Source: Rickettsiales bacterium (lineage in GTDB: Bacteria; Pseudomonadota; Alphaproteobacteria; G027485855). From it: a stretch of 64,000 nt of DNA. Under the pieces are notes generated by a model that saw only the letters and a program-made list of their open reading frames with translations, had not been told where the DNA came from and made no database searches. Both the position numbers and the translations under genes were made by a program. The stretch covers positions 124,001 through 188,000 of the forward strand of contig JAIXQD010000001.1 in assembly GCA_027485855.1 (NCBI GenBank), written 5' to 3'. The first letter of the stretch is position 1. Each line of letters starts with the position of its first letter. Below, piece after piece: positions 1 through 64,000 of the stretch.

Positions 1-2607
1 CAAATATTCGGCAATAAAATCGAGATCGACTAAGCCACCGCGGCTATATTTTACCTCAAAAATTGTATCGGCCTTATGGGCTTTGTCGATAAGCGCGCGC
101 ATCTCAAGCACATCTTGCCGCAAGCGCAGCGCGTCACGGGGGCGCGCCAATGTGTTTTGTTTAATCAGGCTAATTTTTGTGCCGAGCTGCTCATCGCCGG
201 CAACAAAACGCGCTTTGCACAAAGCCATTTGCTCCCATGTCCAAGCTGAATTGAGCTGATATTGGGTAAAAGCCTCCAAACTGGTGGCTAATGGCCCTGC
301 ATGACCCGATGGGCGCAAGCGTAAATCTAGCGGGTAAAGTAACCCAAAAGAAGTAGGCGCAGTTAAAGCATTGCTGAGCGCTGCGGTAAATTTTGCAAAA
401 TATTCAGGCGCACTCAGGGCGCGCGTGCCACTCGATAGCGCATTATTGGGCGCTGCATAAATCACCAATAAATCAAGGTCAGAGCTGAGCGTCATTTGCC
501 GCTCGCCCAAACGACCCATGGCCACAATGGCCAGTGTTGCATCAGTGATGGTGCCGTAATGTTTGGCAAACTCGGCCATTTGCACTATGAGCAGCTCTTG
601 CAAAATTAGCTCGGCCAAATCAGCCAAAAATATCGGCAATTGGTCGCTGCCACTTTGACCGCGTAAAAAATCTAAACCTGCACGTAGTTTTTGGTCGGCG
701 TTAAAGCGCCGCAGTGCATTGAGTTTATCTTCGTAGCTTTCAGCACGCGCGCAATCGCCCTGCAGAAATGGGCGCAATTCTTCTTTGGCCGGAAAACGCT
801 CGGGGAGCAGCGGCAGCGCCAGCGCCTCAAGTTGCTGTGGTTGTTGCGCTAATTGTGCCGCAAGGGCAGGGGCGCTGCTCATTATTTGCGCCAACACACC
901 CAGCAAACGCGGGCGGTAATCTAAAAGCGCAAAAAAACTGCCGCCTACGGGCAGTGCGGCTAAAAACTCATCAAAGCGCGTCAGCGCATCATCAGGCGCG
1001 CTGCTGGTAGCAAAATATTGCAGCAAGGCGGGCAATAATTTTTGTAATTGCTGGCGCGTCTGTTTATGGCGTGTGGCGCGGGTTTGGCCATCGAGCCATT
1101 TTTGAATAAGTTGCGCACTGGCCTCTGCCTGCATAAAGCCGTGTTGCTGCAATAAGGCTGTTTGTGCAGCAGAGCTATGCGGCCAAAAAGGCGCGCTTGC
1201 GGCGCTGTGCCCTAATATATCGGTAAAATACTGTTCAACAAGCTGGGTATGATGCCGATAATCGCGCATAAAGCTGCGTGTGTCGGTATAACCCAAAAAA
1301 TAGGCGAGTTGGGCAATGCCGGTTTCGTCGGGGGCTAAGCTGTGGGTTTGCTCATCAAGGCGCATTTGCAAACGATGCTCGACGCGCCGCAAGAATAAAT
1401 AGGCGTCGTGCAGATGCTGCACAATCTCGGCCTCTAGCCTTTGCGCCTTTTGCAATAACGCTAGCGCTTTGAGCGTTGCAGGTTCGCGCAACAGCGGCTG
1501 GCGGCCAGCAAAAATAAGCTGCTGGCTTTGGGCGATAAACTCAATACTGCGAATGCCGCCATGGCCCAGCTTGGCATTATGCCCTAAAATATCGGCATTG
1601 GGTTGTGGCAGTTGCGCTATCATACGGGCGCGTAAATTTACAAACTCGTCATTGAGGCTAAAATCAAGTTTTTGCCGCCAAATAAAGGGGCGCAGCAAAT
1701 ATTGTAAGCGGGCCGCAGCGGCGCTATCGCCGGCAATGGCGCGGGCTTTGATAAAAGCCGCGCGCTCCCAATTTTCGCCGATGCTGCTGTAATAATTTTC
1801 GGCCGCGGCAAAAGAAATGGCTAAGGGCGTTGCCGCAGGGTCAGGGCGCAAGCGCAAATCGGTGCGAAAAACATAGCCCGCATCGGTGCGTTCGCTTAAG
1901 TGCCGCACCATATCGCGCACGAGGCGTGTGTAGTGGCTGCTGATGCTGTCGCTATTGCCGATGGGCACCACGGCTTCGTCGTAGAAAACCACAAGATCAA
2001 TATCGCTTGAGTAATTCAGCTCGCCCGCGCCCAGCTTGCCCATGCCCAGCACCACAAGGCCGCAGCCCTCGGTGATATCATCGGTATTGAGGCGCAGATG
2101 CTGTAAGCGCTGTAGGCGGCGCAAGCCATGGCGGACGCAGGCATCAACACAAAGCGCCGCAAAAGCCGAAAGCGCCTCGGTGACTTCCGTCAGGCTCCAA
2201 TGGCCGCCAATATCGGCCAAGGCCACGGTCAGGGCTAATTGCTGCTTAGCCAAGCGCATTTTGCGCATCAGTTTGGCCACATCATCTTCATTGGCAATTT
2301 TGGCGGCCGTTTGCGCCATGAGGCTGGCATAGCTGGCATCAGGGCCTTTTTGGGCAAAATGCAAAACCGTTTCAGGCTGTAAAATAAGCAGGTCAGTCAG
2401 AAAAGGGCTGTGCCCAAATATAGTATCTAACAGCGGCTGGCAGTCGGCGCTGGCGGCCAGTTCGACTAATTTTTGTCGCAAATGGCCGTTATCATGCTTG
2501 GCTATGGCATCAAGCCAGCGCGCCCTGCCCACAGCCCCATCAAGCGCGGCCAAGGCTTGTGGGGGTGGCGGCGGCCATTGACCAGAGGTAATATAAGGCA
2601 CGTGCAT
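1..2607 (-). CDS. glnE: Bifunctional glutamine synthetase adenylyltransferase / adenylyl-removing enzyme, C-terminus cut by window edge
   Basis: GlnE adds AMP to, and removes it from, glutamine synthetase in response to PII and glutamine, so it tunes nitrogen assimilation in the cytoplasm. The reading frame is open for 869 codons from an ATG to the window edge. Both nucleotidyltransferase cores are visible: the N-terminal de-adenylylation core GMGKLGAGELNYSSDID with D202 and D204, and the C-terminal adenylylation core MGRLGERQMTLSSDLD with D710 and D712. The last residues seen (GGLVDLDFIAEYL) match the GGLVDIEF motif of the second catalytic half, so roughly the last 100 residues lie outside the window. 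It is divergent from the AsmA-like gene, with 31 bp between the starts. No frameshift is seen. Confidence 0.95.
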   Translation of the reverse strand, partial: MHVPYITSGQWPPPPPQALAALDGAVGRARWLDAIAKHDNGHLRQKLVELAASADCQPLLDTIFGHSPFLTDLLILQPETVLHFAQKGPDASYASLMAQTAAKIANEDDVAKLMRKMRLAKQQLALTVALADIGGHWSLTEVTEALSAFAALCVDACVRHGLRRLQRLQHLRLNTDDITEGCGLVVLGMGKLGAGELNYSSDIDLVVFYDEAVVPIGNSDSISSHYTRLVRDMVRHLSERTDAGYVFRTDLRLRPDPAATPLAISFAAAENYYSSIGENWERAAFIKARAIAGDSAAAARLQYLLRPFIWRQKLDFSLNDEFVNLRARMIAQLPQPNADILGHNAKLGHGGIRSIEFIAQSQQLIFAGRQPLLREPATLKALALLQKAQRLEAEIVQHLHDAYLFLRRVEHRLQMRLDEQTHSLAPDETGIAQLAYFLGYTDTRSFMRDYRHHTQLVEQYFTDILGHSAASAPFWPHSSAAQTALLQQHGFMQAEASAQLIQKWLDGQTRATRHKQTRQQLQKLLPALLQYFATSSAPDDALTRFDEFLAALPVGGSFFALLDYRPRLLGVLAQIMSSAPALAAQLAQQPQQLEALALPLLPERFPAKEELRPFLQGDCARAESYEDKLNALRRFNADQKLRAGLDFLRGQSGSDQLPIFLADLAELILQELLIVQMAEFAKHYGTITDATLAIVAMGRLGERQMTLSSDLDLLVIYAAPNNALSSGTRALSAPEYFAKFTAALSNALTAPTSFGLLYPLDLRLRPSGHAGPLATSLEAFTQYQLNSAWTWEQMALCKARFVAGDEQLGTKISLIKQNTLARPRDALRLRQDVLEMRALIDKAHKADTIFEVKYSRGGLVDLDFIAEYL

Positions 2608-2638
2608 AACGACAGAATATAGGGCATTCTTTTAAGGC

Positions 2639-5600
2639 ATGATTAAGCGTTCCGTTATCATAACTTTAGAATTTTTTGCGTCGATACTTGCTATTGCCGC
2701 ATTGCTGATTGCTTTGCTGATTTTCCGTTTGGCGCAAGGCCCCATTGCCATGCCCGAAATCGGCCCTTATTTAGCCGATATTTTTAGCAACCCCAAAACA
2801 GGTGTGCGCGCCGAAGTGCCGGTGGCATCGCTGAGTTGGGATAAAGAGAGCACGCATTTTGAATGGCTGATGCAAGATGTTCGGCTTAAAGACAGTAATT
2901 TTCAGACCATTGCGCATTTGCCGCGGGTTGAAGTGCGTATTAGTTTGCTGGGCTTATTGTTGGGGCGGTTTTTACCCTCTGAATTAACGCTGCTAGAGCC
3001 AAAATTTAATTTGCAGCGCGATGCGACAGGCGCCATCAGCTTTCCGTTATTTGCGTCCGCCAAAGATAATGACCCCGGGCCCGATTGGGCGGGCTTTGTG
3101 CATGATGCGCTTATCGCCAACACCGAAGAGAGCGGCTGGTTTGTGGTGTTATCGCATATTTCTGTGCAAAACGGACAGGTGCAGATTTTTGATGTCAATG
3201 GCCATATTTTTAACGCCACCATAGAGGAATTAAATCTTAACCTGGATCGCACCGGCCTTACCGGCTCGCTGCGGGTTAAGAGCGATGGCGCTTATTTGCA
3301 AACCACGCTTAACACCGTGCGCATGCCAACCTCACTTGATTTTGTGGCAAATTTTAGCGGCGTGCGCCCGCCCATTTTAGCCAATTTTGTGCCAGGGTTT
3401 GAGGCACTGGCTCGGCTTAATTTGCCTTTGGCCGGGCAGATTAAATTGCGGCTTTTCCCCGATTTAAAAGCACTTAATGCTGATGTTCAAATTAAAAGCG
3501 AGGGCGCAGGTGCCTTGGCTCTGCAGCCAGCCCCAGAGCCGCCTTTGGCCATAAACGCCTTAAGTTTGGCCTTTTCCTATGATGAAAAAGGCATGGAGCT
3601 AAAAGAAAGTGTGATTGATTGGGCAGGGCCGCAACTGAGCTTAAGTGGTAAGGGCGAACAAACCGAGCAAGGCTATCGCGCCGTGTTGCAAGCCGAATTG
3701 CAAGATATGACCTTAGCCGATTTGCCGCGCTATTGGCCGGCCGATGCGGCGCCTAATGCGCGTAGCTGGGTTTTAGAAAATGTCCAAAAAGGCGACATTA
3801 AAAAAACCATTGGCAGTTTTGGTTTAAGCTGGAGCAAACTTACTGGCTTGCGCATGGATGAACTCGCCATGACCGCGCAGCTACAAGGTGCGACAGTGCG
3901 TTATTTTGCGCCTTTGCCCTTACTGACAGATGTTGCGGCAGAACTAAGATTTACGCCGCAGACTTTATCAATCGAGCTTAAAAGCGGCAAAATCGCTGAT
4001 ATTAATGTGGTGAGTGGCAAAGGCTTTATTGATGGGCTTGATGTTGAAGACCAAACAATGCGCATCACTGCCGACACCAGCGGCCCTTTGGCCGAGTATT
4101 TGCGCATCATCGATTTGCCGCCTTTGGGCTATACCAGTTTGCTCGATGTAAAAGCGGCTGATTTTTCAGGCAAGGCCACGGCGCAGCTTAATATCTCATT
4201 CCCGCTATTGTCGGATTTGCTGTTTGAGCAAGTGCAATTAGAGGCCAAAGCCACACTCAATGATATTGATAACAGCACGCTGGTGCCCGGATTGCAGCTA
4301 ACAGGCGGCCCCTTGCGCCTCACTGTAACGCCCGATGGTATGGATATTATCGGCACGGCCACAATCAATGGTGCGCCGACCGACCTTACCTGGCGCGAAA
4401 ATTTTAGCGACGCACTCATTGCTCAAGATGGCTTTATCAGTAATGGCGTGGGGCAGGCGGTTATTCAAGCCAAGCTCTTGCCGCGTTTTGGTTTGCCCTT
4501 TGCTGACTTTACCTCGGGCGAGGCTTTGGCCAAGGTGGCTTACAAACGCGCCCCTGCCAAAGCGTCCGAGCTGAGCATAGATGCCGATATAAAAAACTTA
4601 GCCATTGATTGGAGCCTGCTCAATATCCGCAAAGAAAAAGGGCAGGCGGGCAATGTGCAAGGTGTTTTGAGCATTCCTAAAGATGCTGAGCTTAGCTTGC
4701 CCAATTTGCGCGTTAATTTTGGCAATAATAGCAGTGCTGAAATCGCTTTACGTTTTAGCCCGCAATGGAACCTGTTATCGCTTGATGTGCAAAAAGCACA
4801 AACCGATAATAACCAACTCAATGCCAGCTTGCGGCCACTGGCGCAAGGCGGCTGGGCGGGTAATATTTTTGCAAGTAAACTTGATTTATCGCGCTGGTCT
4901 GAATTTGCAAAGTCGGGCGACCCCAACGCCCCCACAGCGCCGCTTGATTTAACCATTCAAGGCAAAAATGTTTCTTTTGGTGAGGCGCGGGCGCTGAACG
5001 AGCTGGTGGCTAAATTGCAGCGCAATGATAAGGGCTGGCAGCATTTAGAAATAGACGGCAAAACTTTAGAAAATGTGCCCATCACCGTAAAAATCAGGCC
5101 CGAGGCTGGGCGCATGCGGCTTTTTGCCAATACGCCAAATTTGGGGGCGGTGCTACGCGCAATTAATTTAAGCGATACGGTTGAAGGCGGCCTGCTGACA
5201 GCTGAAGGCGCGGCGGTGTCGGCGGCACCAGACGCTTTTATCGCGGGGCGTTTGCAGTTGGAAGAATATCGTTTGCGGCAATTACCGGCCTTGGCGGTTT
5301 TGGTGACAGCGGCTTTTCCGCTGGCTTTGCCTGACCTTATGGGCGGCGATGGTATAGGCTTTCAGCGTTTGGATGGGGTGTTTAATTGGCGCAATCAAGG
5401 TGTGGTTGATGATGTTGAACTAAAAGAAACGCGTATGTCGGGCTTGTCTTTAGGTATTTCTGCCGAAGGCATTATTGATTTTGCTAAAAATGATGTGCGG
5501 CTGCAAGGCACAGTGGTGCCGGCTAATTTAGTGAGTGAGGTTTTGGGCGCTATCCCGCTGTTTGGCAGGCTGCTTACGGGGGGTGACGGCGTTTTTGCGG

Positions 5601-5866
5601 TGACCTACACCATGACCGGCCCCTTAGATGATTTAAAAACCAGCGTTAATCCGGCGGCACTTTTGGCCCCTGGGTTTTTGCGCAACATGTTTTTTGTCGA
5701 TGATAAGCCAAAAAGAGATGATGACAAAAAAGTGCCAGCAAAAACTGATGCACCTGTGCCAGTTGTGCCCGCGCCAGCAGCGCCCAACACAGCCCCACCC
5801 CAGCAAGACACACCCAAGCAAGACACGCCCGCGCCAGTTGCGCCAGCCACTAAGCCAGCCAATTAA
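2639..5866 (+). CDS. AsmA/YhdP-like envelope protein (DUF3971-type), 1075 aa
   Basis: This is a very large envelope protein anchored by one N-terminal membrane helix (about residues 5-33), followed by about 1000 residues of beta-rich, repetitive periplasmic sequence and a proline/alanine-rich tail. The architecture and C-terminal motifs (VPANLVSEVLGAIPLFGRLLTGG, split here by description: a small hydrophobic AsmA-like C-terminal domain near residues 960-1000) fit the AsmA/TamB/YhdP group. Members of that group are thought to carry phospholipid between inner and outer membranes; that role is inferred here. The tail contains a tandem 15-bp duplication encoding the pentads QQDTP and KQDTP. The gene stands alone between divergent glnE and convergent tyrS. 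Confidence 0.8.
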   Translation: MIKRSVIITLEFFASILAIAALLIALLIFRLAQGPIAMPEIGPYLADIFSNPKTGVRAEVPVASLSWDKESTHFEWLMQDVRLKDSNFQTIAHLPRVEVRISLLGLLLGRFLPSELTLLEPKFNLQRDATGAISFPLFASAKDNDPGPDWAGFVHDALIANTEESGWFVVLSHISVQNGQVQIFDVNGHIFNATIEELNLNLDRTGLTGSLRVKSDGAYLQTTLNTVRMPTSLDFVANFSGVRPPILANFVPGFEALARLNLPLAGQIKLRLFPDLKALNADVQIKSEGAGALALQPAPEPPLAINALSLAFSYDEKGMELKESVIDWAGPQLSLSGKGEQTEQGYRAVLQAELQDMTLADLPRYWPADAAPNARSWVLENVQKGDIKKTIGSFGLSWSKLTGLRMDELAMTAQLQGATVRYFAPLPLLTDVAAELRFTPQTLSIELKSGKIADINVVSGKGFIDGLDVEDQTMRITADTSGPLAEYLRIIDLPPLGYTSLLDVKAADFSGKATAQLNISFPLLSDLLFEQVQLEAKATLNDIDNSTLVPGLQLTGGPLRLTVTPDGMDIIGTATINGAPTDLTWRENFSDALIAQDGFISNGVGQAVIQAKLLPRFGLPFADFTSGEALAKVAYKRAPAKASELSIDADIKNLAIDWSLLNIRKEKGQAGNVQGVLSIPKDAELSLPNLRVNFGNNSSAEIALRFSPQWNLLSLDVQKAQTDNNQLNASLRPLAQGGWAGNIFASKLDLSRWSEFAKSGDPNAPTAPLDLTIQGKNVSFGEARALNELVAKLQRNDKGWQHLEIDGKTLENVPITVKIRPEAGRMRLFANTPNLGAVLRAINLSDTVEGGLLTAEGAAVSAAPDAFIAGRLQLEEYRLRQLPALAVLVTAAFPLALPDLMGGDGIGFQRLDGVFNWRNQGVVDDVELKETRMSGLSLGISAEGIIDFAKNDVRLQGTVVPANLVSEVLGAIPLFGRLLTGGDGVFAVTYTMTGPLDDLKTSVNPAALLAPGFLRNMFFVDDKPKRDDDKKVPAKTDAPVPVVPAPAAPNTAPPQQDTPKQDTPAPVAPATKPAN

Positions 5867-5890
5867 CATTTTTAAAAGTTGCTGCTGCGG

Positions 5891-7090
5891 CTAGTTGCTC
5901 GTAATAAGGCCGTGCTTCTTTTTGCCGAGCGATAATTTTTGCTCATGGCCAGCGCTTATCGTTGCTGTGGCTGATTGAATGACGGCATCATTAAGCCTGA
6001 CCGCGCCTTCCTCTATTTTGCGCTTGGCTTCGCCCTTGCTGGCACAAAAACCTATTTGCACCAAAATATCGGTAATGGCTGTGCCGCTGGTGGCATTAAG
6101 CCGTGGCAAATCTTCACCAAGGCCGCCTTGCTCGAAGGTGGTGGCAGCGGTTTGTGCGGCGTGCTCAGCGGCGGCGCGCCCATGGCATAGGGCGGTGACC
6201 TCTGTTGCCAGAATTTTTTTGGCATCGTTTATTTCAGCGCCTTGTAATTTTTCAAGGCGGCTAATTTCATCGAGCGGCATTTCAGTGAAAAGGCGCAGCA
6301 ATTTGCCAATATCGCCATCGGCACAATTGCGCCAATATTGCCAAAAATCATAAGGGCTCAGGCGGTGCGCACCAAGCCACACGGCGCCCCCCGCGCTTTT
6401 ACCCATTTTTTTACCGTCGCTGGTGGTCAGCAGCGGGCAGGTCAGGCCGAAAAGCTCGGGCAGGCCCTGTTTGCGGCCAAGCTCGACACCATTAATGATA
6501 TTGCCCCATTGGTCGCTGCCGCCCATTTGCAAACGACAGCCGGTGCGCCGATAAAGCTCGGTAAAATCATAGGCCTGCATAATCATGTAGTTAAATTCAA
6601 GAAAGGTCAGTGATTGCTCGCGCTCAAGGCGCTGCTGCACCGAATCAAAACCGAGCATGCGGGCAATGGTGAAATGCGTGCCCACCTCACGCAACAGTTG
6701 CAAATAGCCTAAGCTGCTCAGCCACTCATCGTTATTATAAATGGGCGTATCGGCAGAAAGATAGCTGTTAAAATTAGCGCGAATGCCTTGCATGTTTTTG
6801 CTGATTTGTTCGTCAGTCAGCAATGGCCGCGATTCATCACGAAAGGACGGATCGCCCACTTTGGTGGTGCCGCCACCCAAAATAACGATAGGCTTATGAC
6901 CACATTGCTGCAACCAGCGCAGCATCATAATGCCGAGCAAGTGACCTACATGCAAACTATCGGCGGTCATATCAAAGCCGACATAGCCCGTCATGCTGCT
7001 GCCAAGGGCTTGGTTGAGGCCGTCACGGTTGGTGCAATTCTGTAGAAAGCCGCGCTGTTCAAGAATTGCTAAGAAATCTTTAGTGATCAT
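5891..7090 (-). CDS. tyrS: Tyrosyl-tRNA synthetase
   Basis: TyrRS charges tRNA-Tyr with tyrosine in the cytoplasm. The 399-residue product has the class I HIGH motif as HVGH within GYVGFDMTADSLHVGHL, the KMSKS loop as KMGKS, the tyrosine pocket sequence YDFTELYRRTGCRLQMGGSDQWGN (seen in shorter pieces), and a C-terminal S4 RNA-binding domain (ITDILVQIGFCASKGEAKRKI). The open frame extends 12 codons further upstream to a TTG, but the ATG giving MITKDFLAILEQRG fits the family start. That ATG lies 6 bp from the anmK ATG on the other strand, so the two genes share a minimal divergent promoter region or overlap each other's leaders. Confidence 0.95.
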   Translation of the reverse strand: MITKDFLAILEQRGFLQNCTNRDGLNQALGSSMTGYVGFDMTADSLHVGHLLGIMMLRWLQQCGHKPIVILGGGTTKVGDPSFRDESRPLLTDEQISKNMQGIRANFNSYLSADTPIYNNDEWLSSLGYLQLLREVGTHFTIARMLGFDSVQQRLEREQSLTFLEFNYMIMQAYDFTELYRRTGCRLQMGGSDQWGNIINGVELGRKQGLPELFGLTCPLLTTSDGKKMGKSAGGAVWLGAHRLSPYDFWQYWRNCADGDIGKLLRLFTEMPLDEISRLEKLQGAEINDAKKILATEVTALCHGRAAAEHAAQTAATTFEQGGLGEDLPRLNATSGTAITDILVQIGFCASKGEAKRKIEEGAVRLNDAVIQSATATISAGHEQKLSLGKKKHGLITSN

Positions 7091-7096
7091 GGCGCT

Positions 7097-8200
7097 ATGA
7101 TAATCGCAATGACAAATAAAATGCAAATAGTGATTGGGCTGATGAGCGGCACCTCACTCGATGGGGTCGATGCGGCCTTGCTGCGCACCGATGGCCAGCT
7201 TCGGGCCGAGCCGCTCAATTTTGTGACCTTGCCTTATGCTGCCGAATTGCGGCAAAAATTGCGCGCGCAGTTTGGTGCGCGTGATACACAAAATGACGAG
7301 ATGGCCGCTTTAGCTAAAGAGCTGACGCTGGCGCATGTGCAAGCGGTGAGGTTGTTGTTGCTAAGGTCTGACATCGCCGCCGAAAATGTTAGCCTGATTG
7401 GCTTTCATGGGCAGACCTTAACGCACGACCCAAAACAAGCCTTCACGTTGCAAATTGGTGATGGGGCTTTATTGGCGCGTGAAACCGGCATTGCGGTTAT
7501 CAATGATTTTCGCACAGCCGATGTTAAAGCGGGCGGGCAGGGCGCGCCGCTTGTGCCGCTTTATCATGCGGCGCTGGCGGCCAGCTTGCCAAAACCATTA
7601 TTAATTTTAAATATCGGTGGCGTTGCCAACATCACTTATTTGGGGGCTGATGGCACAATTATTGCCGCCGACACCGGCCCTGGTGGCGCCTTGATAGATG
7701 ATTGGCTGTTGCAAAAAACGGGCCGTCCTTTCGACGAAAACGGCGCTTGTGCGCAAAGCGGCAGCATTGCACAAGGCTTATTGCAAAAGTGGCTGGCCGA
7801 TGAATTTTTTACAAAGCCGCCGCCCAAATCGCTCGATCGGCAGGCCTATCAAGCGGCTTTACAAAATGTCGCGCATTTAAGTGCGGCCGATGGTGCTGCC
7901 ACACTCACCGCTTTTACCGCACAATCGGTGGCGCAGATTCTGCCCTTTTTGCCGGCGCGACCACTGCAAATTTTGGTGGCAGGGGGCGGGCGTCATAATA
8001 GTTATTTACTGGCGCAAATTGCCAGCGCCTGCAAAATGCCAACGCATAAGGTTGAGGTGGTTGGCTGGAATGGCGACGCCACCGAGGCCGAGGCTTTTGC
8101 TTATTTAGCGATGCGCAGCAAGCTTAACTTGCCACTGAGTTTGCCCAGCACAACGGGCGTGCCGCAACCGCTGACGGGCGGGCGCTTTTACGCCGCCTAA
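7097..8200 (+). CDS. anmK: 1,6-anhydro-N-acetylmuramic acid kinase
   Basis: AnmK opens the anhydro ring of 1,6-anhydro-MurNAc and phosphorylates it to MurNAc-6-phosphate during recycling of the cell wall. The 367-residue frame has the family start motif GLMSGTSLDGVDAALL, the central NIGGVANITYL and DTGPGGALIDDWL segments that bind ATP and substrate, and the closing AGGGRHN motif. Three in-frame ATGs occur early (codons 1, 5 and 9). The ninth, giving MQIVIGLMSGTS, best matches the length of characterised AnmK proteins, so the true start may be 24 bp downstream. It is divergent from tyrS, the usual neighbour in alphaproteobacteria as far as I recall. Confidence 0.93.
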   Translation: MIIAMTNKMQIVIGLMSGTSLDGVDAALLRTDGQLRAEPLNFVTLPYAAELRQKLRAQFGARDTQNDEMAALAKELTLAHVQAVRLLLLRSDIAAENVSLIGFHGQTLTHDPKQAFTLQIGDGALLARETGIAVINDFRTADVKAGGQGAPLVPLYHAALAASLPKPLLILNIGGVANITYLGADGTIIAADTGPGGALIDDWLLQKTGRPFDENGACAQSGSIAQGLLQKWLADEFFTKPPPKSLDRQAYQAALQNVAHLSAADGAATLTAFTAQSVAQILPFLPARPLQILVAGGGRHNSYLLAQIASACKMPTHKVEVVGWNGDATEAEAFAYLAMRSKLNLPLSLPSTTGVPQPLTGGRFYAA

Positions 8201-8231
8201 AGAGCGCTTTCTGAATCGGGCGCGCCTTCTA

Positions 8232-8287
8232 AATCAAGCGACCCAGAATCAGGCGACCCAGAATCAAGCGACCCAGAATCAAGCGAC
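8232..8287 (-). repeat. 15-bp tandem repeat spanning the stop codon of the COG2945 hydrolase gene
   Basis: On the minus strand the unit GTCGCTTGATTCTGG occurs about 3.7 times. The first copy holds the last two sense codons and the TGA stop of the hydrolase. Because the period is 15, every later copy repeats the TGA in the same reading frame, giving four successive in-frame stops. One copy carries a C instead of T. Confidence 0.95.
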
Positions 8288-8941
8288 TTTGACACCCGCC
8301 GATTGTTGAAAGTGACTAGCGATATAGGCTTCCGCCGCACGCTCCACCTCTGGAATATGGTTGAACAGCAGATGGTCGCCATTGGCAATTTCGATGTAAT
8401 CGCAGTGGATGCCTTTTTGCTTATTTAGCTTAGCCAGCAAGCCTTGCATGCCGCTGGGTGGGCAAAGCTCATCGCGCTCACCATGAATAAACAAGCCCGA
8501 TGAGGGGCAGGGGGCTAAAAAGTTGAAGTCATACATATTGGCGGGCAGCGCGACATTGACAAAGCTATCAAGCTCGGGTCGGCGCATCAGCAATTGCATA
8601 GCAATCCAAGCACCAAACGACACGCCCGACACCCACATAGTGCGCGCATCAGGGTTCCATTGCAGTAGAAAATCCATCGCTGAAGCGGCATCGGCTAATT
8701 CGCCTTCGCCCTTATCATAAACGCCTTGGCTTTTGCCAACGCCACGAAAGTTAAAGCGCAAGGTGGCAAAGCCTTGGCGCAAAAAAGTTTGAAACAAAGC
8801 AAAAGTCAGCTTGTTATTCATGGTGCCGCCATGTTGCGGGTGCGGGTGCAAAATAAGTGCAACCGGTGCATCTTTGGTTTTGCCAGGCTCGTAACGGCCT
8901 TCTAAACGACCAGCAGGACCCGTGAACATAATCTCAGGCAT
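8279..8941 (-). CDS. Alpha/beta hydrolase, COG2945 family
   Basis: A 220-residue cytoplasmic alpha/beta hydrolase. It has the oxyanion-side HPHPQHGGTMNNK segment, the nucleophile elbow GVSFGAW (Ser in G-x-S-x-G), the acid HGERDELCPP and the catalytic histidine in NGDHLLFNH. These are the hallmarks of the COG2945 group, whose physiological substrates are unknown. The protein ends at VKVA, and the stop codon is embedded in a 15-bp tandem array (separate entry). It is convergent with anmK; the 78 bp between the two stops are mostly this repeat. Upstream 190 bp separate it from cysE on the other strand. Confidence 0.85.
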   Translation of the reverse strand: MPEIMFTGPAGRLEGRYEPGKTKDAPVALILHPHPQHGGTMNNKLTFALFQTFLRQGFATLRFNFRGVGKSQGVYDKGEGELADAASAMDFLLQWNPDARTMWVSGVSFGAWIAMQLLMRRPELDSFVNVALPANMYDFNFLAPCPSSGLFIHGERDELCPPSGMQGLLAKLNKQKGIHCDYIEIANGDHLLFNHIPEVERAAEAYIASHFQQSAGVKVA

Positions 8942-9134
8942 GAGAACTCCGAGGCGGTGAGGGTGAGGCTAACTAGAATAATAACAACCCAACAACAAAC
9001 ACTGATATGCTCATTTATAGCGAAAGCGAGATGTTAAAGACAAGATATTTCCGCCTGCGTTGCAAATAGGCATTTGCGGGCTTTAGCGACTGCTGATAGA
9101 ATTAAAATTCAACAGTTTGAGAAGCTTGGGTAAG

Positions 9135-9746
9135 ATGTGGCAAGATTTCATTGATTATATTGATTCAATTATTGCCCGTGATCCGGCGGCGCGTTCCAGG
9201 CTTGAGGTGGCACTCTGTTACCCGGGGCTGAAGGCCGTTGGCTTTCATCGCCTGGCGCATTTATGCTGGCAAAATGGCTTTACCTTGCTGGCGCGTATTA
9301 TTGCCGGTATCAGCCGTTTTTTTACCGGTATTGAAATTCATCCTGGGGCAAAAATTGGCCAGCGCTTTTTTATCGATCATGGTATGGGCGTGGTGATCGG
9401 TGAAACCGCCGAAATTGGCGATGATGTGCATGTTTATCATGGCGTCACTTTGGGCGGGCTTAGTCTTGAAAAAGGCAAGCGCCACCCCACCATTGGCGAT
9501 CATGTGGTGATTGGTGCCGGCGCCAAAGTGCTGGGGGCCATTACTTTAGCAACCGGTGCACGCGTGGGCGCCAATGCCGTGTTGGTGGATGATGTGGCCG
9601 CAGGGGTTACGGTTGTGGGCATACCGGCAAAGCCCATAGGTGCAGTGCCAAAGGTCGATTTATGCGCTGATTATGGCCTGCCGCCTGATACGCACATGTC
9701 TGAACAGACCGCCGAGCCACCCGCCCGCATAGGAATTGTGTCATGA
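9135..9746 (+). CDS. cysE: Serine O-acetyltransferase, short form
   Basis: CysE acetylates serine with acetyl-CoA, the first step of cysteine synthesis. The product has a short helical N-terminal part ([21 protein letters not shown]) followed by left-handed beta-helix hexapeptides, with the active-site stretch [19 protein letters not shown] and the loop GVTLGG. I choose the ATG giving [10 protein letters not shown]; an in-frame TTG lies 18 bp upstream and would add six residues. At 203 residues it is the short form that lacks the long helical N-domain of the E. coli enzyme. Its stop overlaps the next start as ATGA, so it is translationally coupled to the Rrf2 regulator gene. Confidence 0.93.
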
Positions 9747-10168
9747 GACTTTCTAGTAAAGGCCGCTACACAATTATGGCATTGCTTGAACTGGTGCCAA
9801 GCTCGGCACGGGTGCGCCCGCTGATTTTGGCTGATTTAGCCAAGCGGCAAGATATCTCGCTGTCTTACCTTGAGCAAATTTTTGCGCGCCTCCGCCGGGC
9901 TGGCATTGTTAAAAGTGTGCGCGGGCCGGGCGGCGGTTATTTGCTCGCAAAGCCTGCGGCGGATATTTTTATCAGCGATATTCTGGCCACGGTTGAAGAC
10001 CCGCCCGAAAGCCAGAGCAGCGCTGCCCAAAACACTGTGGCTTTGCTTAATAGCAGCAAGGCTTTTCAGGCTACCGAAAATTTATGGCTGATGCTGGGCG
10101 TGCAAATTAAGCAATATTTGGCCCGCGTCACTTTGGCCGATGTGCATCAGCAGCAATTGCCAGTTTAG
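9743..10168 (+). CDS. Rrf2/IscR-family regulator without Fe-S cysteines
   Basis: A 141-residue Rrf2 transcription factor. The N-terminal winged helix is very close to Isc[38 protein letters not shown] and [15 protein letters not shown]. The segment that in IscR holds the three cluster-binding cysteines is here [14 protein letters not shown], and the whole protein contains no cysteine. It therefore cannot bind a [2Fe-2S] cluster in the known way. Overlap with cysE suggests a role in cysteine or sulfur supply, as for CymR of Gram-positive bacteria, but that is inference. The cysteine desulfurase and ferredoxin genes lie 1.5 kb downstream. Confidence 0.85.
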
Positions 10169-10172
10169 TGGG

Positions 10173-11555
10173 CTATTTAATTTTAAGAGTGTGGCGCAGA
10201 TAGTGCCATAATAAAGCAGGCTCGCGTAAGAGCAGGCCAAAGCCGCTTAATAGCCCCTGCCATGGGGCAATTCGCAACAGCTCTTTGAGGGCGCGATATT
10301 TATACTGGGCCGCAACCGGTAGCATGGCTTTATCAGGCGCGGCCAGCAAGCTTTGCCACAACATAATGGCTTCGCTGCTGGCACCATCATAGGCGCAGGC
10401 CAAAGCTTGATGAAAAGTAGCGTTACTGATATGGCCCTCATCCTCAATGGCAAGGCTGGGGGCGCAGCGCAGCTTTTGCAGGCAAATTTCTTTGGCGGCA
10501 ATAAAATGCAAACGCGCCGCTTTATATTGCGCTGTGTTTAAGAGCTGCATGCCACGCGCATAATGCAAAATGCCCGCATGTGATGGGTAGTGTGCCAAAA
10601 ACTCATTTAAATTGGCGGGGCAGGCAATAAGTAGTTTCGGAAAGTCGATCTGCTGCGCTAATGTCTCGGCGTCGGTGTAGCGCCCCAAATTAACCAGCAA
10701 CCGATAAGCCCGATATTCTATGCCATGCCGCAAAGAGCCATCTATGCCAGGCTCGGCCAAAAGGGCGCGATAATAGCTTTCAAGGATTATATTCATATCT
10801 ATTGCGGCCAGCTTAAGCGGCTGCATTGCAGCATAAGCCAATAACGACGCGCCTTGCTGTTGAATGCTGATATGCGTAAAGCCGGCTTTGGCTAAAAGCT
10901 GCTCTAAAGCTTTACTGCTGGCCATAAACACATGCGCGCCGGGCGAGAGGATGGCCAAACGCTCGCCTTGGCCAGCGCCTGCAAGGGCGGCAGCATTGGG
11001 GGTGGTAAGGGCCAGCACACCCTCTGGCTTTAACACATGCTTGGCAAAATTGATAAAGGCTTGCGGGTCCTCGACATGCTCTAAAACTTCGGCCGAAAAA
11101 AACACATCATAGCTTTGCGCTTGGCCTAAGGGGTGCTGCGCATCAATAAACTCATGCACGCCATGATAGCCCAAAAGCCGCGCGCCTTCATGGCCATAGG
11201 GCGAGGGCTCAACCCCCACCACATCCCAGCCCGCCACGCGCCGTACGACATCGGTTGAAAAACCAAAGCCGCAGCCAATATCCAGCATGCGCCCCGTGGG
11301 CTTGCCGCTCACAACTGGCATCACGCTTTGCGCTAAAATGCCGATATTGGCATTAGCCTCGACATAGTCGCGCACGGCATTTTTATCGGCGGTGTGTTGC
11401 TCATAGTCTGCAACAAACAGCGGGTCATAATAAAGCGACTGGCATTGGCCGCATTGCCATAAATGAAAATGCTGGCCGTTTTCAGTGAATTCTTGTTGCA
11501 AATGCCGGGCGTTACTGTGGCACAGCGGGCAAGTGGCTTGTGTTTTTTGTGTCAT
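10173..11555 (-). CDS. SAM-dependent methyltransferase with N-terminal zinc ribbon
   Basis: A 460-residue protein. An N-terminal zinc ribbon (CPLC near residue 9 and CGQC near residue 36) leads into a class I methyltransferase fold with the SAM-binding loop MLDIGCGFGFSTDVV, the acidic strand end VVGVEPS and the motif SAEVLEHVEDPQAFI. The last 200 residues are helical and contain short alanine-rich pairs of helices like tetratricopeptide units (YRLLVNLGRYTDAETLAQQ). Similar proteins often act in sugar or surface-polymer methylation, but the substrate here is unknown. It is convergent with the Rrf2 gene (4 bp apart) and divergent from the desulfurase gene. Confidence 0.8.
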   Translation of the reverse strand: MTQKTQATCPLCHSNARHLQQEFTENGQHFHLWQCGQCQSLYYDPLFVADYEQHTADKNAVRDYVEANANIGILAQSVMPVVSGKPTGRMLDIGCGFGFSTDVVRRVAGWDVVGVEPSPYGHEGARLLGYHGVHEFIDAQHPLGQAQSYDVFFSAEVLEHVEDPQAFINFAKHVLKPEGVLALTTPNAAALAGAGQGERLAILSPGAHVFMASSKALEQLLAKAGFTHISIQQQGASLLAYAAMQPLKLAAIDMNIILESYYRALLAEPGIDGSLRHGIEYRAYRLLVNLGRYTDAETLAQQIDFPKLLIACPANLNEFLAHYPSHAGILHYARGMQLLNTAQYKAARLHFIAAKEICLQKLRCAPSLAIEDEGHISNATFHQALACAYDGASSEAIMLWQSLLAAPDKAMLPVAAQYKYRALKELLRIAPWQGLLSGFGLLLREPALLWHYLRHTLKIK

Positions 11556-11637
11556 GCGAGCTTTTTAGCGAATAATCTCAGACAAGAGAACTAAAAATGC
11601 ATTTCGAACTGCTAAGGGGCAATGTTATAGATAAGGC

Positions 11638-12762
11638 ATGACTGCAAGGCATTACCTCGATTACAACGCCACAACACCGCTTAAGCCTGCGGTGCAAGCG
11701 GCCATGCGTGCGGCCTTAGATATTTCTGGCAACCCATCATCGATTCATGCAGAAGGGCGCGCAGCCAAAGCAGCCCTTGATGGTGCCAGAGCCGCTCTTG
11801 CCACTGTTTTGCAAGTGTCGCCCGCGCAAATTATTTTTACCAGCGGCGGCACAGAAGCTAATCAGCTGGCCTTGCGGGGTCTTTCCGCGGCAAGCCTGCT
11901 TATTGGCGCCACCGAGCATGATTGTATCCGGCAGAATTTTAGCGCACATATTGCGCCACATGCTGCTGTGGTGCCGGTATTGCCAAGCGGCCTTATCGAT
12001 TTAACGTCTTTGTCTTTATTGCTGCAAAAAATGCCATCGCCCTGTCTTGTGGCCATTATGGCGGCCAATAACGAAACAGGGGTTATTCAGCCTGTGGCAG
12101 AGATTGCCGCCATGGTTAAGGCCGCGGGCGGCTTATTTCATTGTGATGCGGTGCAGGCTTTTGGCAAATTGCCCTTAAGCTTTGCTGATTATGGCGCCGA
12201 TTCGATTGCCGTTTCGGCGCATAAAATTGGTGGACCTAAGGGCGTGGGCGCACTTATTTTGCGCGCTAACCTTGGTATAGCGCCGCAATTGCTGGGTGGC
12301 GGGCAAGAAATGCGCCGTAGAGCCGGCACCGAAAATTTAATAGGTGTGGTGGGCTTTGCTGCGGCCTGCCACGATATTGAGGCCGAGCTAAACCGGCAAC
12401 AGCAGCTAGCCATTTGGCGCGATGATATTATGAGCGCTTGTGCGGGCGCCCATTTTTATGGCCTGGCCGCGCCAAGACTGGCCAATACCTTAATGCTGGG
12501 CATGCCTGATATGCCCGCCAGTACGCAGTTAATGCAGCTTGATTTAGTGGGGCTCGCCGTCAGCACGGGGGCTGCTTGCAGCAGTGGCAAAGTTGCGCCT
12601 AGCCATGTTTTGCAGGCTATGGGCGTGTCGCCAAAAGAGGCCGGCTGCGCTATTAGGGTTAGCCTTGGCTTTGGCAGCAGCAGTGCCGATATTGAGGCCT
12701 TTATTGCCTGCTATAATAAATTATTGGCAAAAAATATTGGCAAAAGCGGCGTTAGGCCTTAG
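11638..12762 (+). CDS. Cysteine desulfurase (NifS/IscS-like)
   Basis: A PLP enzyme that takes sulfur from cysteine and passes it on as persulfide for Fe-S clusters or tRNA thiolation. The 374-residue product starts with the family motif YLDYNATTPL, has the PLP-lysine motif SVSAHKIGGPKGVGAL and the persulfide cysteine in STGAACSSGKVAPSH. No IscU or other scaffold gene is adjacent. The ferredoxin gene follows after 22 bp with a strong ribosome binding site, suggesting one operon through rpiB. I do not assign iscS because this could be one of several desulfurase paralogues. Confidence 0.9.
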   Translation: MTARHYLDYNATTPLKPAVQAAMRAALDISGNPSSIHAEGRAAKAALDGARAALATVLQVSPAQIIFTSGGTEANQLALRGLSAASLLIGATEHDCIRQNFSAHIAPHAAVVPVLPSGLIDLTSLSLLLQKMPSPCLVAIMAANNETGVIQPVAEIAAMVKAAGGLFHCDAVQAFGKLPLSFADYGADSIAVSAHKIGGPKGVGALILRANLGIAPQLLGGGQEMRRRAGTENLIGVVGFAAACHDIEAELNRQQQLAIWRDDIMSACAGAHFYGLAAPRLANTLMLGMPDMPASTQLMQLDLVGLAVSTGAACSSGKVAPSHVLQAMGVSPKEAGCAIRVSLGFGSSSADIEAFIACYNKLLAKNIGKSGVRP

Positions 12763-12784
12763 ATAGATTGTTAAGGAGATAACC

Positions 12785-13117
12785 ATGCCCAAAATGACTT
12801 TTATCAAACCCGACGGCACCAGCCATGAGGTTGACGCCCCGCTCGGCCTTTCGGTGCTCGAAATTGCCCATAAAAATAATTTCAGCCTTGAGGGGGCTTG
12901 TGAGGGCTCGCTCGCTTGCTCAACCTGTCATGTGGTGGTGGAACCCGCTTGGTTCGATTTACTGCCCAACGCCACAGAAGACGAAGAGGACATGCTCGAT
13001 TTAGCTTTTGGCCTGACCAAAACCTCGCGCCTTGGCTGTCAGATTATCATCACCCCAGAGCTGGACGGTTTGGCAGTGCGCCTGCCGGCAGGCTCGCGCA
13101 ACATGCAGCAAAAATGA
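12785..13117 (+). CDS. fdx: Adrenodoxin-type [2Fe-2S] ferredoxin
   Basis: A 110-residue electron carrier. The cluster cysteines are in [10 protein letters not shown] and a fourth in the late RLGCQI, the C-x5-C-x2-C...C spacing of adrenodoxin-type ferredoxins used in Fe-S assembly and monooxygenase systems. The acidic patch [14 protein letters not shown] is the usual partner-docking helix. A clear AAGGAGAT ribosome binding site precedes the ATG. The stop overlaps the next gene start as ATGA. Confidence 0.93.
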
Positions 13118-13344
13118 GCCCTGATAAAAAATTGCCTGGCTATGGTGCAAAAAGCAGCAAAGACGGGCATGATTTTTTATTTGAAGTGCAATATATCAAC
13201 ACCATCATTCGTGTGGCCGCTCTCGATGCTAAAACTGGCACTGAAGTTGTGGTGCAGGGGCCAGCCAGTGCGGGGGCCGATGCCGTAGTGCGTGTGGCCG
13301 AGCGTAAACTTATTTATGTGCTGCAAAAGGGCAAAACATCATGA
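13114..13344 (+). CDS. Small conserved protein, resembles DUF6898
   Basis: A 76-residue soluble protein of unknown function ([13 protein letters not shown]... with [20 protein letters not shown], then [15 protein letters not shown] and RKLIYVL). It looks like the small alphaproteobacterial family I know as DUF6898, which often lies between a ferredoxin and other housekeeping genes; the assignment is from memory. Start and stop both overlap neighbours by 4 bp, so it is translated as part of the ferredoxin-rpiB operon. Confidence 0.75.
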
Positions 13345-13793
13345 GCACTCAAATTTTAGCAATGGCCGCCGATCATGGCGGTTATGCCCTGAAAGAGGCC
13401 CTAAAACCTGTGGCCGAAGAGTTGGGTTGGCAAATTTTAGATTTAGGCACGCACAGCACTGAGCGGGTTGATAGCCTCGATTATGCCGTGGCCATGGCCA
13501 AAGCACTAAAAGCCAAACAAGCGCATCTTGGGGTGCTGATTTGCAAAAGCGGCAATGGTATTGCCATGGCCGCCAACCGCTTTAGCGTGGTACGGGCGGC
13601 TGTGGTGCATAACAGCACTACCGCTTATCTTGCCCGCGCCCATAATGATGCCAATGTCATGGCATTAGGCGCCGAAATGGTGGGGCTGGCGGTAGCCACC
13701 GATGCTTTACGCACATTTTTGCAAGCGCAGTTTTTGGGGGGGCGCTATGCCGACCGCCGCGATAAACTCACCGCACTGAACCCAGAAGTCTAG
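13341..13793 (+). CDS. rpiB: Ribose-5-phosphate isomerase B
   Basis: RpiB interconverts ribose-5-phosphate and ribulose-5-phosphate in the pentose phosphate pathway. The 150-residue product shows the LacAB/RpiB family start (MAADHGGYALKE), the DLGTHS segment, the catalytic region ICKSGNGIAMAANR (the usual CGTG cysteine loop is here CKSGNG), and the HNDANVMALGAEMVG signature. In family members the catalytic cysteine sits in that loop, and a cysteine is still present. The start overlaps the upstream gene; glyA follows after 27 bp, the common rpiB-glyA pairing. Confidence 0.9.
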   Translation: MSTQILAMAADHGGYALKEALKPVAEELGWQILDLGTHSTERVDSLDYAVAMAKALKAKQAHLGVLICKSGNGIAMAANRFSVVRAAVVHNSTTAYLARAHNDANVMALGAEMVGLAVATDALRTFLQAQFLGGRYADRRDKLTALNPEV

Positions 13794-13820
13794 TTCAATA
13801 GTTTATACAGAAAGTTTACC

Positions 13821-15065
13821 ATGAGCACATTTTTTCAAAGCCCGCTTGCCACCATTGATGCCGAAATTGCCGCAGCCATAGAAAGCGAGCTTCAGCGTCA
13901 GCAAACGCAAATCGAGCTTATCGCCAGTGAGAATATTGTCTCAAAGGCTGTATTAGAGGCGCAAGGCAGCGTGCTAACCAATAAATATGCCGAAGGCTAT
14001 CCGGGTAAACGTTATTATGGCGGTTGTGAGTTTGTCGACATCGCCGAGACGCTTGCCATCAGCCGCGCCAAAAAACTTTTTAACTGCGCTTATGCCAATG
14101 TGCAGCCGCATTCAGGCGCGCAAGCCAACCAAGCGGTGATGCTGGCTTTGCTGCAACCGGGTGATGTTATTTTGGGCATGGATTTAGCCTCGGGCGGGCA
14201 CTTAACCCATGGTGCTGCGGCTAATTTATCGGGCAAGTGGTTTAAGCCGGTGGCTTATGGGGTGCGCCCCGATGATGGCCATATCGATTATGAGCAAGTG
14301 GCTAAATTGGCACAAGAGCACAAGCCCAAAATGCTCATTGCCGGCGGCTCGGCTTATGCGCGGATTATCGATTTTGCCAAAATGCGCGAGATTGCCGATA
14401 GTGTCGGCGCATATCTTATGGCCGATATTGCCCATTATGCGGGCCTTGTGGCGGCGGGTGTTTATCCATCACCCTTGCCGCATGCGCATGTGGTAACCAC
14501 TACTACACATAAAACTTTGCGTGGCCCCAGAGGCGGCATGATTTTGTCTAACGATGAGGCTTTGGGCAAAAAATTTAACAGTGCGGTTTTTCCGGGCTTG
14601 CAAGGCGGCCCACTCATGCATGTGATTGCCGCCAAAGCGGTAATGTTGCAAGAAGCACTTCAGCCCCAGTTTAAAACTTATGCCGCGCAAGTGATTGCCA
14701 ATGCGCGCGCCATGGCAAAAATTTTGCAGCAAGAGGGCTTGGCGCTGGTTGGCGGCGGCACCGATTGTCATATGGTGCTGCTCGATTTACGCGCTTTAGA
14801 TATTACCGGTAAAGATGCCGAGCATCTGTTAGAGCAAGCCGGCATGACCTGTAATAAAAATGGCATTCCGCTGGATCCGCGCCCGCCCACACAAACATCG
14901 GGCATTCGTGTGGGCACACCCGCTGGCACCACGCGTGGCTTTGCCGTGGCTGAGTTTGAGCAAATCGGCGCATGGATTGCACAAATATTGCGTGCGCCCG
15001 ATAAAATCGGCACTATTCGCGCTGAAGTTGAAGCTTTGTGTCGGCGTTTCCCGATTTATTCGTAA
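13821..15065 (+). CDS. glyA: Serine hydroxymethyltransferase
   Basis: GlyA converts serine and tetrahydrofolate to glycine and methylene-tetrahydrofolate. The 414-residue product carries [19 protein letters not shown], the [12 protein letters not shown] segment, and the PLP-lysine motif [19 protein letters not shown], all standard for bacterial SHMT. Expected length is about 415-430. The 3' end is duplicated: the last 15 bp including the TAA, plus 7 bp beyond, recur 31 bp downstream with three mismatches (separate entry). It sits between rpiB and nrdR. Confidence 0.96.
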
Positions 15066-15103
15066 GCTTTATTCTTGAGTGCCGATTTACTCTTATGCTT
15101 TAT
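15051..15103 (+). repeat. Duplicated 3' end of glyA spanning the stop codon
   Basis: A 22-bp segment starting with CCGATTTATTCGTAAG contains the last codons and TAA of glyA. A second copy starting CCGATTTACTCTTATG begins 31 bp later; 19 of 22 positions match. The second copy lies wholly in the non-coding gap before nrdR. Confidence 0.9.
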
Positions 15104-15126
15104 GCGAATCTGGCTAAGATTACCGC

Positions 15127-15588
15127 ATGCGCTGTCCATTTTGCGGTCATGATGACACACAAGTTAAAGACAGCCGCCCCACCGATGATCACTCATCCAT
15201 AAGGCGGCGGCGTGTGTGCGGCAATTGTGGCGCGCGTTTTACCACATTTGAGCGGGTGCAGCTGCGCGAATTGATGGTGCTAAAAAGCACCGGCCAGCGT
15301 GAGATTTTTGAGCGCGATAAATTAGTACGCTCTTTGCGCATTGCCTTGCGCAAGCGCCCGGTTGAGGAAGAGCGTATCGAGCGGGTGGTGAATAGCCTCG
15401 TGCGTCAACTTGAAAGCATGGGTGACGCTGAGGTAACCACAGCGCAAATTGGCGAATTGGTGATGGCCGCTTTGCGCAGCCTTGATCATGTGGCTTATGT
15501 GCGTTATGCCTCGGTCTATCGTGATTTCCGCGAGCCTGCGGATTTTGAAGAGTTTGTCGAGGGCCTGCGGCATCAGCCAACAGAATAA
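15127..15588 (+). CDS. nrdR: Transcriptional repressor NrdR
   Basis: NrdR is a nucleotide-sensing repressor of ribonucleotide reductase genes. The 153-residue product has the N-terminal zinc ribbon ([17 protein letters not shown] and [12 protein letters not shown]) with the RRRRVC linker, then an ATP-cone ([19 protein letters not shown]). Length and order match the family exactly. The last codons and TAA are repeated in tandem (CAGAATAAG twice). glyA-nrdR-nusB-thiL is a typical proteobacterial order; ribD and ribE are missing here. Confidence 0.95.
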
Positions 15589-15600
15589 GCCAGAATAAGG
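15581..15600 (+). repeat. Tandem duplication of the nrdR stop region
   Basis: CAGAATAAG is repeated at a 10-bp period. The first copy contains the nrdR TAA stop codon; the second lies directly behind it. Confidence 0.85.
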
Positions 15601-15670
15601 CGACTGAATTAAAAAAACTTTCCTGCTGCGGCTTATGGCCTTTTGCCACAAAAATGTATATAACAGCGGC

Positions 15671-16144
15671 ATGACACAAGCATCAGCCCCAGCGGCCAAT
15701 ACCAACCTTGCGCGTTCAGTTGCTCGCCTTGCGGCGGTGCAGGCGCTTTATCAGCAAGCCATAACCGAGCTTGCTACCCCATCGCTGGTGAAAGAGTTTC
15801 TCGATTATCGTTTGCGCTATGGTTTTGACAGCGACGACACAGCCCTGCCAGAGGCCGATGCCGAACATTTTAAAACCATTGTGCAAACCGCTGATGTGCG
15901 CTTTGCCGATATTGCTCAATTACTGAACGGTGCCTTAGCGCCCAATTATACCCTAGAGCGGCTCGAGGCGCCCTTGTCGGCCATTTTGCGCGCCGCCGTG
16001 GCCGAGATGTTGGCGCTGCCAAAAATTGCCATGGGCGTGATTATCAATGACTATGTCGATATCACCCATAGTTTTTTTGCGGCGCGTGAGCCCGCTTTGG
16101 TGCATGGTGTGCTTGATACATTAGGTAAAAACCTGCGAGGGTAA
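15671..16144 (+). CDS. nusB: Transcription antitermination factor NusB
   Basis: NusB binds boxA RNA with NusE and supports antitermination of rRNA operons. The 157-residue product is all-helical with the family features RLAAVQALYQQ at the start and the C-terminal AILRAAVAEMLALPKIAMGVIINDYVDITHSFF (seen as the conserved LRxAxxEL...VIINEYV pattern). The frame is open 12 codons upstream, but the ATG giving MTQASAPAANTNLARS is the better start. Only 5 bp separate it from thiL. Confidence 0.93.
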   Translation: MTQASAPAANTNLARSVARLAAVQALYQQAITELATPSLVKEFLDYRLRYGFDSDDTALPEADAEHFKTIVQTADVRFADIAQLLNGALAPNYTLERLEAPLSAILRAAVAEMLALPKIAMGVIINDYVDITHSFFAAREPALVHGVLDTLGKNLRG

Positions 16145-16149
16145 TTTGC

Positions 16150-17163
16150 ATGGCTGCTAAAGCGCAAACTTTGGGTGAGTTTGACCGCATTCAGCAATTA
16201 TTTGCGCCGCTGGCGCATGCAGCCGCACAAGGCTTAGGTAATGATGCGGCCGTGTTAGCCATTCCGCCCCATCAAGAGCTGGTCATGACGACCGATATGC
16301 TAGTGGCCGGCGTGCATTTTATGGCGAACGACACACCCGAAAATATTGCGCATAAAGCTTTGGCGGTTAATTACTCTGATTTAGCTGCTATGGGGGCGGT
16401 GCCGCTGGGCTATATGCTGGCAACAGCACTCAGCCCCAAGCAAAATGATGCTTGGCTGCAAGCTTTTGCAAAGTGCCTGGCACGGCTTCAGCAAAAATGG
16501 GGCGGCGCGTTGCTGGGGGGTGATTCAGTAAAAAACAGCAGAAATGGCAGTGGCACTTTTAGCATTACGCTTTCGGCCTTTGGGCTGGTGCCTTATGCGC
16601 AAAGCTTGCCGCGCGCTTGCGCCATGTTGCCCGCCGATATTTATGTGAGCGGCACTGTGGGCGATGCCGCACTGGGCTTAAAGCTGGCACAAAAAAAATT
16701 GCGCACAACGCCTGATTTGGCAAAGTCGCTTTTAGCGCGTTACCATCGGCCCACGCCAAGATTAGCCTTGGGTGCGGCACTGCGCAGTTATGCCTTGGCG
16801 GCCATTGATGTTTCTGATGGCTTGCTGGCCGATTTGGGCCATATCGCTTTAGCCAGCAACGCGCTGATTGAAGTGCGGCAAGATAAAATTCCTATCTCGA
16901 AAGCTGCTAAAACGCTGCTGCACAACAACCCCAAACTCTGGCCCGATATTTATGCTGGCGGCGATGATTATGAATTGGCTTTTGCCGCCCCGCTGGTGGC
17001 GCGTCCGGCGATTGCGGCTTTAGCAAAAAAACTGGCTTTGCCGTTAAGCCTTGTGGGGCAGATTAGAGCCTGCCAACGTGGCGAAAGCGCAGGGCAGGTT
17101 AAGCTGCTGGATAGTAAGGGAAATATGCTGCATACACCGCGCCGCGGTTATGTGCATTTTTAG
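16150..17163 (+). CDS. thiL: Thiamine-monophosphate kinase
   Basis: ThiL phosphorylates thiamine monophosphate to the active diphosphate cofactor. The 337-residue product starts with the LGEFDRIQQLFAPL motif, has GLGNDAAVL, the metal-binding TTDMLVAGVHF, KALAVNYSDLAAMGA, the glycine-rich GGDSVK and the AIDVSDGLLADLGHI and YAGGDDYEL motifs. All are standard for ThiL of the PurM/AIR synthase fold. It is the last gene of the nusB-thiL pair. Confidence 0.95.
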   Translation: MAAKAQTLGEFDRIQQLFAPLAHAAAQGLGNDAAVLAIPPHQELVMTTDMLVAGVHFMANDTPENIAHKALAVNYSDLAAMGAVPLGYMLATALSPKQNDAWLQAFAKCLARLQQKWGGALLGGDSVKNSRNGSGTFSITLSAFGLVPYAQSLPRACAMLPADIYVSGTVGDAALGLKLAQKKLRTTPDLAKSLLARYHRPTPRLALGAALRSYALAAIDVSDGLLADLGHIALASNALIEVRQDKIPISKAAKTLLHNNPKLWPDIYAGGDDYELAFAAPLVARPAIAALAKKLALPLSLVGQIRACQRGESAGQVKLLDSKGNMLHTPRRGYVHF

Positions 17164-17245
17164 ACATTGTTAAGGACGCAGTAACCTCTCATTGCTATTC
17201 TGGGCTTAATGGCTAAGCCTTTAAAATAAGAGGGCAAGAGGCGCT

Positions 17246-17698
17246 ATGTTTGTTAAAAAATTCATCGTTTTTCTGATTGGTACCACCCTGACCTTTTTTG
17301 GTCTTTTGGGTGCCTCGATGATTGCCGATAAAGTTGCCATTGCGGCCTCGCAGCGGGCGGTACAATTGCCCGATAAGCCGCCCATTTTTGTTGAAATGAA
17401 ACCCATGCTGATACCCATTATCGGCGAGAATGGCACCGAGGAAGTGATTTCGCTTTTAGTCAGCCTTGAGGTGCCCGACCAAGACACGGCCGACAAAATT
17501 AAAGGCGTGCTGCCGCGCCTCAATGACGCATTTTTTAAAGCGCTTTATGGGGCTTTCCAGCGTGGCTCGATTAAAAAGGGCGATTTGGTCGATATCCCCT
17601 TCCTCAAGCAGTTGCTGCGCGACACCAGCATTCGGGTTTTGGGGGCCGATACCGTTGATAATGTGCTGGTGCAGGCACTGGCCCAAAGGCGTATATAA
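17246..17698 (+). CDS. FliL-like membrane-anchored protein
   Basis: A 150-residue protein with one N-terminal membrane helix (KKFIVFLIGTTLTFFGLLGASMIA) and a periplasmic domain with the pattern VSLLVSLEVPDQ-like strand, LPRLNDAFFKALYGAF helix and a C-terminal VDNVLVQALAQRRI helix. This resembles FliL, the stator-associated flagellar protein, or stomatin-like relatives. No flagellar genes are in the window, so a flagellar role is not supported by context. Its stop codon is embedded in a duplicated sequence (separate entry). Confidence 0.6.
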   Translation: MFVKKFIVFLIGTTLTFFGLLGASMIADKVAIAASQRAVQLPDKPPIFVEMKPMLIPIIGENGTEEVISLLVSLEVPDQDTADKIKGVLPRLNDAFFKALYGAFQRGSIKKGDLVDIPFLKQLLRDTSIRVLGADTVDNVLVQALAQRRI

Positions 17699-17739
17699 GC
17701 GACGCATTTGAGCGGCGTATATAGGCGACGTATATAAGC
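17689..17739 (+). repeat. Duplications spanning the stop of the FliL-like gene
   Basis: GCGTATATAAGCGACG contains the last codons and TAA. GCGTATATAGGCGACG follows 26 bp later and CGTATATAAGC directly behind that, giving three copies of the stop region. Confidence 0.9.
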
Positions 17740-17771
17740 TGCCACAATTATCCTAAAGTCGGTTCAGAACC

Positions 17772-17815
17772 CCTCTAAACCTATCTAAACCAATTCACGG
17801 CGCCAATTCACGGCC
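17772..17815 (+). repeat. Short non-coding tandem duplications upstream of hppA
   Basis: CCAATTCACGGC is repeated twice at a 13-bp period, preceded by a 10-bp duplication CTCTAAACCTATCTAAAC. The 294-bp gap before hppA otherwise shows no gene; its 3' part is AT-rich and presumably holds the hppA promoter. Confidence 0.7.
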
Positions 17816-17992
17816 AGGTTAAAAACCGGCATTAACTAAATCGTTAATTTTATTGCTGCGCACAGACTGTTGCCTTTTGCTACAGTTTTGGGCAAGGTGC
17901 GGCGCGTTCTAAACACGAATCGATTGCATAGCTGTAATCCTTCGTGTTTTTAAGGATTTCGTATATTAGCGCTTTCAATTTGGAGGGATATT

Positions 17993-20110
17993 ATGGGTTT
18001 TGAAATTTGGTTGATCATTTTCGGGGTGGCTTTGGCGCTCGTTTATGGTCTGGTGACCACAAAGCAAGTCATGGCACTCGATGCCGGTAATGCACGTATG
18101 CAGCAAATTGCTGCGGCCATTCAAGAAGGCGCTACGGCTTACCTTAATCGCCAATATACCACCATTGGCATGGTGGGTGTTGTTGTGGGTATTTTGCTCG
18201 GCGTGTTTTTAGGCATGCATGTGGCCGTTGGCTATTTTGTTGGCGCTATTTTATCGGGCGTAGCGGGCTATATCGGCATGAATGTGTCGGTGCGCGCTAA
18301 TGTACGCACCGCTGCCGCCGCCGGACGTGGCCTTGCCGCTGCCCTAGATGTGGCCTTTAAGTCGGGCGCTATTACCGGCCTTTTGGTGGTTGGTTTAGGT
18401 TTGCTCGGCGTTGCTGGCTATTATTTTATTTTGCTTGAGTGGAAGGGCAGTGGTTTACACACCATCCCAGAAGCAGCAGCCCTGCGGCAAATTATTGAAG
18501 CTTTGGTGGCTTTGTCCTTCGGTGCTTCGCTTATTTCTATTTTTGCGCGTTTGGGTGGCGGTATTTTCACCAAAGGCGCTGATGTCGGTGCCGACCTTGT
18601 TGGTAAGGTAGAAGCCGGAATCCCCGAGGATGATCCCCGTAACCCCGCCGTCATTGCCGATAATGTTGGCGATAATGTCGGCGATTGCGCTGGTATGGCC
18701 GCTGACCTCTTTGAGACCTATGCCGTGACCTTTGTTGCCACCATGCTTTTGGGTGCGACATTCTTTACGGGTGCGGCCGCTGGCCTCATGATGATGTATC
18801 CGCTGTTGCTGGGTGCTGTGTGTATTTTGGCATCGGTTGCGGGCACATATTTTGTCAGCCTGCGTGGTGGCACAAATATTATGGGCGCTTTGTATCGCGG
18901 TCTGATTTGGTCGGGCGTGTTCTCGCTGTTCCTGATTTATGCATTAACCGATGCATTTTTTGGCGGCATGAGCACCGGCTTTGAGATGACCAATGGCATC
19001 GTTGTAACAGGTAGCGATCTTATGGTTTGTGCGGTGACAGGTTTAGTGGTCACGGCCGCCATGGTTTGGATTACCGAGTATTACACGGCCACGCGCTATC
19101 GTCCGGTACAAAGTGTGGCGAAAGCCTCGCAAACCGGTCATGGCACCAACATCATTCAAGGCCTCGCCGTATCGATGGAAGCCACAGCCCTACCGGTGCT
19201 GGTGATTTGCGTTGGTATTGTAGTGTCTTATTTGGCCGCTGGCCTTTATGGTATCAGCATTGCTGCAACAACCATGTTGGCTTTGGCCGGCATGATTGTG
19301 GCGCTTGATGCTTATGGCCCAGTCACAGACAATGCCGGCGGTATTGCCGAAATGTCTGAAATGCCAAAAGACATCCGCGTGACCACTGACGCGCTTGATG
19401 CGGTTGGCAACACCACCAAGGCCGTGACCAAGGGCTATGCTATTGGTTCGGCCGCTTTGGCAGCTTTGGTGCTGTTTGGCGCATATATCGAAGACCTCAA
19501 ACATTATTTCCCGGATGTAGCGGTCAGCTTTGATTTGCAAAATCCGTATGTGGTTGTGGGTCTGTTGGTGGGTGGCCTATTGCCTTACCTGTTTGGCTCA
19601 ATGTGCATGACCGCGGTGGGTCGTGCAGCTGGCGAAGTGGTGATTGAAGTACGCCGCCAGTTTAAAGAGATGCCAGGCATTATGACTGGTCAAAGCAAGC
19701 CCGAATATGGCAAGGCCGTTGATATGCTCACCAAGGCCGCTATCCGCGAAATGGTGGTGCCGTCGTTATTGCCAGTCTTGGCGCCGATTGTGCTCTATTT
19801 TGTCATTGATATGGTGGCTGGCCAGGCCGAAGCTTTCATCGCTATGGGTGCGATGCTGCTCGGCACGATTGTCACGGGTGTGTTTGTGGCTATTTCCATG
19901 ACCGCTGGTGGCGGCGCTTGGGATAATGCCAAAAAATACATCGAGGAAGGCCATTTTGGTGGTAAAGGCAGTGAGGCTCATAAAGCCGCTGTCACCGGCG
20001 ATACGGTGGGTGACCCCTATAAGGACACCGCTGGCCCTGCCATCAACCCGATGATTAAAATCATCAATATTGTGGCGATTTTGCTCTTGGCTATTTTAGC
20101 CAAGCTGTAA
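17993..20110 (+). CDS. hppA: Membrane-bound proton-translocating pyrophosphatase, potassium-independent type
   Basis: HppA couples hydrolysis of pyrophosphate to proton export across the inner membrane. The 705-residue product has about 16 membrane helices and all the acidic catalytic motifs: [53 protein letters not shown], and [13 protein letters not shown] with [15 protein letters not shown]. The diagnostic position in [10 protein letters not shown] is lysine where potassium-dependent enzymes have alanine, which predicts a K+-independent proton pump. A GGAGG ribosome binding site precedes the ATG. A strong terminator follows 23 bp after the stop. Confidence 0.96.
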
Positions 20111-20133
20111 AAGCAGCAATATCAACAGGCAAT

Positions 20134-20169
20134 AAAAACCCCGCCAGCGCATAACTGGCGGGGTTTTTT
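20134..20169 (+). terminator. Rho-independent terminator after hppA, likely bidirectional
   Basis: A perfect 9-bp stem CCCCGCCAG / CTGGCGGGG encloses a 7-nt loop, flanked by A5 on the left and T6 on the right. The flanking A and T runs mean it can stop transcription from hppA and from the convergent gene on the minus strand. Confidence 0.95.
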
Positions 20170-20212
20170 AATATCATCAAATAAGAAAATTTTCCTATTT
20201 ATTTAAAGTGCT

Positions 20213-20785
20213 TTAGCCAAAATTAAAGCGCACATTGCGCACTTGCACGGTATTGTTGCTCATATTGCCCATGCAGGTGGTAAATTCTTGCGCTAATGTG
20301 CCATTGCTGTTTTCGCTGCTGATTTGCGCTTGGTCTTTAATGCGCATCAAAGCATTGACGCAATAAGAGGCATTTTGCCGATACATATCGTCGCGCATAT
20401 TGGTGGCCGTCAGTGTGTTGGCGCCTTGCTCTTTGGCTTCAAAACGGACAGTCACATTAATGCTCTCAACATTTTTGGTCATGGCGGCAATATTTTCTAC
20501 CACCAATGACACAGGCGAGGCGCGGTCAACGTAATTAATGGGTGGGTTAGGCGCATTGGGGCTGGTTTGTTCTGCCGTGGGCCAAAAGAAATAATAACCC
20601 GCACCAAGCAGCGTGACCGCCGTCATGGCGGCCATATTAAGCATGCCCCATTTGCTGACTTTTTTGACAGTTGTGCCAGTTGTGGGGCCAGCAGTCGTGG
20701 GGCCTGCGGTTTTTGCGTCTGCTGTTTTTGCGTCAGCTGTGGTGGGCGCTGGTGTTGGTGCTGCTGCTTTAGGTTCGTCAGCCAT
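20213..20785 (-). CDS. Membrane-anchored protein of unknown function
   Basis: A 190-residue protein I do not recognise. A Pro/Thr/Ala-rich cytoplasmic N-terminus with five-residue repeats (TADAK TADAK TAGPT TAGPT; a 15-bp DNA period) precedes one membrane helix (MLNMAAMTAVTLLGAGYYFFW). The outer domain of about 120 residues has two cysteines and ends in NVRFNFG. The ATG giving MADEPKAA is chosen because TGGAGATAAAC lies just upstream; the open frame continues 15 codons further without support. It is followed by bamE upstream on the same strand and shares the hppA terminator. Confidence 0.75.
   Translation of the reverse strand: MADEPKAAAPTPAPTTADAKTADAKTAGPTTAGPTTGTTVKKVSKWGMLNMAAMTAVTLLGAGYYFFWPTAEQTSPNAPNPPINYVDRASPVSLVVENIAAMTKNVESINVTVRFEAKEQGANTLTATNMRDDMYRQNASYCVNALMRIKDQAQISSENSNGTLAQEFTTCMGNMSNNTVQVRNVRFNFG
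20680..20742 (-). repeat. 15-bp coding repeats in the membrane-anchored protein
   Basis: Four units of 15 bp, two of type GTGGGGCC and two of type TTTTTGCGTC, encode the TAGPT and TADAK pentads in the N-terminal tail. Confidence 0.8.
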
Positions 20786-20870
20786 GTTTATCTCCAGATT
20801 GAATCTGTAGATAATATAACGATGCTGCAACTAATTGGCAAAGCCATTAATAGTTTCAAGCGATTATAAT

Positions 20871-21317
20871 TTATTTACCCGGAATACCCGGACGGGCGGC
20901 ATTACCAAGCATTTGCTCAAAGAAGCCGTAATCACGCCCTAATGTGGGTGTTTTGCCAGCAGCAGGCTCAATATTTTGGGCCAAAGCGGGGTCGATGCTG
21001 TCGATAGAGGCAAGCAGGCCGCTTTCGTCAAATTGCAGCGACAGGGTTTTGCTGCTGACAATTTCAGGCTTAAAGAAGGCGGTTTTCTCGGTGCGCTGGC
21101 CGATATAGTACCAAATATTAGGGTTAAAAGTGGCGCGGGTGGTGGGCGGGCCCAAAATATTTTCAACATCGCTTTGCCGCGATTCGCCAACCTTGAGCCG
21201 CTCGAGGCGGTCGGGCTCAATCAGATTGCCACGATTGGCCACAACAGGTGTGCAGCCGGTCATGCCAAAAGACAGGCCAATGGCTAAGAGGCATAAAGCT
21301 ATGAGCTTGCGTTTCAT
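20871..21317 (-). CDS. bamE: Outer membrane assembly lipoprotein BamE (SmpA/OmlA)
   Basis: BamE is the small lipoprotein of the BAM complex that inserts beta-barrel proteins into the outer membrane. The 148-residue product has a lipoprotein signal peptide ending in the lipobox MTGC, then the SmpA/OmlA core with RLERLKVGESRQSDVENILGPP-type sequence, NIWYYIG and the strand SLQFDESGLLASI. This order is typical of alphaproteobacterial BamE. It is divergent from the cytochrome chaperone gene, with 26 bp between starts. Confidence 0.92.
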   Translation of the reverse strand: MKRKLIALCLLAIGLSFGMTGCTPVVANRGNLIEPDRLERLKVGESRQSDVENILGPPTTRATFNPNIWYYIGQRTEKTAFFKPEIVSSKTLSLQFDESGLLASIDSIDPALAQNIEPAAGKTPTLGRDYGFFEQMLGNAARPGIPGK

Positions 21318-21343
21318 CCCCCCTTTATGCCAAAAAATGCTCT

Positions 21344-21838
21344 ATGTGGCAAAAAATTAAATCATGGTGGGCGCGGCCAGCGCAAATCTCCCCGCTGTTG
21401 CTTGCGGTGAATGAGGCCGCCTTGCAGCCCGAGCTTTATCTTGCGGGGGGTGTCAGCGATAATTTTGCCGGCCGCTATGAAATGCTTTGTGTGCAAATGG
21501 CCAAGACGCTGGCCGCAGGGCGCGCTTTGGGCACACTCAGCCAAGCGCAAGGCCAAGCCTTGATAGAAGCCATGCTCGACCAGCTCGAATATAGCTTACG
21601 CGAAGATGGTGTGGGTGATATGGGCGTGCCAAAGCGTATGCGCAAAATGGTTGAGGGTTTTTATGGCCGGGCCACGGCCTATCAGGATGCTTTTTTGGCG
21701 CAAGATAAAGCGGCTTTAATTTTAGCACTACAGCGCAATGTCTGGGCTGATGGCAGTGCGCATAAAGCACATGCCGAAAAATTAGCCGATATCATTTGGC
21801 AGCAATGGTTAAACGAAATAAAGCAGGTGGCCGCATGA
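21344..21838 (+). CDS. Ubiquinol-cytochrome c chaperone family protein (CBP3-like)
   Basis: A 164-residue helical protein of the CBP3/UQCC1 family, which in mitochondria helps cytochrome b assembly into complex III. The core sequence GRYEMLCVQMAKTLA, the MLDQLEYSLREDGVGDMGVPKRM segment and GFYGRATAYQDAF are family hallmarks. In alphaproteobacteria it commonly precedes DUF177. The stop overlaps the DUF177 start (ATGA), so they are coupled. Confidence 0.88.
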   Translation: MWQKIKSWWARPAQISPLLLAVNEAALQPELYLAGGVSDNFAGRYEMLCVQMAKTLAAGRALGTLSQAQGQALIEAMLDQLEYSLREDGVGDMGVPKRMRKMVEGFYGRATAYQDAFLAQDKAALILALQRNVWADGSAHKAHAEKLADIIWQQWLNEIKQVAA

Positions 21839-22497
21839 GCGAAGACATGAGCGAAGATAAGCTAATTGAAGATAAGCCAATTGAAAACGAGCCAGCTCGT
21901 ATTCAGCCCGAGTTTTCGCGTCATGTGGCTTTCGACCGCATTGGCATCGAGCCGCTGATGCTTGAAATTGAAGCACAACCCGGCGAGCGTAAAGCTTTGG
22001 CTAAAAGGCTTAAACTAAAAGAAATCAGTGCGCTGAAGGCCATTATCTATTTGCAGCGCATTGATGCTGCGCCAATTTTTGAAGTGCGCGGCGAGATATC
22101 GGCGGCATTGGTGCAAAGCTGCGTTGTAACCTTAGAGCCCGTGCCCGCGACTGTGCATGAAAATTTTGATACTTTGCTGGCACCACTGAAAGTGGTTGAA
22201 AGGCTGCAAAAGGCCAGCAGCCAGCCCGAGCTCGATGATTTTCCTGAACCGCTCACCCGTGATGCGATCGATATTGGCGAAATCACCGCGCAATATTTGT
22301 CTTTGGGGCTCGATCCTTATCCGCGTAAGGACGGGGCCGATTTTGTCATGCCAGAAGGGCTGGGCGGCAATCTTAACCCTTTTGCCGCGCTTAAAGCGCT
22401 TTTGCCCAAAACAGAATCTCGGCAGAAAGCCACAGATAAAAGCCCGCCTTTGGACGAAAACCAGAACAAGGGCAGCCACAAAAAACCCCGTGGCTAA
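21835..22497 (+). CDS. DUF177 (YceD) family protein
   Basis: A 220-residue YceD-family protein, encoded just before the gene for ribosomal protein L32 as in most bacteria, and suspected to act in ribosome or rRNA metabolism. The family core is visible in GEISAALVQSCVVTLEPV and ITAQYLSLGLDPYPRKDG. The cysteine motif of other members is reduced to one cysteine. The N-terminus is built of near-repeats (MSED MSED KLIED KPIEN) encoded by 12- and 15-bp tandem duplications. The ATG overlapping the upstream TGA is chosen as start. Confidence 0.88.
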   Translation: MSEDMSEDKLIEDKPIENEPARIQPEFSRHVAFDRIGIEPLMLEIEAQPGERKALAKRLKLKEISALKAIIYLQRIDAAPIFEVRGEISAALVQSCVVTLEPVPATVHENFDTLLAPLKVVERLQKASSQPELDDFPEPLTRDAIDIGEITAQYLSLGLDPYPRKDGADFVMPEGLGGNLNPFAALKALLPKTESRQKATDKSPPLDENQNKGSHKKPRG

Positions 22498-22503
22498 TTT
22501 TTT
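22474..22503 (+). terminator. Possible weak terminator across the DUF177 stop
   Basis: AGCCAC and GTGGCT can form a 6-bp stem with a 10-nt loop, followed by AA and T6. The hairpin covers the DUF177 stop codon and would separate it partly from rpmF. The stem is short. Confidence 0.4.
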
Positions 22504-22571
22504 GCTTTACAGCAGGGGGTATATCTCGCTACAAAGTGCGCTGATTTCAACAATAACCTATGTGGTGTGTT

Positions 22572-22763
22572 ATGGCTGTTCCAAAGAGGAAGACCTCTAA
22601 ATCTGTTCGTGCAATGCGCCGCTCGCATCACGCAATCACCAGTGCCGCCCATCAGGAGTGCCCCAATTGTGGTGAGGCCAAGCTGCCGCACCATGTATGT
22701 GGCGCCTGTGGCTATTATGATGGCCGCTCGGTTCGCCAAGATAAAGCCAAAAAAGCTGCATAA
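22572..22763 (+). CDS. rpmF: Ribosomal protein L32
   Basis: A 63-residue large-subunit ribosomal protein. It starts with the invariant [19 protein letters not shown]-type basic sequence and keeps the zinc ribbon as CPNCG and CGACG. The open frame extends four codons upstream, but the MAVPK start is universal. It lies between DUF177 and plsX in the standard operon. Confidence 0.97.
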
Positions 22764-22791
22764 AATTACTGCACTCTAGGCATTTGCACAC

Positions 22792-23841
22792 ATGGCCACT
22801 TCTCGGCGCATTGCGCTGGACGCTATGGGCGGAGATTCAGCACCACATATTGTGGTGCGTGGGGCTGCCATCGCTAAAGAGCGCATTCCGCAATTAGAGT
22901 TTATTATTTTTGGGCAAGAATCGCTGGTGCAACCCTTGCTTGCAGCAGAGCCTAACTTGCAAAGCTGCGTCGAATTTATTCATACCGACGATAAAGTAAC
23001 CGCCGACATGAAAGCCGCTGTAGCCTTGCGCTCGGGGCGTAACTCAAGCATGCGTTTGGCTATTAACGCCGTCGATGAGGGGCGGGCCGATTGTGTAGTC
23101 TCGGCGGGTAATACCGGCGCGCTCATGGCTATGGCAAAATTTGTGCTTAAAACTTTACCCGGTATTGATCGCCCGGCTATTGCTTCGTTTTTTCCGACCT
23201 TGCGCGGCGAAACCATCATGCTCGATTTGGGCGCCAACGCTGAATGCAACGCCGAAAATTTAGTGCAGTTTGCGGTGATGGGGGCGTTATTTGCCAAAAG
23301 CGTTTTAGGCTTGCCGCACCCAACCATTGGCCTGCTCAATATCGGCTCGGAAGAATCGAAAGGCCGCGAGGAAGTGCGCCTTGCCGCACAAGAGTTGCGG
23401 CAAATGCAATTGCCCGGGCAATTTGTTGGCTTTATCGAGGGCGATGATATCCCTGCTGGCACCGTTGATGTGGTGGTCAGCGATGGTTTTAGCGGCAATA
23501 TTGCCCTTAAAACCGCCGAGGGCGTATCGCGGCTTTATAGTCATTTTTTACGACAGTCTTTGCAAAGTTCGTTATTGGCCAAGCTGGGCTACTTTTTTGC
23601 GCGAGGCGCTTTTCAACGGCTGCGCGCACGGCTTGACCCGCGCCGCTATAATGGTGCGATGTTTTTGGGCTTGCAGGGCGTTTGCGTAAAAAGTCATGGC
23701 GGCACCGATGCCGAAGGCTTTGCCAATGCCATTGCCGTTGCGCATGATTTAATCGCCCATGGCTTTAACGAACATATCAAACAAGAGATGCTGCGCATGC
23801 AAACATCAGTAGCGGCGCCCGAACCTGAGCTATCCGCATGA
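22792..23841 (+). CDS. plsX: Phosphate acyltransferase PlsX
   Basis: PlsX makes acyl-phosphate from acyl-ACP for phospholipid synthesis at the membrane surface. The 349-residue product has the start motif [16 protein letters not shown], the [15 protein letters not shown] segment and the catalytic region [22 protein letters not shown]-like sequence, then [11 protein letters not shown] and [14 protein letters not shown]. The stop overlaps fabH as ATGA. Confidence 0.96.
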
Positions 23842-24815
23842 GCAACACCATGCTGTGGCGTAGCCGTATTTTGGGCGTGGGTGCTTACCTGCCAGAGCGC
23901 TGCGTCAGCAATGACGAGCTGGCCAAAACCGTTGATACCACCGATGAGTGGGTGGTAGAGCGCACCGGTATTCGCACGCGTCACATTGCCGCAGAAAACG
24001 AACTCACCTCTGATCTCGCCATTGCTGCCGCAAAACAAGCACTGCTCGCTGCGGGTGTGGATGCCAGCGAGATTGATGTGATTGTGTTGGCCACTACCAC
24101 CCCTGACGATACTTTTCCGGCGACTGCTACTAAAGTGCAGCACGGGCTTGGCCTCACCACGGGCTTTGCTTTTGATGTGCAGGCGGTTTGCAGCGGGTTT
24201 ATTTATGCGCTGGCTGTTGCCGATAATTTTATCAGGTTGGGGCAGGCGCGTCGGGCTTTGGTGATTGGTGCCGAAACCTTTACCCGCCTTTTGGATTGGA
24301 CCGACCGCACCACCTGCGTTTTATTTGGCGATGGTGCAGGGGCTGTGGTGCTGGGTGCCGAACCCACCGAGAGCCATGTGGGCATTTTATCCACGCATTT
24401 GCATAGCGACGGTCGTTATTTCGATATGCTTTATGTTGATGGCGGGCCATCGCGCGGGCAGCGTGTGGGGCATGTGCGTATGCAAGGCAGCGATGTGTTT
24501 AAGCATGCGGTCAATAATTTGGCGCGTGTCGTTGAGGAAACTTTATCGGCTCATCAATTATCGCCTGACGCGATTGATTGGTTGATCCCGCATCAAGCCA
24601 ATAAGCGCATCATCGATGCCACTGCCAAAAAATTGCACATGACCGACGCGCGCGTTATTTTGACGGTGCAAAAACATGGCAACACCTCGGCGGCATCCGT
24701 GCCGCTGGCCTTGGCCGAGGGCATAAAAGATGGGCGGATTAAACCAGGCCAGCTTTTGCTGCTCGAGGCTATGGGCGGCGGCTTTACCTGGGGCGCAGCT
24801 TTAGTGCGCTACTAG
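23838..24815 (+). CDS. fabH: 3-oxoacyl-ACP synthase III
   Basis: FabH condenses acetyl-CoA with malonyl-ACP, the first step of fatty-acid elongation. The 325-residue product has the catalytic triad in context: Cys in [12 protein letters not shown], His in [13 protein letters not shown] and Asn in [14 protein letters not shown]. The ending [16 protein letters not shown] is the classic C-terminus. It is translationally coupled to plsX. Directly behind the TAG starts a 13-bp tandem array that repeats a TAG in each copy (separate entry). Confidence 0.96.
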
Positions 24816-24862
24816 AGTTTGCGGCTTTAGTTTGCGGCTTTAGTTTGCGGCTTTAGTTTGCG
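24816..24862 (+). repeat. 13-bp tandem array immediately after the fabH stop
   Basis: AGTTTGCGGCTTT is repeated 3.6 times, beginning at the base after TAG. The gene end itself, TGCGCTACTAG, resembles the unit TGCGGCTTTAG, so the array looks like expansion of the stop region. The remaining 160 bp before ihfA hold no gene. Confidence 0.95.
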
Positions 24863-25022
24863 ATTGGTTTTTAAGCGCCCTCATCATACTTGTTAAATAC
24901 CTGCTTAGCCTTTGACGAATCAGGCAAAGATGTTTACGCTTTAACTTGAAGTATAAGCATAACAGCTGATATTGCCTTAAAGCGTTCTGCTTTGAGCCGT
25001 GTCATAGCAAGGCGGTGTATCT

Positions 25023-25343
25023 ATGGATAAAGACAGCAAAACCTTAACCCGCGCCGATTTAGCCGAGGCTGTTTATCAGCAAGTGGGCCTATCGCGCAAT
25101 GAATCGGCCGAGTTGGTTGAGAGCGTGCTTGAAGAAGTGGCGCAAGCTTTACTGCGTCATGAGACGGTAAAGCTTTCGTCTTTCGGCACTTTTGCCGTGC
25201 GGCAAAAAGGCCAGCGCATTGGCCGCAACCCCAAAACCGGCCAGGAAGTGCCGATTTTGCCGCGCAAAGTGCTGGTGTTTCGCGCCAGCCACGTGCTCAA
25301 GGACAAAATCAACGATAGCAGCAATTCAAGCAGCGGGGCCTAA
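25023..25343 (+). CDS. ihfA: Integration host factor subunit alpha
   Basis: IHF bends DNA at specific sites and shapes the nucleoid. The 106-residue product matches HU/IHF proteins: [49 protein letters not shown] (with the intercalating proline in GRNPKTG) and the C-terminal helix [13 protein letters not shown]-alpha rather than HU is supported by its place behind plsX-fabH and before merR, and by the [11 protein letters not shown] strand. The last residues are a Ser/Asn-rich tail. Confidence 0.92.
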
Positions 25344-25348
25344 ATCAC

Positions 25349-26197
25349 ATGCAGGAATCTTCTATCGCCAAAGATATGTTGGCTAAAGATATTGCCTATG
25401 AAGTCAGCGGTAAGTCGGCTACGGCCTATCGCACCATAAGCGAGGTCGCAACCGAGCTTGATGTGCCGCAGCATGTGCTGCGCTTTTGGGAAAGCAAGTT
25501 TAGCCAAATTCGCCCACTCAAGCGTGGCGGTGGCCGGCGTTATTATCGCCCCGAAGATGTCGATGCCTTAAAGCGTATTCGTCATTTCCTCTATGAAGAG
25601 GGCTATACAATTCGTGGTGTGCAGCGTTTGCTGCGTGAGGCACGCCGTAGCCCTGCCGCAACAGCAGGGCAGCGCGTGGCTGAAATTGCCCGTGAGCTTG
25701 AAGCTATGGACAATCTTGAAAGCGATACAATGACTTTTGAGATTGTTGATGCGGAAGATGTATTCATCCCCGATGAAGATGCCGATGAACAAATCACTGA
25801 ATTTACCCATCAATATGCCAGCAATGTTTCGGCAGAACATGCGGTAAGCCAGAGTATTTTTGCGGCCGCCGAAAATAAAGCCGAAAATAAGTCCAGTGAA
25901 CAGGCTGAAGCTGAAAATCTGCCGCTGCTGCAGCCCTTGCTAAACGATGCTGTAATTACAGCCGCGCCGATTGCGCCCGCAGAGCCAATCATTGAGCCGG
26001 CCCTGTCAGAAGATGCGGTGCCAGAAGTAGTTGTGCCAGAGGCTGCGGTGCCAGAAGTAATTGTGCAAAAGGAAACCGTGACCATCACCATAAAAGAGTC
26101 GGTTTACCAGCTGAGCGAAGTGCAGCGCGCCGAGCTTGAAAGCCTGTTGGCCGAGTTTAAACTTATGCGCGATCAATTGCGCCAAAGTGAGATATAG
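25349..26197 (+). CDS. MerR-family regulator with long acidic C-terminal tail
   Basis: A 282-residue regulator. The N-terminal winged helix ([33 protein letters not shown]-type sequence, then [33 protein letters not shown]) is the MerR-like domain always found behind ihfA in alphaproteobacteria. The rest is acidic and low-complexity. It contains three 15-bp units encoding [10 protein letters not shown] and VPEVI, and ends in a helix that may pair ([22 protein letters not shown]). No effector-binding domain is recognisable. The ATG is 5 bp behind the ihfA stop. Confidence 0.88.
26018..26062 (+). repeat. 15-bp coding repeats in the MerR tail
   Basis: Three consecutive 15-bp units beginning GTGCCAGA encode the pentads [10 protein letters not shown] and VPEVI. 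Confidence 0.85.
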
Positions 26198-26343
26198 TCT
26201 ATTTCAGGCGCTTATTTTTAAGCATTTATCTTTAAATGTTAATATGGGGGCGCTTTCTTGAAACAGTTGCGGTTTTAAGCGCGCATGGCTATAGTCTGCC
26301 GACCTTGGTATTTTTTAGGTAATAAGGCTATTTATTTTGATGT

Positions 26344-26420
26344 CGGAATGTAGCGCAGCCTGGTAGCGCATCAGTCTGGGGGACTGGGGGTCGTGGGTTC
26401 GAATCCCGCCATTCCGACCA
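26344..26420 (+). tRNA. tRNA-Pro (GGG)
   Basis: The acceptor stem CGGAATG / CATTCCG closes a full cloverleaf. The anticodon loop CTGGGGG gives GGG (proline), the T-loop is GGTTCGAATCC, and the CCA end is encoded. It stands alone, followed by a short T-rich tail. Confidence 0.97.
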
Positions 26421-26747
26421 TTTTCTTTTTCAAATATCATGCATGATTTTTTACATTCACGATTTTATTCGGCGCTACGGTTTATAGCGCCTCACCAATT
26501 GCTCCCTAAAAATAGCGCCCTACAAATAGCTCTCCACCAATGACACTCTAAAGCCTATCCGCTTCTTATCCCCCCCCATATTTGCGGCAAAATTACATAC
26601 AATCATAGGGTGTTACGGCCTCAGAATTATCATATTAAGGTTACATTAACTTATAACTTGCACAATCCGTCATACAACTGTAAGATGTATTTAAGCTTAT
26701 CTCTTTATCAAAAAATACAATTCATAAGAGTAATAGGAAAACCCGCC
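26421..26747 (+). other. Gene-free stretch between tRNA-Pro and the nuclease fusion gene
   Basis: No convincing gene. The middle holds degenerate short repeats of the form ATAGCGCC and CACCAAT (about 26478-26545). The last 100 bp are AT-rich and likely carry the promoter of the next gene; an AGGAAAA ribosome binding site lies 7 bp before its ATG. Confidence 0.5.
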
Positions 26748-27938
26748 ATGAAGTCGTCTTCTGCCCCTGATATTGCATCTACTGATATGCAAGATAACCC
26801 AATCACGCCCAAAGCGACCCGCAAAGTCGGTCGGCCACCCAAAAATTGTAACCTGACTAAAGATATAAACAAGCAGCGTTCAAAACAGGCCTCTGCGGCG
26901 CGCAACAAAGGCCTGCGCCGCGAGCGTGAGATAGCGGCCTGGCACCGTGACCAGCTAGGTGTCGCTGCCGAGCGCGTGCCTTTTTCGGGCTCAACCCGTT
27001 ATAAGGGCAACGCGGCCGATGTTGATATTTATGCTTTTGGGGTTGACTACCCGCCGCTGCATGCCGAGGTGAAGGCCCGCGCCGATGGCCATGGCTTTAA
27101 TGTGCTTGATGGTTGGCTGGCCGAAAATGACGTGTTGTTTTTACTGCGCGATCGGGCCGAGCCTTGCGTTTATATGCCTGGCCGTGTTTGGGCCGAGATC
27201 ATGCAATACATGAAGATGGCTCAGCAAGTCAGTCAATCTGTTCATAAAATTATTCCTAAAAATGGTGCGGCAGCACTAAATGATAAAAACAAAAATAGTG
27301 CAAAAGCGCATCAGAAAAGCACTTATTTTCGGGCGGCCGAGTCGCATGGCTTACCACGCACACAGATGCCCGTTTTAAGCGAAACACTTTTGCCCGCGCC
27401 CTTAGTCAAGGCATCGGCAGCACAGGTGCATTCAACCATGCCTTTAGATGTTGTTTGGCTGTTAGACTCCGAGCTCTTTGCGCTGCTTTCGGGCGAGCAA
27501 TTTAAGGCGGCTTTTCGTTTATGGTGCAAGGCTTGGTGTCAGCAGCCGCAAGGCTCGTTGCCAAATGATGACCGCATTTTGGCCTATTTGTCTGGTGCGG
27601 GCGAAAGCTGGTCACAATGGCGCGAAATAGTGCTGCAAGGCTTTATTGCCTGTAATGATGGCCGGCTTTATCACCCACAACTGATAAAAATGGCCCAGCG
27701 TCATCAAACCCAAGAGCTCAACCGCAAAAATAATTTGCCGCCGCCAGTGTCTGCACCAAAGCCACGTCGGCGCATTTTGCCCATACCCAGCTTGCGTGCT
27801 ACACCCGTTACGGCAGAAAAAATAAATCTGAGCCATAATAAATGCAGCCTGCCACGCAGCTGGATGACGGGGCAGGGCCCAATAAAGATGTCGCCAAATA
27901 TGTCGACAAATCTGTCACCGAGGCAAAATAAAGACTGA
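26748..27938 (+). CDS. Putative Hjc-like PD-(D/E)XK nuclease fused to a DUF1376-like domain
   Basis: A 396-residue protein with two recognisable parts. Residues about 50-155 look like an Hjc-type Holliday junction resolvase: RNKGLRREREIAAWHRDQ (E59/E61), VPFSGSTRYKGNAADVDI (D91/D93) and LHAEVKAR (E107, K109), the PD-(D/E)XK pattern. An AT-hook-like GRPPK lies before it near residue 29. After a low-complexity linker, residues about 230-335 resemble the phage DUF1376 (YdaU) domain: DSELFALLSGEQFKAAFRLW, GSLPNDDRILAYLSG and DGRLYHPQL. I know of no described protein with this pairing. The ATG used has an AGGAAAA ribosome site; an upstream extension of 46 codons is rejected. Neighbours (tRNA-Pro, GNAT) give no function. 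Confidence 0.7.
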   Translation: MKSSSAPDIASTDMQDNPITPKATRKVGRPPKNCNLTKDINKQRSKQASAARNKGLRREREIAAWHRDQLGVAAERVPFSGSTRYKGNAADVDIYAFGVDYPPLHAEVKARADGHGFNVLDGWLAENDVLFLLRDRAEPCVYMPGRVWAEIMQYMKMAQQVSQSVHKIIPKNGAAALNDKNKNSAKAHQKSTYFRAAESHGLPRTQMPVLSETLLPAPLVKASAAQVHSTMPLDVVWLLDSELFALLSGEQFKAAFRLWCKAWCQQPQGSLPNDDRILAYLSGAGESWSQWREIVLQGFIACNDGRLYHPQLIKMAQRHQTQELNRKNNLPPPVSAPKPRRRILPIPSLRATPVTAEKINLSHNKCSLPRSWMTGQGPIKMSPNMSTNLSPRQNKD

Positions 27939-27989
27939 GCTTTAAAAAAATACTTGTTACCAATGCAGTAGCAGGGTTATTTTCTGATT

Positions 27990-28553
27990 ATGCCTGCACC
28001 CATCATTGTGCCTTTAGCAAGTTTAGGTGAGTCAGCTTTGGCTTTACTTACCCGTATGCTGCATCAAGCCTATCGCACCGATTGGCCGCGCTTTTACACA
28101 ACCATAGCTGATGCCCGCGCCGAGGTTGATGCGCTGATGACCGATAACAGCAAAATTGCCAGGGCCGCGGTTGATGGCCGTGGTGACCCGATGGGCCTTA
28201 TTGCCGCCAAGCCCATTTATGAGGGCAATGTGTGGCAATTGCACCCGCTGGTCGTCGATCCGCTGCATCGTAAAAAAGGTGTCGGCAAAGCACTGTTGTT
28301 CGATCTAGAAAATCATGCGCGCGCCCGCAATGGCTTAACCTTATGGGCAGCCTGCGCCGATGAAAACCGCCTCACCACCATGTCGGACGGTGACCCATAC
28401 CCAGATCTGTTGATGCGCCTCAAGCGCATTCAAAACCGCAAAAACCACCCCTATGAGTTTTTGCTTAAATGCGGCATGCAGCTTGCCGGCATGATGCCAG
28501 AGGCCAGTGGTCGCAATCGGCCCGATATTTTTCTGGCCAAGCGTTTGCAATGA
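27990..28553 (+). CDS. GNAT-family N-acetyltransferase
   Basis: A 187-residue acetyltransferase. The acetyl-CoA binding signature is visible as VWQLHPLVVDPLHRKKGVGKALL (motif A, with the R-x-x-G-V/I-G pattern), after a strand DPMGLIAAKPIYEG. The substrate is unknown. The C-terminal part (YEFLLKCGMQLAGMMPEASGRNRPDIFLAKRL) is like aminoglycoside-type GNATs that carry an extra strand. The stop overlaps the next gene start by 4 bp (ATGA). Confidence 0.85.
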   Translation: MPAPIIVPLASLGESALALLTRMLHQAYRTDWPRFYTTIADARAEVDALMTDNSKIARAAVDGRGDPMGLIAAKPIYEGNVWQLHPLVVDPLHRKKGVGKALLFDLENHARARNGLTLWAACADENRLTTMSDGDPYPDLLMRLKRIQNRKNHPYEFLLKCGMQLAGMMPEASGRNRPDIFLAKRLQ

Positions 28554-29197
28554 CGCCGTCGCCGGCTTTGCTGCTGGCTGAAATCAAAAAAAACAATCTG
28601 CATTTTTACAAAGCGGCTTTTTTTGTACCAGAGGCGCAGGCGGTGCCTTATTTGGCTTTGCTGGGTTTGTGGGGCGAGCTTGCGCGTATTCAAGCCGTGG
28701 TCTCACAGCTTACTACGGGTTATATGCGTTTAACTTTCTGGCGTGATGCGATTGGTAACGCAGCTTTGGGGCAGGTGGCAGAGCAACCCTTATTGCAAGC
28801 TATGGCGCCCAGTTTAAAACAGCAGCCCAAATTAGTTGAGGCTTTATTGTTGCTGCTTGATGCGCATGAGGCCGAAATTGAGGCAAGCCCAGCGCTTAAC
28901 ACCGAGGCTGCCGAAAAAACATCAACAGATGCACAGTTAAAAATTGCCGCACAAAAAATTGCTACAGGCCGCGCCGCAAGCTTTGTTGCGCTTTTTCCGC
29001 AATATGCGTCGTTACAAGGTGAGTTTGAAAAAGCATTTTTAGCTTATGCCCATGGGCAGCATCATTCTTTGGCCCATTGGCCGGCAGACGCGATGCTACG
29101 CCCGCTTAAAGCCATTTTGGCGCAAGCAGCTTTACCGTGGCACGCACGCTCATTTTTGCTGGGTTGGTTTAAATTATTTTGGGCGGTTTATAAGTAG
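28550..29197 (+). CDS. Squalene/phytoene synthase-family protein (NDUFAF6-like)
   Basis: A 215-residue all-helical protein of the isoprenoid synthase fold. The conserved core FYKAAFFVPEAQAVPYLALLGLWGELARI and LRLTFWRDAI-type helix are present, but the DxxxD motifs needed for prenyl transfer are missing. It therefore resembles NDUFAF6, the complex I assembly factor of mitochondria and alphaproteobacteria, more than a true carotenoid enzyme. It is coupled to the GNAT gene. A complex I accessory subunit is encoded elsewhere in the window. Confidence 0.75.
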   Translation: MTPSPALLLAEIKKNNLHFYKAAFFVPEAQAVPYLALLGLWGELARIQAVVSQLTTGYMRLTFWRDAIGNAALGQVAEQPLLQAMAPSLKQQPKLVEALLLLLDAHEAEIEASPALNTEAAEKTSTDAQLKIAAQKIATGRAASFVALFPQYASLQGEFEKAFLAYAHGQHHSLAHWPADAMLRPLKAILAQAALPWHARSFLLGWFKLFWAVYK

Positions 29198-29203
29198 ATG
29201 AGC

Positions 29204-30106
29204 TTAAACCAGCCATGCCGCGCCACGCACGCCGCTGGCATCGCCATGCTGGGCTTGAACAATTTTGGTTTCTAGCTTGTCGAGAAAAGTCCAGCGCTGA
29301 ATGGCTTCGGGCAAATCGCGATAAAGGCTGGCAACATTGCTCATGCCGCCGCCCAGCACAATAATCTCTGGGTCAAGAATATTGATGAGCACCGCAAGAC
29401 AGCGCCCCAGCCTTTCAGTGTAGCGTTGCATGCTGGCCAAGGCTTGCGCGTGACCTGCCTCTGCGGCGGCCACAATGGCAGGCGCTTCAAGCGCATCACC
29501 AGTAATGCGCTTATGGTCGGCGGCAAGACCGGGGCCCGAGCACCACATCTCGATACAGCCGGGCTTACCACAATGACAGCTGGGGCCTGGTAATTCATTC
29601 GGTTGTGGCCAAGGCAAGGGCGTGTGGCCCCATTCACCTGCCACCGCATTGCGCCCCGCCCATATTTGCTGGTTAAACACCAAACCCGCGCCACAGCCCG
29701 TGCCTAAAATAAGCCCCAGCACCATTTGGGCATTTTGCGCTGCGCCATCGCAGGCCTCAGACAGGGCAAAGCAATTGGCATCATTGGCGATGCGCACATT
29801 TTGCCCCAACCTTGCGGCAAGGTCGGAGGCGATATTTTGATTATTCAGCCATGACTGCAATGGGTCGAATACACGGCCAGCATCTGTTTGCACTGAGCCA
29901 CGCATAGCCATGCCCAACGGGCCACGCCCGCCTGCTTGCTGATAAAGTTGCTCGGCCAGATTTTGTAGCGCATCGAGTGTGGCAAGATAACTGCCTTGCG
30001 GCGTGCTAATACGTTGACGTGCCACCACAACACCGTTGCTTGCAAGGGCAATGCCCTCAATTTTTGTGCCGCCAAAGTCAAAGCCAAGGCGAAGTGTGGC
30101 GCTCAT
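29204..30106 (-). CDS. ROK-family sugar kinase
   Basis: A 300-residue cytoplasmic kinase, fructokinase or N-acetylglucosamine/N-acetylmannosamine kinase type. It has the ATP phosphate loop DFGGTKIEGIAL, the ILGTGCGAGLVFN motif, catalytic GEWGHTPLPW and the zinc site CHCGKPGCIEMW. The specific sugar cannot be read from sequence; the presence of AnmK makes an amino-sugar kinase plausible. It is convergent with the squalene-synthase-like gene, 6 bp apart. Confidence 0.9.
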   Translation of the reverse strand: MSATLRLGFDFGGTKIEGIALASNGVVVARQRISTPQGSYLATLDALQNLAEQLYQQAGGRGPLGMAMRGSVQTDAGRVFDPLQSWLNNQNIASDLAARLGQNVRIANDANCFALSEACDGAAQNAQMVLGLILGTGCGAGLVFNQQIWAGRNAVAGEWGHTPLPWPQPNELPGPSCHCGKPGCIEMWCSGPGLAADHKRITGDALEAPAIVAAAEAGHAQALASMQRYTERLGRCLAVLINILDPEIIVLGGGMSNVASLYRDLPEAIQRWTFLDKLETKIVQAQHGDASGVRGAAWLV

Positions 30107-30208
30107 GAGGGGCTTCCGTTAAGAGAATGGTTGCGCAAGCGGGCAGATTTGCTAATTTAACAGCTAACTTAACTGGACATTATATTTAACAAAGTAGACT
30201 TAAAAGTC

Positions 30209-30676
30209 ATGCGCTATTTTTTACTCATATTTGCGTTACTGTGCCTTGGCAGTGCTTCGGCGCTTGCGGCTTGCTATAGCCAAAGCGAAAGCGAGGCCGA
30301 GCAAGCCTTGCGTTTGCATAGCGAACTTATGGTGATTGGCCTTACCTGCCAATATGGGCCTTCGGGCACAAGTCTGATGCAGGCTTATGGGCAATTTACC
30401 CAGCGCAACCTGAGCTATATTCAGACCGCCGAAAAAAATATGCAGGCTTTTTATCGTAAAATTGGCAAGCCGCCAGTCGATAGCCTAGACCAACTGCGCA
30501 CCAAGCTGGGCAATGATGTGGCAGCCCGCGTGGTTGAAACCGGCTCGCCGCAAATATTTTGTAGCAATAATGCCGATTGGGCCGAAAACACTGTGCGTTT
30601 AAGCGGTTCGGCTTTCAAGCAATTGGTGCAGCAAGCCATGGCGCAGCGCAAAAGCTTTTATCAGCTGTGCAAATAG
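30209..30676 (+). CDS. Secreted protein of unknown function
   Basis: A 155-residue protein with a clear signal peptide (MRYFLLIFALLCLGSASALA, cleavage before ACYSQ). The mature part has four cysteines (in ACYSQ, LTCQYG, IFCSNN and QLCK), probably forming two periplasmic disulfides, and is mostly helical. I do not recognise the family. It lies between the divergent ROK gene and the liv operon, 42 bp before livH, and could be co-transcribed with it. Confidence 0.75.
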   Translation: MRYFLLIFALLCLGSASALAACYSQSESEAEQALRLHSELMVIGLTCQYGPSGTSLMQAYGQFTQRNLSYIQTAEKNMQAFYRKIGKPPVDSLDQLRTKLGNDVAARVVETGSPQIFCSNNADWAENTVRLSGSAFKQLVQQAMAQRKSFYQLCK

Positions 30677-30718
30677 GCTGTTTGCGGTTTTTGGCAGAAT
30701 CCTGCTAGCCTTTCCCTT

Positions 30719-31636
30719 ATGGATTATTTCTTACAGCAGTTACTCAATGGCATCAGCCTTGGCGCAATTTATGGGCTGATTGCTATTGGCTACACCATGG
30801 TTTATGGCCTGTTGGGCATGATAAATTTTGCCCATGGCGATGTGTATATGTTGGGCGCATTTTTTACGCTGATGGCGCTTTCGGCCATGGGCATGCTGGG
30901 CCTTACATTTTTGCCGGTGGCGCTGCTGCTGGTGTTGCTGCTGGCCATTGCTTTTGCGGCGGCTTGGGGGCTTGCGATTGAGCGTTTGGCTTATCGGCCA
31001 TTGCGGCACTCTTTTAGATTAGCGCCGCTGATTTCAGCCATTGGTGTATCGTTGGTTTTGCAAAATCTGGTGCAAATCTGGCAAGGTGCGCGGGTAAAAA
31101 CAGCCGCGCCCATCATTGAGGGGCATGTCACATTATTTACCAGCAATGCCGGCGTTGCGGTAAATTTAAGCTATGTGCAAATCAGCATTTTAGTGCTGAC
31201 AGCTGTGTTGCTGGCGGGCCTCACATTTTTAGTGACACGCACGGCGTTGGGGCGGCAGCTGCGTGCGTGCGAGCAAGACCAAACCATGGCGGCCTTATTG
31301 GGTGTGCCGGTGCAGCGCGTTATTGCCATTACTTTTGCCATTGGTGCTGCTTTGGCTGCCGTGGCCGGTTTTATGGTGGTGATGTATTATGGCGTGGTTG
31401 ATTTTTTTATTGGCTTTCAAGCCGGCATTAAAGCTTTTACGGCTGCGGTTTTGGGGGGCATTGGCTCTTTGCCGGGTGCCGTTTTGGGTGGGCTGATTAT
31501 TGGCCTTTTGGAAACTTTTTGGTCGGGCTATTTTAGTGTGCAATATAAAGATATTGCCACTTTTGCGGTGCTTATTTTGGTTTTGCTGTTTCGGCCTTAT
31601 GGGCTTTTTGGCCGCCGCGAGGTTGAAAAAGTATGA
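30719..31636 (+). CDS. livH: Branched-chain amino acid ABC transporter permease LivH
   Basis: First membrane subunit of a branched-chain amino acid importer. The 305-residue product has about eight membrane helices and the family motifs NGISLGAIYGLIAIGYTMVYG and INFAHGDVYMLGAF, plus the EAA-like loop RALRACEQDQTMAALLGVPV-type sequence facing the ATPase. The stop overlaps livM by 4 bp (ATGA). The first gene of the operon livH-livM-livG-livF-livJ, where the binding protein gene is last. Confidence 0.94.
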   Translation: MDYFLQQLLNGISLGAIYGLIAIGYTMVYGLLGMINFAHGDVYMLGAFFTLMALSAMGMLGLTFLPVALLLVLLLAIAFAAAWGLAIERLAYRPLRHSFRLAPLISAIGVSLVLQNLVQIWQGARVKTAAPIIEGHVTLFTSNAGVAVNLSYVQISILVLTAVLLAGLTFLVTRTALGRQLRACEQDQTMAALLGVPVQRVIAITFAIGAALAAVAGFMVVMYYGVVDFFIGFQAGIKAFTAAVLGGIGSLPGAVLGGLIIGLLETFWSGYFSVQYKDIATFAVLILVLLFRPYGLFGRREVEKV

Positions 31637-32832
31637 TACCTCGCCTGAAAGACGCATTTGCAGTTGCGCTGGTTGCGGCATTTTGTTTTTGGCCGCTGCT
31701 GGCCATACAAATGCCCGATAACAGCGCGGCCCCTTTGCAGTTTCGCTTAGCGCCTTGGGCGATGCTGGTGCTGTTTGTTTTTGCGGGGCGGCTTTTGTGG
31801 CAGGGTTGGCATAGTCGCCCAAGCATAAATATTAAGGCGCCGCAATTTCTCAACCACCGCTTACCACTGATAATTATATGTGCGGCGCTGGCCTTGCCAT
31901 TTTTTGTCGAAGGCTATGTTTTAGATGTGGCCATTATGGTGGGCATTTATGTGCTTTTGGCTTATGCGCTATCGATAACAGTGGGGCAGGCGGGTATGCT
32001 TGACCTAGGATTTGTGGCCTATTATGCCATTGGCGCTTATGGCTATGGCCTCTTGGCGCAATTTTTTGGCCTCGGCTTTTGGCTGGCCTTGCCGTTGTTG
32101 ATGGGGCTGGCGGCTATTGTGGCGCTTATCATTGGTTTTCCGGTGTTGCGTTTGCGTGGCGATTATTTGGCCATTGTCACTTTGGGCTTTGCCGAAATTG
32201 TGCGGCTGTTGCTGATTAACTTAACCAGTATCACGGGTGGCCCTAATGGCCTTTCGGGCATACCACGCCCAAGCTTATTTGGTTTAGAGTTTGGCCGCAC
32301 CGCCAGCGATGGCGGCATGACTTTTGCGCAATTTATGGGCTGGGATTTTAGCACCCTGCATCGTACCATATTTTTATATTTTATTGTGCTGGCGTTGGTG
32401 GTGCTGGTTTATGTTTTCCTGCAAAGGCTAAGCCGTTTGCCTTTGGGCCGCGCTTTTGAAGCCCTGCGCGAGGATGAGATTGCGGCAACCGCGCTTGGCT
32501 TAAACGCCACGCGCTTGCGCTTAACCGCTTATGCTTTGGCGGGTGCGATTGGCGCATTGGCGGGGGTGTTTTTTGCCGCCCGCCAAGGCTTTGTCAGCCC
32601 TGAAAGTTTTACCTTTATGGAATCGGCCACCATTTTGGCCATCGTGGTTTTGGGTGGGCTCAATAATTTACTGGGCATTGCATTTGCCGCTTTGCTGATT
32701 ATCGGTATTCCAGAATTATTCCGCGATTTTGCCGATTATCGCATGTTGGCTTTTGGCTTGGCCATGGTGCTGATAATGCTGTGGCGCCCGCATGGGCTGG
32801 TGGCTAACCGTACGCCAAAGGTCAGCATATGA
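31633..32832 (+). CDS. livM: Branched-chain amino acid ABC transporter permease LivM
   Basis: Second membrane subunit, 399 residues, with the family core YVLLAYALSITVGQAGMLDLGFVAYYAIGAY-type sequence (given in parts: SITVGQAGMLDLG), RGDYLAIVTLGFAEIVRLLL, TGGPNGLSGIPRP and the EAA loop GRAFEALREDEIAATALG. The N-terminal 90 residues with two extra helices are typical of the long LivM form. It overlaps both neighbours by 4 bp. Confidence 0.94.
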   Translation: MIPRLKDAFAVALVAAFCFWPLLAIQMPDNSAAPLQFRLAPWAMLVLFVFAGRLLWQGWHSRPSINIKAPQFLNHRLPLIIICAALALPFFVEGYVLDVAIMVGIYVLLAYALSITVGQAGMLDLGFVAYYAIGAYGYGLLAQFFGLGFWLALPLLMGLAAIVALIIGFPVLRLRGDYLAIVTLGFAEIVRLLLINLTSITGGPNGLSGIPRPSLFGLEFGRTASDGGMTFAQFMGWDFSTLHRTIFLYFIVLALVVLVYVFLQRLSRLPLGRAFEALREDEIAATALGLNATRLRLTAYALAGAIGALAGVFFAARQGFVSPESFTFMESATILAIVVLGGLNNLLGIAFAALLIIGIPELFRDFADYRMLAFGLAMVLIMLWRPHGLVANRTPKVSI

Positions 32833-33590
32833 GCTGGCTGCAATTAGAAAATATCACCATGCGCTTTGGTGGCCTTATGGCGATTGATAATGTCTCGCTG
32901 ACTGCCAAGCTCGCAAGCATTACCGCCATTATTGGCCCAAATGGTGCCGGCAAAACCACTTTGTTTAATTGCCTTACAGGTTTTTACAAACCCACCAGCG
33001 GCAAAATTTTTGCGGGGCAGGTTGATATCAGCCATTTGCCCAGCCACCTTATTGCGCGTCAGGCGCGCATTGTGCGCTCTTTTCAAAATATCCGTTTATT
33101 TAAGCAGCTCTCAGTTTTAGAAAATTTGCTGGTAGCACAACAGCATCTGTTGCCCAATAATTTTGCGGCATGGTTGGCGCGGCCCTCATGGCAAATGCAA
33201 GAGCAGGCGGCCATTAACCGCGCGCTGGCCTTGCTAGAGGCCTGTCATGTTGCGCAATATGCTAATCGAGCGGCGGGTAGTTTGCCTTATGGCATTCAAA
33301 GGCGGGTGGAAATTGCCCGTGCCCTTGCGGCCGAGCCCTTCTTGCTGGCGCTTGATGAACCCGCCGCGGGCCTTAATGCCCATGAATCCGAGCTATTGGC
33401 GCAATTGCTGTTAAACCTTAAGGCGCAAGGCTTGGGCATTATTCTTATTGAGCATGATATGAGCGTTGTTAATGCTGTGGCCGAGCATGTAGTGGTGCTT
33501 GATTATGGCCGTAAAATTGCTGAAGGCAGCGTAAAAACCGTGATGCAAAATGAAGCGGTGATAAAAGCCTATTTAGGTGAGCCCGCATGA
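32829..33590 (+). CDS. livG: Branched-chain amino acid ABC transporter ATPase LivG
   Basis: First ATPase of the importer, 253 residues. Walker A is GPNGAGKTTL, the signature is the LivG-specific LPYGIQRRVEIARAL in place of LSGGQ, Walker B is LLALDEPAAGL and the switch histidine lies in IEHDMSVV. The C-terminus (GSVKTVMQNEAVIKAYLGE) is the usual LivG ending. Translation is coupled to livM and livF by ATGA overlaps. Confidence 0.95.
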   Translation: MSWLQLENITMRFGGLMAIDNVSLTAKLASITAIIGPNGAGKTTLFNCLTGFYKPTSGKIFAGQVDISHLPSHLIARQARIVRSFQNIRLFKQLSVLENLLVAQQHLLPNNFAAWLARPSWQMQEQAAINRALALLEACHVAQYANRAAGSLPYGIQRRVEIARALAAEPFLLALDEPAAGLNAHESELLAQLLLNLKAQGLGIILIEHDMSVVNAVAEHVVVLDYGRKIAEGSVKTVMQNEAVIKAYLGEPA

Positions 33591-34300
33591 GCGCATTTTT
33601 ACAGCTAAAAGATGTGTGCGTGCGCTATGGCGCCATCGAGGCTGTGCGTCATGTCAGCCTTGAAATTGCCAAAGGTGAGATTGTCACGCTGATTGGTGCC
33701 AATGGTGCTGGTAAATCCAGTTTGTTGCGCAGCATTTTTGCGCAGCCGCCAGTCAGTGCGGGGCAAATATTTTTTAATGGGCACGATGTAACCAATTTGC
33801 CCACACATCATTATGCTGGCTTAGGTTTGCAGCTGGTGCCAGAGGGGCGGCGTATTTTTGCAGCGCTGACCGTCACTGAAAATTTGCTGTTAGGTCAAAC
33901 CAGCCTTGCCCAAGCAAAGCCAGAGCTATTAGCCGATATTTTTGCACTGTTCCCGCGTTTGGCCGAGCGGGCGCAGCAACGGGCCGGCACATTATCGGGC
34001 GGCGAGCAGCAAATGCTGGCGATAGGGCGGGCGCTTATGGCGCAACCAAAATTATTGCTGCTCGATGAGCCAAGCTTGGGTTTGGCACCTATTATCATTC
34101 AGCAGATTTTTGCGGCGCTGGCCCAGATTGCGGCTTTGGGCACCACTATTTTTCTGGTTGAGCAAAACGCACATTTGGCGCTTAAATATGCGCATCGTGG
34201 TTATGTGATGGCGCACGGGCAAATTCAGCTGGCGGGCAGCAGTGCCGCGCTTTTGGCTGATCCTTTGGTGCGGGCGGCTTATCTTGGTTTTTCATCTTAA
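33587..34300 (+). CDS. livF: Branched-chain amino acid ABC transporter ATPase LivF
   Basis: Second ATPase, 237 residues. Walker A is GANGAGKSSLLRS, the signature LSGGEQQMLAIGRAL, Walker B LLLLDEPSLGLAP and the switch region LVEQNAHLAL. VPEGRRIFAALTVTENLLLG is the typical LivF Q-loop region. The binding protein gene follows after 10 bp with its own strong ribosome binding site. Confidence 0.95.
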   Translation: MSAFLQLKDVCVRYGAIEAVRHVSLEIAKGEIVTLIGANGAGKSSLLRSIFAQPPVSAGQIFFNGHDVTNLPTHHYAGLGLQLVPEGRRIFAALTVTENLLLGQTSLAQAKPELLADIFALFPRLAERAQQRAGTLSGGEQQMLAIGRALMAQPKLLLLDEPSLGLAPIIIQQIFAALAQIAALGTTIFLVEQNAHLALKYAHRGYVMAHGQIQLAGSSAALLADPLVRAAYLGFSS

Positions 34301-34310
34301 GGAGATAAAT

Positions 34311-35438
34311 ATGAAAAAAATCCTACTTGCTGTGCTGCTGGCTTTTTGTGCTAAGCCTGCTCTAGCCGATATTAAAATTGCTGTGGCGGGGCCTGTCTCG
34401 GGTCAATATGCTAGCTTTGGCGAGCAAATGGTGGCAGGCGCCAAGCAAGCTGTGGCCGATATTAATGTTGCGGGCGGTGTCAATGGGCAACAGCTGCAAT
34501 TAGAAGTGGGCGATGATGCGTGTGATCCCAAACAAGCGCGCGCAGTGGCCAGCCGCTTTGCTGATGCAGGGGTGGTTTTTGTAGCGGGGCATTTTTGCTC
34601 GGGCTCGAGTATCCCCGCCAGCGAGATTTACGACGAAAATGAGATATTGATGATTAGCCCCGGCAGCACCAACCCACAACTTACCGATGCAGGCAAAGCG
34701 GGCGTGTTTCGCGTGTGTGGTCGAGACGACCGGCAAGGTTTGGTTGTGGCCGATTATATTGGCCAAAATTATGCCAAGACCAAAATTGCTATTCTGCACG
34801 ATAAATCGGCCTATGGGCAGGGCTTGGCCGAGCAAGTGCGCCTGAGCCTGACCGACAAAAAAATACCTGTGGCATTATTTGAGGCCTATACCGCAGGCGA
34901 GCGTGATTACACGGCGCTGGTCTCACGCATGAAACAAGCGGGCATCGAGGTGTTATTTGTGGGCGGCTATCACACCGAGGCCGGCTTATTGGTGCGGCAA
35001 ATGCGCGAGCAGGGCATGAGCACGCAACTCATTGGTGGCGATGCACTGATGACCACAGAATTTGCTACCATCACCGGTGCTGCGGGCAATGGCACACTCA
35101 TGACTTTTGGCCCCGACCCACGTTTGAACCCAGCAGCGCAAGCCGTGGCCGAGCGTTTCCGTAAGGCCGGCTATGAGCCAGAAGGTTATACGCTTTACAC
35201 CTATGCGGCCATTCAGGCTTTTGCCGCAGCGGCCGATAGCGCCAAAAGCACTGAGTTTAACAAGCTGCTGCCGATATTGCGCGAGCAGCAATTCAGCACA
35301 GTGATTGGTGATGTTGCTTTTGATCATAAGGGCGACATTAAGGGCCAGACCTATGTGCTCTATCGCTGGCAAGATGGTAAGTTTGCCCAGCTACCGGCTA
35401 GTGCACCGCCTACAGCGTCTGAAACTGCCACGCCTTAG
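34311..35438 (+). CDS. livJ: Branched-chain amino acid substrate-binding protein
   Basis: Periplasmic receptor of the importer. The 375-residue precursor has a signal peptide (MKKILLAVLLAFCAKPALA) and the type I binding-protein fold: IKIAVAGPVSGQYASFGEQM, the disulfide loop DDACDPKQARAVA...GHFCSGSS, and LMISPGSTNPQLT. It is preceded by TTAAGGAGATAAAT. The C-terminal tail is Pro/Thr/Ala-rich and overlaps the 3' end of the convergent MBL gene by 29 bp. Exact ligand is not predictable. Confidence 0.92.
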   Translation: MKKILLAVLLAFCAKPALADIKIAVAGPVSGQYASFGEQMVAGAKQAVADINVAGGVNGQQLQLEVGDDACDPKQARAVASRFADAGVVFVAGHFCSGSSIPASEIYDENEILMISPGSTNPQLTDAGKAGVFRVCGRDDRQGLVVADYIGQNYAKTKIAILHDKSAYGQGLAEQVRLSLTDKKIPVALFEAYTAGERDYTALVSRMKQAGIEVLFVGGYHTEAGLLVRQMREQGMSTQLIGGDALMTTEFATITGAAGNGTLMTFGPDPRLNPAAQAVAERFRKAGYEPEGYTLYTYAAIQAFAAAADSAKSTEFNKLLPILREQQFSTVIGDVAFDHKGDIKGQTYVLYRWQDGKFAQLPASAPPTASETATP

Positions 35439-36441
35439 TGTGTGCGTTGCTATTGTGGCGCTGCATTTGGCCGCTATGCCACAAATAATTGAGATGGGCT
35501 AAGGCTTCGCCAATGGCAAACAGCGTTTGGTGCTTATCCAGCGCGCGGGGGAATAAATGCTGCATCACTTCGGCGGCGTTTTTCGGCTCGCGGCAAAAAG
35601 CAAGGCACTGCACGAGGCGCTCTTGATGATGCTGCTTAAGCACATCAAGGCGCTGATGCAAGCCGTAAAAAGGTTTACCATGCGAGGGCAGCACCAAGGC
35701 TTGCTCGGGCAATTGGCGTAAATGCTCAAGGCTAAATAAATAATCGGCCAAAGGGTTGGCCTCGGGCTCGAACACCCAAACACTGACATTGGGGCTGATG
35801 CGCGGCAACACTTGGTCGCCAGCAATAAGCGTATTGAGTTGCGGCTGATAAAGGCAAAGATGCTCGGGACTGTGGCCACCAAAGGCCATAATTTGCCACG
35901 CGCGCTGATGGATGTTGAGCCTATCGCCCATTTTAAGCCGCACATAATTTGCGGGTGGAATGGCTACGCCCAGCGCATAGCTATTGCCGCGGGCCAACAA
36001 CTCGGCCACTAAATTATCGGGCAGGCCGCAGCTTTCAAAAAAATAACGTGCCGCGCTTTCCATATGAAAATTGCTATCGAGCGCAAACATGCGCGCTTGC
36101 AGCCACTCGGCCCTGCTGGCATAAAAACGGGCCTTAAGTTGCGGCACCAGCCAGCCTGCGGCACCCATATGGTCGGGGTGATAATGCGTGACCAACACCG
36201 AGCGAATAGGTGATGTGCTGGCAAATTCGGCTAGTAATTGCGGCCATAAATCACGCATGCGTTGGCTATTAAGGCCGCAATCGATCAGCAATTGGGCATC
36301 ATTATCTTGCAGCAGCCATAAATTAACATGATCGAGGGCAAAGGGCAGTGGCAGGCGCAGCCAGATTATTTCATCGCTGATACGCAAGCCCGTGCCGTCG
36401 GCGGGCGCGGCAAACGGGTAAGTCAGCGTATCGTTACTCAC
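35410..36441 (-). CDS. MBL-fold metallohydrolase (LACTB2/GloB-like)
   Basis: A 343-residue metallo-beta-lactamase-fold hydrolase. The metal site THYHPDHMG (H-x-H-x-D-H) and the later GHSPEHLCLY, IAGDQVLPR and PSHGKPF motifs are complete, so it should be an active dinuclear enzyme. The last 60 residues form a small winged helix as in LACTB2-type proteins. Substrate unknown; thioesters or nucleic acids are known for relatives. Its 3' end overlaps livJ by 29 bp (convergent), and its start overlaps the next minus-strand gene by 4 bp. Confidence 0.88.
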   Translation of the reverse strand: MSNDTLTYPFAAPADGTGLRISDEIIWLRLPLPFALDHVNLWLLQDNDAQLLIDCGLNSQRMRDLWPQLLAEFASTSPIRSVLVTHYHPDHMGAAGWLVPQLKARFYASRAEWLQARMFALDSNFHMESAARYFFESCGLPDNLVAELLARGNSYALGVAIPPANYVRLKMGDRLNIHQRAWQIMAFGGHSPEHLCLYQPQLNTLIAGDQVLPRISPNVSVWVFEPEANPLADYLFSLEHLRQLPEQALVLPSHGKPFYGLHQRLDVLKQHHQERLVQCLAFCREPKNAAEVMQHLFPRALDKHQTLFAIGEALAHLNYLWHSGQMQRHNSNAHTKAWQFQTL

Positions 36442-36773
36442 GAGTGAAAATGCACCGCGTAAAAGGCTTTGTTAAACAGCACGCTCAGTTTAAGCGCTTT
36501 ATCTTTTTTGTTGATATTGATGCGCGTGGCAATTGTGGCCAGCGGGTGTTTTTTGCCCAATTGACCGCTTAAATCTAAGCGAATTTCGTAAGTGCCGCTT
36601 TGCCAGCTTGCGCCACTAAGCAAAGGCTTGGCCGTGCTGCCTTTGGCATTGCTTTCCAGCATTTTGAGGCTGTGAATCTCGTCATTTTTACCGACTTGCC
36701 AAAGCTCAATGCCAATTCCGGCCACCGGCTTGCCTTTATCGCCATTGATAATTTGAATGCTGAGCGTGCTCAT
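36438..36773 (-). CDS. Transthyretin-like protein, diverged from 5-hydroxyisourate hydrolase
   Basis: A 111-residue protein with the transthyretin/HIUase layout: an N-terminal strand, GKPVAGIGIELWQV, NAKGSTAKPLLSGASWQSGTYEIR, and a strand LATIATRINI. In active HIU hydrolases the N-terminal THVLD supplies a histidine and the protein ends in YRGS. Here the N-terminus is SIQIIN and the end is FYAVHFHS, so the catalytic residues appear lost. It may be a binding protein rather than a urate-pathway enzyme. It is coupled to the MBL gene (4-bp overlap) and sits 5 bp after rlmJ. Confidence 0.7.
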   Translation of the reverse strand: MSTLSIQIINGDKGKPVAGIGIELWQVGKNDEIHSLKMLESNAKGSTAKPLLSGASWQSGTYEIRLDLSGQLGKKHPLATIATRININKKDKALKLSVLFNKAFYAVHFHS

Positions 36774-36778
36774 TTTTT

Positions 36779-37597
36779 CTATCCTGCCAATAAACGAATT
36801 TTAAAGTCCGCGCCATGATTTAGCGCACAATGCTGCACAAGGAAAGGTAGTAATTGGCCTAATTGTTCGGCCAAAGTAAAAGGCGGGTTGATGATAAATA
36901 ACCCGCTGCCATTGAGTGTCAGCCAATTTTGCTCGGCTTGGGTCAGCAATTCGGCTTGTAAAACCGGCAGGCCCAGTTGCAGCAGCTGCTCTTCGCTGCG
37001 CCAAATGGGGGTGCGGTCTTTGATGGGGTACCACCATAAATAGCAGCCGCTGGGCCATTTTTGCGTGGCTTTTTTAAGTGCATGCGCGGCTTTTTGCCAC
37101 TCATCGGGTTGTTCATAGGGGGGGTCAATCAGCACAAGGCCGCGTTTATGTGCGGGCGGCACAAAAGCTGCCAGGGCTTCATAGCCTTCGCGCTGGTGCA
37201 GTTGCGCTTGCGGGTTTGCGCCACAAAAACTTTTGAGTTTTAAAAACTCTTCTGGGTGCAGCTCGCAACCAATATAAAGATCATCTGGGCGCATTTGCGC
37301 CATGATAAACCCCGGTGAGCCCGGATAGTAATCGGGTTGTTGCGCTAAAATTTTGGCAAAACCGGCCAGCAGCGGTTGCTCATCTATATAGGGCAGTAAG
37401 CGCCCCAGCCCTTGCGCCATCTCGTTGGTTTTAAGTGTTTCGGGGCTTTGCCAATAATAGGGCGGCCCGCCGGCATGGGTTTCGATAATGGTTATAGGTT
37501 TTGGTTTTTGCTGCAAATAGGCCATGCACAGCAACAGCGCGCTATGCTTATAAATATCGGCAATGTTGCCGGCATGATAGGCATGACGATAATTCAT
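36779..37597 (-). CDS. rlmJ: 23S rRNA (adenine(2030)-N6)-methyltransferase RlmJ
   Basis: RlmJ methylates A2030 of 23S rRNA. The 272-residue product has the family start MNYRHAYHAGNIADIYKHSALL, the ETHAGG SAM region, GSPGF and the catalytic motif LIDPPYEQPDEW (DPPY). The length is close to the family norm of about 280. Its ATG shares one base with the TAA of the RimK-like gene upstream (TAATG), giving tight coupling. Confidence 0.94.
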   Translation of the reverse strand: MNYRHAYHAGNIADIYKHSALLLCMAYLQQKPKPITIIETHAGGPPYYWQSPETLKTNEMAQGLGRLLPYIDEQPLLAGFAKILAQQPDYYPGSPGFIMAQMRPDDLYIGCELHPEEFLKLKSFCGANPQAQLHQREGYEALAAFVPPAHKRGLVLIDPPYEQPDEWQKAAHALKKATQKWPSGCYLWWYPIKDRTPIWRSEEQLLQLGLPVLQAELLTQAEQNWLTLNGSGLFIINPPFTLAEQLGQLLPFLVQHCALNHGADFKIRLLAG

Positions 37598-39075
37598 TAG
37601 CGGCTGGCTATTTGTGGCTGCTCAAGCCGGCGCAAAAACTCACGAATAATCAGTTTATAGAGGTCATCGCGCAAAACAGCATCCTCGCAGCCGGTATCGA
37701 TTGAGGGGTTGTCATTGACCTCAATTACCACAATGCCTTTATCGGTTTGCTTTAAATCAACGCCATAAAGCCCGTTACCAATAAGTGCCGCGGCCTTAAC
37801 AGCAGTGTTGATCACCGCATGTGGCGCTTCTTCGACGGGCATAGTTTTCCAGCCTGAGTCTTCCATGCCACCACCCGGATGATGCCGCGTGATTTTCCAA
37901 TATTTTTTGGCCATAAAATATTGGCTGACATAAATCGGCTGGCCATTCAGCACACCCACGCGCCAGTCAAAATCGGTGTGCAGAAATTCTTGCGCTAAAA
38001 TAAGATCGGATTCTTCAAACAAGGTTTCGGCCGTGGCGCGCAGTTCGCCCGCACTACTCACTTTAAACACCCCGCGTGAGTTACTGCCATCAGGAATTTT
38101 AAGCACAATCGGGTAGGTGATTTCGCGCTCGACGGTGTTAATGCGTGATTTATCGAGGATAATCGTTTTTGGCGCGGCAATTTTATTGGCTTTGAGCAGC
38201 TCGGCTAAAAAAACCTTATTGGTGCATTTTAGAATTGAGGTTGAGTCGTCAATCACCGGCATGCCTTCTTTTTCGGCTTTTTTGGCAAAGCGGTAAGTGT
38301 GATTATCAATCGCCGTTGTCTCCCTTATAAACAGCGCATCAAACTCGGCGAGGTGCAAAAAATCTTTTTTCTCGATAATTTCTACTTCAACATTGAGGGC
38401 TTCGCCGGCTTTGATAAATTTTTGTATGGCTTTGGCATCGGACGGCGCGGTGGGGTCTTTCGGGTTATATAAAATAGCTAAGCTCGGTTGGTTGCTGCCC
38501 ATAATATGTGAGGGCTCGCGCCACGAGGTGCGCGTATAGCCTGCCAATGCAGCTTGAAAAGCATCTTCCTGCTCTTGGGTGAGGTCGTCAAAATTGAGTA
38601 GTTCAATAGCGCCAATCGACCAATCCTCTTGCAGCTTAATTTTAACGCGCAAAATGGGCGCACGAAATTGATCGAAGATGGCCCGCCCCAAATCTTGGAA
38701 GCGGCTATCATCGGGTGTGCCAAAAAACAAATGCAGCATAAAGCTGGTATCGGGCCCATGGCGCAGGCGGCGCATGCGGGCGCGCAGCATTTCATCGAGC
38801 TCGGGCAAGGCAAAGCGGTAAATTTGCTTTTGCTCAAGGTCTAAAATGGTGCGCACCGAGGGGATAATTTTATGGCCGCGCGCTTGCGCTAAAAGCGAGG
38901 CATAATAACCATGCCCCAAATAAGAATAAGAGCGGGTGAGGTTGATTATTTTAGTGGCGCGGCTTTTAACTGCGTCCGGGCGGGTGATGTAATCGCGCAC
39001 GGTCATCACTTGCTGGTCATCCATTTGCCAGCGTATGTCGGCGGGGCGTTCGACGAGAATCACATGATTAGACAT
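37597..39075 (-). CDS. RimK-like ATP-grasp ligase with N-terminal RLAN-type domain
   Basis: A 492-residue protein. The N-terminal part (VILVERPADIRWQ, YSYLGHGYYASLLAQARGHKIIPS) matches the domain found before RimK-like ATP-grasp folds. The C-terminal half is a complete ATP-grasp with YPIVLKIPDGSNSRGVFKV, LAQEFLHTDFDWRVGVLNG and IVVIEVNDNPSIDTG. Such enzymes join amino acids or glutamate to a peptide or protein carboxylate; the target is unknown. Its start overlaps the GNAT gene by 8 bp, and ligase plus acetyltransferase may modify the same small molecule. Confidence 0.85.
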   Translation of the reverse strand: MSNHVILVERPADIRWQMDDQQVMTVRDYITRPDAVKSRATKIINLTRSYSYLGHGYYASLLAQARGHKIIPSVRTILDLEQKQIYRFALPELDEMLRARMRRLRHGPDTSFMLHLFFGTPDDSRFQDLGRAIFDQFRAPILRVKIKLQEDWSIGAIELLNFDDLTQEQEDAFQAALAGYTRTSWREPSHIMGSNQPSLAILYNPKDPTAPSDAKAIQKFIKAGEALNVEVEIIEKKDFLHLAEFDALFIRETTAIDNHTYRFAKKAEKEGMPVIDDSTSILKCTNKVFLAELLKANKIAAPKTIILDKSRINTVEREITYPIVLKIPDGSNSRGVFKVSSAGELRATAETLFEESDLILAQEFLHTDFDWRVGVLNGQPIYVSQYFMAKKYWKITRHHPGGGMEDSGWKTMPVEEAPHAVINTAVKAAALIGNGLYGVDLKQTDKGIVVIEVNDNPSIDTGCEDAVLRDDLYKLIIREFLRRLEQPQIASR

Positions 39076-39505
39076 GAAGGTCCTTTACATAAAGCAAGGC
39101 AGTTTCGCCATTAGCATAATAATGTTTTTTGCTGCCATGAAAGCGGTAATTTTGCTTTTCATAAAGTTTTATGGCGGCTTTGTTATTGCTGGCCACCTGC
39201 AAATAGATACGCTGGCAGCCGCGGGCCTTGCTGCGCTGTTCGGCCTTGGCTAACAGGGCGCTGGCATAGCCGCGGCCTTGGGCGCTGCTTGCCACCGCAA
39301 TCGAGTAAAGCCAGCACCATTTTTTGCGCGGCGAAAACAGCACATAGGCCAGAAGGGTGCTTTGCTGCTTTATGCCCCAAAACTCGGCCACATTGCGCGC
39401 AAAGAATCCGTGCAGGCTTTCGCGGGTCAGCTGGTCGGTGTTGAAGCTGGCATTCTCTAAAATGAGCAGCGCCGGAATATCGGCTGTGGTGAGGCGTTTA
39501 AGCAT
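39068..39505 (-). CDS. GNAT-family N-acetyltransferase, RimI-like
   Basis: A 145-residue acetyltransferase. The CoA-binding motif is SIAVASSAQGRGYASALLAKAEQRSKARG in pieces (Q-G-R-G-Y-A), followed by RIYLQVASNNKAAIKLYEKQNYRFHG, which is the RimI-type motif B. It overlaps the RimK-like ligase gene by 8 bp and is the first gene of a five-gene minus-strand run that ends at the MBL gene. Substrate unknown. Confidence 0.85.
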   Translation of the reverse strand: MLKRLTTADIPALLILENASFNTDQLTRESLHGFFARNVAEFWGIKQQSTLLAYVLFSPRKKWCWLYSIAVASSAQGRGYASALLAKAEQRSKARGCQRIYLQVASNNKAAIKLYEKQNYRFHGSKKHYYANGETALLYVKDLHV

Positions 39506-39644
39506 TTATGCAGCATATCAAAACGCCGCCAAAATGAACAGAGTGCCGATTTGCTTAAAGGCCCGATAGCTTAAAGGCTTGCAAAAAATCTTATTTCCGG
39601 CACAGTGAGCGCAATTCTATTGTGAATCAAAATAAAGGTGCAGC

Positions 39645-40808
39645 ATGAGCTTCAGCATTGCCGTTCTCAAAGAGCGCGCCCCCTATGAATTGCGCGTGGC
39701 CGCAACGCCCGATACGGTTAAAAAACTCATCGCCTTGGGTGCGTCTGTTGTGGTGGAGCAGGGCGCAGGTCACAGCGCCGGCTATGCCGATGCCTTATAT
39801 ACCGAGGCAGGCGCCAAAATTGCCGCCGATGCCCGCACGGCTTTGCAAGATGCACAAATGGTGCTTAAAGTGCAGCGCCCGCTTGCTGCCAGCGATGGCT
39901 TTGATGAGCTGGCTTTATTTAAACCCGGGCAGATTTTGCTGGGCATGCTTAATCCGCATCAGTCGCGTGAGCAGGTACGGGCCTATGCTTTAGCGCGTAT
40001 CGATGCTTTGGCGATGGAGTTTATGCCACGCATTACCCGCGCGCAAAATATGGATGTGCTGAGCAGTCAGGCTAATTTAGCCGGTTACCGCGCCGTGATT
40101 GAAGCGGCCGAAGTTTTTAGCAGGGCCTTGCCCATGATGATGACTGCTGCTGGCACAATTCCACCCGCTAAAGTGATGGTGATGGGGGCAGGGGTTGCGG
40201 GCTTGCAGGCTATTGCCACCGCACGGCGCATGGGGGCTGTGGTGTGCGCCACCGACGTGCGCCCTGTTGCCAAAGAGCAGGTGCAAAGTTTGGGTGCAAG
40301 TTTTGTTATGGTTGAAAATGAGGAAACCAAACAGGCCGAAACCTCGGGCGGCTATGCCAAAGAAATGAGCGACGATTATAAGCGCCTGCAAGCCGAGCTG
40401 ATTGCGGCCACCATTAAAAAGCAGGATATTGTCATTTGCACCGCTTTGATACCGGGCCGCGCTGCGCCGCGTTTAATTACTGAAGAGATGCTGCAAAGCA
40501 TGAAACCCGGGAGTGTTGTGGTTGATTTAGCCGTTGAAAATGGCGGCAATTGTGCCTTAGCGCGGGCGGGCGAAATTGTTGAGGCTTATGGCGTAAAAAT
40601 TGTTGGCTATAGTAATTTGCCCAGCCGCATCCCCTTTGATGCCAGCGCGCTTTATGCCCGTAATTTATTGGCGTTTATCAGCACGCTTATCGATAAAGAC
40701 AGCCGCGAGATTAAACTGAATGTTGAAGATGAGTTAGTGAAGGCCGTGCTGCTCACCCGCAATGGTGAAGTGGTGCATAGCGCTTTCACCGATGCCGTTG
40801 CAGCCTAA
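39645..40808 (+). CDS. pntAA: NAD(P) transhydrogenase subunit alpha 1
   Basis: The NAD(H)-binding peripheral subunit (dI) of proton-translocating transhydrogenase. The 387-residue product has KERAPYELRVAATPDTVKKL, the MVMGAGVAGLQAIATARRMGA nucleotide-binding fold and the mobile loop GGYAKEMSDDY. The subunit is split from its membrane part, as in Rhodospirillum. It starts the operon pntAA-pntAB-pntB, with 9 bp to the next gene. Confidence 0.95.
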   Translation: MSFSIAVLKERAPYELRVAATPDTVKKLIALGASVVVEQGAGHSAGYADALYTEAGAKIAADARTALQDAQMVLKVQRPLAASDGFDELALFKPGQILLGMLNPHQSREQVRAYALARIDALAMEFMPRITRAQNMDVLSSQANLAGYRAVIEAAEVFSRALPMMMTAAGTIPPAKVMVMGAGVAGLQAIATARRMGAVVCATDVRPVAKEQVQSLGASFVMVENEETKQAETSGGYAKEMSDDYKRLQAELIAATIKKQDIVICTALIPGRAAPRLITEEMLQSMKPGSVVVDLAVENGGNCALARAGEIVEAYGVKIVGYSNLPSRIPFDASALYARNLLAFISTLIDKDSREIKLNVEDELVKAVLLTRNGEVVHSAFTDAVAA

Positions 40809-40817
40809 AAGGACAAG

Positions 40818-41231
40818 ATGATGGAACAAGATATTATCGCAACGGGCCTGCGGGATATTGCCTTAGAGCAGCAAACGCTGGCCACCAAAGCGCAAATATT
40901 GGCCGAGCAAGTGCAGCTTTTATCGCAAGCCGATAGCAGCGGCATGGTGCCGTTTTTTGTGGTGGGCTTAACCGTATTCGTTTTGGCCTGTTTTGTTGGC
41001 TATTATGTGGTGTGGCGGGTGACGCCCGCTTTGCATAGCCCGCTTATGGCCGTGACCAACGCTATTTCGTCGGTCATTATTGTGGGCGCATTGATTGCGG
41101 CGGGCCCCAGCCAATTAGATACATCAAGTTGGCTTGGTTTTGTTGCAGTGATTTTAGCGGCTATTAATATTTTTGGCGGTTTTATCGTCACCCAGCGCAT
41201 GCTGGAAATGTATAAGAAAAAAGCCAAATAG
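40818..41231 (+). CDS. pntAB: NAD(P) transhydrogenase subunit alpha 2
   Basis: The small membrane subunit (first part of dII), 137 residues, with a soluble N-terminal helix and three membrane helices. [20 protein letters not shown] and [19 protein letters not shown] are family signatures; the latter is the usual C-terminus. Two ATGs in a row begin the gene; either can serve as start. Confidence 0.95.
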
Positions 41232-41241
41232 GAGAATATTC

Positions 41242-42633
41242 ATGTCTAGCCTTGTGGCCTTTGCTTATCTTATCTCGGCGGTGTGTTTTATTTTAGCGCT
41301 GCGTGGTTTGTCGTCGCCCGAAACGGCGCGGTCGGGCAATTTCTTTGGGATTGGCGGCATGGTGCTGGCCATTATCACCACGCTGACCTTGCCGATGGTG
41401 CAAAGCTATTGGCTGATAATTGGCGGGCTTGTTATTGGCGGCGCCATTGGCACTATTACTGCCCGTAAAATACAAATGACCGCATTGCCGCAATTAGTGG
41501 CCGCTTTTCATAGTTTGGTGGGCTTGGCGGCGGTGTTGGTGGCAACCGCGGCTTTTTTATCGCCAGCGGCTTATGGCATTGGCCAAGTGGGCAATATCAA
41601 AATCGGCAGCCTTATTGAAATGGGCTTAGGTGTTGCCATTGGCGCGATAACTTTTACGGGCTCGGTTGTGGCTTTTGCAAAATTGCAAGGCTTGGTATCG
41701 GGCAAGCCCGTAAGTTTTGTCGGGCAACATCAGCTTAATGCGCTGTTGGGCTTAGCCACGGTGGCCTTAATTGTGGGCTTATGCATTACGCAATCGACCA
41801 GTTTATTTTTTGCCATTGTGCTGGTAACGCTTTTATTAGGCGTGCTGCTGATTATCCCCATTGGTGGGGCAGATATGCCGGTGGTGGTGTCGATGCTGAA
41901 TAGCTATTCGGGCTGGGCTGCGGCGGGCATTGGCTTTACGCTTGAAAATAACTTGCTGATTATTACGGGCGCTTTGGTGGGTTCGTCTGGGGCAATTCTC
42001 AGTTACATTATGTGTAAGGGCATGAATCGCTCAATCATCAATGTTATTTTGGGTGGCTTTGGTGGTGATGCGGGCGGCGCGGCCGTGGCTGCCACGGGTG
42101 ACCGTAGCTTTAAAACTGGCTCGGCTGATGATGCAGCCTTCATTCTTAAAAATGGCAGTAGCGTTATTATTGTGCCAGGGTATGGCATGGCGGTGGCGCA
42201 AGCGCAGCATGCTTTGCGCGAAATGAGCGATATGCTTAAAAAAGAGGGTATCTCGGTTAAATATGCCATTCATCCGGTGGCGGGGCGTATGCCGGGCCAT
42301 ATGAATGTGCTGCTGGCTGAAGCCAACGTGCCTTACGATGAGGTATTTGAGCTAGAAGATATCAACCGTGATTTTGGCATGGCCGATGTGGCTTTTGTCA
42401 TTGGCGCCAATGATGTGACCAACCCTGCCGCTAAAACCGACCCCAAATCGCCCATTTTTGGCATGCCGGTGCTTGATGTAGAAAAGGCCAAAACAGTGTT
42501 GTTTATTAAGCGTTCTATGGGGGCCGGCTATGCTGGGGTGGAGAATGAGCTGTTCTTCCGGCCTAATACCATGATGCTGTTTGGCGATGCTAAAAAGGTC
42601 ACCGAAGAGATTGTTAAGGCTTTGGGTCATTAA
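41242..42633 (+). CDS. pntB: NAD(P) transhydrogenase subunit beta
   Basis: Carries the rest of the proton channel (dII) and the NADP(H)-binding domain (dIII). The 463-residue product has about eight membrane helices, then VIIVPGYGMAVAQAQHAL, KYAIHPVAGRMPGHMNVLLAEA, DVAFVIGANDVTNPAA and KRSMGAGYAGVENELF. The ATG with AGGAG 8 bp upstream is chosen; the frame is open 23 codons further. The operon ends here, 105 bp before tRNA-Lys. Confidence 0.95.
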   Translation: MSSLVAFAYLISAVCFILALRGLSSPETARSGNFFGIGGMVLAIITTLTLPMVQSYWLIIGGLVIGGAIGTITARKIQMTALPQLVAAFHSLVGLAAVLVATAAFLSPAAYGIGQVGNIKIGSLIEMGLGVAIGAITFTGSVVAFAKLQGLVSGKPVSFVGQHQLNALLGLATVALIVGLCITQSTSLFFAIVLVTLLLGVLLIIPIGGADMPVVVSMLNSYSGWAAAGIGFTLENNLLIITGALVGSSGAILSYIMCKGMNRSIINVILGGFGGDAGGAAVAATGDRSFKTGSADDAAFILKNGSSVIIVPGYGMAVAQAQHALREMSDMLKKEGISVKYAIHPVAGRMPGHMNVLLAEANVPYDEVFELEDINRDFGMADVAFVIGANDVTNPAAKTDPKSPIFGMPVLDVEKAKTVLFIKRSMGAGYAGVENELFFRPNTMMLFGDAKKVTEEIVKALGH

Positions 42634-42737
42634 AATTTTGCCGTATTAAGGGCTTGATTTTGATGCTCAGGGCTTTTATGGTGCGTCGCGTTTGCTTGTG
42701 AGTAAAAAGTAGTATTGGTTTTGTTTGAAGATTGTGA

Positions 42738-42813
42738 GAGCTCGTAGCTCAGTTGGTAGAGCATCTGACTTTTAATCAGGGTGTCGCGGGTTCGAATCCC
42801 GCCGAGCTCACCA
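42738..42813 (+). tRNA. tRNA-Lys (TTT)
   Basis: Acceptor stem GAGCTCG / CGAGCTC, anticodon loop CTTTTAA with TTT, standard D and T arms and an encoded CCA. Fourteen bases of its variable loop and T-stem have a perfect inverted copy 38 bp downstream of the variable/T region (separate entry). Confidence 0.97.
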
Positions 42814-42845
42814 TCTTTCAACAAAGCGTAAGAACCCGCGACACC
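42780..42845 (+). repeat. 14-bp inverted repeat between tRNA-Lys and its trailer
   Basis: GGTGTCGCGGGTTC inside tRNA-Lys (variable loop plus T-stem, first copy) and GAACCCGCGACACC behind the gene (42832-42845) are perfect reverse complements. If both are transcribed, they could pair and block folding of the T-arm. Confidence 0.85.
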
Positions 42846-43044
42846 TAAGCAAAAAGAGGGCCCTCCAAACCGCCGCTCGTATCGATAGCAATACAATAAA
42901 TGCTAAAATTCATCTGCTTTACGGCTCATCACTTTCATTTTTTTAGTAAGTATTAAACCGATTTAGTGGCACTATGAGCCGTTGAAAAAATATGTGCGGC
43001 AATTTGGCCCATTATCTAACAAATTATCTAACGGAGGACATACG

Positions 43045-43377
43045 ATGCGTAAGTTTTTAATGATGTCAGTGATTGGCATGAGCTTGATTTCGGGCGCTGC
43101 TTTTGCGCAAGCTTTGGCTGGCGGTGCAGCGGCTGAGGGCATTTCAATTAGCCGTAGCTTTACTGAAACAGTGGGCGGCGATCAAACCGAGCGCGCTGCT
43201 GTTGAAAAAATCTATGGCCTGATTGCGGCCGAGTGCGACAGTGCAGCAAAATCGTTCAAGAAAAAATGCACACCTGGCAATATCAATATCAGTTCACAAG
43301 GTGGCACTGCTGGCCCCGATGGCAAGCCAACACCACGTCAAGTCAACGCAACAGTAACGCTGCAATTGCGTGACTAA
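43045..43377 (+). CDS. Small secreted protein of unknown function
   Basis: A 110-residue precursor with a signal peptide MRKFLMMSVIGMSLISGAAFAQ and a mature domain of about 88 residues with two cysteines (AAECDSA and KKKCTPG), likely one disulfide. The C-terminal strand NATVTLQLRD closes it. I do not recognise the family. A GGAGG ribosome site 8 bp before the ATG fixes the start; an in-frame upstream extension is rejected. A strong terminator follows 20 bp after the stop, suggesting a single-gene, well-expressed unit. Confidence 0.8.
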   Translation: MRKFLMMSVIGMSLISGAAFAQALAGGAAAEGISISRSFTETVGGDQTERAAVEKIYGLIAAECDSAAKSFKKKCTPGNINISSQGGTAGPDGKPTPRQVNATVTLQLRD

Positions 43378-43397
43378 TATTTAGTTTGGTTATTCAG

Positions 43398-43429
43398 CCG
43401 CCGGCCAGCAATGGTCGGCGGTTTTTTTT
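43398..43429 (+). terminator. Rho-independent terminator after the small secreted protein gene
   Basis: A 9-bp stem CCGCCGGCC / GGTCGGCGG (one G-T pair) with a 6-nt loop is followed by eight T residues. Confidence 0.93.
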
Positions 43430-43461
43430 ATTTATTTTTTTGCCCATTTATTTTTTTTGCC
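43429..43461 (-). repeat. Duplicated stop region of the CPA1 antiporter gene
   Basis: On the minus strand GGCAAAAAAAATAAAT holds the last codons and TAA of the antiporter; GGCAAAAAAATAAAT follows directly. The A-rich sequence makes simple slippage likely. Confidence 0.7.
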
Positions 43462-45232
43462 GAATTCTTTTTAAAAGTTTTTGCCGCAGTTTTTGCCAAA
43501 GGGGCTGGTCGGAAAATTCGATACCATCTTGCAAGGCCAGGCCAATTTCTTCGATACGGCCCAGCATATCGAGCTTACGTATAATCAGTCGTGCTTGTCC
43601 TAAGGGTAGTTGATCGCCCACATCAAAATTGCCGCCTAATTCACGGGCAAATAATTGTTCAAGGCAGAGCTGCTGGTCGTGCGCTGCAACGGGCAAAGCA
43701 TAATGTTTAGTAAGGTCGGCCAAGAGCGTTTCAGGACGCAGGCACAAATCGCCAAAAAATTCGCGCTCGGCCATACTATTTTCTGTGGGTGGCGCATAAA
43801 TTAAATCGAGCGCGGCCAGCTGTGATTCATTGGCAAACACATAAATATGGTCGTCTTTGGCTAGACCATTACTTTGGTGATATTTCAGTAATTGCCCATG
43901 TCGCACAATCAGCGCTGGCCGTGCCCATTTGGGCAAACGCTGATTCAGCACCGCCGGACTATTGGGCACAAGTGTGTAGGCCACTAATTCAAGGTCGGCA
44001 TCGAGCGGCAAATCAAGCTCATGGCGCTCAATCGCAGCATGTCTTGGCGGCACAATCAGGTGCAGCAAATGTGCGGCGGGTTTAATGGTCCAGCCTTGCA
44101 GCAACAGCGAGAGCGAGACCATCACAAAGACAATGGCAAATAGCGTATCGGCATTGGGCAGGCCCGCTAAAACCGGTAACAGCGCCAACAAAATAGAGAC
44201 AGCGCCACGCAGCCCCACCCAACCCACAAACAAACTTTCGCGCCAGCTAAAGCGGAAGGGCAAAAGGCAAATGATGCTACTGAGTGGGCGAATAATCAGC
44301 ATCAACAGACCCGCCAGCAGCAAGGCCGGCCCAATAATTTTTAGCACAGTTTGCAAATCAACCATCAGGCCCATCATCACAAACATAATAATTTGTGCGA
44401 GCCACGATAGCCCATTATGAAAACGCTTCAACGCGCCGGCTTGTCGTAATTTACGGTTTGCGGCAACCAGCCCCGCTACATACACCGCTAAAAAGCCAGA
44501 GCCGCCAATTGCACCCGTCAGGCCAAACACAAACAGCGCAATGGCCAAAGTGATAATGGGCATCAGGCCCGCTTCTAAATGCAGGCGATTAAGGCTTTGC
44601 ACAATGGCATAGCCAGCAGCCAGCCCGCAAAATAAGCCAATGCCTAAATGTGCGGTCATATAGGCGGCTATCTGCAACAGTCCAACTTGTTCGGCAGGAT
44701 TGAGCAAAATTTCAATCAGCATAATGGTTAGCACAATGGCGATGGGGTCGTTGCTGCCCGATTCAATTTCTAGCGTGCTGCGCACCCGATCGCGAATTTC
44801 GATATTACCCACGCGCAGCATAAAAAACACTGCGGCCGCATCGGTGCTGCTGATAATGGCGCCTAAAAGCAAACCCTCGGTCCAGCTGAGCTTAAGCAAC
44901 CACACACTACAAGCGCCAACCAGCAAAGCCGTGGCCAAAGTGCCGATGCTGGCCAAGCTTAAAGCGGGGGCGGCCGCAATACGAAAGCTATGGATTTTTG
45001 TATCAAGGCCGCTTTCAAATAAAATAATCGCCAGCGCCACCGAGCCCACCAGAAAAGCCACATCATGATTATCAAAAACAATATGACCCAATCCATCGGG
45101 CCCGGCGATAACACCCACGGCCAAAAACAACAGCAGCAAGGGCGCGCCCAAACGTTTGGCAATGAGGCTGGTTAAAATACTGGCCAAAAGCAGGCCCGAG
45201 GCCAGCAATATAAGATGAATGGCCTGTTCCAT
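43448..45232 (-). CDS. Potassium/proton antiporter, CPA1 family (NhaP2/CvrA-like)
   Basis: A 594-residue inner-membrane cation/proton antiporter. About 12-13 membrane helices are followed by a cytoplasmic region with a TrkA_C-like domain (DLPLDADLELVAYTLVPNSP, DDHIYVFANESQLAALD). Motifs FESGLDTKIHSFR and GAIISSTDAAAVFFMLR, with SGSNDPIAIVLTIML, are standard for the NhaP2/CvrA group that exports K+ or Na+ for protons. It follows the patatin gene after 12 bp and is probably co-transcribed. The final codons RQKK and TAA are duplicated in the DNA. Confidence 0.9.
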   Translation of the reverse strand: MEQAIHLILLASGLLLASILTSLIAKRLGAPLLLLFLAVGVIAGPDGLGHIVFDNHDVAFLVGSVALAIILFESGLDTKIHSFRIAAAPALSLASIGTLATALLVGACSVWLLKLSWTEGLLLGAIISSTDAAAVFFMLRVGNIEIRDRVRSTLEIESGSNDPIAIVLTIMLIEILLNPAEQVGLLQIAAYMTAHLGIGLFCGLAAGYAIVQSLNRLHLEAGLMPIITLAIALFVFGLTGAIGGSGFLAVYVAGLVAANRKLRQAGALKRFHNGLSWLAQIIMFVMMGLMVDLQTVLKIIGPALLLAGLLMLIIRPLSSIICLLPFRFSWRESLFVGWVGLRGAVSILLALLPVLAGLPNADTLFAIVFVMVSLSLLLQGWTIKPAAHLLHLIVPPRHAAIERHELDLPLDADLELVAYTLVPNSPAVLNQRLPKWARPALIVRHGQLLKYHQSNGLAKDDHIYVFANESQLAALDLIYAPPTENSMAEREFFGDLCLRPETLLADLTKHYALPVAAHDQQLCLEQLFARELGGNFDVGDQLPLGQARLIIRKLDMLGRIEEIGLALQDGIEFSDQPLWQKLRQKLLKRIRQKK

Positions 45233-45244
45233 CGCAGACGATAC

Positions 45245-46264
45245 TTAAGGGGCTTGGTTGTTTGGTTGGGCGGGCACTTGTGGGGCGTTTTGAAAAAACA
45301 CTTTAAAGGCTTCGCCCAGTTCAACCTGCGCACGGGCAACGGCGGTTTCGCCTTCGGCAATCACTTCCTCGGCGCGGTCAAACTCAAGTAAACCAATATG
45401 ACCGAGGCGTGGGCTAATTTGCACGTCCGGTGGCTCGCTGGCCATGCGTGAGCGCGTGACACGGTCTTGCAAAATATTAAGCGAGGCCACCATCACGCCA
45501 AACAAAGACGGGCCGTCATAATCGCGTTTAAAAATGCGCGTGGCCATGCTCGAAATTTTTGCAAATGCGCCGCGGCTTTTTTGCTCTTCATCTTCCATAA
45601 ATTTGAGCAGGTCAAAACCAGCAGCTGTCGGGATGCTACTGCCAGCCCGTCTGGTTTTGCCGAGCAAATCGGCCGAGAGATTGACCGAAATCACCATATC
45701 GGCACCCAACGCCCGACAGGTTGATACAGGCACCGGATTAACCAACGCACCATCAACCAGCCAGCGCCCTTGATGCTGTGTGGGCGGCATGACACCCGGC
45801 AGCGAGAAGGACGCACGCAACGCATCGGCCAGCAAACCTTCGCGCAGCCAAATTTCGTGACCGGTGACTAAGTCCGTGGCAACGGCGGCAAAGGGCAGCG
45901 GCAAATCTTGAATGCGGATATAGCCAAGATGCTCGCGCAAATCATCGGTGAGACGATTGCCGCCAATCAGCCCACCCGAGCGCATGCGCAAATCGAGGTA
46001 ACTCACCATGCGCAGGCGCGTCATGGTGCGGGCCCAGTTCTCTAGCGCATCAAGCTTGCCCGCCAAATAACAGCCGCCAACCAAGGCGCCAACCGACGAG
46101 CCGCAAATAATATCGGGCTTAATGCCTAGGCGATAAAGGGCGCGCATCACGCCAATATGCGCCCAGCCACGGGCAACGCCGCTGCCTAAGGCCAAGCCCA
46201 GTTTTGGCCGTGTTGGCACGAATGCATCGGAAGGGGCGGGGGGCAATTGTATGGCCATATTCAT
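45245..46264 (-). CDS. Patatin-like phospholipase (RssA-like)
   Basis: A 339-residue cytoplasmic or membrane-associated lipid hydrolase. The oxyanion loop GSGVARGWAHIG, the nucleophile GSSVGALVGG (G-x-S-x-G) and the aspartate in VDGALVNPVP form the Ser-Asp dyad of the patatin fold. The C-terminal 100 residues are less conserved and end in a Pro/Asn-rich tail. The ATG giving MNMAIQLPPAP is chosen; the longer frame begins with TTG. It is divergent from msbA (66 bp) and upstream of the antiporter gene. Confidence 0.88.
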   Translation of the reverse strand: MNMAIQLPPAPSDAFVPTRPKLGLALGSGVARGWAHIGVMRALYRLGIKPDIICGSSVGALVGGCYLAGKLDALENWARTMTRLRMVSYLDLRMRSGGLIGGNRLTDDLREHLGYIRIQDLPLPFAAVATDLVTGHEIWLREGLLADALRASFSLPGVMPPTQHQGRWLVDGALVNPVPVSTCRALGADMVISVNLSADLLGKTRRAGSSIPTAAGFDLLKFMEDEEQKSRGAFAKISSMATRIFKRDYDGPSLFGVMVASLNILQDRVTRSRMASEPPDVQISPRLGHIGLLEFDRAEEVIAEGETAVARAQVELGEAFKVFFQNAPQVPAQPNNQAP

Positions 46265-46330
46265 ACTCTGGCCTGATTTGGTGAAAAAATTGTTATGAAT
46301 CAAATGATTTTGTCTCTAAAATAACCGCCA

Positions 46331-48130
46331 ATGAGCCAATTACAGACCAAACCGCCATCTTCCAGTTGGGTGCTTGTACGCCGCTTGCTGCGCGATTATC
46401 TGCGCCCGCATCTGCGTCTGCTCTTTTGGGCGCTGCTGTTTATGCTTTTGGCAGCCGCCATGACTGGGGCTTTAGCAAAACTCATGGAACCGGTGATAGA
46501 TCAAGTTTTTGCAGCGCAAAACCGTGAGCAATTATGGCTGGTGGCAGCGATGGTGCTGGGAGCATTTACGCTGCGTGGTTTTGCCACTTATGGCCATGCG
46601 TTGGTGGTGAATAGTATGGGGCAGCGCATTGTGGCCACCATTCAAAGCCAGCTTTATGGCCATTTATTGCATGCCGATTTGGCCTTTTTTCATGCGCATG
46701 CGGCAGGACAGCTGCAATCGCGCCTCATCAATGATGTGGGGGTCATGCGCCAAGCGGTGGCCGAGTGCCTTACCAGCATGGGCAAAAGCACGCTGACCTT
46801 AATTTTTCTGGTCGGCGTGATGTTTTATCAAGATTGGCTTTTGGCCAGTGCGGCTTTTGTGGTGTTTCCGCTGGCGGCATTTTATGTGGCTAAAATGGGT
46901 AAAAAGCTGCGGCGCAATGCTAATCATATTCAGCAAGAGGTGGGTAATTTAACCGCGCGCCTCACTGAGAGCTTTCAAAGTGTCAGGCACATTAAAGCTT
47001 TTGGCGGCGAAGCCTATGAGCAGCAGCGCACCGGCAAGCTTATTCAGCACATCACCGCGCTGGCCATGAAAGGCTTTCGCATTTCGGCTTTGCTTAATCC
47101 GGTGAGTGAGATTTTATCGGGCATTGCCATTGTTACGGTGATTGTTTATGGCGGCTTGCAGGTGATGGAAGGCGTGCGCACGCCAGGAGCATTATTTTCT
47201 TTTATCACCGCATTTTTACTGGCCTATGAGCCGATGAAGCGCTTGGCCAAAGTTAATGCGCAGCTGCAAGCAGGTTTGGCCTCGGCCGAACGAGTGTTTG
47301 CCGTGTTAGATTTGCCCGCACAAATTGTTGATGCACCACAAGCACAACAACTGCATTTAACCGATGCCAGTATCACCTTGCGTAACGTCGATTTTTGTTA
47401 TGCCGATGGTACCAAAGCTTTAAGTGCGGTCAATATTACTGTGCCCGCGGGTAAAATGGTGGCTTTGGTTGGTGCATCGGGCGCAGGCAAAAGCACCATC
47501 CTTAATCTTATCCCCCGATTTTTTGATGTAAGCGCGGGCGAGGTTTTGCTGGGTCAAAAAGATGGGGGCCAGCAAGATGGGGGTCAAAAAGATATACGCA
47601 CCGTTACTTTAAGCAGTCTGCGTGCGGCCATGGCGCTGGTCAGCCAGGAAGTGGCCATGTTTGATGACAGTATTCGTGCCAATATTGCCTATGGCAAATT
47701 CACCGCCAGCGAGGACGAAATTATCGCCGCCGCCAAAGCCGCACAAGCGCATGATTTTATCATACAGCTGCCGCAAGCCTATGACACAATAGTTGGTGAG
47801 TTTGGCGTGAGGCTTTCGGGCGGGCAGCGTCAGCGTATTGCTATTGCGCGCGCCATTTTGCGTAATGCACCTATTTTGCTGCTCGATGAAGCCACCAGTG
47901 CGTTGGATAATGACAGCGAACGCGCCGTGCAAGCGGCATTAAAAGCTTTGCGGGCGCAGCGCACCACTTTGGTGGTGGCGCATCGATTATCGAGCATTAT
48001 CGATTCAGATTGGATTTATGTGTTAGAAAATGGCGCGGTGATAGAGCAGGGCACGCATAATAGCCTATTGCAGCAGCATGGACTTTACGCCCGTCTTTAT
48101 GGGCAAGAGCAGCAAGCGGGGGCCGCATGA
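46331..48130 (+). CDS. msbA: MsbA-like lipid A/phospholipid ABC exporter with a repeat insertion
   Basis: A 599-residue half-size exporter that flips lipid A core or phospholipids across the inner membrane. Six membrane helices are followed by an ATPase domain with Walker A LVGASGAGKSTILNLI, signature LSGGQRQRIAIARAIL, Walker B ILLLDEATSALD and the H-loop VVAHRLSSI. Between Walker A and the Q-loop (about residues 408-421) it has GQKDGGQQDGGQKDIR where relatives have a short GQDIR turn, an insertion of two 5-residue units encoded by 15-bp repeats. It overlaps the next gene by 4 bp. Confidence 0.9.
   Translation: MSQLQTKPPSSSWVLVRRLLRDYLRPHLRLLFWALLFMLLAAAMTGALAKLMEPVIDQVFAAQNREQLWLVAAMVLGAFTLRGFATYGHALVVNSMGQRIVATIQSQLYGHLLHADLAFFHAHAAGQLQSRLINDVGVMRQAVAECLTSMGKSTLTLIFLVGVMFYQDWLLASAAFVVFPLAAFYVAKMGKKLRRNANHIQQEVGNLTARLTESFQSVRHIKAFGGEAYEQQRTGKLIQHITALAMKGFRISALLNPVSEILSGIAIVTVIVYGGLQVMEGVRTPGALFSFITAFLLAYEPMKRLAKVNAQLQAGLASAERVFAVLDLPAQIVDAPQAQQLHLTDASITLRNVDFCYADGTKALSAVNITVPAGKMVALVGASGAGKSTILNLIPRFFDVSAGEVLLGQKDGGQQDGGQKDIRTVTLSSLRAAMALVSQEVAMFDDSIRANIAYGKFTASEDEIIAAAKAAQAHDFIIQLPQAYDTIVGEFGVRLSGGQRQRIAIARAILRNAPILLLDEATSALDNDSERAVQAALKALRAQRTTLVVAHRLSSIIDSDWIYVLENGAVIEQGTHNSLLQQHGLYARLYGQEQQAGAA
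47552..47594 (+). repeat. 15-bp repeats inside the msbA ATPase domain
   Basis: GGTCAAAAAGATGGG, GGCCAGCAAGATGGG and GGTCAAAAAGAT follow one another at a 15-bp period, encoding GQKDG, GQQDG and GQKD in frame. Confidence 0.92.
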
Positions 48131-48981
48131 GCCGCACCATGCTCTATATTATTGCGGCACTGCTTGGCTATGTTTTATTGCTTTCGGTTTTAACGGTGGC
48201 GCAGCGCTCGCTGATTTATTTTCCGGGTAAGGTCATGCCCGATGCCGAGGCGCTGGGCTTGCCTGAAATGCGCGAAGTCAGTTTGCCGGTTTCGTCTGAT
48301 GCTGTGGTAAAAAGCTGGTATGCGCCGCCGCGTCAAAGCGCGGGCTATGTTGTGATTGTTTTTCAAGGCAATGCCGGCACCATTGCTGATCGTGCATTTA
48401 AAGCGCGGCTTTTATTAGATGATGGCTATGGCGTGATGCTGGTTGGCTATAGCGGCTATGGCGGCAATGGCGGCAAACCCAGCGAACAAGCACTATATAA
48501 TGATGCGCGGGCTGCCGTTGATTATTTGCTGAATAATGGCGTGAATAGCCAGCAATTAGTGCTTTTAGGCGAAAGTTTGGGCGCGGCCATGGCCATAGAA
48601 ATTGCCCAACAGCAGGCCGTGGCCAAAGAGCCTGTTGCAGCAGTTATTTTAGAAGCACCCTTTAATAATTTGGCCGATACGGCGATTGCGCATTACCCAT
48701 TTTTGCCGGTGCGCTGGCTATTATGGGATAAATATGAGAGCGATAAAAAAGTTGCCTCAATCGGCACCATGCTTTTAACCATCATCGGCGGGCAAGACCA
48801 AACTGTGCCCAATATTTTATCCGAAAAATTATTTGCCGCCGCCGCACCACCCAAGCGCATTTATCGTCTGCCACAGGCCGCACATAATGATTTATATGCC
48901 TATGGCGCAGCCGATATTGTTTTAGGCTTGCTGGCCAGTTTGCCGCCTTTGGCCATAGCCGCTGAAACCCCGCAGAAATAA
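48127..48981 (+). CDS. Membrane-anchored alpha/beta hydrolase (BEM46/ABHD13-like)
   Basis: A 284-residue serine hydrolase with an N-terminal membrane anchor (MLYIIAALLGYVLLLSVLTVA) and RSLIYFPG. The oxyanion region is VIVFQGNAGTIADR, the nucleophile LLGESLGAAMAIE (G-E-S-L-G), the acid GGQDQTVP and the histidine AAHNDLY. The active site faces the periplasm if the anchor is N-in. The substrate is unknown. It is coupled to msbA by a 4-bp overlap, hinting at a lipid-related role. Confidence 0.85.
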   Translation: MSRTMLYIIAALLGYVLLLSVLTVAQRSLIYFPGKVMPDAEALGLPEMREVSLPVSSDAVVKSWYAPPRQSAGYVVIVFQGNAGTIADRAFKARLLLDDGYGVMLVGYSGYGGNGGKPSEQALYNDARAAVDYLLNNGVNSQQLVLLGESLGAAMAIEIAQQQAVAKEPVAAVILEAPFNNLADTAIAHYPFLPVRWLLWDKYESDKKVASIGTMLLTIIGGQDQTVPNILSEKLFAAAAPPKRIYRLPQAAHNDLYAYGAADIVLGLLASLPPLAIAAETPQK

Positions 48982-48994
48982 GAAAGGTTTTTTT

Positions 48995-49495
48995 ATGCTT
49001 CGTTTGCGTGTCGTATTTTTGGCATTTATTGCGGCATTTATTTCTTTGGGGCTTACAGCCTGTGGCAGCGAAGATAAGGTGCAGCTTTTACCAAGAGAAG
49101 AGCTATTGATTGTCACCCGTGACGGCACGGCGCATAATTTTATGGTGGAGATGGCGCTCACCCCTGCGCAACAGGCACGGGGCCTCATGTATCGCACGGC
49201 CTTGGCGCCGATGAGCGGCATGCTTTTTCCCAAAGATCCGCCAGAGCCAGTGAGCTTTTGGATGCATAATACTTATATCCCGCTTGATTTGCTGTTTATT
49301 CGGGCGGATGGGCTGATTGCCGGCATTCAAACCGGCCGCCCGCTTGACCCAACCCCAATTACTTCGCCTGGTGCGGTGGCCGCAGTGCTTGAAATTGCCG
49401 GCGGTGAAGCTGAGCGTTTAGGCATTTTTCCGGGCGATATGGTCAAACACCCGTTTTTTCAGCCCCCCCAAACACCGCAAGAGACACCCCAATAA
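48995..49495 (+). CDS. DUF192 lipoprotein
   Basis: A 166-residue protein with a lipoprotein signal (lipobox LTAC) and a DUF192 beta-barrel domain: FMVEMALTPAQQARGLMYRTAL, SGMLFPKDPPEPVSFWMHNTYIPLDLLFI and VLEIAGGEAERLGIFPGD. Its function is unknown. It follows the hydrolase gene by 13 bp. The stop region is repeated twice with variation (separate entry). Confidence 0.88.
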   Translation: MLRLRVVFLAFIAAFISLGLTACGSEDKVQLLPREELLIVTRDGTAHNFMVEMALTPAQQARGLMYRTALAPMSGMLFPKDPPEPVSFWMHNTYIPLDLLFIRADGLIAGIQTGRPLDPTPITSPGAVAAVLEIAGGEAERLGIFPGDMVKHPFFQPPQTPQETPQ

Positions 49496-49522
49496 TGGCC
49501 TAATAACAGCCCAAAAATAACC
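49487..49522 (+). repeat. Degenerate repeats over the DUF192 stop
   Basis: CCCCAATAATGG (with the TAA stop), CCTAATAACAG and CCCAAAAATAACC follow each other at 11-12 bp; each contains TAA. Confidence 0.65.
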
Positions 49523-49608
49523 GCCATTATAGTAATCGTCATGGGGCCAAATTTTGTTTTAAGTTCTGCTTGCTCAAGTGCCGTCAAAGTCCTATTTTGT
49601 TGCTTAGT

Positions 49609-49685
49609 CGGGGCGTGGCGCAGTCTGGTAGCGCGCTAGTTTTGGGTACTAGAGGCCCCCGGTTCGAATCCGGGCGCCCCGACCA
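49609..49685 (+). tRNA. tRNA-Pro (TGG)
   Basis: Acceptor stem CGGGGCG / CGCCCCG, anticodon loop TTTGGGT with TGG, T-loop GGTTCGAATCC and an encoded CCA. A second proline isoacceptor beside the GGG gene at 26.3 kb. Confidence 0.97.
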
Positions 49686-49737
49686 TTGTTTTTGTTAAAT
49701 CCCTCCTGCTTTACGCTCAAAAAAAGAGACCGCTAAA

Positions 49738-50049
49738 ATGGCCCCCCCAAATGAATATCTGGTGTCGTTGCACCGAGAAAATCTGCAGCAAAATAAACTG
49801 GATTTTGTCGCGCGCTTTCATGCGTTATCTTTGCAATATCGCTCTAATCCGTTGCCGAAAATTTTATATGTCGGCGAGGGGCATTCCAGCTTGGTTCTTA
49901 TTGTCTGCGATACTGAATTTTTAAAGCATTTGCAAAAATTGCCCATGGTACGCTTGGTAGAGAACAATAAATATTTTGTGCCGCAGCATTTTGCACCAAA
50001 ATTGCCACCCAGAACTCCGCCAGCTGACCCTTTCGCCGACCCGCGCTAA
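49738..50049 (+). CDS. Small soluble protein of unknown function
   Basis: A 103-residue protein I do not recognise. A helical first half (YLVSLHRENLQQNKLDFVARFHAL) is followed by a beta-rich segment (KILYVGEGHSSLVLIVCDTEF, MVRLVENNKYFVPQ) and a proline-rich tail. The codon use is like the neighbours. It lies between tRNA-Pro(TGG) and the complex I subunit gene. It has no signal peptide or membrane helix. No clear ribosome site is visible, so the start is uncertain. Confidence 0.65.
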   Translation: MAPPNEYLVSLHRENLQQNKLDFVARFHALSLQYRSNPLPKILYVGEGHSSLVLIVCDTEFLKHLQKLPMVRLVENNKYFVPQHFAPKLPPRTPPADPFADPR

Positions 50050-50110
50050 ATCTACCGATAGGCCGTAACTGCCTTTTGCGCTGCAGCGTATTTTGCGTTA
50101 TAGTGCCGCT

Positions 50111-50476
50111 ATGAATCGGCCTCTTTCAGTGCGTATTTTTCAGCCTGCTAAAACCACCATGCAATCGGGTCGTGGTAAAACGCATTATTGGCTGATTGAG
50201 CCAGAATTATTGTCGCCGCGCACGCCAGAGCCACTCATGGGTTGGACACAAGCCAGCGATACACTTATGCAATTGCTTTATCGTTTGCGCTTTGACACAG
50301 AAGCGCAGGCCATTGCCTTTGCGCAAAGCAAGGGCTGGAACTATACGCTGATACAGCCACAGCAGCGCCGCACGCAGCCGCGTAATTATCTTGATAATTT
50401 CCGCTATCAACCCACAGCCGCGGCATTGGGTCGGGGGGATGGCCAAAGCAAGGATAGTCAGAGTAAAGATGGTTAA
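50111..50476 (+). CDS. Complex I 18 kDa accessory subunit (NDUFS4 type)
   Basis: A 121-residue homologue of NDUFS4 (ETC_C1 family), an accessory subunit on the matrix arm of NADH:quinone oxidoreductase found in mitochondria and alphaproteobacteria. Core motifs are VRIFQPAKTTMQSGRGKTHYW, LMGWTQASDTLMQL, FDTEAQAIAFAQSKGWNY and NYLDNFRY. The C-terminus continues with DGQSK DSQSK DG, from 15-bp repeats that go on past the TAA. The ATG (MNRPLSV) is chosen over an in-frame TTG six codons upstream. Confidence 0.9.
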   Translation: MNRPLSVRIFQPAKTTMQSGRGKTHYWLIEPELLSPRTPEPLMGWTQASDTLMQLLYRLRFDTEAQAIAFAQSKGWNYTLIQPQQRRTQPRNYLDNFRYQPTAAALGRGDGQSKDSQSKDG

Positions 50477-50500
50477 GTCAGTCATGATGGTTAAGTGATT
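50438..50500 (+). repeat. Repeats crossing the stop of the complex I subunit gene
   Basis: Four units begin at GATGGCCAAAGCAAG, GATAGTCAGAGTAAA, GATGGTTAAGTCAGTCAT and GATGGTTAAGTGATT (periods 15, 15 and 18). The first two are coding, the third holds the TAA stop, and the fourth repeats GGTTAAGT outside the gene. Confidence 0.92.
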
Positions 50501-50564
50501 GCGGATATTTTTGGGCGATTATTTGGCGAGTTTATTGGGCAAGGTTAGCCCAAGATTTAGATCT

Positions 50565-50641
50565 GACTCCGTAGCTCAGCTGGATAGAGCAGCCGCCTTC
50601 TAAGCGGCAGGTCGCAGGTTCGAATCCTGCCGGAGTCGCCA
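50565..50641 (+). tRNA. tRNA-Arg (TCT)
   Basis: Acceptor stem GACTCCG / CGGAGTC, anticodon loop CTTCTAA with TCT, T-loop GGTTCGAATCC and an encoded CCA. The last eight bases and the T5 tract behind them are duplicated directly downstream (separate entry). Confidence 0.97.
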
Positions 50642-50660
50642 TTTTTAAGTCGCCATTTTT
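50634..50660 (+). repeat. Duplicated 3' end of tRNA-Arg with its T-run
   Basis: AGTCGCCATTTTT occurs twice at a 14-bp period. The first copy contains the 3' acceptor strand, CCA and T5; the second is an exact copy in the spacer. Confidence 0.95.
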
Positions 50661-50731
50661 GGGCCAATAAAATTATTAGGCTTATAGAAGTTAGACTTTA
50701 GATTTTACCACACCAGACCATAGGATTTTCT

Positions 50732-51355
50732 ATGCAGTTTTTTGAAAGCTTTCTGGCTAGCTTCGTTACTTTATTTGTTATTGTCGATCCATTAGGCACA
50801 GCGGCTGTGTTTGTTGGCCTGACTATTGCGGTTACGCAAGTTGAGCAGCGACAAATTGCCAAAAGAGCCAGCCTGATTTCTTTGGGGCTGATGCTGGCTT
50901 TTGCCACTTTTGGCGCGGCTTTTATCAATTTGCTGGGCGTGACTTTGCCGGCCTTTCAAGCGGGTGGTGGCTTGCTGTTATTCTGGACGGCCTTTCGTAT
51001 GGTGATGGGCGCGCATGATACGCAAAATGGCGGCGAAAGTGTTTATCGCGGCGATAGTGACCTTGCGGTTTTTCCCTTGGCCATTCCGTTGCTGTGCGGC
51101 CCTGGTTGTATGACTGCGGTAATTTTGTTAAGCAAAGAAACGGCAAACATCGCCGATACGGCCAGCCTCTATAGCGCCATTATTGCTGTGCAGCTAACCG
51201 CTTTTATCTGCCTTTATTATGCGGGCCATATTTTTAAGTTTGTCAGCAAAACCGGCGTAGCTTTGGTGGCGCGCGTATTTGGTGTGGTGCTGGCCGCTAT
51301 GGCTGTGCAGTTTTTTGTATCGGGCGTTTATGGGTTGGTGCAGGCCAGCCCATAA
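50732..51355 (+). CDS. MarC-family integral membrane protein
   Basis: A 207-residue protein with six membrane helices, matching the MarC/UPF0056 family of unknown function. FVTLFVIVDPLGTAAVFVGLT, LLGVTLPAFQAGGGLLLFW, AVFPLAIPLLCGPGCMTAVILL and the end VARVFGVVLAAMAVQFFVSGVYGL are the conserved stretches. It is a single gene behind tRNA-Arg, convergent with a small minus-strand gene. Confidence 0.9.
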   Translation: MQFFESFLASFVTLFVIVDPLGTAAVFVGLTIAVTQVEQRQIAKRASLISLGLMLAFATFGAAFINLLGVTLPAFQAGGGLLLFWTAFRMVMGAHDTQNGGESVYRGDSDLAVFPLAIPLLCGPGCMTAVILLSKETANIADTASLYSAIIAVQLTAFICLYYAGHIFKFVSKTGVALVARVFGVVLAAMAVQFFVSGVYGLVQASP

Positions 51356-51370
51356 AGAGCACGCAGACAT

Positions 51371-51399
51371 AACAGCCGAGATGCTAAATCTCGGCTGTT
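51371..51399. terminator. Strong inverted repeat between convergent marC and the 85-residue gene
   Basis: A perfect 12-bp stem AACAGCCGAGAT / ATCTCGGCTGTT with a 5-nt loop. No T-run follows on either strand, so termination is likely but not typical. Its right arm is made of the same sequence as the neighbouring stop-region repeats. Confidence 0.6.
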
Positions 51400-51457
51400 A
51401 AACTCGTAGGCCTAAATCTCGTAAGCTTAAATCTCGCCAGCACTAAATCTCGTAAGC
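51384..51457 (-). repeat. Five copies of a stop-codon unit at the end of the 85-residue gene
   Basis: On the minus strand GCTTACGAGATTTAG contains the last codons and TAG stop. It is followed by TGCTGGCGAGATTTAA, an exact GCTTACGAGATTTAG, GCCTACGAGTTTAA and CAGCCGAGATTTAG. All five copies end in a stop triplet. Confidence 0.95.
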
Positions 51458-51700
51458 CTGCGCTTCGGGCAGGGGCGTACGGGCGGCCCGAGCCGAGCTG
51501 GGCTTAAGCTGGCTGATATAGGTCATGGTTTGCTGCCACACGCGGTGTAGCTCGGTATCACCCATGCGCTCGGCGTGTGCGGCATGTTCGGCCGCCTTGC
51601 CCAAAGCCATGCGGCCATGTAGCCCAAGCAATAAACTGCCCAAAGCCCAATAATCATGGGCTCTATCGACCATTTCGGCGCTGCGGGGAAGTTGCGTCAT
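51443..51700 (-). CDS. Small helical protein of unknown function
   Basis: An 85-residue soluble protein (MTQLPRSAEMVDRAHDYWALGS, then HAAHAERMGDTELHRVWQQTMTYI). It looks like a short helical bundle; I do not recognise the family. An AGGAGG ribosome site 6 bp before the ATG supports it as a real gene. The last residues (EAQAYEI) are encoded by the first unit of a five-copy repeat that repeats its stop codon. Confidence 0.8.
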   Translation of the reverse strand: MTQLPRSAEMVDRAHDYWALGSLLLGLHGRMALGKAAEHAAHAERMGDTELHRVWQQTMTYISQLKPSSARAARTPLPEAQAYEI

Positions 51701-51847
51701 GTTGGCCTCCTGTTGTTTTAACTGACCACTATAATGTCAGCAAATTTTGTGGCTTATTTTTGTCAGCTTGAGGGAAAAACTTTGACATTTAGTAAAGTTT
51801 TTATGCGTTATCGCGCCGCCACAACTTTTAGTCGTGTTGTGTGTTTG

Positions 51848-52711
51848 TTATTTTGGGGAAGTAGCGCCACCAAGAGCAATCGGCAAAGCCAGCGAGGCCA
51901 AGCCCCATTCGGCCCATGAGCCATCATATATCGCAACATGAGCACGGCCCAATTGCTGCAGTGCCAAAGCCAGAATACATGCCGTAACACCAGTGCCACA
52001 GCTGGCAATGATGGGCGCGGTAATATCAATGCCAGCCTCAGCAAAAATCTGCTTAAGCTCTACTGCTGGCCGCAATGTTTTATTGGGCTGCAACAGGCTG
52101 GCATAAGCAACATTGACACTGCCGGGTATGTGGCCGGGCAGGCGCTGTGGCCAAGGGTCGGGCTCGGCGCCAACAAAGCGGGCGGCGCTGCGTGCATCGA
52201 GCAATTGCGCTGTGGGCCCATGCAGATTAGTCAAAATCTGCTGTTTATCGGCAATAAGCTGGGGCTGAAAGCGGGCGATAAAATTGCCGCTCTGGCCAAT
52301 GCGCGGCGGCTGGTTGCTGGTGGCGCGAGCTTCAGCCAGCCATTTCGGCAGGCCGCCATCCAGCACGGCCACATTCTCATGGCCAAAAACACGCAGCATC
52401 CACCAAGCCCGCGCTGCACTAAACAAGCCCATTTGATCGTAAACCACCACGGGCTGATTTTGCCTTAAGCCAAAATGGCGCATGGCCGCAGTAAAGTCTT
52501 CGGCGTTGGGTAGCATATGCGGCAAAGGGTTATGCGCATCGCTAAGGGTTTTAATGTCAAAAAACTGTGCGCCTTGTATGTGGCAATTGGCATAAGCGAG
52601 CGCGCAGTTGGTGTTTTCGCCCGGACGCGGCAAGCTGGCATCAAACAGGCAAACATTGCCATCATCGAGCATGGCCGCAAGGTCTTGGGTGCTGATGAGG
52701 GCAGGGAGCAT
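51848..52711 (-). CDS. sseA: 3-mercaptopyruvate sulfurtransferase
   Basis: SseA moves sulfur from 3-mercaptopyruvate to thiols or cyanide. The 287-residue product has two rhodanese domains. The first is inactive (VYDQMGLFSAARAWWMLRVFGH), and the second carries the catalytic cysteine in ASCGTGVTACILA; CGTGVTA is typical for mercaptopyruvate rather than thiosulfate sulfurtransferases. The ending GSWAEWGL is also standard. It is encoded upstream of the convergent marC region, 95 bp from tRNA-Asn. Confidence 0.92.
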   Translation of the reverse strand: MLPALISTQDLAAMLDDGNVCLFDASLPRPGENTNCALAYANCHIQGAQFFDIKTLSDAHNPLPHMLPNAEDFTAAMRHFGLRQNQPVVVYDQMGLFSAARAWWMLRVFGHENVAVLDGGLPKWLAEARATSNQPPRIGQSGNFIARFQPQLIADKQQILTNLHGPTAQLLDARSAARFVGAEPDPWPQRLPGHIPGSVNVAYASLLQPNKTLRPAVELKQIFAEAGIDITAPIIASCGTGVTACILALALQQLGRAHVAIYDGSWAEWGLASLALPIALGGATSPK

Positions 52712-52726
52712 GCGACTAGTTTAGAG

Positions 52727-52761
52727 TGCAAGTTGGCTAGCTTGGACGGTATCGAACCGCC
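52727..52761 (-). repeat. Diverged copy of the tRNA-Asn 3' end and trailer
   Basis: Thirty-one of 35 positions match the 3' part of tRNA-Asn and its trailer (52799-52833), 72 bp away in the same orientation. It starts with TGCAAGTTGGCT and runs into a decayed acceptor and T-arm. Confidence 0.9.
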
Positions 52762-52805
52762 TTGCCGAAGGCGAGTGAAATAATCGGCGGTGTTTTAATG
52801 CAAGT

Positions 52806-52880
<75 letters not shown>

Positions 52881-53019
52881 ATACCAACTTGCCCTGTCCA
52901 TTTAGCAAAAAATATGCCTGTCGCCAAGGGCTTAGTTTGCCAATGGCGGGGTGGCGATAATTTTTTACTAAAAATATGCAAATATGCTATATTATTGCAA
53001 TAACTGAAGAGGTTTGCCC

Positions 53020-53637
53020 ATGCTTCCAACCGCGCAAAAGCCACTCCCTGACGATTTAGAAAAAATTGTTAAAAGACTTGCCGAACTGGTGCAGGGCTTG
53101 CCTGAGCGGCAGGCGCAGGCAGTTTTGGGTGACGAGCTAGAGCGCTTGCCAAAACAACAGCGTGACGGATTGCGTAAACTGCGCGTTGATAACCTTTTTG
53201 ACGAAAAAAACCCGATTGTTCGTTACTTCCAAGAATTTGAGCAGGGGCTTAATGCCATCAAGCGCCAAGATGACCGCTATGGCCAAGAGCTGCCACTTGA
53301 AATGCTGGTCACCCGACTTTTGGCAGAAGTGGCCGAAAATGGCCGCCGTAACCTGACCGAAGATCAGGAAGATTTAATCGATGACGGCCACAAAAAAGAC
53401 CTGCGCGATATTTTAAGCATGGTGCGTATCATTGATGGTGGTAAGCCCGTTAGCATGAAAGAGCTTAACAGCATTCTTTCGCGTGTGGCCGAAGCCAACG
53501 ATGCCGTCGATTACGATGCTGACCCCACTAACCCCGAGACACAGCGCCGTCGCGGCCTGACTTCTGCGGCAAGCCAGCATATGGCGCCATCGGCTAAGTT
53601 AAATGGGCCAGCAGGGCCAGTAGGCCTAAATTCCTAA
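53020..53637 (+). CDS. Helical protein of unknown function
   Basis: A 205-residue soluble protein, rich in charged residues and helices (LPDDLEKIVKRLAELVQGLP, RLAEVAENGRRNLTEDQEDL), ending in a flexible Ala/Pro/Gly tail. No motif is recognised. The ATG is preceded by GAAGAGG at a good distance; a TTG two codons upstream is less likely. It is the first gene of the block between tRNA-Asn and the recombinase. Codon use is like the neighbours. Its stop region partly repeats (GGCCAGTAG and GGCCAATAG). Confidence 0.75.
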   Translation: MLPTAQKPLPDDLEKIVKRLAELVQGLPERQAQAVLGDELERLPKQQRDGLRKLRVDNLFDEKNPIVRYFQEFEQGLNAIKRQDDRYGQELPLEMLVTRLLAEVAENGRRNLTEDQEDLIDDGHKKDLRDILSMVRIIDGGKPVSMKELNSILSRVAEANDAVDYDADPTNPETQRRRGLTSAASQHMAPSAKLNGPAGPVGLNS

Positions 53638-53654
53638 TGGCCAATAGCCAATAA

Positions 53655-54569
53655 CTAAGCATCAAGGCTTTCTATAAGCAGTGGCGCATAATATTGTATT
53701 TGCCGCTGCTGCCCACCTGTTTGCTTTAGTAATTTTGCCGCACATAATTTTTGTGCCAGCCGGTGTGCAGCAGCGAGACTGAGCTTTAACTGCATAGCCA
53801 TAGTTTTGCCTGATAATAAAGGCCGCTGCGCCAAACACAGCAAAATATCGGCCTTACGGGTGCGCTCGCGTTGCAGTGGGCTTGCTTGGGTAAGTCTATC
53901 GGCAAAAATTTGGAGTGTGGCAAGGCGCTGTTTTGCGCCGCTTAAATTTAAGTCTTGTTCAATATAGGGGCTATAAAGCGGCACCGGCATTTGCCAATAA
54001 ACCATGCTTAGTAGTGGTGCTAACAAAAGCAGTAAGCGTTGTTGGGCGTATGGCGCGCTCCAGTCTTTGCACTGGATGTTGCGCCATAGCGCTTGCCAGC
54101 CTTCTAGGCTGTGATTGCCATAAATTTTTGTGTGGGTGAGGCTGCTCCAAGCAATAAAATCTAGCCTTGGAGCCACTGCGGCACCACGGCTGCGCTGTGT
54201 GCCAATATCAAGCAATTGCTCAAGCGCAGCGGGTGATAGTTGTGCCAGGTTAAAATCTTTTGGGCTAAAATTTTTTGGGCTAAAATTTTTGCTGCTGGTG
54301 GTGGTGTGTTTCAGCGCCAGTTTTTCAGCCAAATCGGCGGCGGCCAAAAAATCTAAGGCGGGCCAAACTTGACGCCTCGCGGGTAGCGCCAAATGCTGAT
54401 CATAGGCCCGCAACAGCGAGAGCGCATCGCATTTTTGCTCTTCCTTGCGGGCGAGCCATAAAGCCGCCGCTAGCTGCTCATAGGCCAAAAGGGCAGGCAG
54501 CAAAGCCGAGCCTTGATACTGCAGCAATTGCAGCTGCCCATGCAAAAAACCGATATTATTTATAAACAT
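53655..54569 (-). CDS. Protein of unknown function with C-terminal winged-helix-like region
   Basis: A 304-residue protein. The helical N-terminal 60 residues (ALLPALLAYEQLAAALWLARKEE) precede a linker with KNFSP KNFSP KDFN from 15-bp repeats, and a C-terminal part RKADILLCLAQRPLLSGKTMAMQLKLSLAAAHRLAQKL that looks like a helix-turn-helix. The layout recalls the alphaproteobacterial DUF1612/HTH_13 proteins, but this is a weak match by eye. It is convergent with the preceding gene (17 bp) and divergent from the recombinase gene. Confidence 0.65.
   Translation of the reverse strand: MFINNIGFLHGQLQLLQYQGSALLPALLAYEQLAAALWLARKEEQKCDALSLLRAYDQHLALPARRQVWPALDFLAAADLAEKLALKHTTTSSKNFSPKNFSPKDFNLAQLSPAALEQLLDIGTQRSRGAAVAPRLDFIAWSSLTHTKIYGNHSLEGWQALWRNIQCKDWSAPYAQQRLLLLLAPLLSMVYWQMPVPLYSPYIEQDLNLSGAKQRLATLQIFADRLTQASPLQRERTRKADILLCLAQRPLLSGKTMAMQLKLSLAAAHRLAQKLCAAKLLKQTGGQQRQIQYYAPLLIESLDA
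54251..54295 (-). repeat. 15-bp coding repeats in the winged-helix protein
   Basis: Three units of 15 bp beginning TAAAAT on the plus strand encode the pentads around KNFSP; the first two differ by one base. Confidence 0.9.
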
Positions 54570-54709
54570 ATTAATATATTACAATAAGTTATACCAAATT
54601 AAAATAGATAATTGTATATATCTATCTCTAACCAGTGAAACTGACTTTGCCTTTATACTCCCGATAACTAATACTTATCAGGAGTAGTGGAATCAGCGCA
54701 CAATAAGCC

Positions 54710-56011
54710 ATGAAAACCGCAAAATCAGCCATAAAAAGCCGCCAAAACAGCACGCGCAGCGCCAAAGCTGGGCGTGGTGGCATGGCTGTTGCCAAAGGTC
54801 GTCCTGCCAGTGGGGGCGCCGGCACTAATAGGGGCGCAAAGGGGGGCGCAAAAGGCGGCACAAAGCGCAAAACCAGCGCGATGCGTGGCACGGTTGTTTC
54901 GCAAACCCGCGCCCGCCGCAAAGAGCTGCCGCCCTCGGAGGCCGAGCTGGCCCTTAATGCCGAGCAGGCCCATATTGCTAAAGATGCGCTCAGCCACAGC
55001 GAGCATGCCAGCCTGCGCCAGTTGATAGCCCAAGGCGCCGCGCCAAACTCGCAACGCGCCTTGCAGCATGATTGGCTTTATCTGCAAAGCTGGGCGCAGC
55101 TAGCCACTGAGGCGCAAAGCTTGCCTTTTCCGGCGCCGGTTGGTTTGGTGCTTAAATTTATCGCGCAGCATATGGGCGAGGGCGAGCCCATGCCTGATTA
55201 TGTGCTGGCAGCGTTAAAGGCGCGTGGTTTGCGCAAAGCGCAGCGTTTATCGAGCAGCAGCCTTAAACGTATTTTGGCGCATTGGGCCAGTTTGCATCGG
55301 CTCTATAATTTGCCTTCGCCGTTAAAAGAGCCCGCCATCCGCGCGGTATTGCGCCGTGCCTTTGCTGCACAAAATGATGCACCACAACGTAAAAGCCCGC
55401 GGCCCATTACTTTGCCGGTTTTGCGAGCTATGTTGGCACAATGCGGTGATGATTTGCGCGGCTTGCGCGATTGCGCGCTTTTATCCTTGATGTTTGCCAC
55501 GGGCGGGCGGCGGCGCAGTGAAGCGGCCTTGCTGAAAATAGCGCAACTGAAGCGCGAGAAAGGGCAAGCGGGCCTCCTAACCTTTTCGCTGCAATTGGGC
55601 CGCACCAAAACGCGTGATGCTTTAAGCAATAAAAAAGTGTGGCTGGTGGGGCAGGCGGCAGAGTCTGTGCAAGCGTGGCTGTGGGCCATGAAAGAGCAGG
55701 GGCTATTGCTGCAAGGCCCGTTATTTCGGCGTATTTATGCTAATGGCCATATTGGCCGTGAAGCGCTTTCGCCTGATGCTGTGGCAGATATTGTAAAAAA
55801 ATATCTAGAGCTTGCTGGCTATAATAAAAAACTTTATAGCGCCCATGGCATAAGGGCAGGCTATTTAACTGAAGCGGCTAATCGTGGCGTGCCGCTGGCG
55901 CAAGCGATGAGCCAAAGTGATCATCGCGATATTCGCAGTGCCGCACGCTATTATCATGAAGTAGAGATGAGCCAAAGCCGAGCAGCCTTGCTGCTTGATG
56001 AAGCGAAATAG
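54710..56011 (+). CDS. Tyrosine recombinase/integrase with basic N-terminal tail
   Basis: A 433-residue phage-type integrase. A lysine/glycine-rich tail (about residues 1-70) is followed by a helical core-binding domain and the catalytic domain. The first arginine lies in TGGRRRSE (R267-R269), the H-x-x-R box is H379 and R382 in HGIRAGYLTEAA, the second histidine is H405 in SDHRD, and the nucleophile is Y414 or Y415 in ARYYHE. All catalytic positions seem intact. The basic tail is unusual. The nearest tRNA gene is tRNA-Asn, 1.8 kb upstream. The ribosome site is weak. Confidence 0.88.
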   Translation: MKTAKSAIKSRQNSTRSAKAGRGGMAVAKGRPASGGAGTNRGAKGGAKGGTKRKTSAMRGTVVSQTRARRKELPPSEAELALNAEQAHIAKDALSHSEHASLRQLIAQGAAPNSQRALQHDWLYLQSWAQLATEAQSLPFPAPVGLVLKFIAQHMGEGEPMPDYVLAALKARGLRKAQRLSSSSLKRILAHWASLHRLYNLPSPLKEPAIRAVLRRAFAAQNDAPQRKSPRPITLPVLRAMLAQCGDDLRGLRDCALLSLMFATGGRRRSEAALLKIAQLKREKGQAGLLTFSLQLGRTKTRDALSNKKVWLVGQAAESVQAWLWAMKEQGLLLQGPLFRRIYANGHIGREALSPDAVADIVKKYLELAGYNKKLYSAHGIRAGYLTEAANRGVPLAQAMSQSDHRDIRSAARYYHEVEMSQSRAALLLDEAK

Positions 56012-56021
56012 CCTGCTTCAG

Positions 56022-56061
56022 CTATATGCGTGACGCTACATGTGCCCTAGGCTACATGCCC
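56022..56061 (-). repeat. Three copies of the stop unit at the end of the large repeat protein gene
   Basis: On the minus strand GGGCATGTAG (with the TAG stop), GGGCACATGTAG and CGCATATAG follow each other at 14-16 bp, each ending in TAG. Confidence 0.85.
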
Positions 56062-58400
56062 GCGGGTTTTATGCCGCCTTGCTTCTTTTGTACGTCGGCA
56101 ATTCTTTTGCCCAGCGCCTCGCTTTTAGCTCTAAGGGCAGCTGCTTCAGCCGCGACTTCTTTGGCAGTTTTCAGCGCCGGTGGCTGGGCTTTTTGCTCGG
56201 CCAAGGCTTTTAGCGCAGTCACTTGCCCCGGTGCAAAGGCTTGCAGACCAGGGCTATTGGCAAAAAGCGCGGCCCGTTCTTGGGCGATATCAGCCAAGCG
56301 ACTATCAGCATTAAGGCTGATGGTTTGGTAATTTTCGCTGCCATCGGCATTTCTGGTTACTGCATTGAGGCGCACTTCAGTTGGCCTACCATATTTTGCC
56401 GAAAGCGCTTTGGCGGTATCAATACCGGCTTGCACCTCAATGGCGATATCACGATTGGCCGTGGTAAAATCAACCGCCTTTGCGGCGATAATTGTTTTGA
56501 AAGAGCCATCCTGATTATATTTTTCGCCATTTATGTTTTGTGCCAGCTGGTCGAGTATGCTGGGTGGCGCATAATTAAAGCCATTGAGCTTTTTATTGCC
56601 GGCTGCTGTTGCTAGAGGCAGTTCGCCCTCTTGCAGCTGTTTGCTTTTATCGCCAGCGCGTAACTGGCTGAGCATATAATCTTTATATTTGCTGGCAGCG
56701 TCAGCAGCATTACGCACTACATAGGGCGTGCCAGTAATGGCAACTTGCTGTGCTTGAGTTTGTGCCGCTAGACCCGCTGCCGCAAAAATTGCCGCAGGGT
56801 TGATTTGGTCTAAATCCTGTTTTGCGGGGCCTGTTGCAGGCGCTTGAGCTTGCTCTGGTGCTTGCTCAGCTGGCGCAGCATCAGCAATAGGTTCGGCAGG
56901 AGGCGCAGCTGCATCTTCTGCTACAGGTTGTTCAGCTGGCGTAGCTTCGGCAATTGGTGTTGCAGGAAAGAGCCAAGGGGAAAGATTGCCAAGTTTGGTG
57001 TGTTCAGCTGGTGCAGCTTCGGCAATTGGTGTTGCAGGAGGTATCGCCTCATCTACCACAGGTGTTTCGACTGGTGTAGCCTCGGCAATCGGTGTTGCAG
57101 GGGGCGCGGCCGGTTCTTCGATAACTGGCTGTTCGGCGGCAGGTTGTTCGATAACTGGCTGCTCGGCGGCCGGTTGTTCGGCGACTGGCTGCTCGATAAC
57201 GGGCTGTTCGATAACTGGTTGCTCTACGACTTGTTCCGCCAGCTCTGGTGCGGTAGCAGGCTCTGTCGCTAAGCCGCCATTTACAACAGTGGCGGTTGTT
57301 GTGAGTGGTGCCGGGTTATCGATATTGAGCAGCGGGCCATAAAGCTGGCTGGTTTGCGCCAAGACCGATTTGAATATGTCAGAATCTTTGAACTTCTGCA
57401 CATCTTCGGCCGACATAACTGTGTCATTATCATTTTTAACGGCCATGCCTTGGATGATGGCGTGGGCTTTGATGACATCTTTGAGATTGCTATTCGGCGT
57501 ATCAATTTTAAGGCTGCCCCAGCCTTTGGTCTGCGCGGTATGCACCATATGCGCGATGGCGGTATGGTCCATTAATGGCAAACCATCCTTGCCTTTATTG
57601 AGCTGCAAGCGCATGCGTTGGCCATCGGCAAATTCACGCACATTGGTTTTAAGTTTTTGGCCAAAAGCATCATATTGGAAAGTATGATTTTGCGTAGCAT
57701 TCAGCCAGCTGCGGCGGCTTTGCTTATGAAAGGCTTCTTTCAGCAAATCTTCCTGCGCAAAAAGATTTTGGTAAAATTCATTGAGGCGGGCGATTTGGCG
57801 CTCTGTGTCGGCTTGCTGTGGGTTTGCTTCTGGCTCGGTTTGCGTTTCTGGTATTGCTTCAGCATTTGTTGCGGCGTTTGTTTCTGCCGGTATTTCTGTG
57901 TTTGGCGCGGGTGGAATGTCACCAGCGTTGCTAACGTCGGCTATTTGCTCTGGGGCAACTGGCTCTACTTCTTCGGGGGCTTGTTCGGTGGTGTTGGCTG
58001 CTGCGGCGTTTGGCTGGGCAGGGATCTCGGCATATAATTCGGGCGTGGCATTGCGTGCCTCAGCATGAATAAAATCAGCAACGAGGGTTAAAGTTTTTGC
58101 GCTAGGGGCGCTGGTGACTTTGCCATTATCGTAAATAGCTGAAAGCGAGCTCAGCTCGGGTGGCTCGTGATTGTAATTTAAACGCAAACCTTGCGGACGT
58201 TTGCCGCCAGCCACGGGCGCGCCATTTTCGTCTATGCTTTCAGGGCCAGAGGGAAAATACATAAAATCAACCAGCGGCGCGCCTTTATAAAGCTGCGCAC
58301 TTTCGGCACTGGCCGGAAGAATAAACAACTTGCCTTTAAGGCTTGGGTCATTGGCAATGGCTAAACCAAAATGCTCTTCGAGTTCTTTTTGCGTATGCAT
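56052..58400 (-). CDS. Large protein with pentapeptide repeats and possible LPD7-like domain
   Basis: A 782-residue protein of unknown function without signal peptide or membrane helix. Residues about 1-110 form one domain (KELEEHFGLAIANDPSLKGK). Residues about 200-330 contain DHTAIAHMVHTAQTKGWGSLKI and IIQGMAVKND, which recall the LPD7 domain of relaxases and large polyvalent proteins. A long Pro/Glu/Ala region follows with eight units such as EQPVI, EQPAA and EQPVA. The C-terminal domain has VDFTTANRDIAIEVQAGID and ends in a short coiled coil (AAEAAALRAKSEALGKRI). GAGGCG precedes the chosen ATG. It is convergent with the recombinase gene. Confidence 0.75.
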   Translation of the reverse strand: MHTQKELEEHFGLAIANDPSLKGKLFILPASAESAQLYKGAPLVDFMYFPSGPESIDENGAPVAGGKRPQGLRLNYNHEPPELSSLSAIYDNGKVTSAPSAKTLTLVADFIHAEARNATPELYAEIPAQPNAAAANTTEQAPEEVEPVAPEQIADVSNAGDIPPAPNTEIPAETNAATNAEAIPETQTEPEANPQQADTERQIARLNEFYQNLFAQEDLLKEAFHKQSRRSWLNATQNHTFQYDAFGQKLKTNVREFADGQRMRLQLNKGKDGLPLMDHTAIAHMVHTAQTKGWGSLKIDTPNSNLKDVIKAHAIIQGMAVKNDNDTVMSAEDVQKFKDSDIFKSVLAQTSQLYGPLLNIDNPAPLTTTATVVNGGLATEPATAPELAEQVVEQPVIEQPVIEQPVAEQPAAEQPVIEQPAAEQPVIEEPAAPPATPIAEATPVETPVVDEAIPPATPIAEAAPAEHTKLGNLSPWLFPATPIAEATPAEQPVAEDAAAPPAEPIADAAPAEQAPEQAQAPATGPAKQDLDQINPAAIFAAAGLAAQTQAQQVAITGTPYVVRNAADAASKYKDYMLSQLRAGDKSKQLQEGELPLATAAGNKKLNGFNYAPPSILDQLAQNINGEKYNQDGSFKTIIAAKAVDFTTANRDIAIEVQAGIDTAKALSAKYGRPTEVRLNAVTRNADGSENYQTISLNADSRLADIAQERAALFANSPGLQAFAPGQVTALKALAEQKAQPPALKTAKEVAAEAAALRAKSEALGKRIADVQKKQGGIKPAGM
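57112..57231 (-). repeat. Eight 15-bp coding units (EQPVI type)
   Basis: Consecutive 15-bp units encode EQPVI, EQPVI, EQPVA, EQPAA, EQPVI, EQPAA, EQPVI and EEPAA. Third-position changes show that the copies are not all recent. Confidence 0.9.
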
Positions 58401-58489
58401 GACCCGCCTCAAATCTAGGATATGATTTATAAATCTAAGCTCAACACATTAAACAGTTTGATGCACAGCCGTAAAGGAAAGCTTTATTT

Positions 58490-58975
58490 TCAGGGTTGTG
58501 GGGTGTTGCGCCATATTTTTAAAGGGCTTACACGGCGTTTTGGCGCTAATTCTTGAATGGGGGGCGCTGGTATAGAAGCGGCCTCATTGCAGGGGGTGAT
58601 TTTTGGCGCTTTTTGCTGTATTTGCAAAGTGATACGGGCTTTTTCCTTATTATGCGTGTCTTCTAATAATTTGCTGCTATGCCCCGCACGCACAAGCGCA
58701 TTATAGCCGCCAAATATCACCGCACCAAAGGCCACAAAAGCCAAAATTTTGGGTATCACCGGTATGGCCAAGAGCAACAAAACCAAAGGCGCACCGCTAA
58801 AACACGAGCTGGCCGAAAACCAGGCCGCGCGGGTATTGCGCTGCAATTCGTCAACATTTTTGCGATAGGCCAGATGTTCGGGCTCTTTATTGTTAAAGAA
58901 TGCCGCAAAACGACCCGAAGGCACAACATAGCCCTCGGTTGTGGTGGTAAAGTCGATATGCATATTTTCAGCCAT
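58490..58975 (-). CDS. Small membrane protein of unknown function
   Basis: A 161-residue protein with two adjacent membrane helices (APLVLLLLAIPVIPKILAFVAFGAVIFGGYNAL read as a hairpin near residues 63-95), a soluble N-terminal part with a conserved-looking YRKNVDELQRNTRAAWF helix, and a basic C-terminus. I do not recognise it. AGGGAG lies 7 bp before the ATG. It is 89 bp upstream of the large repeat protein gene on the same strand and could be co-transcribed with it. Confidence 0.78.
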   Translation of the reverse strand: MAENMHIDFTTTTEGYVVPSGRFAAFFNNKEPEHLAYRKNVDELQRNTRAAWFSASSCFSGAPLVLLLLAIPVIPKILAFVAFGAVIFGGYNALVRAGHSSKLLEDTHNKEKARITLQIQQKAPKITPCNEAASIPAPPIQELAPKRRVSPLKIWRNTPQP

Positions 58976-59099
58976 GTCGTTACTCCCTGTCTAAAGCAGA
59001 CCATGAAATAGATGGCAAAGCAAGGCACAAAGAAACTTGCTCTTTGCGCTCGCCTGATTATAGACTATTTCGTCCCTACCTATTATGGAGCCCGCCGCT

Positions 59100-61220
59100 A
59101 TGACCCATGCCTCTGACTTGGCCCCCGCCAATATCCGCCGTTTGCTTGAGCCTTCCAGCCTGCCTTTTGGCGCGCCCATTTTGGCTAACATAGCCCCGGC
59201 CGATTTTTTGCCAGCCGTGCAAAAAGCCATTGCCGATGCCGAAGCCGAGATAGCGGCTATAAAAAACAACCAAAGCAAGCCTGATTTTGCCAACACCATT
59301 GAGGCCTTAGAATTTGCCGGTGCTGGCCTTGGCCGTGTTTCGGCAGTGTTTGGGCAAATTGCTTTAGCCAATGGCAATGATGAGCTGCGGGCCATTGAAA
59401 CGCAAATAGATGAAATCACCACGCGCTATGGCAACGCCGTTAGCATGGATGCCGATTTATTTAAGCGTGTTAAAGCCGTTTATGACCAGCGCGACAATTT
59501 AACGCTTAATGCGCATCAGCGTCGTTTACTAGAAGAAAGCTTTAAGGGCTTTGCTCGTAATGGCGCTTTATTAAATGACACAGACAAGGCCGAGCTGGCA
59601 AAAATCAATGAGCGCTTATCGGTGCTGTCGGTTGGCTTTAAAAATAATATTGTTAATTCAGTGAAAGAGTGGAGCAAGCTTATCACCAACGAGCAAGAGC
59701 TTGCTGGCGTGCCCGATGATGTCAAAGAAGGCTATCGCGAAAATGCCACAGAGGCAGGCCATAGTCAGGGCTGGCTGATTAAACTTTCTCCCCCACCTAT
59801 CGAAATATTAGAATATGGCCAAAACCGCGCTTTGCGGGAAGAAATCGCCCGAGCCCGTGCGCAAATTGCCAGCAGCGGCGCTTATGATAACCGCCCCATC
59901 ATTGCCGAGATATTGCAATTGCGGCAACGCCGCGCCGAACTTTTAGGCTATAAAAACTATGCCAGCTTTGTGCTTGAAAACCGCATGGCCAAAACCCCCG
60001 AAACAGTGTTTGAGTTTTTGCGTAAAAACCAAGCCGGTTATAAGCCCGCGCATGACGCTTATTTGCAGCAAGTGCGGGATTTTGCCAAAGCCACCGATGG
60101 TCTGACCGAGCTTAAGCCTTGGGATATCGGCTATTATGGCCGCATGCTGAAAGAAAGCAAATTCAACATCGACCTCAACGATTTGCGCAACTATTTCAGC
60201 CTTGACCAAGTGATGGAAGGCTTGCGCATTCATGCCGAAAAATTATTTAACATAAATTTCGTCGAGCAGCCTGCTGGCAAATATGAAGTCTTTCATCCCG
60301 ATATCAAAGTATATGAAGTGATCGATGCACAAAGCCAAAAAGTTATTGGCCTGTTTTATGGCGATTACTATGCCCGCCCAGGTGCCAAAAAAGATGGCGC
60401 GTGGATGAACCTGTTCCGCAATCGCGGCCTGGAAAATGGCGTAAACCTGCCTGCAACAGTGAGCAACACCTGCAACTTTAAAAAGCCAACAGCAACCACG
60501 CCAACTTTGCTCACGCTCGATGAAGTGCGCACCGTGTTTCATGAATTGGGGCATGCGCTGCATTCGCTTTTGGCGGTGGGGGATTATCCGTCGCTGAATG
60601 GCGTGAATGTGAAGTGGGATTTTGTTGAGCTGCAATCGCAATTACAAGAAAATTGGGTGATGCAAAAAGATGTGCTGGATAGTTTTGCCAGACATTATCA
60701 AACCGGCGCGGCCCTGCCGGCCGAAACTATCGCCAAATTAAAAGAGCTGGAAACTTTTGATGCTGGCTTTTTTGGTTTGCGCCAAACCTTATTGGCCACA
60801 CTCGATATGCGCTATAACACCACGCCACCGGCCAATATCACCAGCCTTGACGCGTTTGAAGATGCAGTGATTGCCGAGGTTGGCACCATGCCGCGCTTGG
60901 CTGGCCTGCAATCGACCAGCTTTAGTCATATTTTTGCTGGTGGCTATGCAGCGGGCTATTACAGCTATAAATGGGCCGAAGTTTTAGATGCCGATGTGTT
61001 TGAAGCCTTTTTGGCCAAGGGTCTTTATGACCGCGCCACGGGCGATCGGTTGCGCCAAACCATTTATGCCAAAGGCGGCACTGAAGAGCCCGATGCCATT
61101 TTCAGGCAAATGATGGGCCGCGACCCAGACCCTGATGCGCTGTTCCGCCGTGAAGGCATTAAGCCGAGCAGGGCAGGCGGTGGAGCGGGCAAAACCGCAG
61201 CCGGGCCCGCGCTAGGCTAG
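59100..61220 (+). CDS. M3-family oligopeptidase (oligopeptidase A / dipeptidyl carboxypeptidase)
   Basis: A 706-residue zinc metallopeptidase that cleaves short peptides in the cytoplasm or periplasm. The zinc site is HELGH within TVFHELGHALHSLL (H481 and H485), with the downstream glutamate in a VELQSQLQENW helix. The closing FSHIFAGGYAAGYYSYKWAEVLDADVFEAF region is the M3A signature. The ATG giving MTHASDLAP has GGAG 9 bp upstream; an ATG five codons earlier is possible. No signal peptide is seen. Its stop sits in an exact 11-bp tandem duplication. Confidence 0.92.
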   Translation: MTHASDLAPANIRRLLEPSSLPFGAPILANIAPADFLPAVQKAIADAEAEIAAIKNNQSKPDFANTIEALEFAGAGLGRVSAVFGQIALANGNDELRAIETQIDEITTRYGNAVSMDADLFKRVKAVYDQRDNLTLNAHQRRLLEESFKGFARNGALLNDTDKAELAKINERLSVLSVGFKNNIVNSVKEWSKLITNEQELAGVPDDVKEGYRENATEAGHSQGWLIKLSPPPIEILEYGQNRALREEIARARAQIASSGAYDNRPIIAEILQLRQRRAELLGYKNYASFVLENRMAKTPETVFEFLRKNQAGYKPAHDAYLQQVRDFAKATDGLTELKPWDIGYYGRMLKESKFNIDLNDLRNYFSLDQVMEGLRIHAEKLFNINFVEQPAGKYEVFHPDIKVYEVIDAQSQKVIGLFYGDYYARPGAKKDGAWMNLFRNRGLENGVNLPATVSNTCNFKKPTATTPTLLTLDEVRTVFHELGHALHSLLAVGDYPSLNGVNVKWDFVELQSQLQENWVMQKDVLDSFARHYQTGAALPAETIAKLKELETFDAGFFGLRQTLLATLDMRYNTTPPANITSLDAFEDAVIAEVGTMPRLAGLQSTSFSHIFAGGYAAGYYSYKWAEVLDADVFEAFLAKGLYDRATGDRLRQTIYAKGGTEEPDAIFRQMMGRDPDPDALFRREGIKPSRAGGGAGKTAAGPALG

Positions 61221-61230
61221 CGCTAGGCTA
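61209..61230 (+). repeat. Exact 11-bp duplication over the M3 peptidase stop
   Basis: GCGCTAGGCTA occurs twice in direct tandem. The TAG stop codon is formed by the end of the first copy and the first base of the second. Confidence 0.93.
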
Positions 61231-61270
61231 AAGCGCGCGGGTTTTTCTCTGGGGCAGGTTCCGGGTGGGT

Positions 61271-61365
61271 TTTCTGCGCCGGGTCCGCGCTATTTCTGCG
61301 CCGGGTCCGCGCGTGTTTGTATTTAGGCGCCGAGTCCGCGCTATTTCTGCGCCGAGTCCGCGCTA
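61271..61365 (-). repeat. Four copies of the tetR 3' end including its stop
   Basis: A 22-bp unit (core AGCGCGGACTCGGCGCAG) encodes the last residues SADSAQK. The second copy begins with the TAG stop of tetR; two more follow, one of them beginning with TAG again. Copies 3 and 4 share a T-to-C change, showing stepwise growth. Confidence 0.95.
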
Positions 61366-62051
61366 TACGCCCTTATAAAAGTTTTTACGCCCGCACGCAC
61401 ATGCCGTTCAATGGTTTTGGCATCAGCCGGGCCATCTAAATTAAGCATGCGGCGCATATAAAGCTCGCTGCCACTAAACAGTGCGGCAAAAAAATCTCTC
61501 GCTTGTTTTGTATCAGGGACATGCAGCATGCCCAACTGATGCAGGCGCTGTAATTGCTCACCGAGCATGTGCTTAACCCGAGCGGGCCCCGTATCGTAAA
61601 ACAGCTTAGTCATTTTAGGATTATGTTCAGCCTCACTGCCCATCATGCGGTAAAGCCTTATGGCATCATCGCTCATAATAAGCGTCATCAAGGCCAGGCC
61701 AATTTTATATAAAATTTGTTGCGGCCCGTCTTGCTTGGCCAGTTTTTGCTTGGTCAGTTCTTGCTTAGCCATTTCCTGCTTAGGTGGCGCAAACAAGCTA
61801 TCGGGCAAATAATGTTGGCATTTATCGTTAATCACCGCCACAAACAGCGCCTCTTTACTGGGGTAGCGCTTATAAAGCGTAAGCTTGGCAACCTGTGCGG
61901 CGCTGGCTATATCATCCATGCTGGTGGCAAGATAACCCTCACTCAAAAACAATTGTGCGGCGGCCAATAAAATATTGGCGTCTTTATCGGCGTCACGCGG
62001 GCGGCCGCGCAAGTTTATTTTGGTATTTTTTGGCAAACGTTTTCTTATCAT
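61341..62051 (-). CDS. TetR-family transcriptional regulator
   Basis: A 236-residue repressor. The N-terminal helix-turn-helix is clear (DANILLAAAQLFLSEGYLATSMDDIASAAQVAKLTLYKRYPSKEALF in parts), the rest is a helical ligand domain. A linker near residues 90-105 holds four near-identical pentads (MAKQE LTKQK LAKQD) encoded by 15-bp repeats. It is divergent from an ABC exporter operon, with a palindrome in the shared 72-bp gap, so it likely represses that operon and itself. Its 3' end is repeated four times. Confidence 0.9.
   Translation of the reverse strand: MIRKRLPKNTKINLRGRPRDADKDANILLAAAQLFLSEGYLATSMDDIASAAQVAKLTLYKRYPSKEALFVAVINDKCQHYLPDSLFAPPKQEMAKQELTKQKLAKQDGPQQILYKIGLALMTLIMSDDAIRLYRMMGSEAEHNPKMTKLFYDTGPARVKHMLGEQLQRLHQLGMLHVPDTKQARDFFAALFSGSELYMRRMLNLDGPADAKTIERHVRAGVKTFIRAYSADSAQK
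61731..61784 (-). repeat. 15-bp coding repeats in tetR
   Basis: On the plus strand TTGCTTGGCCAGTTT, TTGCTTGGTCAGTTC, TTGCTTAGCCATTTC and a partial CTGCTTAGG follow at a 15-bp period. Confidence 0.92.
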
Positions 62052-62054
62052 TAT

Positions 62055-62105
62055 TAAACTTGACAGTTTAGTTATTCGGCCTATTATTATACTCGTAAGT
62101 TTAAT
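62055..62105 (+). promoter_or_regulatory. Exporter promoter with overlapping TetR-type operator
   Basis: TTGACA (62060-62065) and TATTAT (62082-62087), 16 bp apart, make a good promoter for the ABC genes. The palindrome TAAACT-TGAC-AGTTTA (62055-62070) covers the -35 box. A second inverted pair ATTAAACTT / AAGTTTAAT spans 62053-62105. Binding there would block transcription, which fits the divergent tetR gene. Confidence 0.7.
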
Positions 62106-62123
62106 AATTACAAGGCTGTTGCT

Positions 62124-63263
62124 ATGCGGGTTGTGGCTTTAAAACTATTGTGGGGCGACCGCGCAAAGTATCTGGGCCTCATTTTTGGCGTTACCTTCGC
62201 TACTTTGCTGATGGCACAGCAGGTTTCAATTTTTATTGGGCTTATGGCGCGCACGGCCAGTGCTATTTATAGCGTGAGCGAGGCCGATATTTGGGTGATG
62301 GATACCCGCGTGCGCTACATTGAAGAAGTCGAGCCCATGCGTGATATCGAGCTTGCCAATGTGCGCTCGGTGCCAGGGGTGCAATGGGCTGTGCCTTTTT
62401 ACAAGGGCCTTGCCACTATTCGCATGCCCGATGGCCTCACCCAACAAGTGCAGTTAATTGGGGTTGATGATGTGTCGCTGATTGGCAAATGTCGCACGCC
62501 GGTTTTGGGCTCGCCTACGGTTATTCGGCAGCCGCAGCAAGCGATGATGGATAGAAACGGCTTTTTCTTTACCTGGCCCGGGCAGCCGTTGCATTTAGGT
62601 AAAGCAATAGAGCTAAACGACCATCGCCTTATTGTGAATGCTATCTGCGATGTGATGCCCACATTTTTTACTTTTCCCATTATGTATGTGTCTTATCAAA
62701 CAGCCTTAGAAATTACCCCGCCTGCGCGCAACAAACTGCCATTTATATTGGTCAAAGCGGCATCGGGTGAAAATTTGCAAGAGCTGAAACAGCGCATTAG
62801 CCAGCAAACTGGCTTACAGGCGCTTACACAAAATGAATTTGCCTGGCGCAGCATCAATTATATTTTAGAGCGCACCGGCATACCGATCAATTTTGGCATT
62901 ACCATTGTGCTCGGCATTATTATTGGTGCCGCTATTACGGCACAAACATTTTATATTTTTGTGGTTGAAAATCTGCGTCAGTTTGCCGCAATGAAGGCAA
63001 TTGGTGTTACCAACGGCCAATTGCTGCGCATGGTTTTAACGCAAGCAGGCTTGGTAGGTTTAACCGGCTATGGTTTGGGCATTGGCCTTACCGCATTATT
63101 TTTTAAAGCCTCGGCCGATGTGCCGGCACTGAAAGGCTTTGTTTTACATTGGCAAGTGGTGTTGGGCACGGCGGGCGTAATTACCGTGATTATCATTTTC
63201 TCAATTCTGTTTAGTTTGCGCAAAGTGTTTAAGCTTGATCCAGCCATTGTTTTTAGGGGCTAG
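62124..63263 (+). CDS. FtsX-type ABC exporter permease (DevC-like)
   Basis: A 379-residue permease with an N-terminal membrane helix, a periplasmic domain of about 230 residues, and three C-terminal helices (ITIVLGIIIGAAITAQTFYIF, VGLTGYGLGIGLTALFF, VVLGTAGVITVIIIFSIL). VENLRQFAAMKAIGVTNGQLLRMVL is the FtsX/MacB motif, and the layout fits DevC of heterocyst-type exporters. It forms an operon with the following ATPase gene (4-bp gap) and a third gene just starting at the window edge. Confidence 0.88.
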   Translation: MRVVALKLLWGDRAKYLGLIFGVTFATLLMAQQVSIFIGLMARTASAIYSVSEADIWVMDTRVRYIEEVEPMRDIELANVRSVPGVQWAVPFYKGLATIRMPDGLTQQVQLIGVDDVSLIGKCRTPVLGSPTVIRQPQQAMMDRNGFFFTWPGQPLHLGKAIELNDHRLIVNAICDVMPTFFTFPIMYVSYQTALEITPPARNKLPFILVKAASGENLQELKQRISQQTGLQALTQNEFAWRSINYILERTGIPINFGITIVLGIIIGAAITAQTFYIFVVENLRQFAAMKAIGVTNGQLLRMVLTQAGLVGLTGYGLGIGLTALFFKASADVPALKGFVLHWQVVLGTAGVITVIIIFSILFSLRKVFKLDPAIVFRG

Positions 63264-63267
63264 CGCC

Positions 63268-63984
63268 ATGAGCACGGCCATTCAACTTAAAGCCATATGC
63301 AAAGATTTCCCGCTTGATGAGGGCAACACTGTGCGTGTTTTGCATGAGGTGAGCGCGCATATCAATTATGGCCAACTTACCATGCTGGTGGGGCCTTCGG
63401 GCTGTGGCAAAACAACGCTGATATCGGTTTTGTCGGGCATATTATCGGCCAGCAGTGGTGAGGTTGATATTTTGGGGCAAAAGCTGTTTGCCTTATCCGA
63501 CCGCAATAAAGTGCTGTTCCGGCGGCAGCATATTGGTTTTATTTTTCAGCAATATAATTTATTGCCCGCACTCACCGCTGCCGAAAACGCCGCTATGCCG
63601 CTTTTGGCTGCGGGCATGCCCATGGCACAAGCAACTGCACGCGCCAAAGAAGTGCTGAGCAATATCGGCATGAGTGCTGAAGTGAATAAATATCCGCGGC
63701 AATTATCAGGCGGGCAGCAGCAGCGTGTGGCCATCGCGCGCGCCTTAGTGCATAAGCCCGAGCTGATTATTTGTGACGAGCCCACCGCCGCGCTCGATGC
63801 TAAAACCGGCCAGTCGGTGATGCAGATTTTGCGCAGCATTGCCAATGAGCCGCAGCGTGCGGTGCTGGTGGTGACGCATGACAGCCGTATTTATCATTTT
63901 GCCGATCGCATCATCGCTATGAGTGATGGGCATATTGTTGGCGATTATAAGCCAGCCGATTATCGTGAGGGGGAGGGTGCCTAA
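63268..63984 (+). CDS. ABC exporter ATPase (DevA/LolD/MacB-like)
   Basis: A 238-residue ATPase. Walker A is VGPSGCGKTTLISVLSG, the Q-loop FIFQQYNLLPALTA is typical of MacB/LolD/DevA, the signature is LSGGQQQRVAIARAL, Walker B LIICDEPTAALD and the H-loop VVTHDSRIYHFADRI. The ATG four bp behind the permease stop is chosen. With the DevC-like permease it should power an exporter together with a membrane fusion protein, which may be the next gene. Confidence 0.92.
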   Translation: MSTAIQLKAICKDFPLDEGNTVRVLHEVSAHINYGQLTMLVGPSGCGKTTLISVLSGILSASSGEVDILGQKLFALSDRNKVLFRRQHIGFIFQQYNLLPALTAAENAAMPLLAAGMPMAQATARAKEVLSNIGMSAEVNKYPRQLSGGQQQRVAIARALVHKPELIICDEPTAALDAKTGQSVMQILRSIANEPQRAVLVVTHDSRIYHFADRIIAMSDGHIVGDYKPADYREGEGA

Positions 63985-63985
63985 T

Positions 63986-64000
63986 ATGTCTATCCGTCAA
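63986..64000 (+). CDS. Start of the next operon gene, cut by window edge
   Basis: An ATG follows the ATPase stop after one base (MSIRQ). GAGGGGGAGGG lies just upstream as a possible ribosome site. By operon logic it may encode the HlyD-type fusion protein of the exporter, but only five codons are visible. Confidence 0.45.

Follow-up and report, generated by a model that had tools for sequence, protein, structure and literature searches.

The open reading frame at positions 26748..27938 (+) raises the question of how a Holliday junction resolvase-like nuclease and a phage replication-protein domain came to lie in one polypeptide, and whether the product could serve the host. The frame lies within a window of 64,000 nucleotides, the whole stretch of DNA that was analysed. 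It starts with ATG, ends with the stop codon TGA at 27936-27938 and encodes 396 aa. The initial annotation described it as an Hjc-like resolvase fused to a DUF1376 domain, and proposed either a domesticated phage function or a defence factor. We think that it most likely represents two genes of phage replication/recombination modules that were fused in frame and left as an orphan, probably by an integrated phage that is otherwise lost.

All parts of the fusion gene are read on the + strand. The N-terminal tail (residues 1-50; 26748..26897) is followed by the Hjc-type PD-(D/E)XK nuclease domain (residues 51-160; 26898..27227), which was recognised by Pfam, PHROG and PDB profile matches, AlphaFold2/Foldseek and conservation. 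A linker (residues 161-206; 27228..27365) leads to the DUF1376 module (residues 207-316; 27366..27695), which was recognised by PF07120, phrog_22470, alignment with phage proteins, AlphaFold2 and Foldseek. The protein ends in a basic low-complexity tail of 80 residues (27696..27935). There are no relatives of the N-terminal tail, the linker or the C-terminal tail in the fetched loci outside the organism's own genome. The letters of the AT-hook-like motif noted in the initial annotation are present (RKVGRPPK at residues 25-32, with GRPPK from residue 28), but the Pfam profile search gave no match to an AT-hook family in the ORF at E up to 10. A longer ORF can be read from a GTG at 26610; its 5' extension is AT-rich and of non-coding composition. 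The fusion gene is present in one copy in the genome.

The identity of the nuclease half as an Hjc-type PD-(D/E)XK enzyme was borne out. PF24608 (PDDEXK_15) matches residues 51-114 with an E-value of 1.1e-4, at a score (22.6 bits) below the curated cut-off of 27, which close stand-alone relatives of the nuclease half also miss. There is also a match of phrog_244 to residues 45-162 (E 3.9e-9). When a profile of 37 nuclease sequences was compared with PDB sequences, it matched the Holliday junction resolvase 7bgs at 9.2e-15 and Sulfolobus Hjc at 1.1e-8 (4tkd) and 1.5e-8 (1hh1), with the motifs aligned. The fusion protein shares its core and active-site spacing with these Hjc family proteins and with A. 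fulgidus Hjc (2wj0), following the pattern KG..E...G..RVPLSG....D......E-x-K. Hjc family proteins are stand-alone, whereas the nuclease of the fusion protein is preceded by a basic tail and followed by the DUF1376 module. The residue numbering given earlier for the active site is correct: E59/E61 lie in RERE, D91 in ADVDI and E107-x-K109 in AEVKAR. In the alignment of the 37 sequences K54, E59, E107 and K109 are among the invariant columns, and D91 is conserved in at least 90%. The AlphaFold2 model of this half has a pLDDT of 85.8, and Foldseek matches it to the A. fulgidus Hjc 2wj0 (probability 1.00, E 0.016, with a modest TM of 0.44-0.48). Other PD-(D/E)XK nucleases give similar E-values, so the predicted structure points to the PD-(D/E)XK superfamily more firmly than to the Hjc family. 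Given that it matches the Hjc family and has kept its active site, the protein would be a branch-cutting nuclease as originally proposed, and it is possibly still active.

The direct homologues of the nuclease half are the stand-alone phage nucleases of PF24608 (PDDEXK_15) and phrog_244. These are about 105-160 aa long and are found in replication/recombination modules. A nuclease-only scan of viral contigs with a single sequence recovered no relatives; an alignment-based search did find them. Relatives of the nuclease half are encoded by 153 candidate stretches in IMG/VR; the best 80 loci were kept, and among these identity to the fusion protein reaches 60%. On three viral contigs (L104, L106 and L107) the relative adjoins a Sak4-like annealing protein or a Cas4-type exonuclease. 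On another (L113) it is near a bifunctional primase/polymerase, and in Roseobacter phage CRP-823 it is near a DNA primase/helicase.

The DUF1376 assignment was likewise confirmed. PF07120 matches residues 245-310 (E 1.9e-9) with 38.2 bits, above the cut-off of 30.1, and phrog_22470, annotated as 'replication protein', matches residues 215-316 (E 4.5e-22). The latter match is confined to positions 3-109 of the 340 positions of the family, and a full-length match failed. By tblastn, this half finds Pseudomonas and Burkholderia phages, mostly with 40-56% identity over about 105 residues. In the PF07120/phrog_22470 proteins of Pseudomonas phages Hali and phi297 and of Burkholderia phage Magia, the N-terminal 105 or so residues are 45-56% identical to the fusion protein, start region included. 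In Hali and phi297 the DUF1376 gene lies directly before a helicase loader or DnaB-type helicase gene, and there is a RusA gene near it in phi297 and Magia. The AlphaFold2 model (pLDDT 86.6) retrieves phage DUF1376 models in Foldseek, with E-values down to 2e-9, and, lower down, a phage replisome-organiser N-terminal domain. Against the PDB, Foldseek returned nothing significant for this model, the top matches being RepA-type initiators at E about 0.6. To our knowledge, DUF1376 is known solely through its association with phage replication genes. Literature titles and abstracts contained nothing about function for DUF1376, phage Hjc or YdaU, and the term DUF1376 appeared in just five of the papers retrieved, once in each.

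The phage DUF1376 proteins begin at the position equal to the internal M207 of the fusion protein, and two phage genes therefore appear to have been joined end to end in this ORF. The phage proteins are about 320-440 aa long with DUF1376 first, whereas the fusion has a nuclease in front of the domain and the C-terminal two thirds are absent. The missing portion contains the part shared with O/DnaD-like proteins, and the basic tail occupies the place of this C-terminal part (about 230 residues). Because it is gone, the fusion cannot act as a full phage replication protein. With DUF1376 linked to replication by association only and most of the replication protein missing, the guidance to replication forks suggested in the initial annotation is no more than a possibility. 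One phage contig (L105) carries a nuclease 54-58% identical to that of the fusion. An O/DnaD-like replication gene lies 0.7 kb downstream of this nuclease, and the C-terminus of its product matches positions 272-339 of phrog_22470, the family of the DUF1376 half. This gene order is a plausible ancestral arrangement, and a deletion between neighbours such as these would yield the fusion gene. There is no phage in the surveyed loci in which the nuclease directly adjoins a DUF1376 gene.

In our survey the pairing was not a common annotated family. With the organism's own genome excluded, there was no other fusion in 109 DUF1376 loci and 85 nuclease loci, and none of these loci held both domains, so that all 85 other nuclease loci differ from the fusion gene in lacking DUF1376; the survey reached up to 5 kb into the flanks of viral loci and mostly 1.5 kb into those of genome loci, and its pattern-based scans can miss loci. 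For each half, the 80 closest IMG/VR loci are among those surveyed, and a close fused relative with DNA matching the search patterns should therefore have shown. Direct searches of genome contigs and of viral contigs also gave no full-length relatives of the fusion. In class-wide draws, 4 of 385 genomes contained the nuclease half and 16 of 337 contained DUF1376 (the organism's own genome is counted in both), and in 58 genomes of the class there were single-domain matches only. The absence of other fusions holds for this sample and is not proof of uniqueness. The domain combination is new; both of the component phage families are already known.

A tRNA-Pro(GGG) gene identified by ARAGORN (26344..26420, +) lies 327 bp upstream of the fusion gene, whose position beside this tRNA with no other phage genes is as first described. 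A gene for a MerR regulator (25349-26197) lies upstream of both, and a GNAT acetyltransferase gene (27990-28553) lies downstream. The order merR then tRNA-Pro(GGG) is conserved in 25 of 29 alphaproteobacterial loci, so the upstream side of the locus is ancestral. The first gene after the tRNA varies among genomes and was an ordinary gene in ten of ten other genomes; the idea that the tRNA-Pro site is an integration hot spot is therefore unsupported. The genes beside the fusion gene are housekeeping genes only; neither an integrase gene nor att repeats nor defence genes were found next to it, and there was no match to phage DNA. An att-site search for a second tRNA-Pro 3' end in the genome found only the tRNA itself. 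A tRNA-borne prophage origin is plausible but unproven.

A tyrosine recombinase of 433 aa (Phage_integrase, E 1.6e-12) is encoded at 54710-56011 (+), 27 kb from the fusion gene and about 1.8 kb beyond a tRNA-Asn gene. Its gene adjoins a weakly MarR-like gene and a gene at 56052-58412 (-) for a 786-aa protein with long A/E/P-rich repeat runs (EQPVIEQP, PATPIAEA). This repeat-rich protein has only a weak LPD7 match, and its codon-usage score of 0.059 is the lowest among the genes tested. The recombinase region may belong to a small mobile element of its own.

Taken together, the data favour an orphan fusion of a PDDEXK_15-like, stand-alone Hjc-type resolvase with the DUF1376 module from the N-terminus of a phage replication protein. 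The fusion most likely arose by deletion or read-through between close-lying genes of an integrated phage, the rest of which would then have been lost, leaving an orphan gene behind tRNA-Pro(GGG). If the protein is made, it would probably dimerise through the nuclease half and would introduce Mg2+-dependent nicks into four-way or branched DNA at the E59/D91/E107/K109 site. The DUF1376 half is predicted to be a small helical domain like the N-termini of phage replisome organisers, and may allow the protein to bind DNA or a replication complex. Counting against this origin are the lack of adjacent prophage remains, a host-like codon usage and the lack of a phage with the exact pair of neighbours.

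Another possibility is that the gene encodes a domesticated host enzyme, a nuclease for branched DNA that DUF1376 tethers to origins or forks and that supplements RuvC. The ORF is intact and every invariant residue of both domains is kept. The composition of the gene is host-like, with a mean log RSCU of 0.093, near the bottom of the host values (mostly 0.13-0.24), and the linker reads better in the fusion frame than in the other two frames. There may be a precedent for such use of a phage-type nuclease. In two genomes of one alphaproteobacterial genus (G173 and G049; about 1.4 Mb, 96-97% complete) a phage-type PDDEXK_15 nuclease gene lies directly behind yebC (L099, 1465-1992, +; L100, 1378-1884, -), which is the usual place of ruvC, and neither the RuvC nor the RuvA family was matched in the two genomes at that completeness. 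In these genomes the yebC-linked nuclease may replace the host resolvase. The genome studied here carries its own RuvC and RuvA, so the fusion need not serve as host resolvase and the possibility that it replaces RuvC was rejected. Domestication also does not readily account for a DUF1376 part without the remainder of the replication protein, or for a gene that stands alone and lacks an obvious operon partner. Although the gene may have been domesticated, a relic fusion explains the data no less well, and we consider domestication unlikely. The more specific proposal, that the host has retained a junction resolvase steered to origins or forks by a phage replication-protein domain, which would be a new two-domain nuclease architecture, is a little less likely again.

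Alternatively, two separate genes may have been merged by an indel in the assembly, or the ORF may be a decaying pseudogene. The source is a single draft assembly of 34 contigs with an estimated contamination of 9.5%. The other two frames of the linker contain stops, so a single indel near 27200-27230 would split the ORF. In addition, the linker is without relatives and the C-terminal part has been lost. Set against this, 396 codons are open with both domains in one frame, there is no clear ribosome site before M207, and the chance that the linker frame would be open by composition alone is only about 6%. We therefore regard an artefact or a decaying gene as improbable. Finally, an anti-phage defence nuclease that finds phage forks by means of a phage replication domain has the logic of the domain pairing in its favour and nothing else, and this role was rejected as very improbable: PADLOC gave 0 families at E up to 1, no defence genes were recognised in the window, the neighbours are housekeeping genes and the pairing does not recur in other genomes.

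In summary, the homologues collected here show that Hjc-type resolvases are common small proteins of phage replication/recombination modules. As a relic, the fusion gene would be a commonplace remnant of a prophage that has been lost. A genuine and active fusion would instead be a natural case in which a domain from a phage replication protein tethers a branch-cutting enzyme, and would offer a way to study DUF1376, which is widespread in phages but scarcely represented in the papers retrieved.
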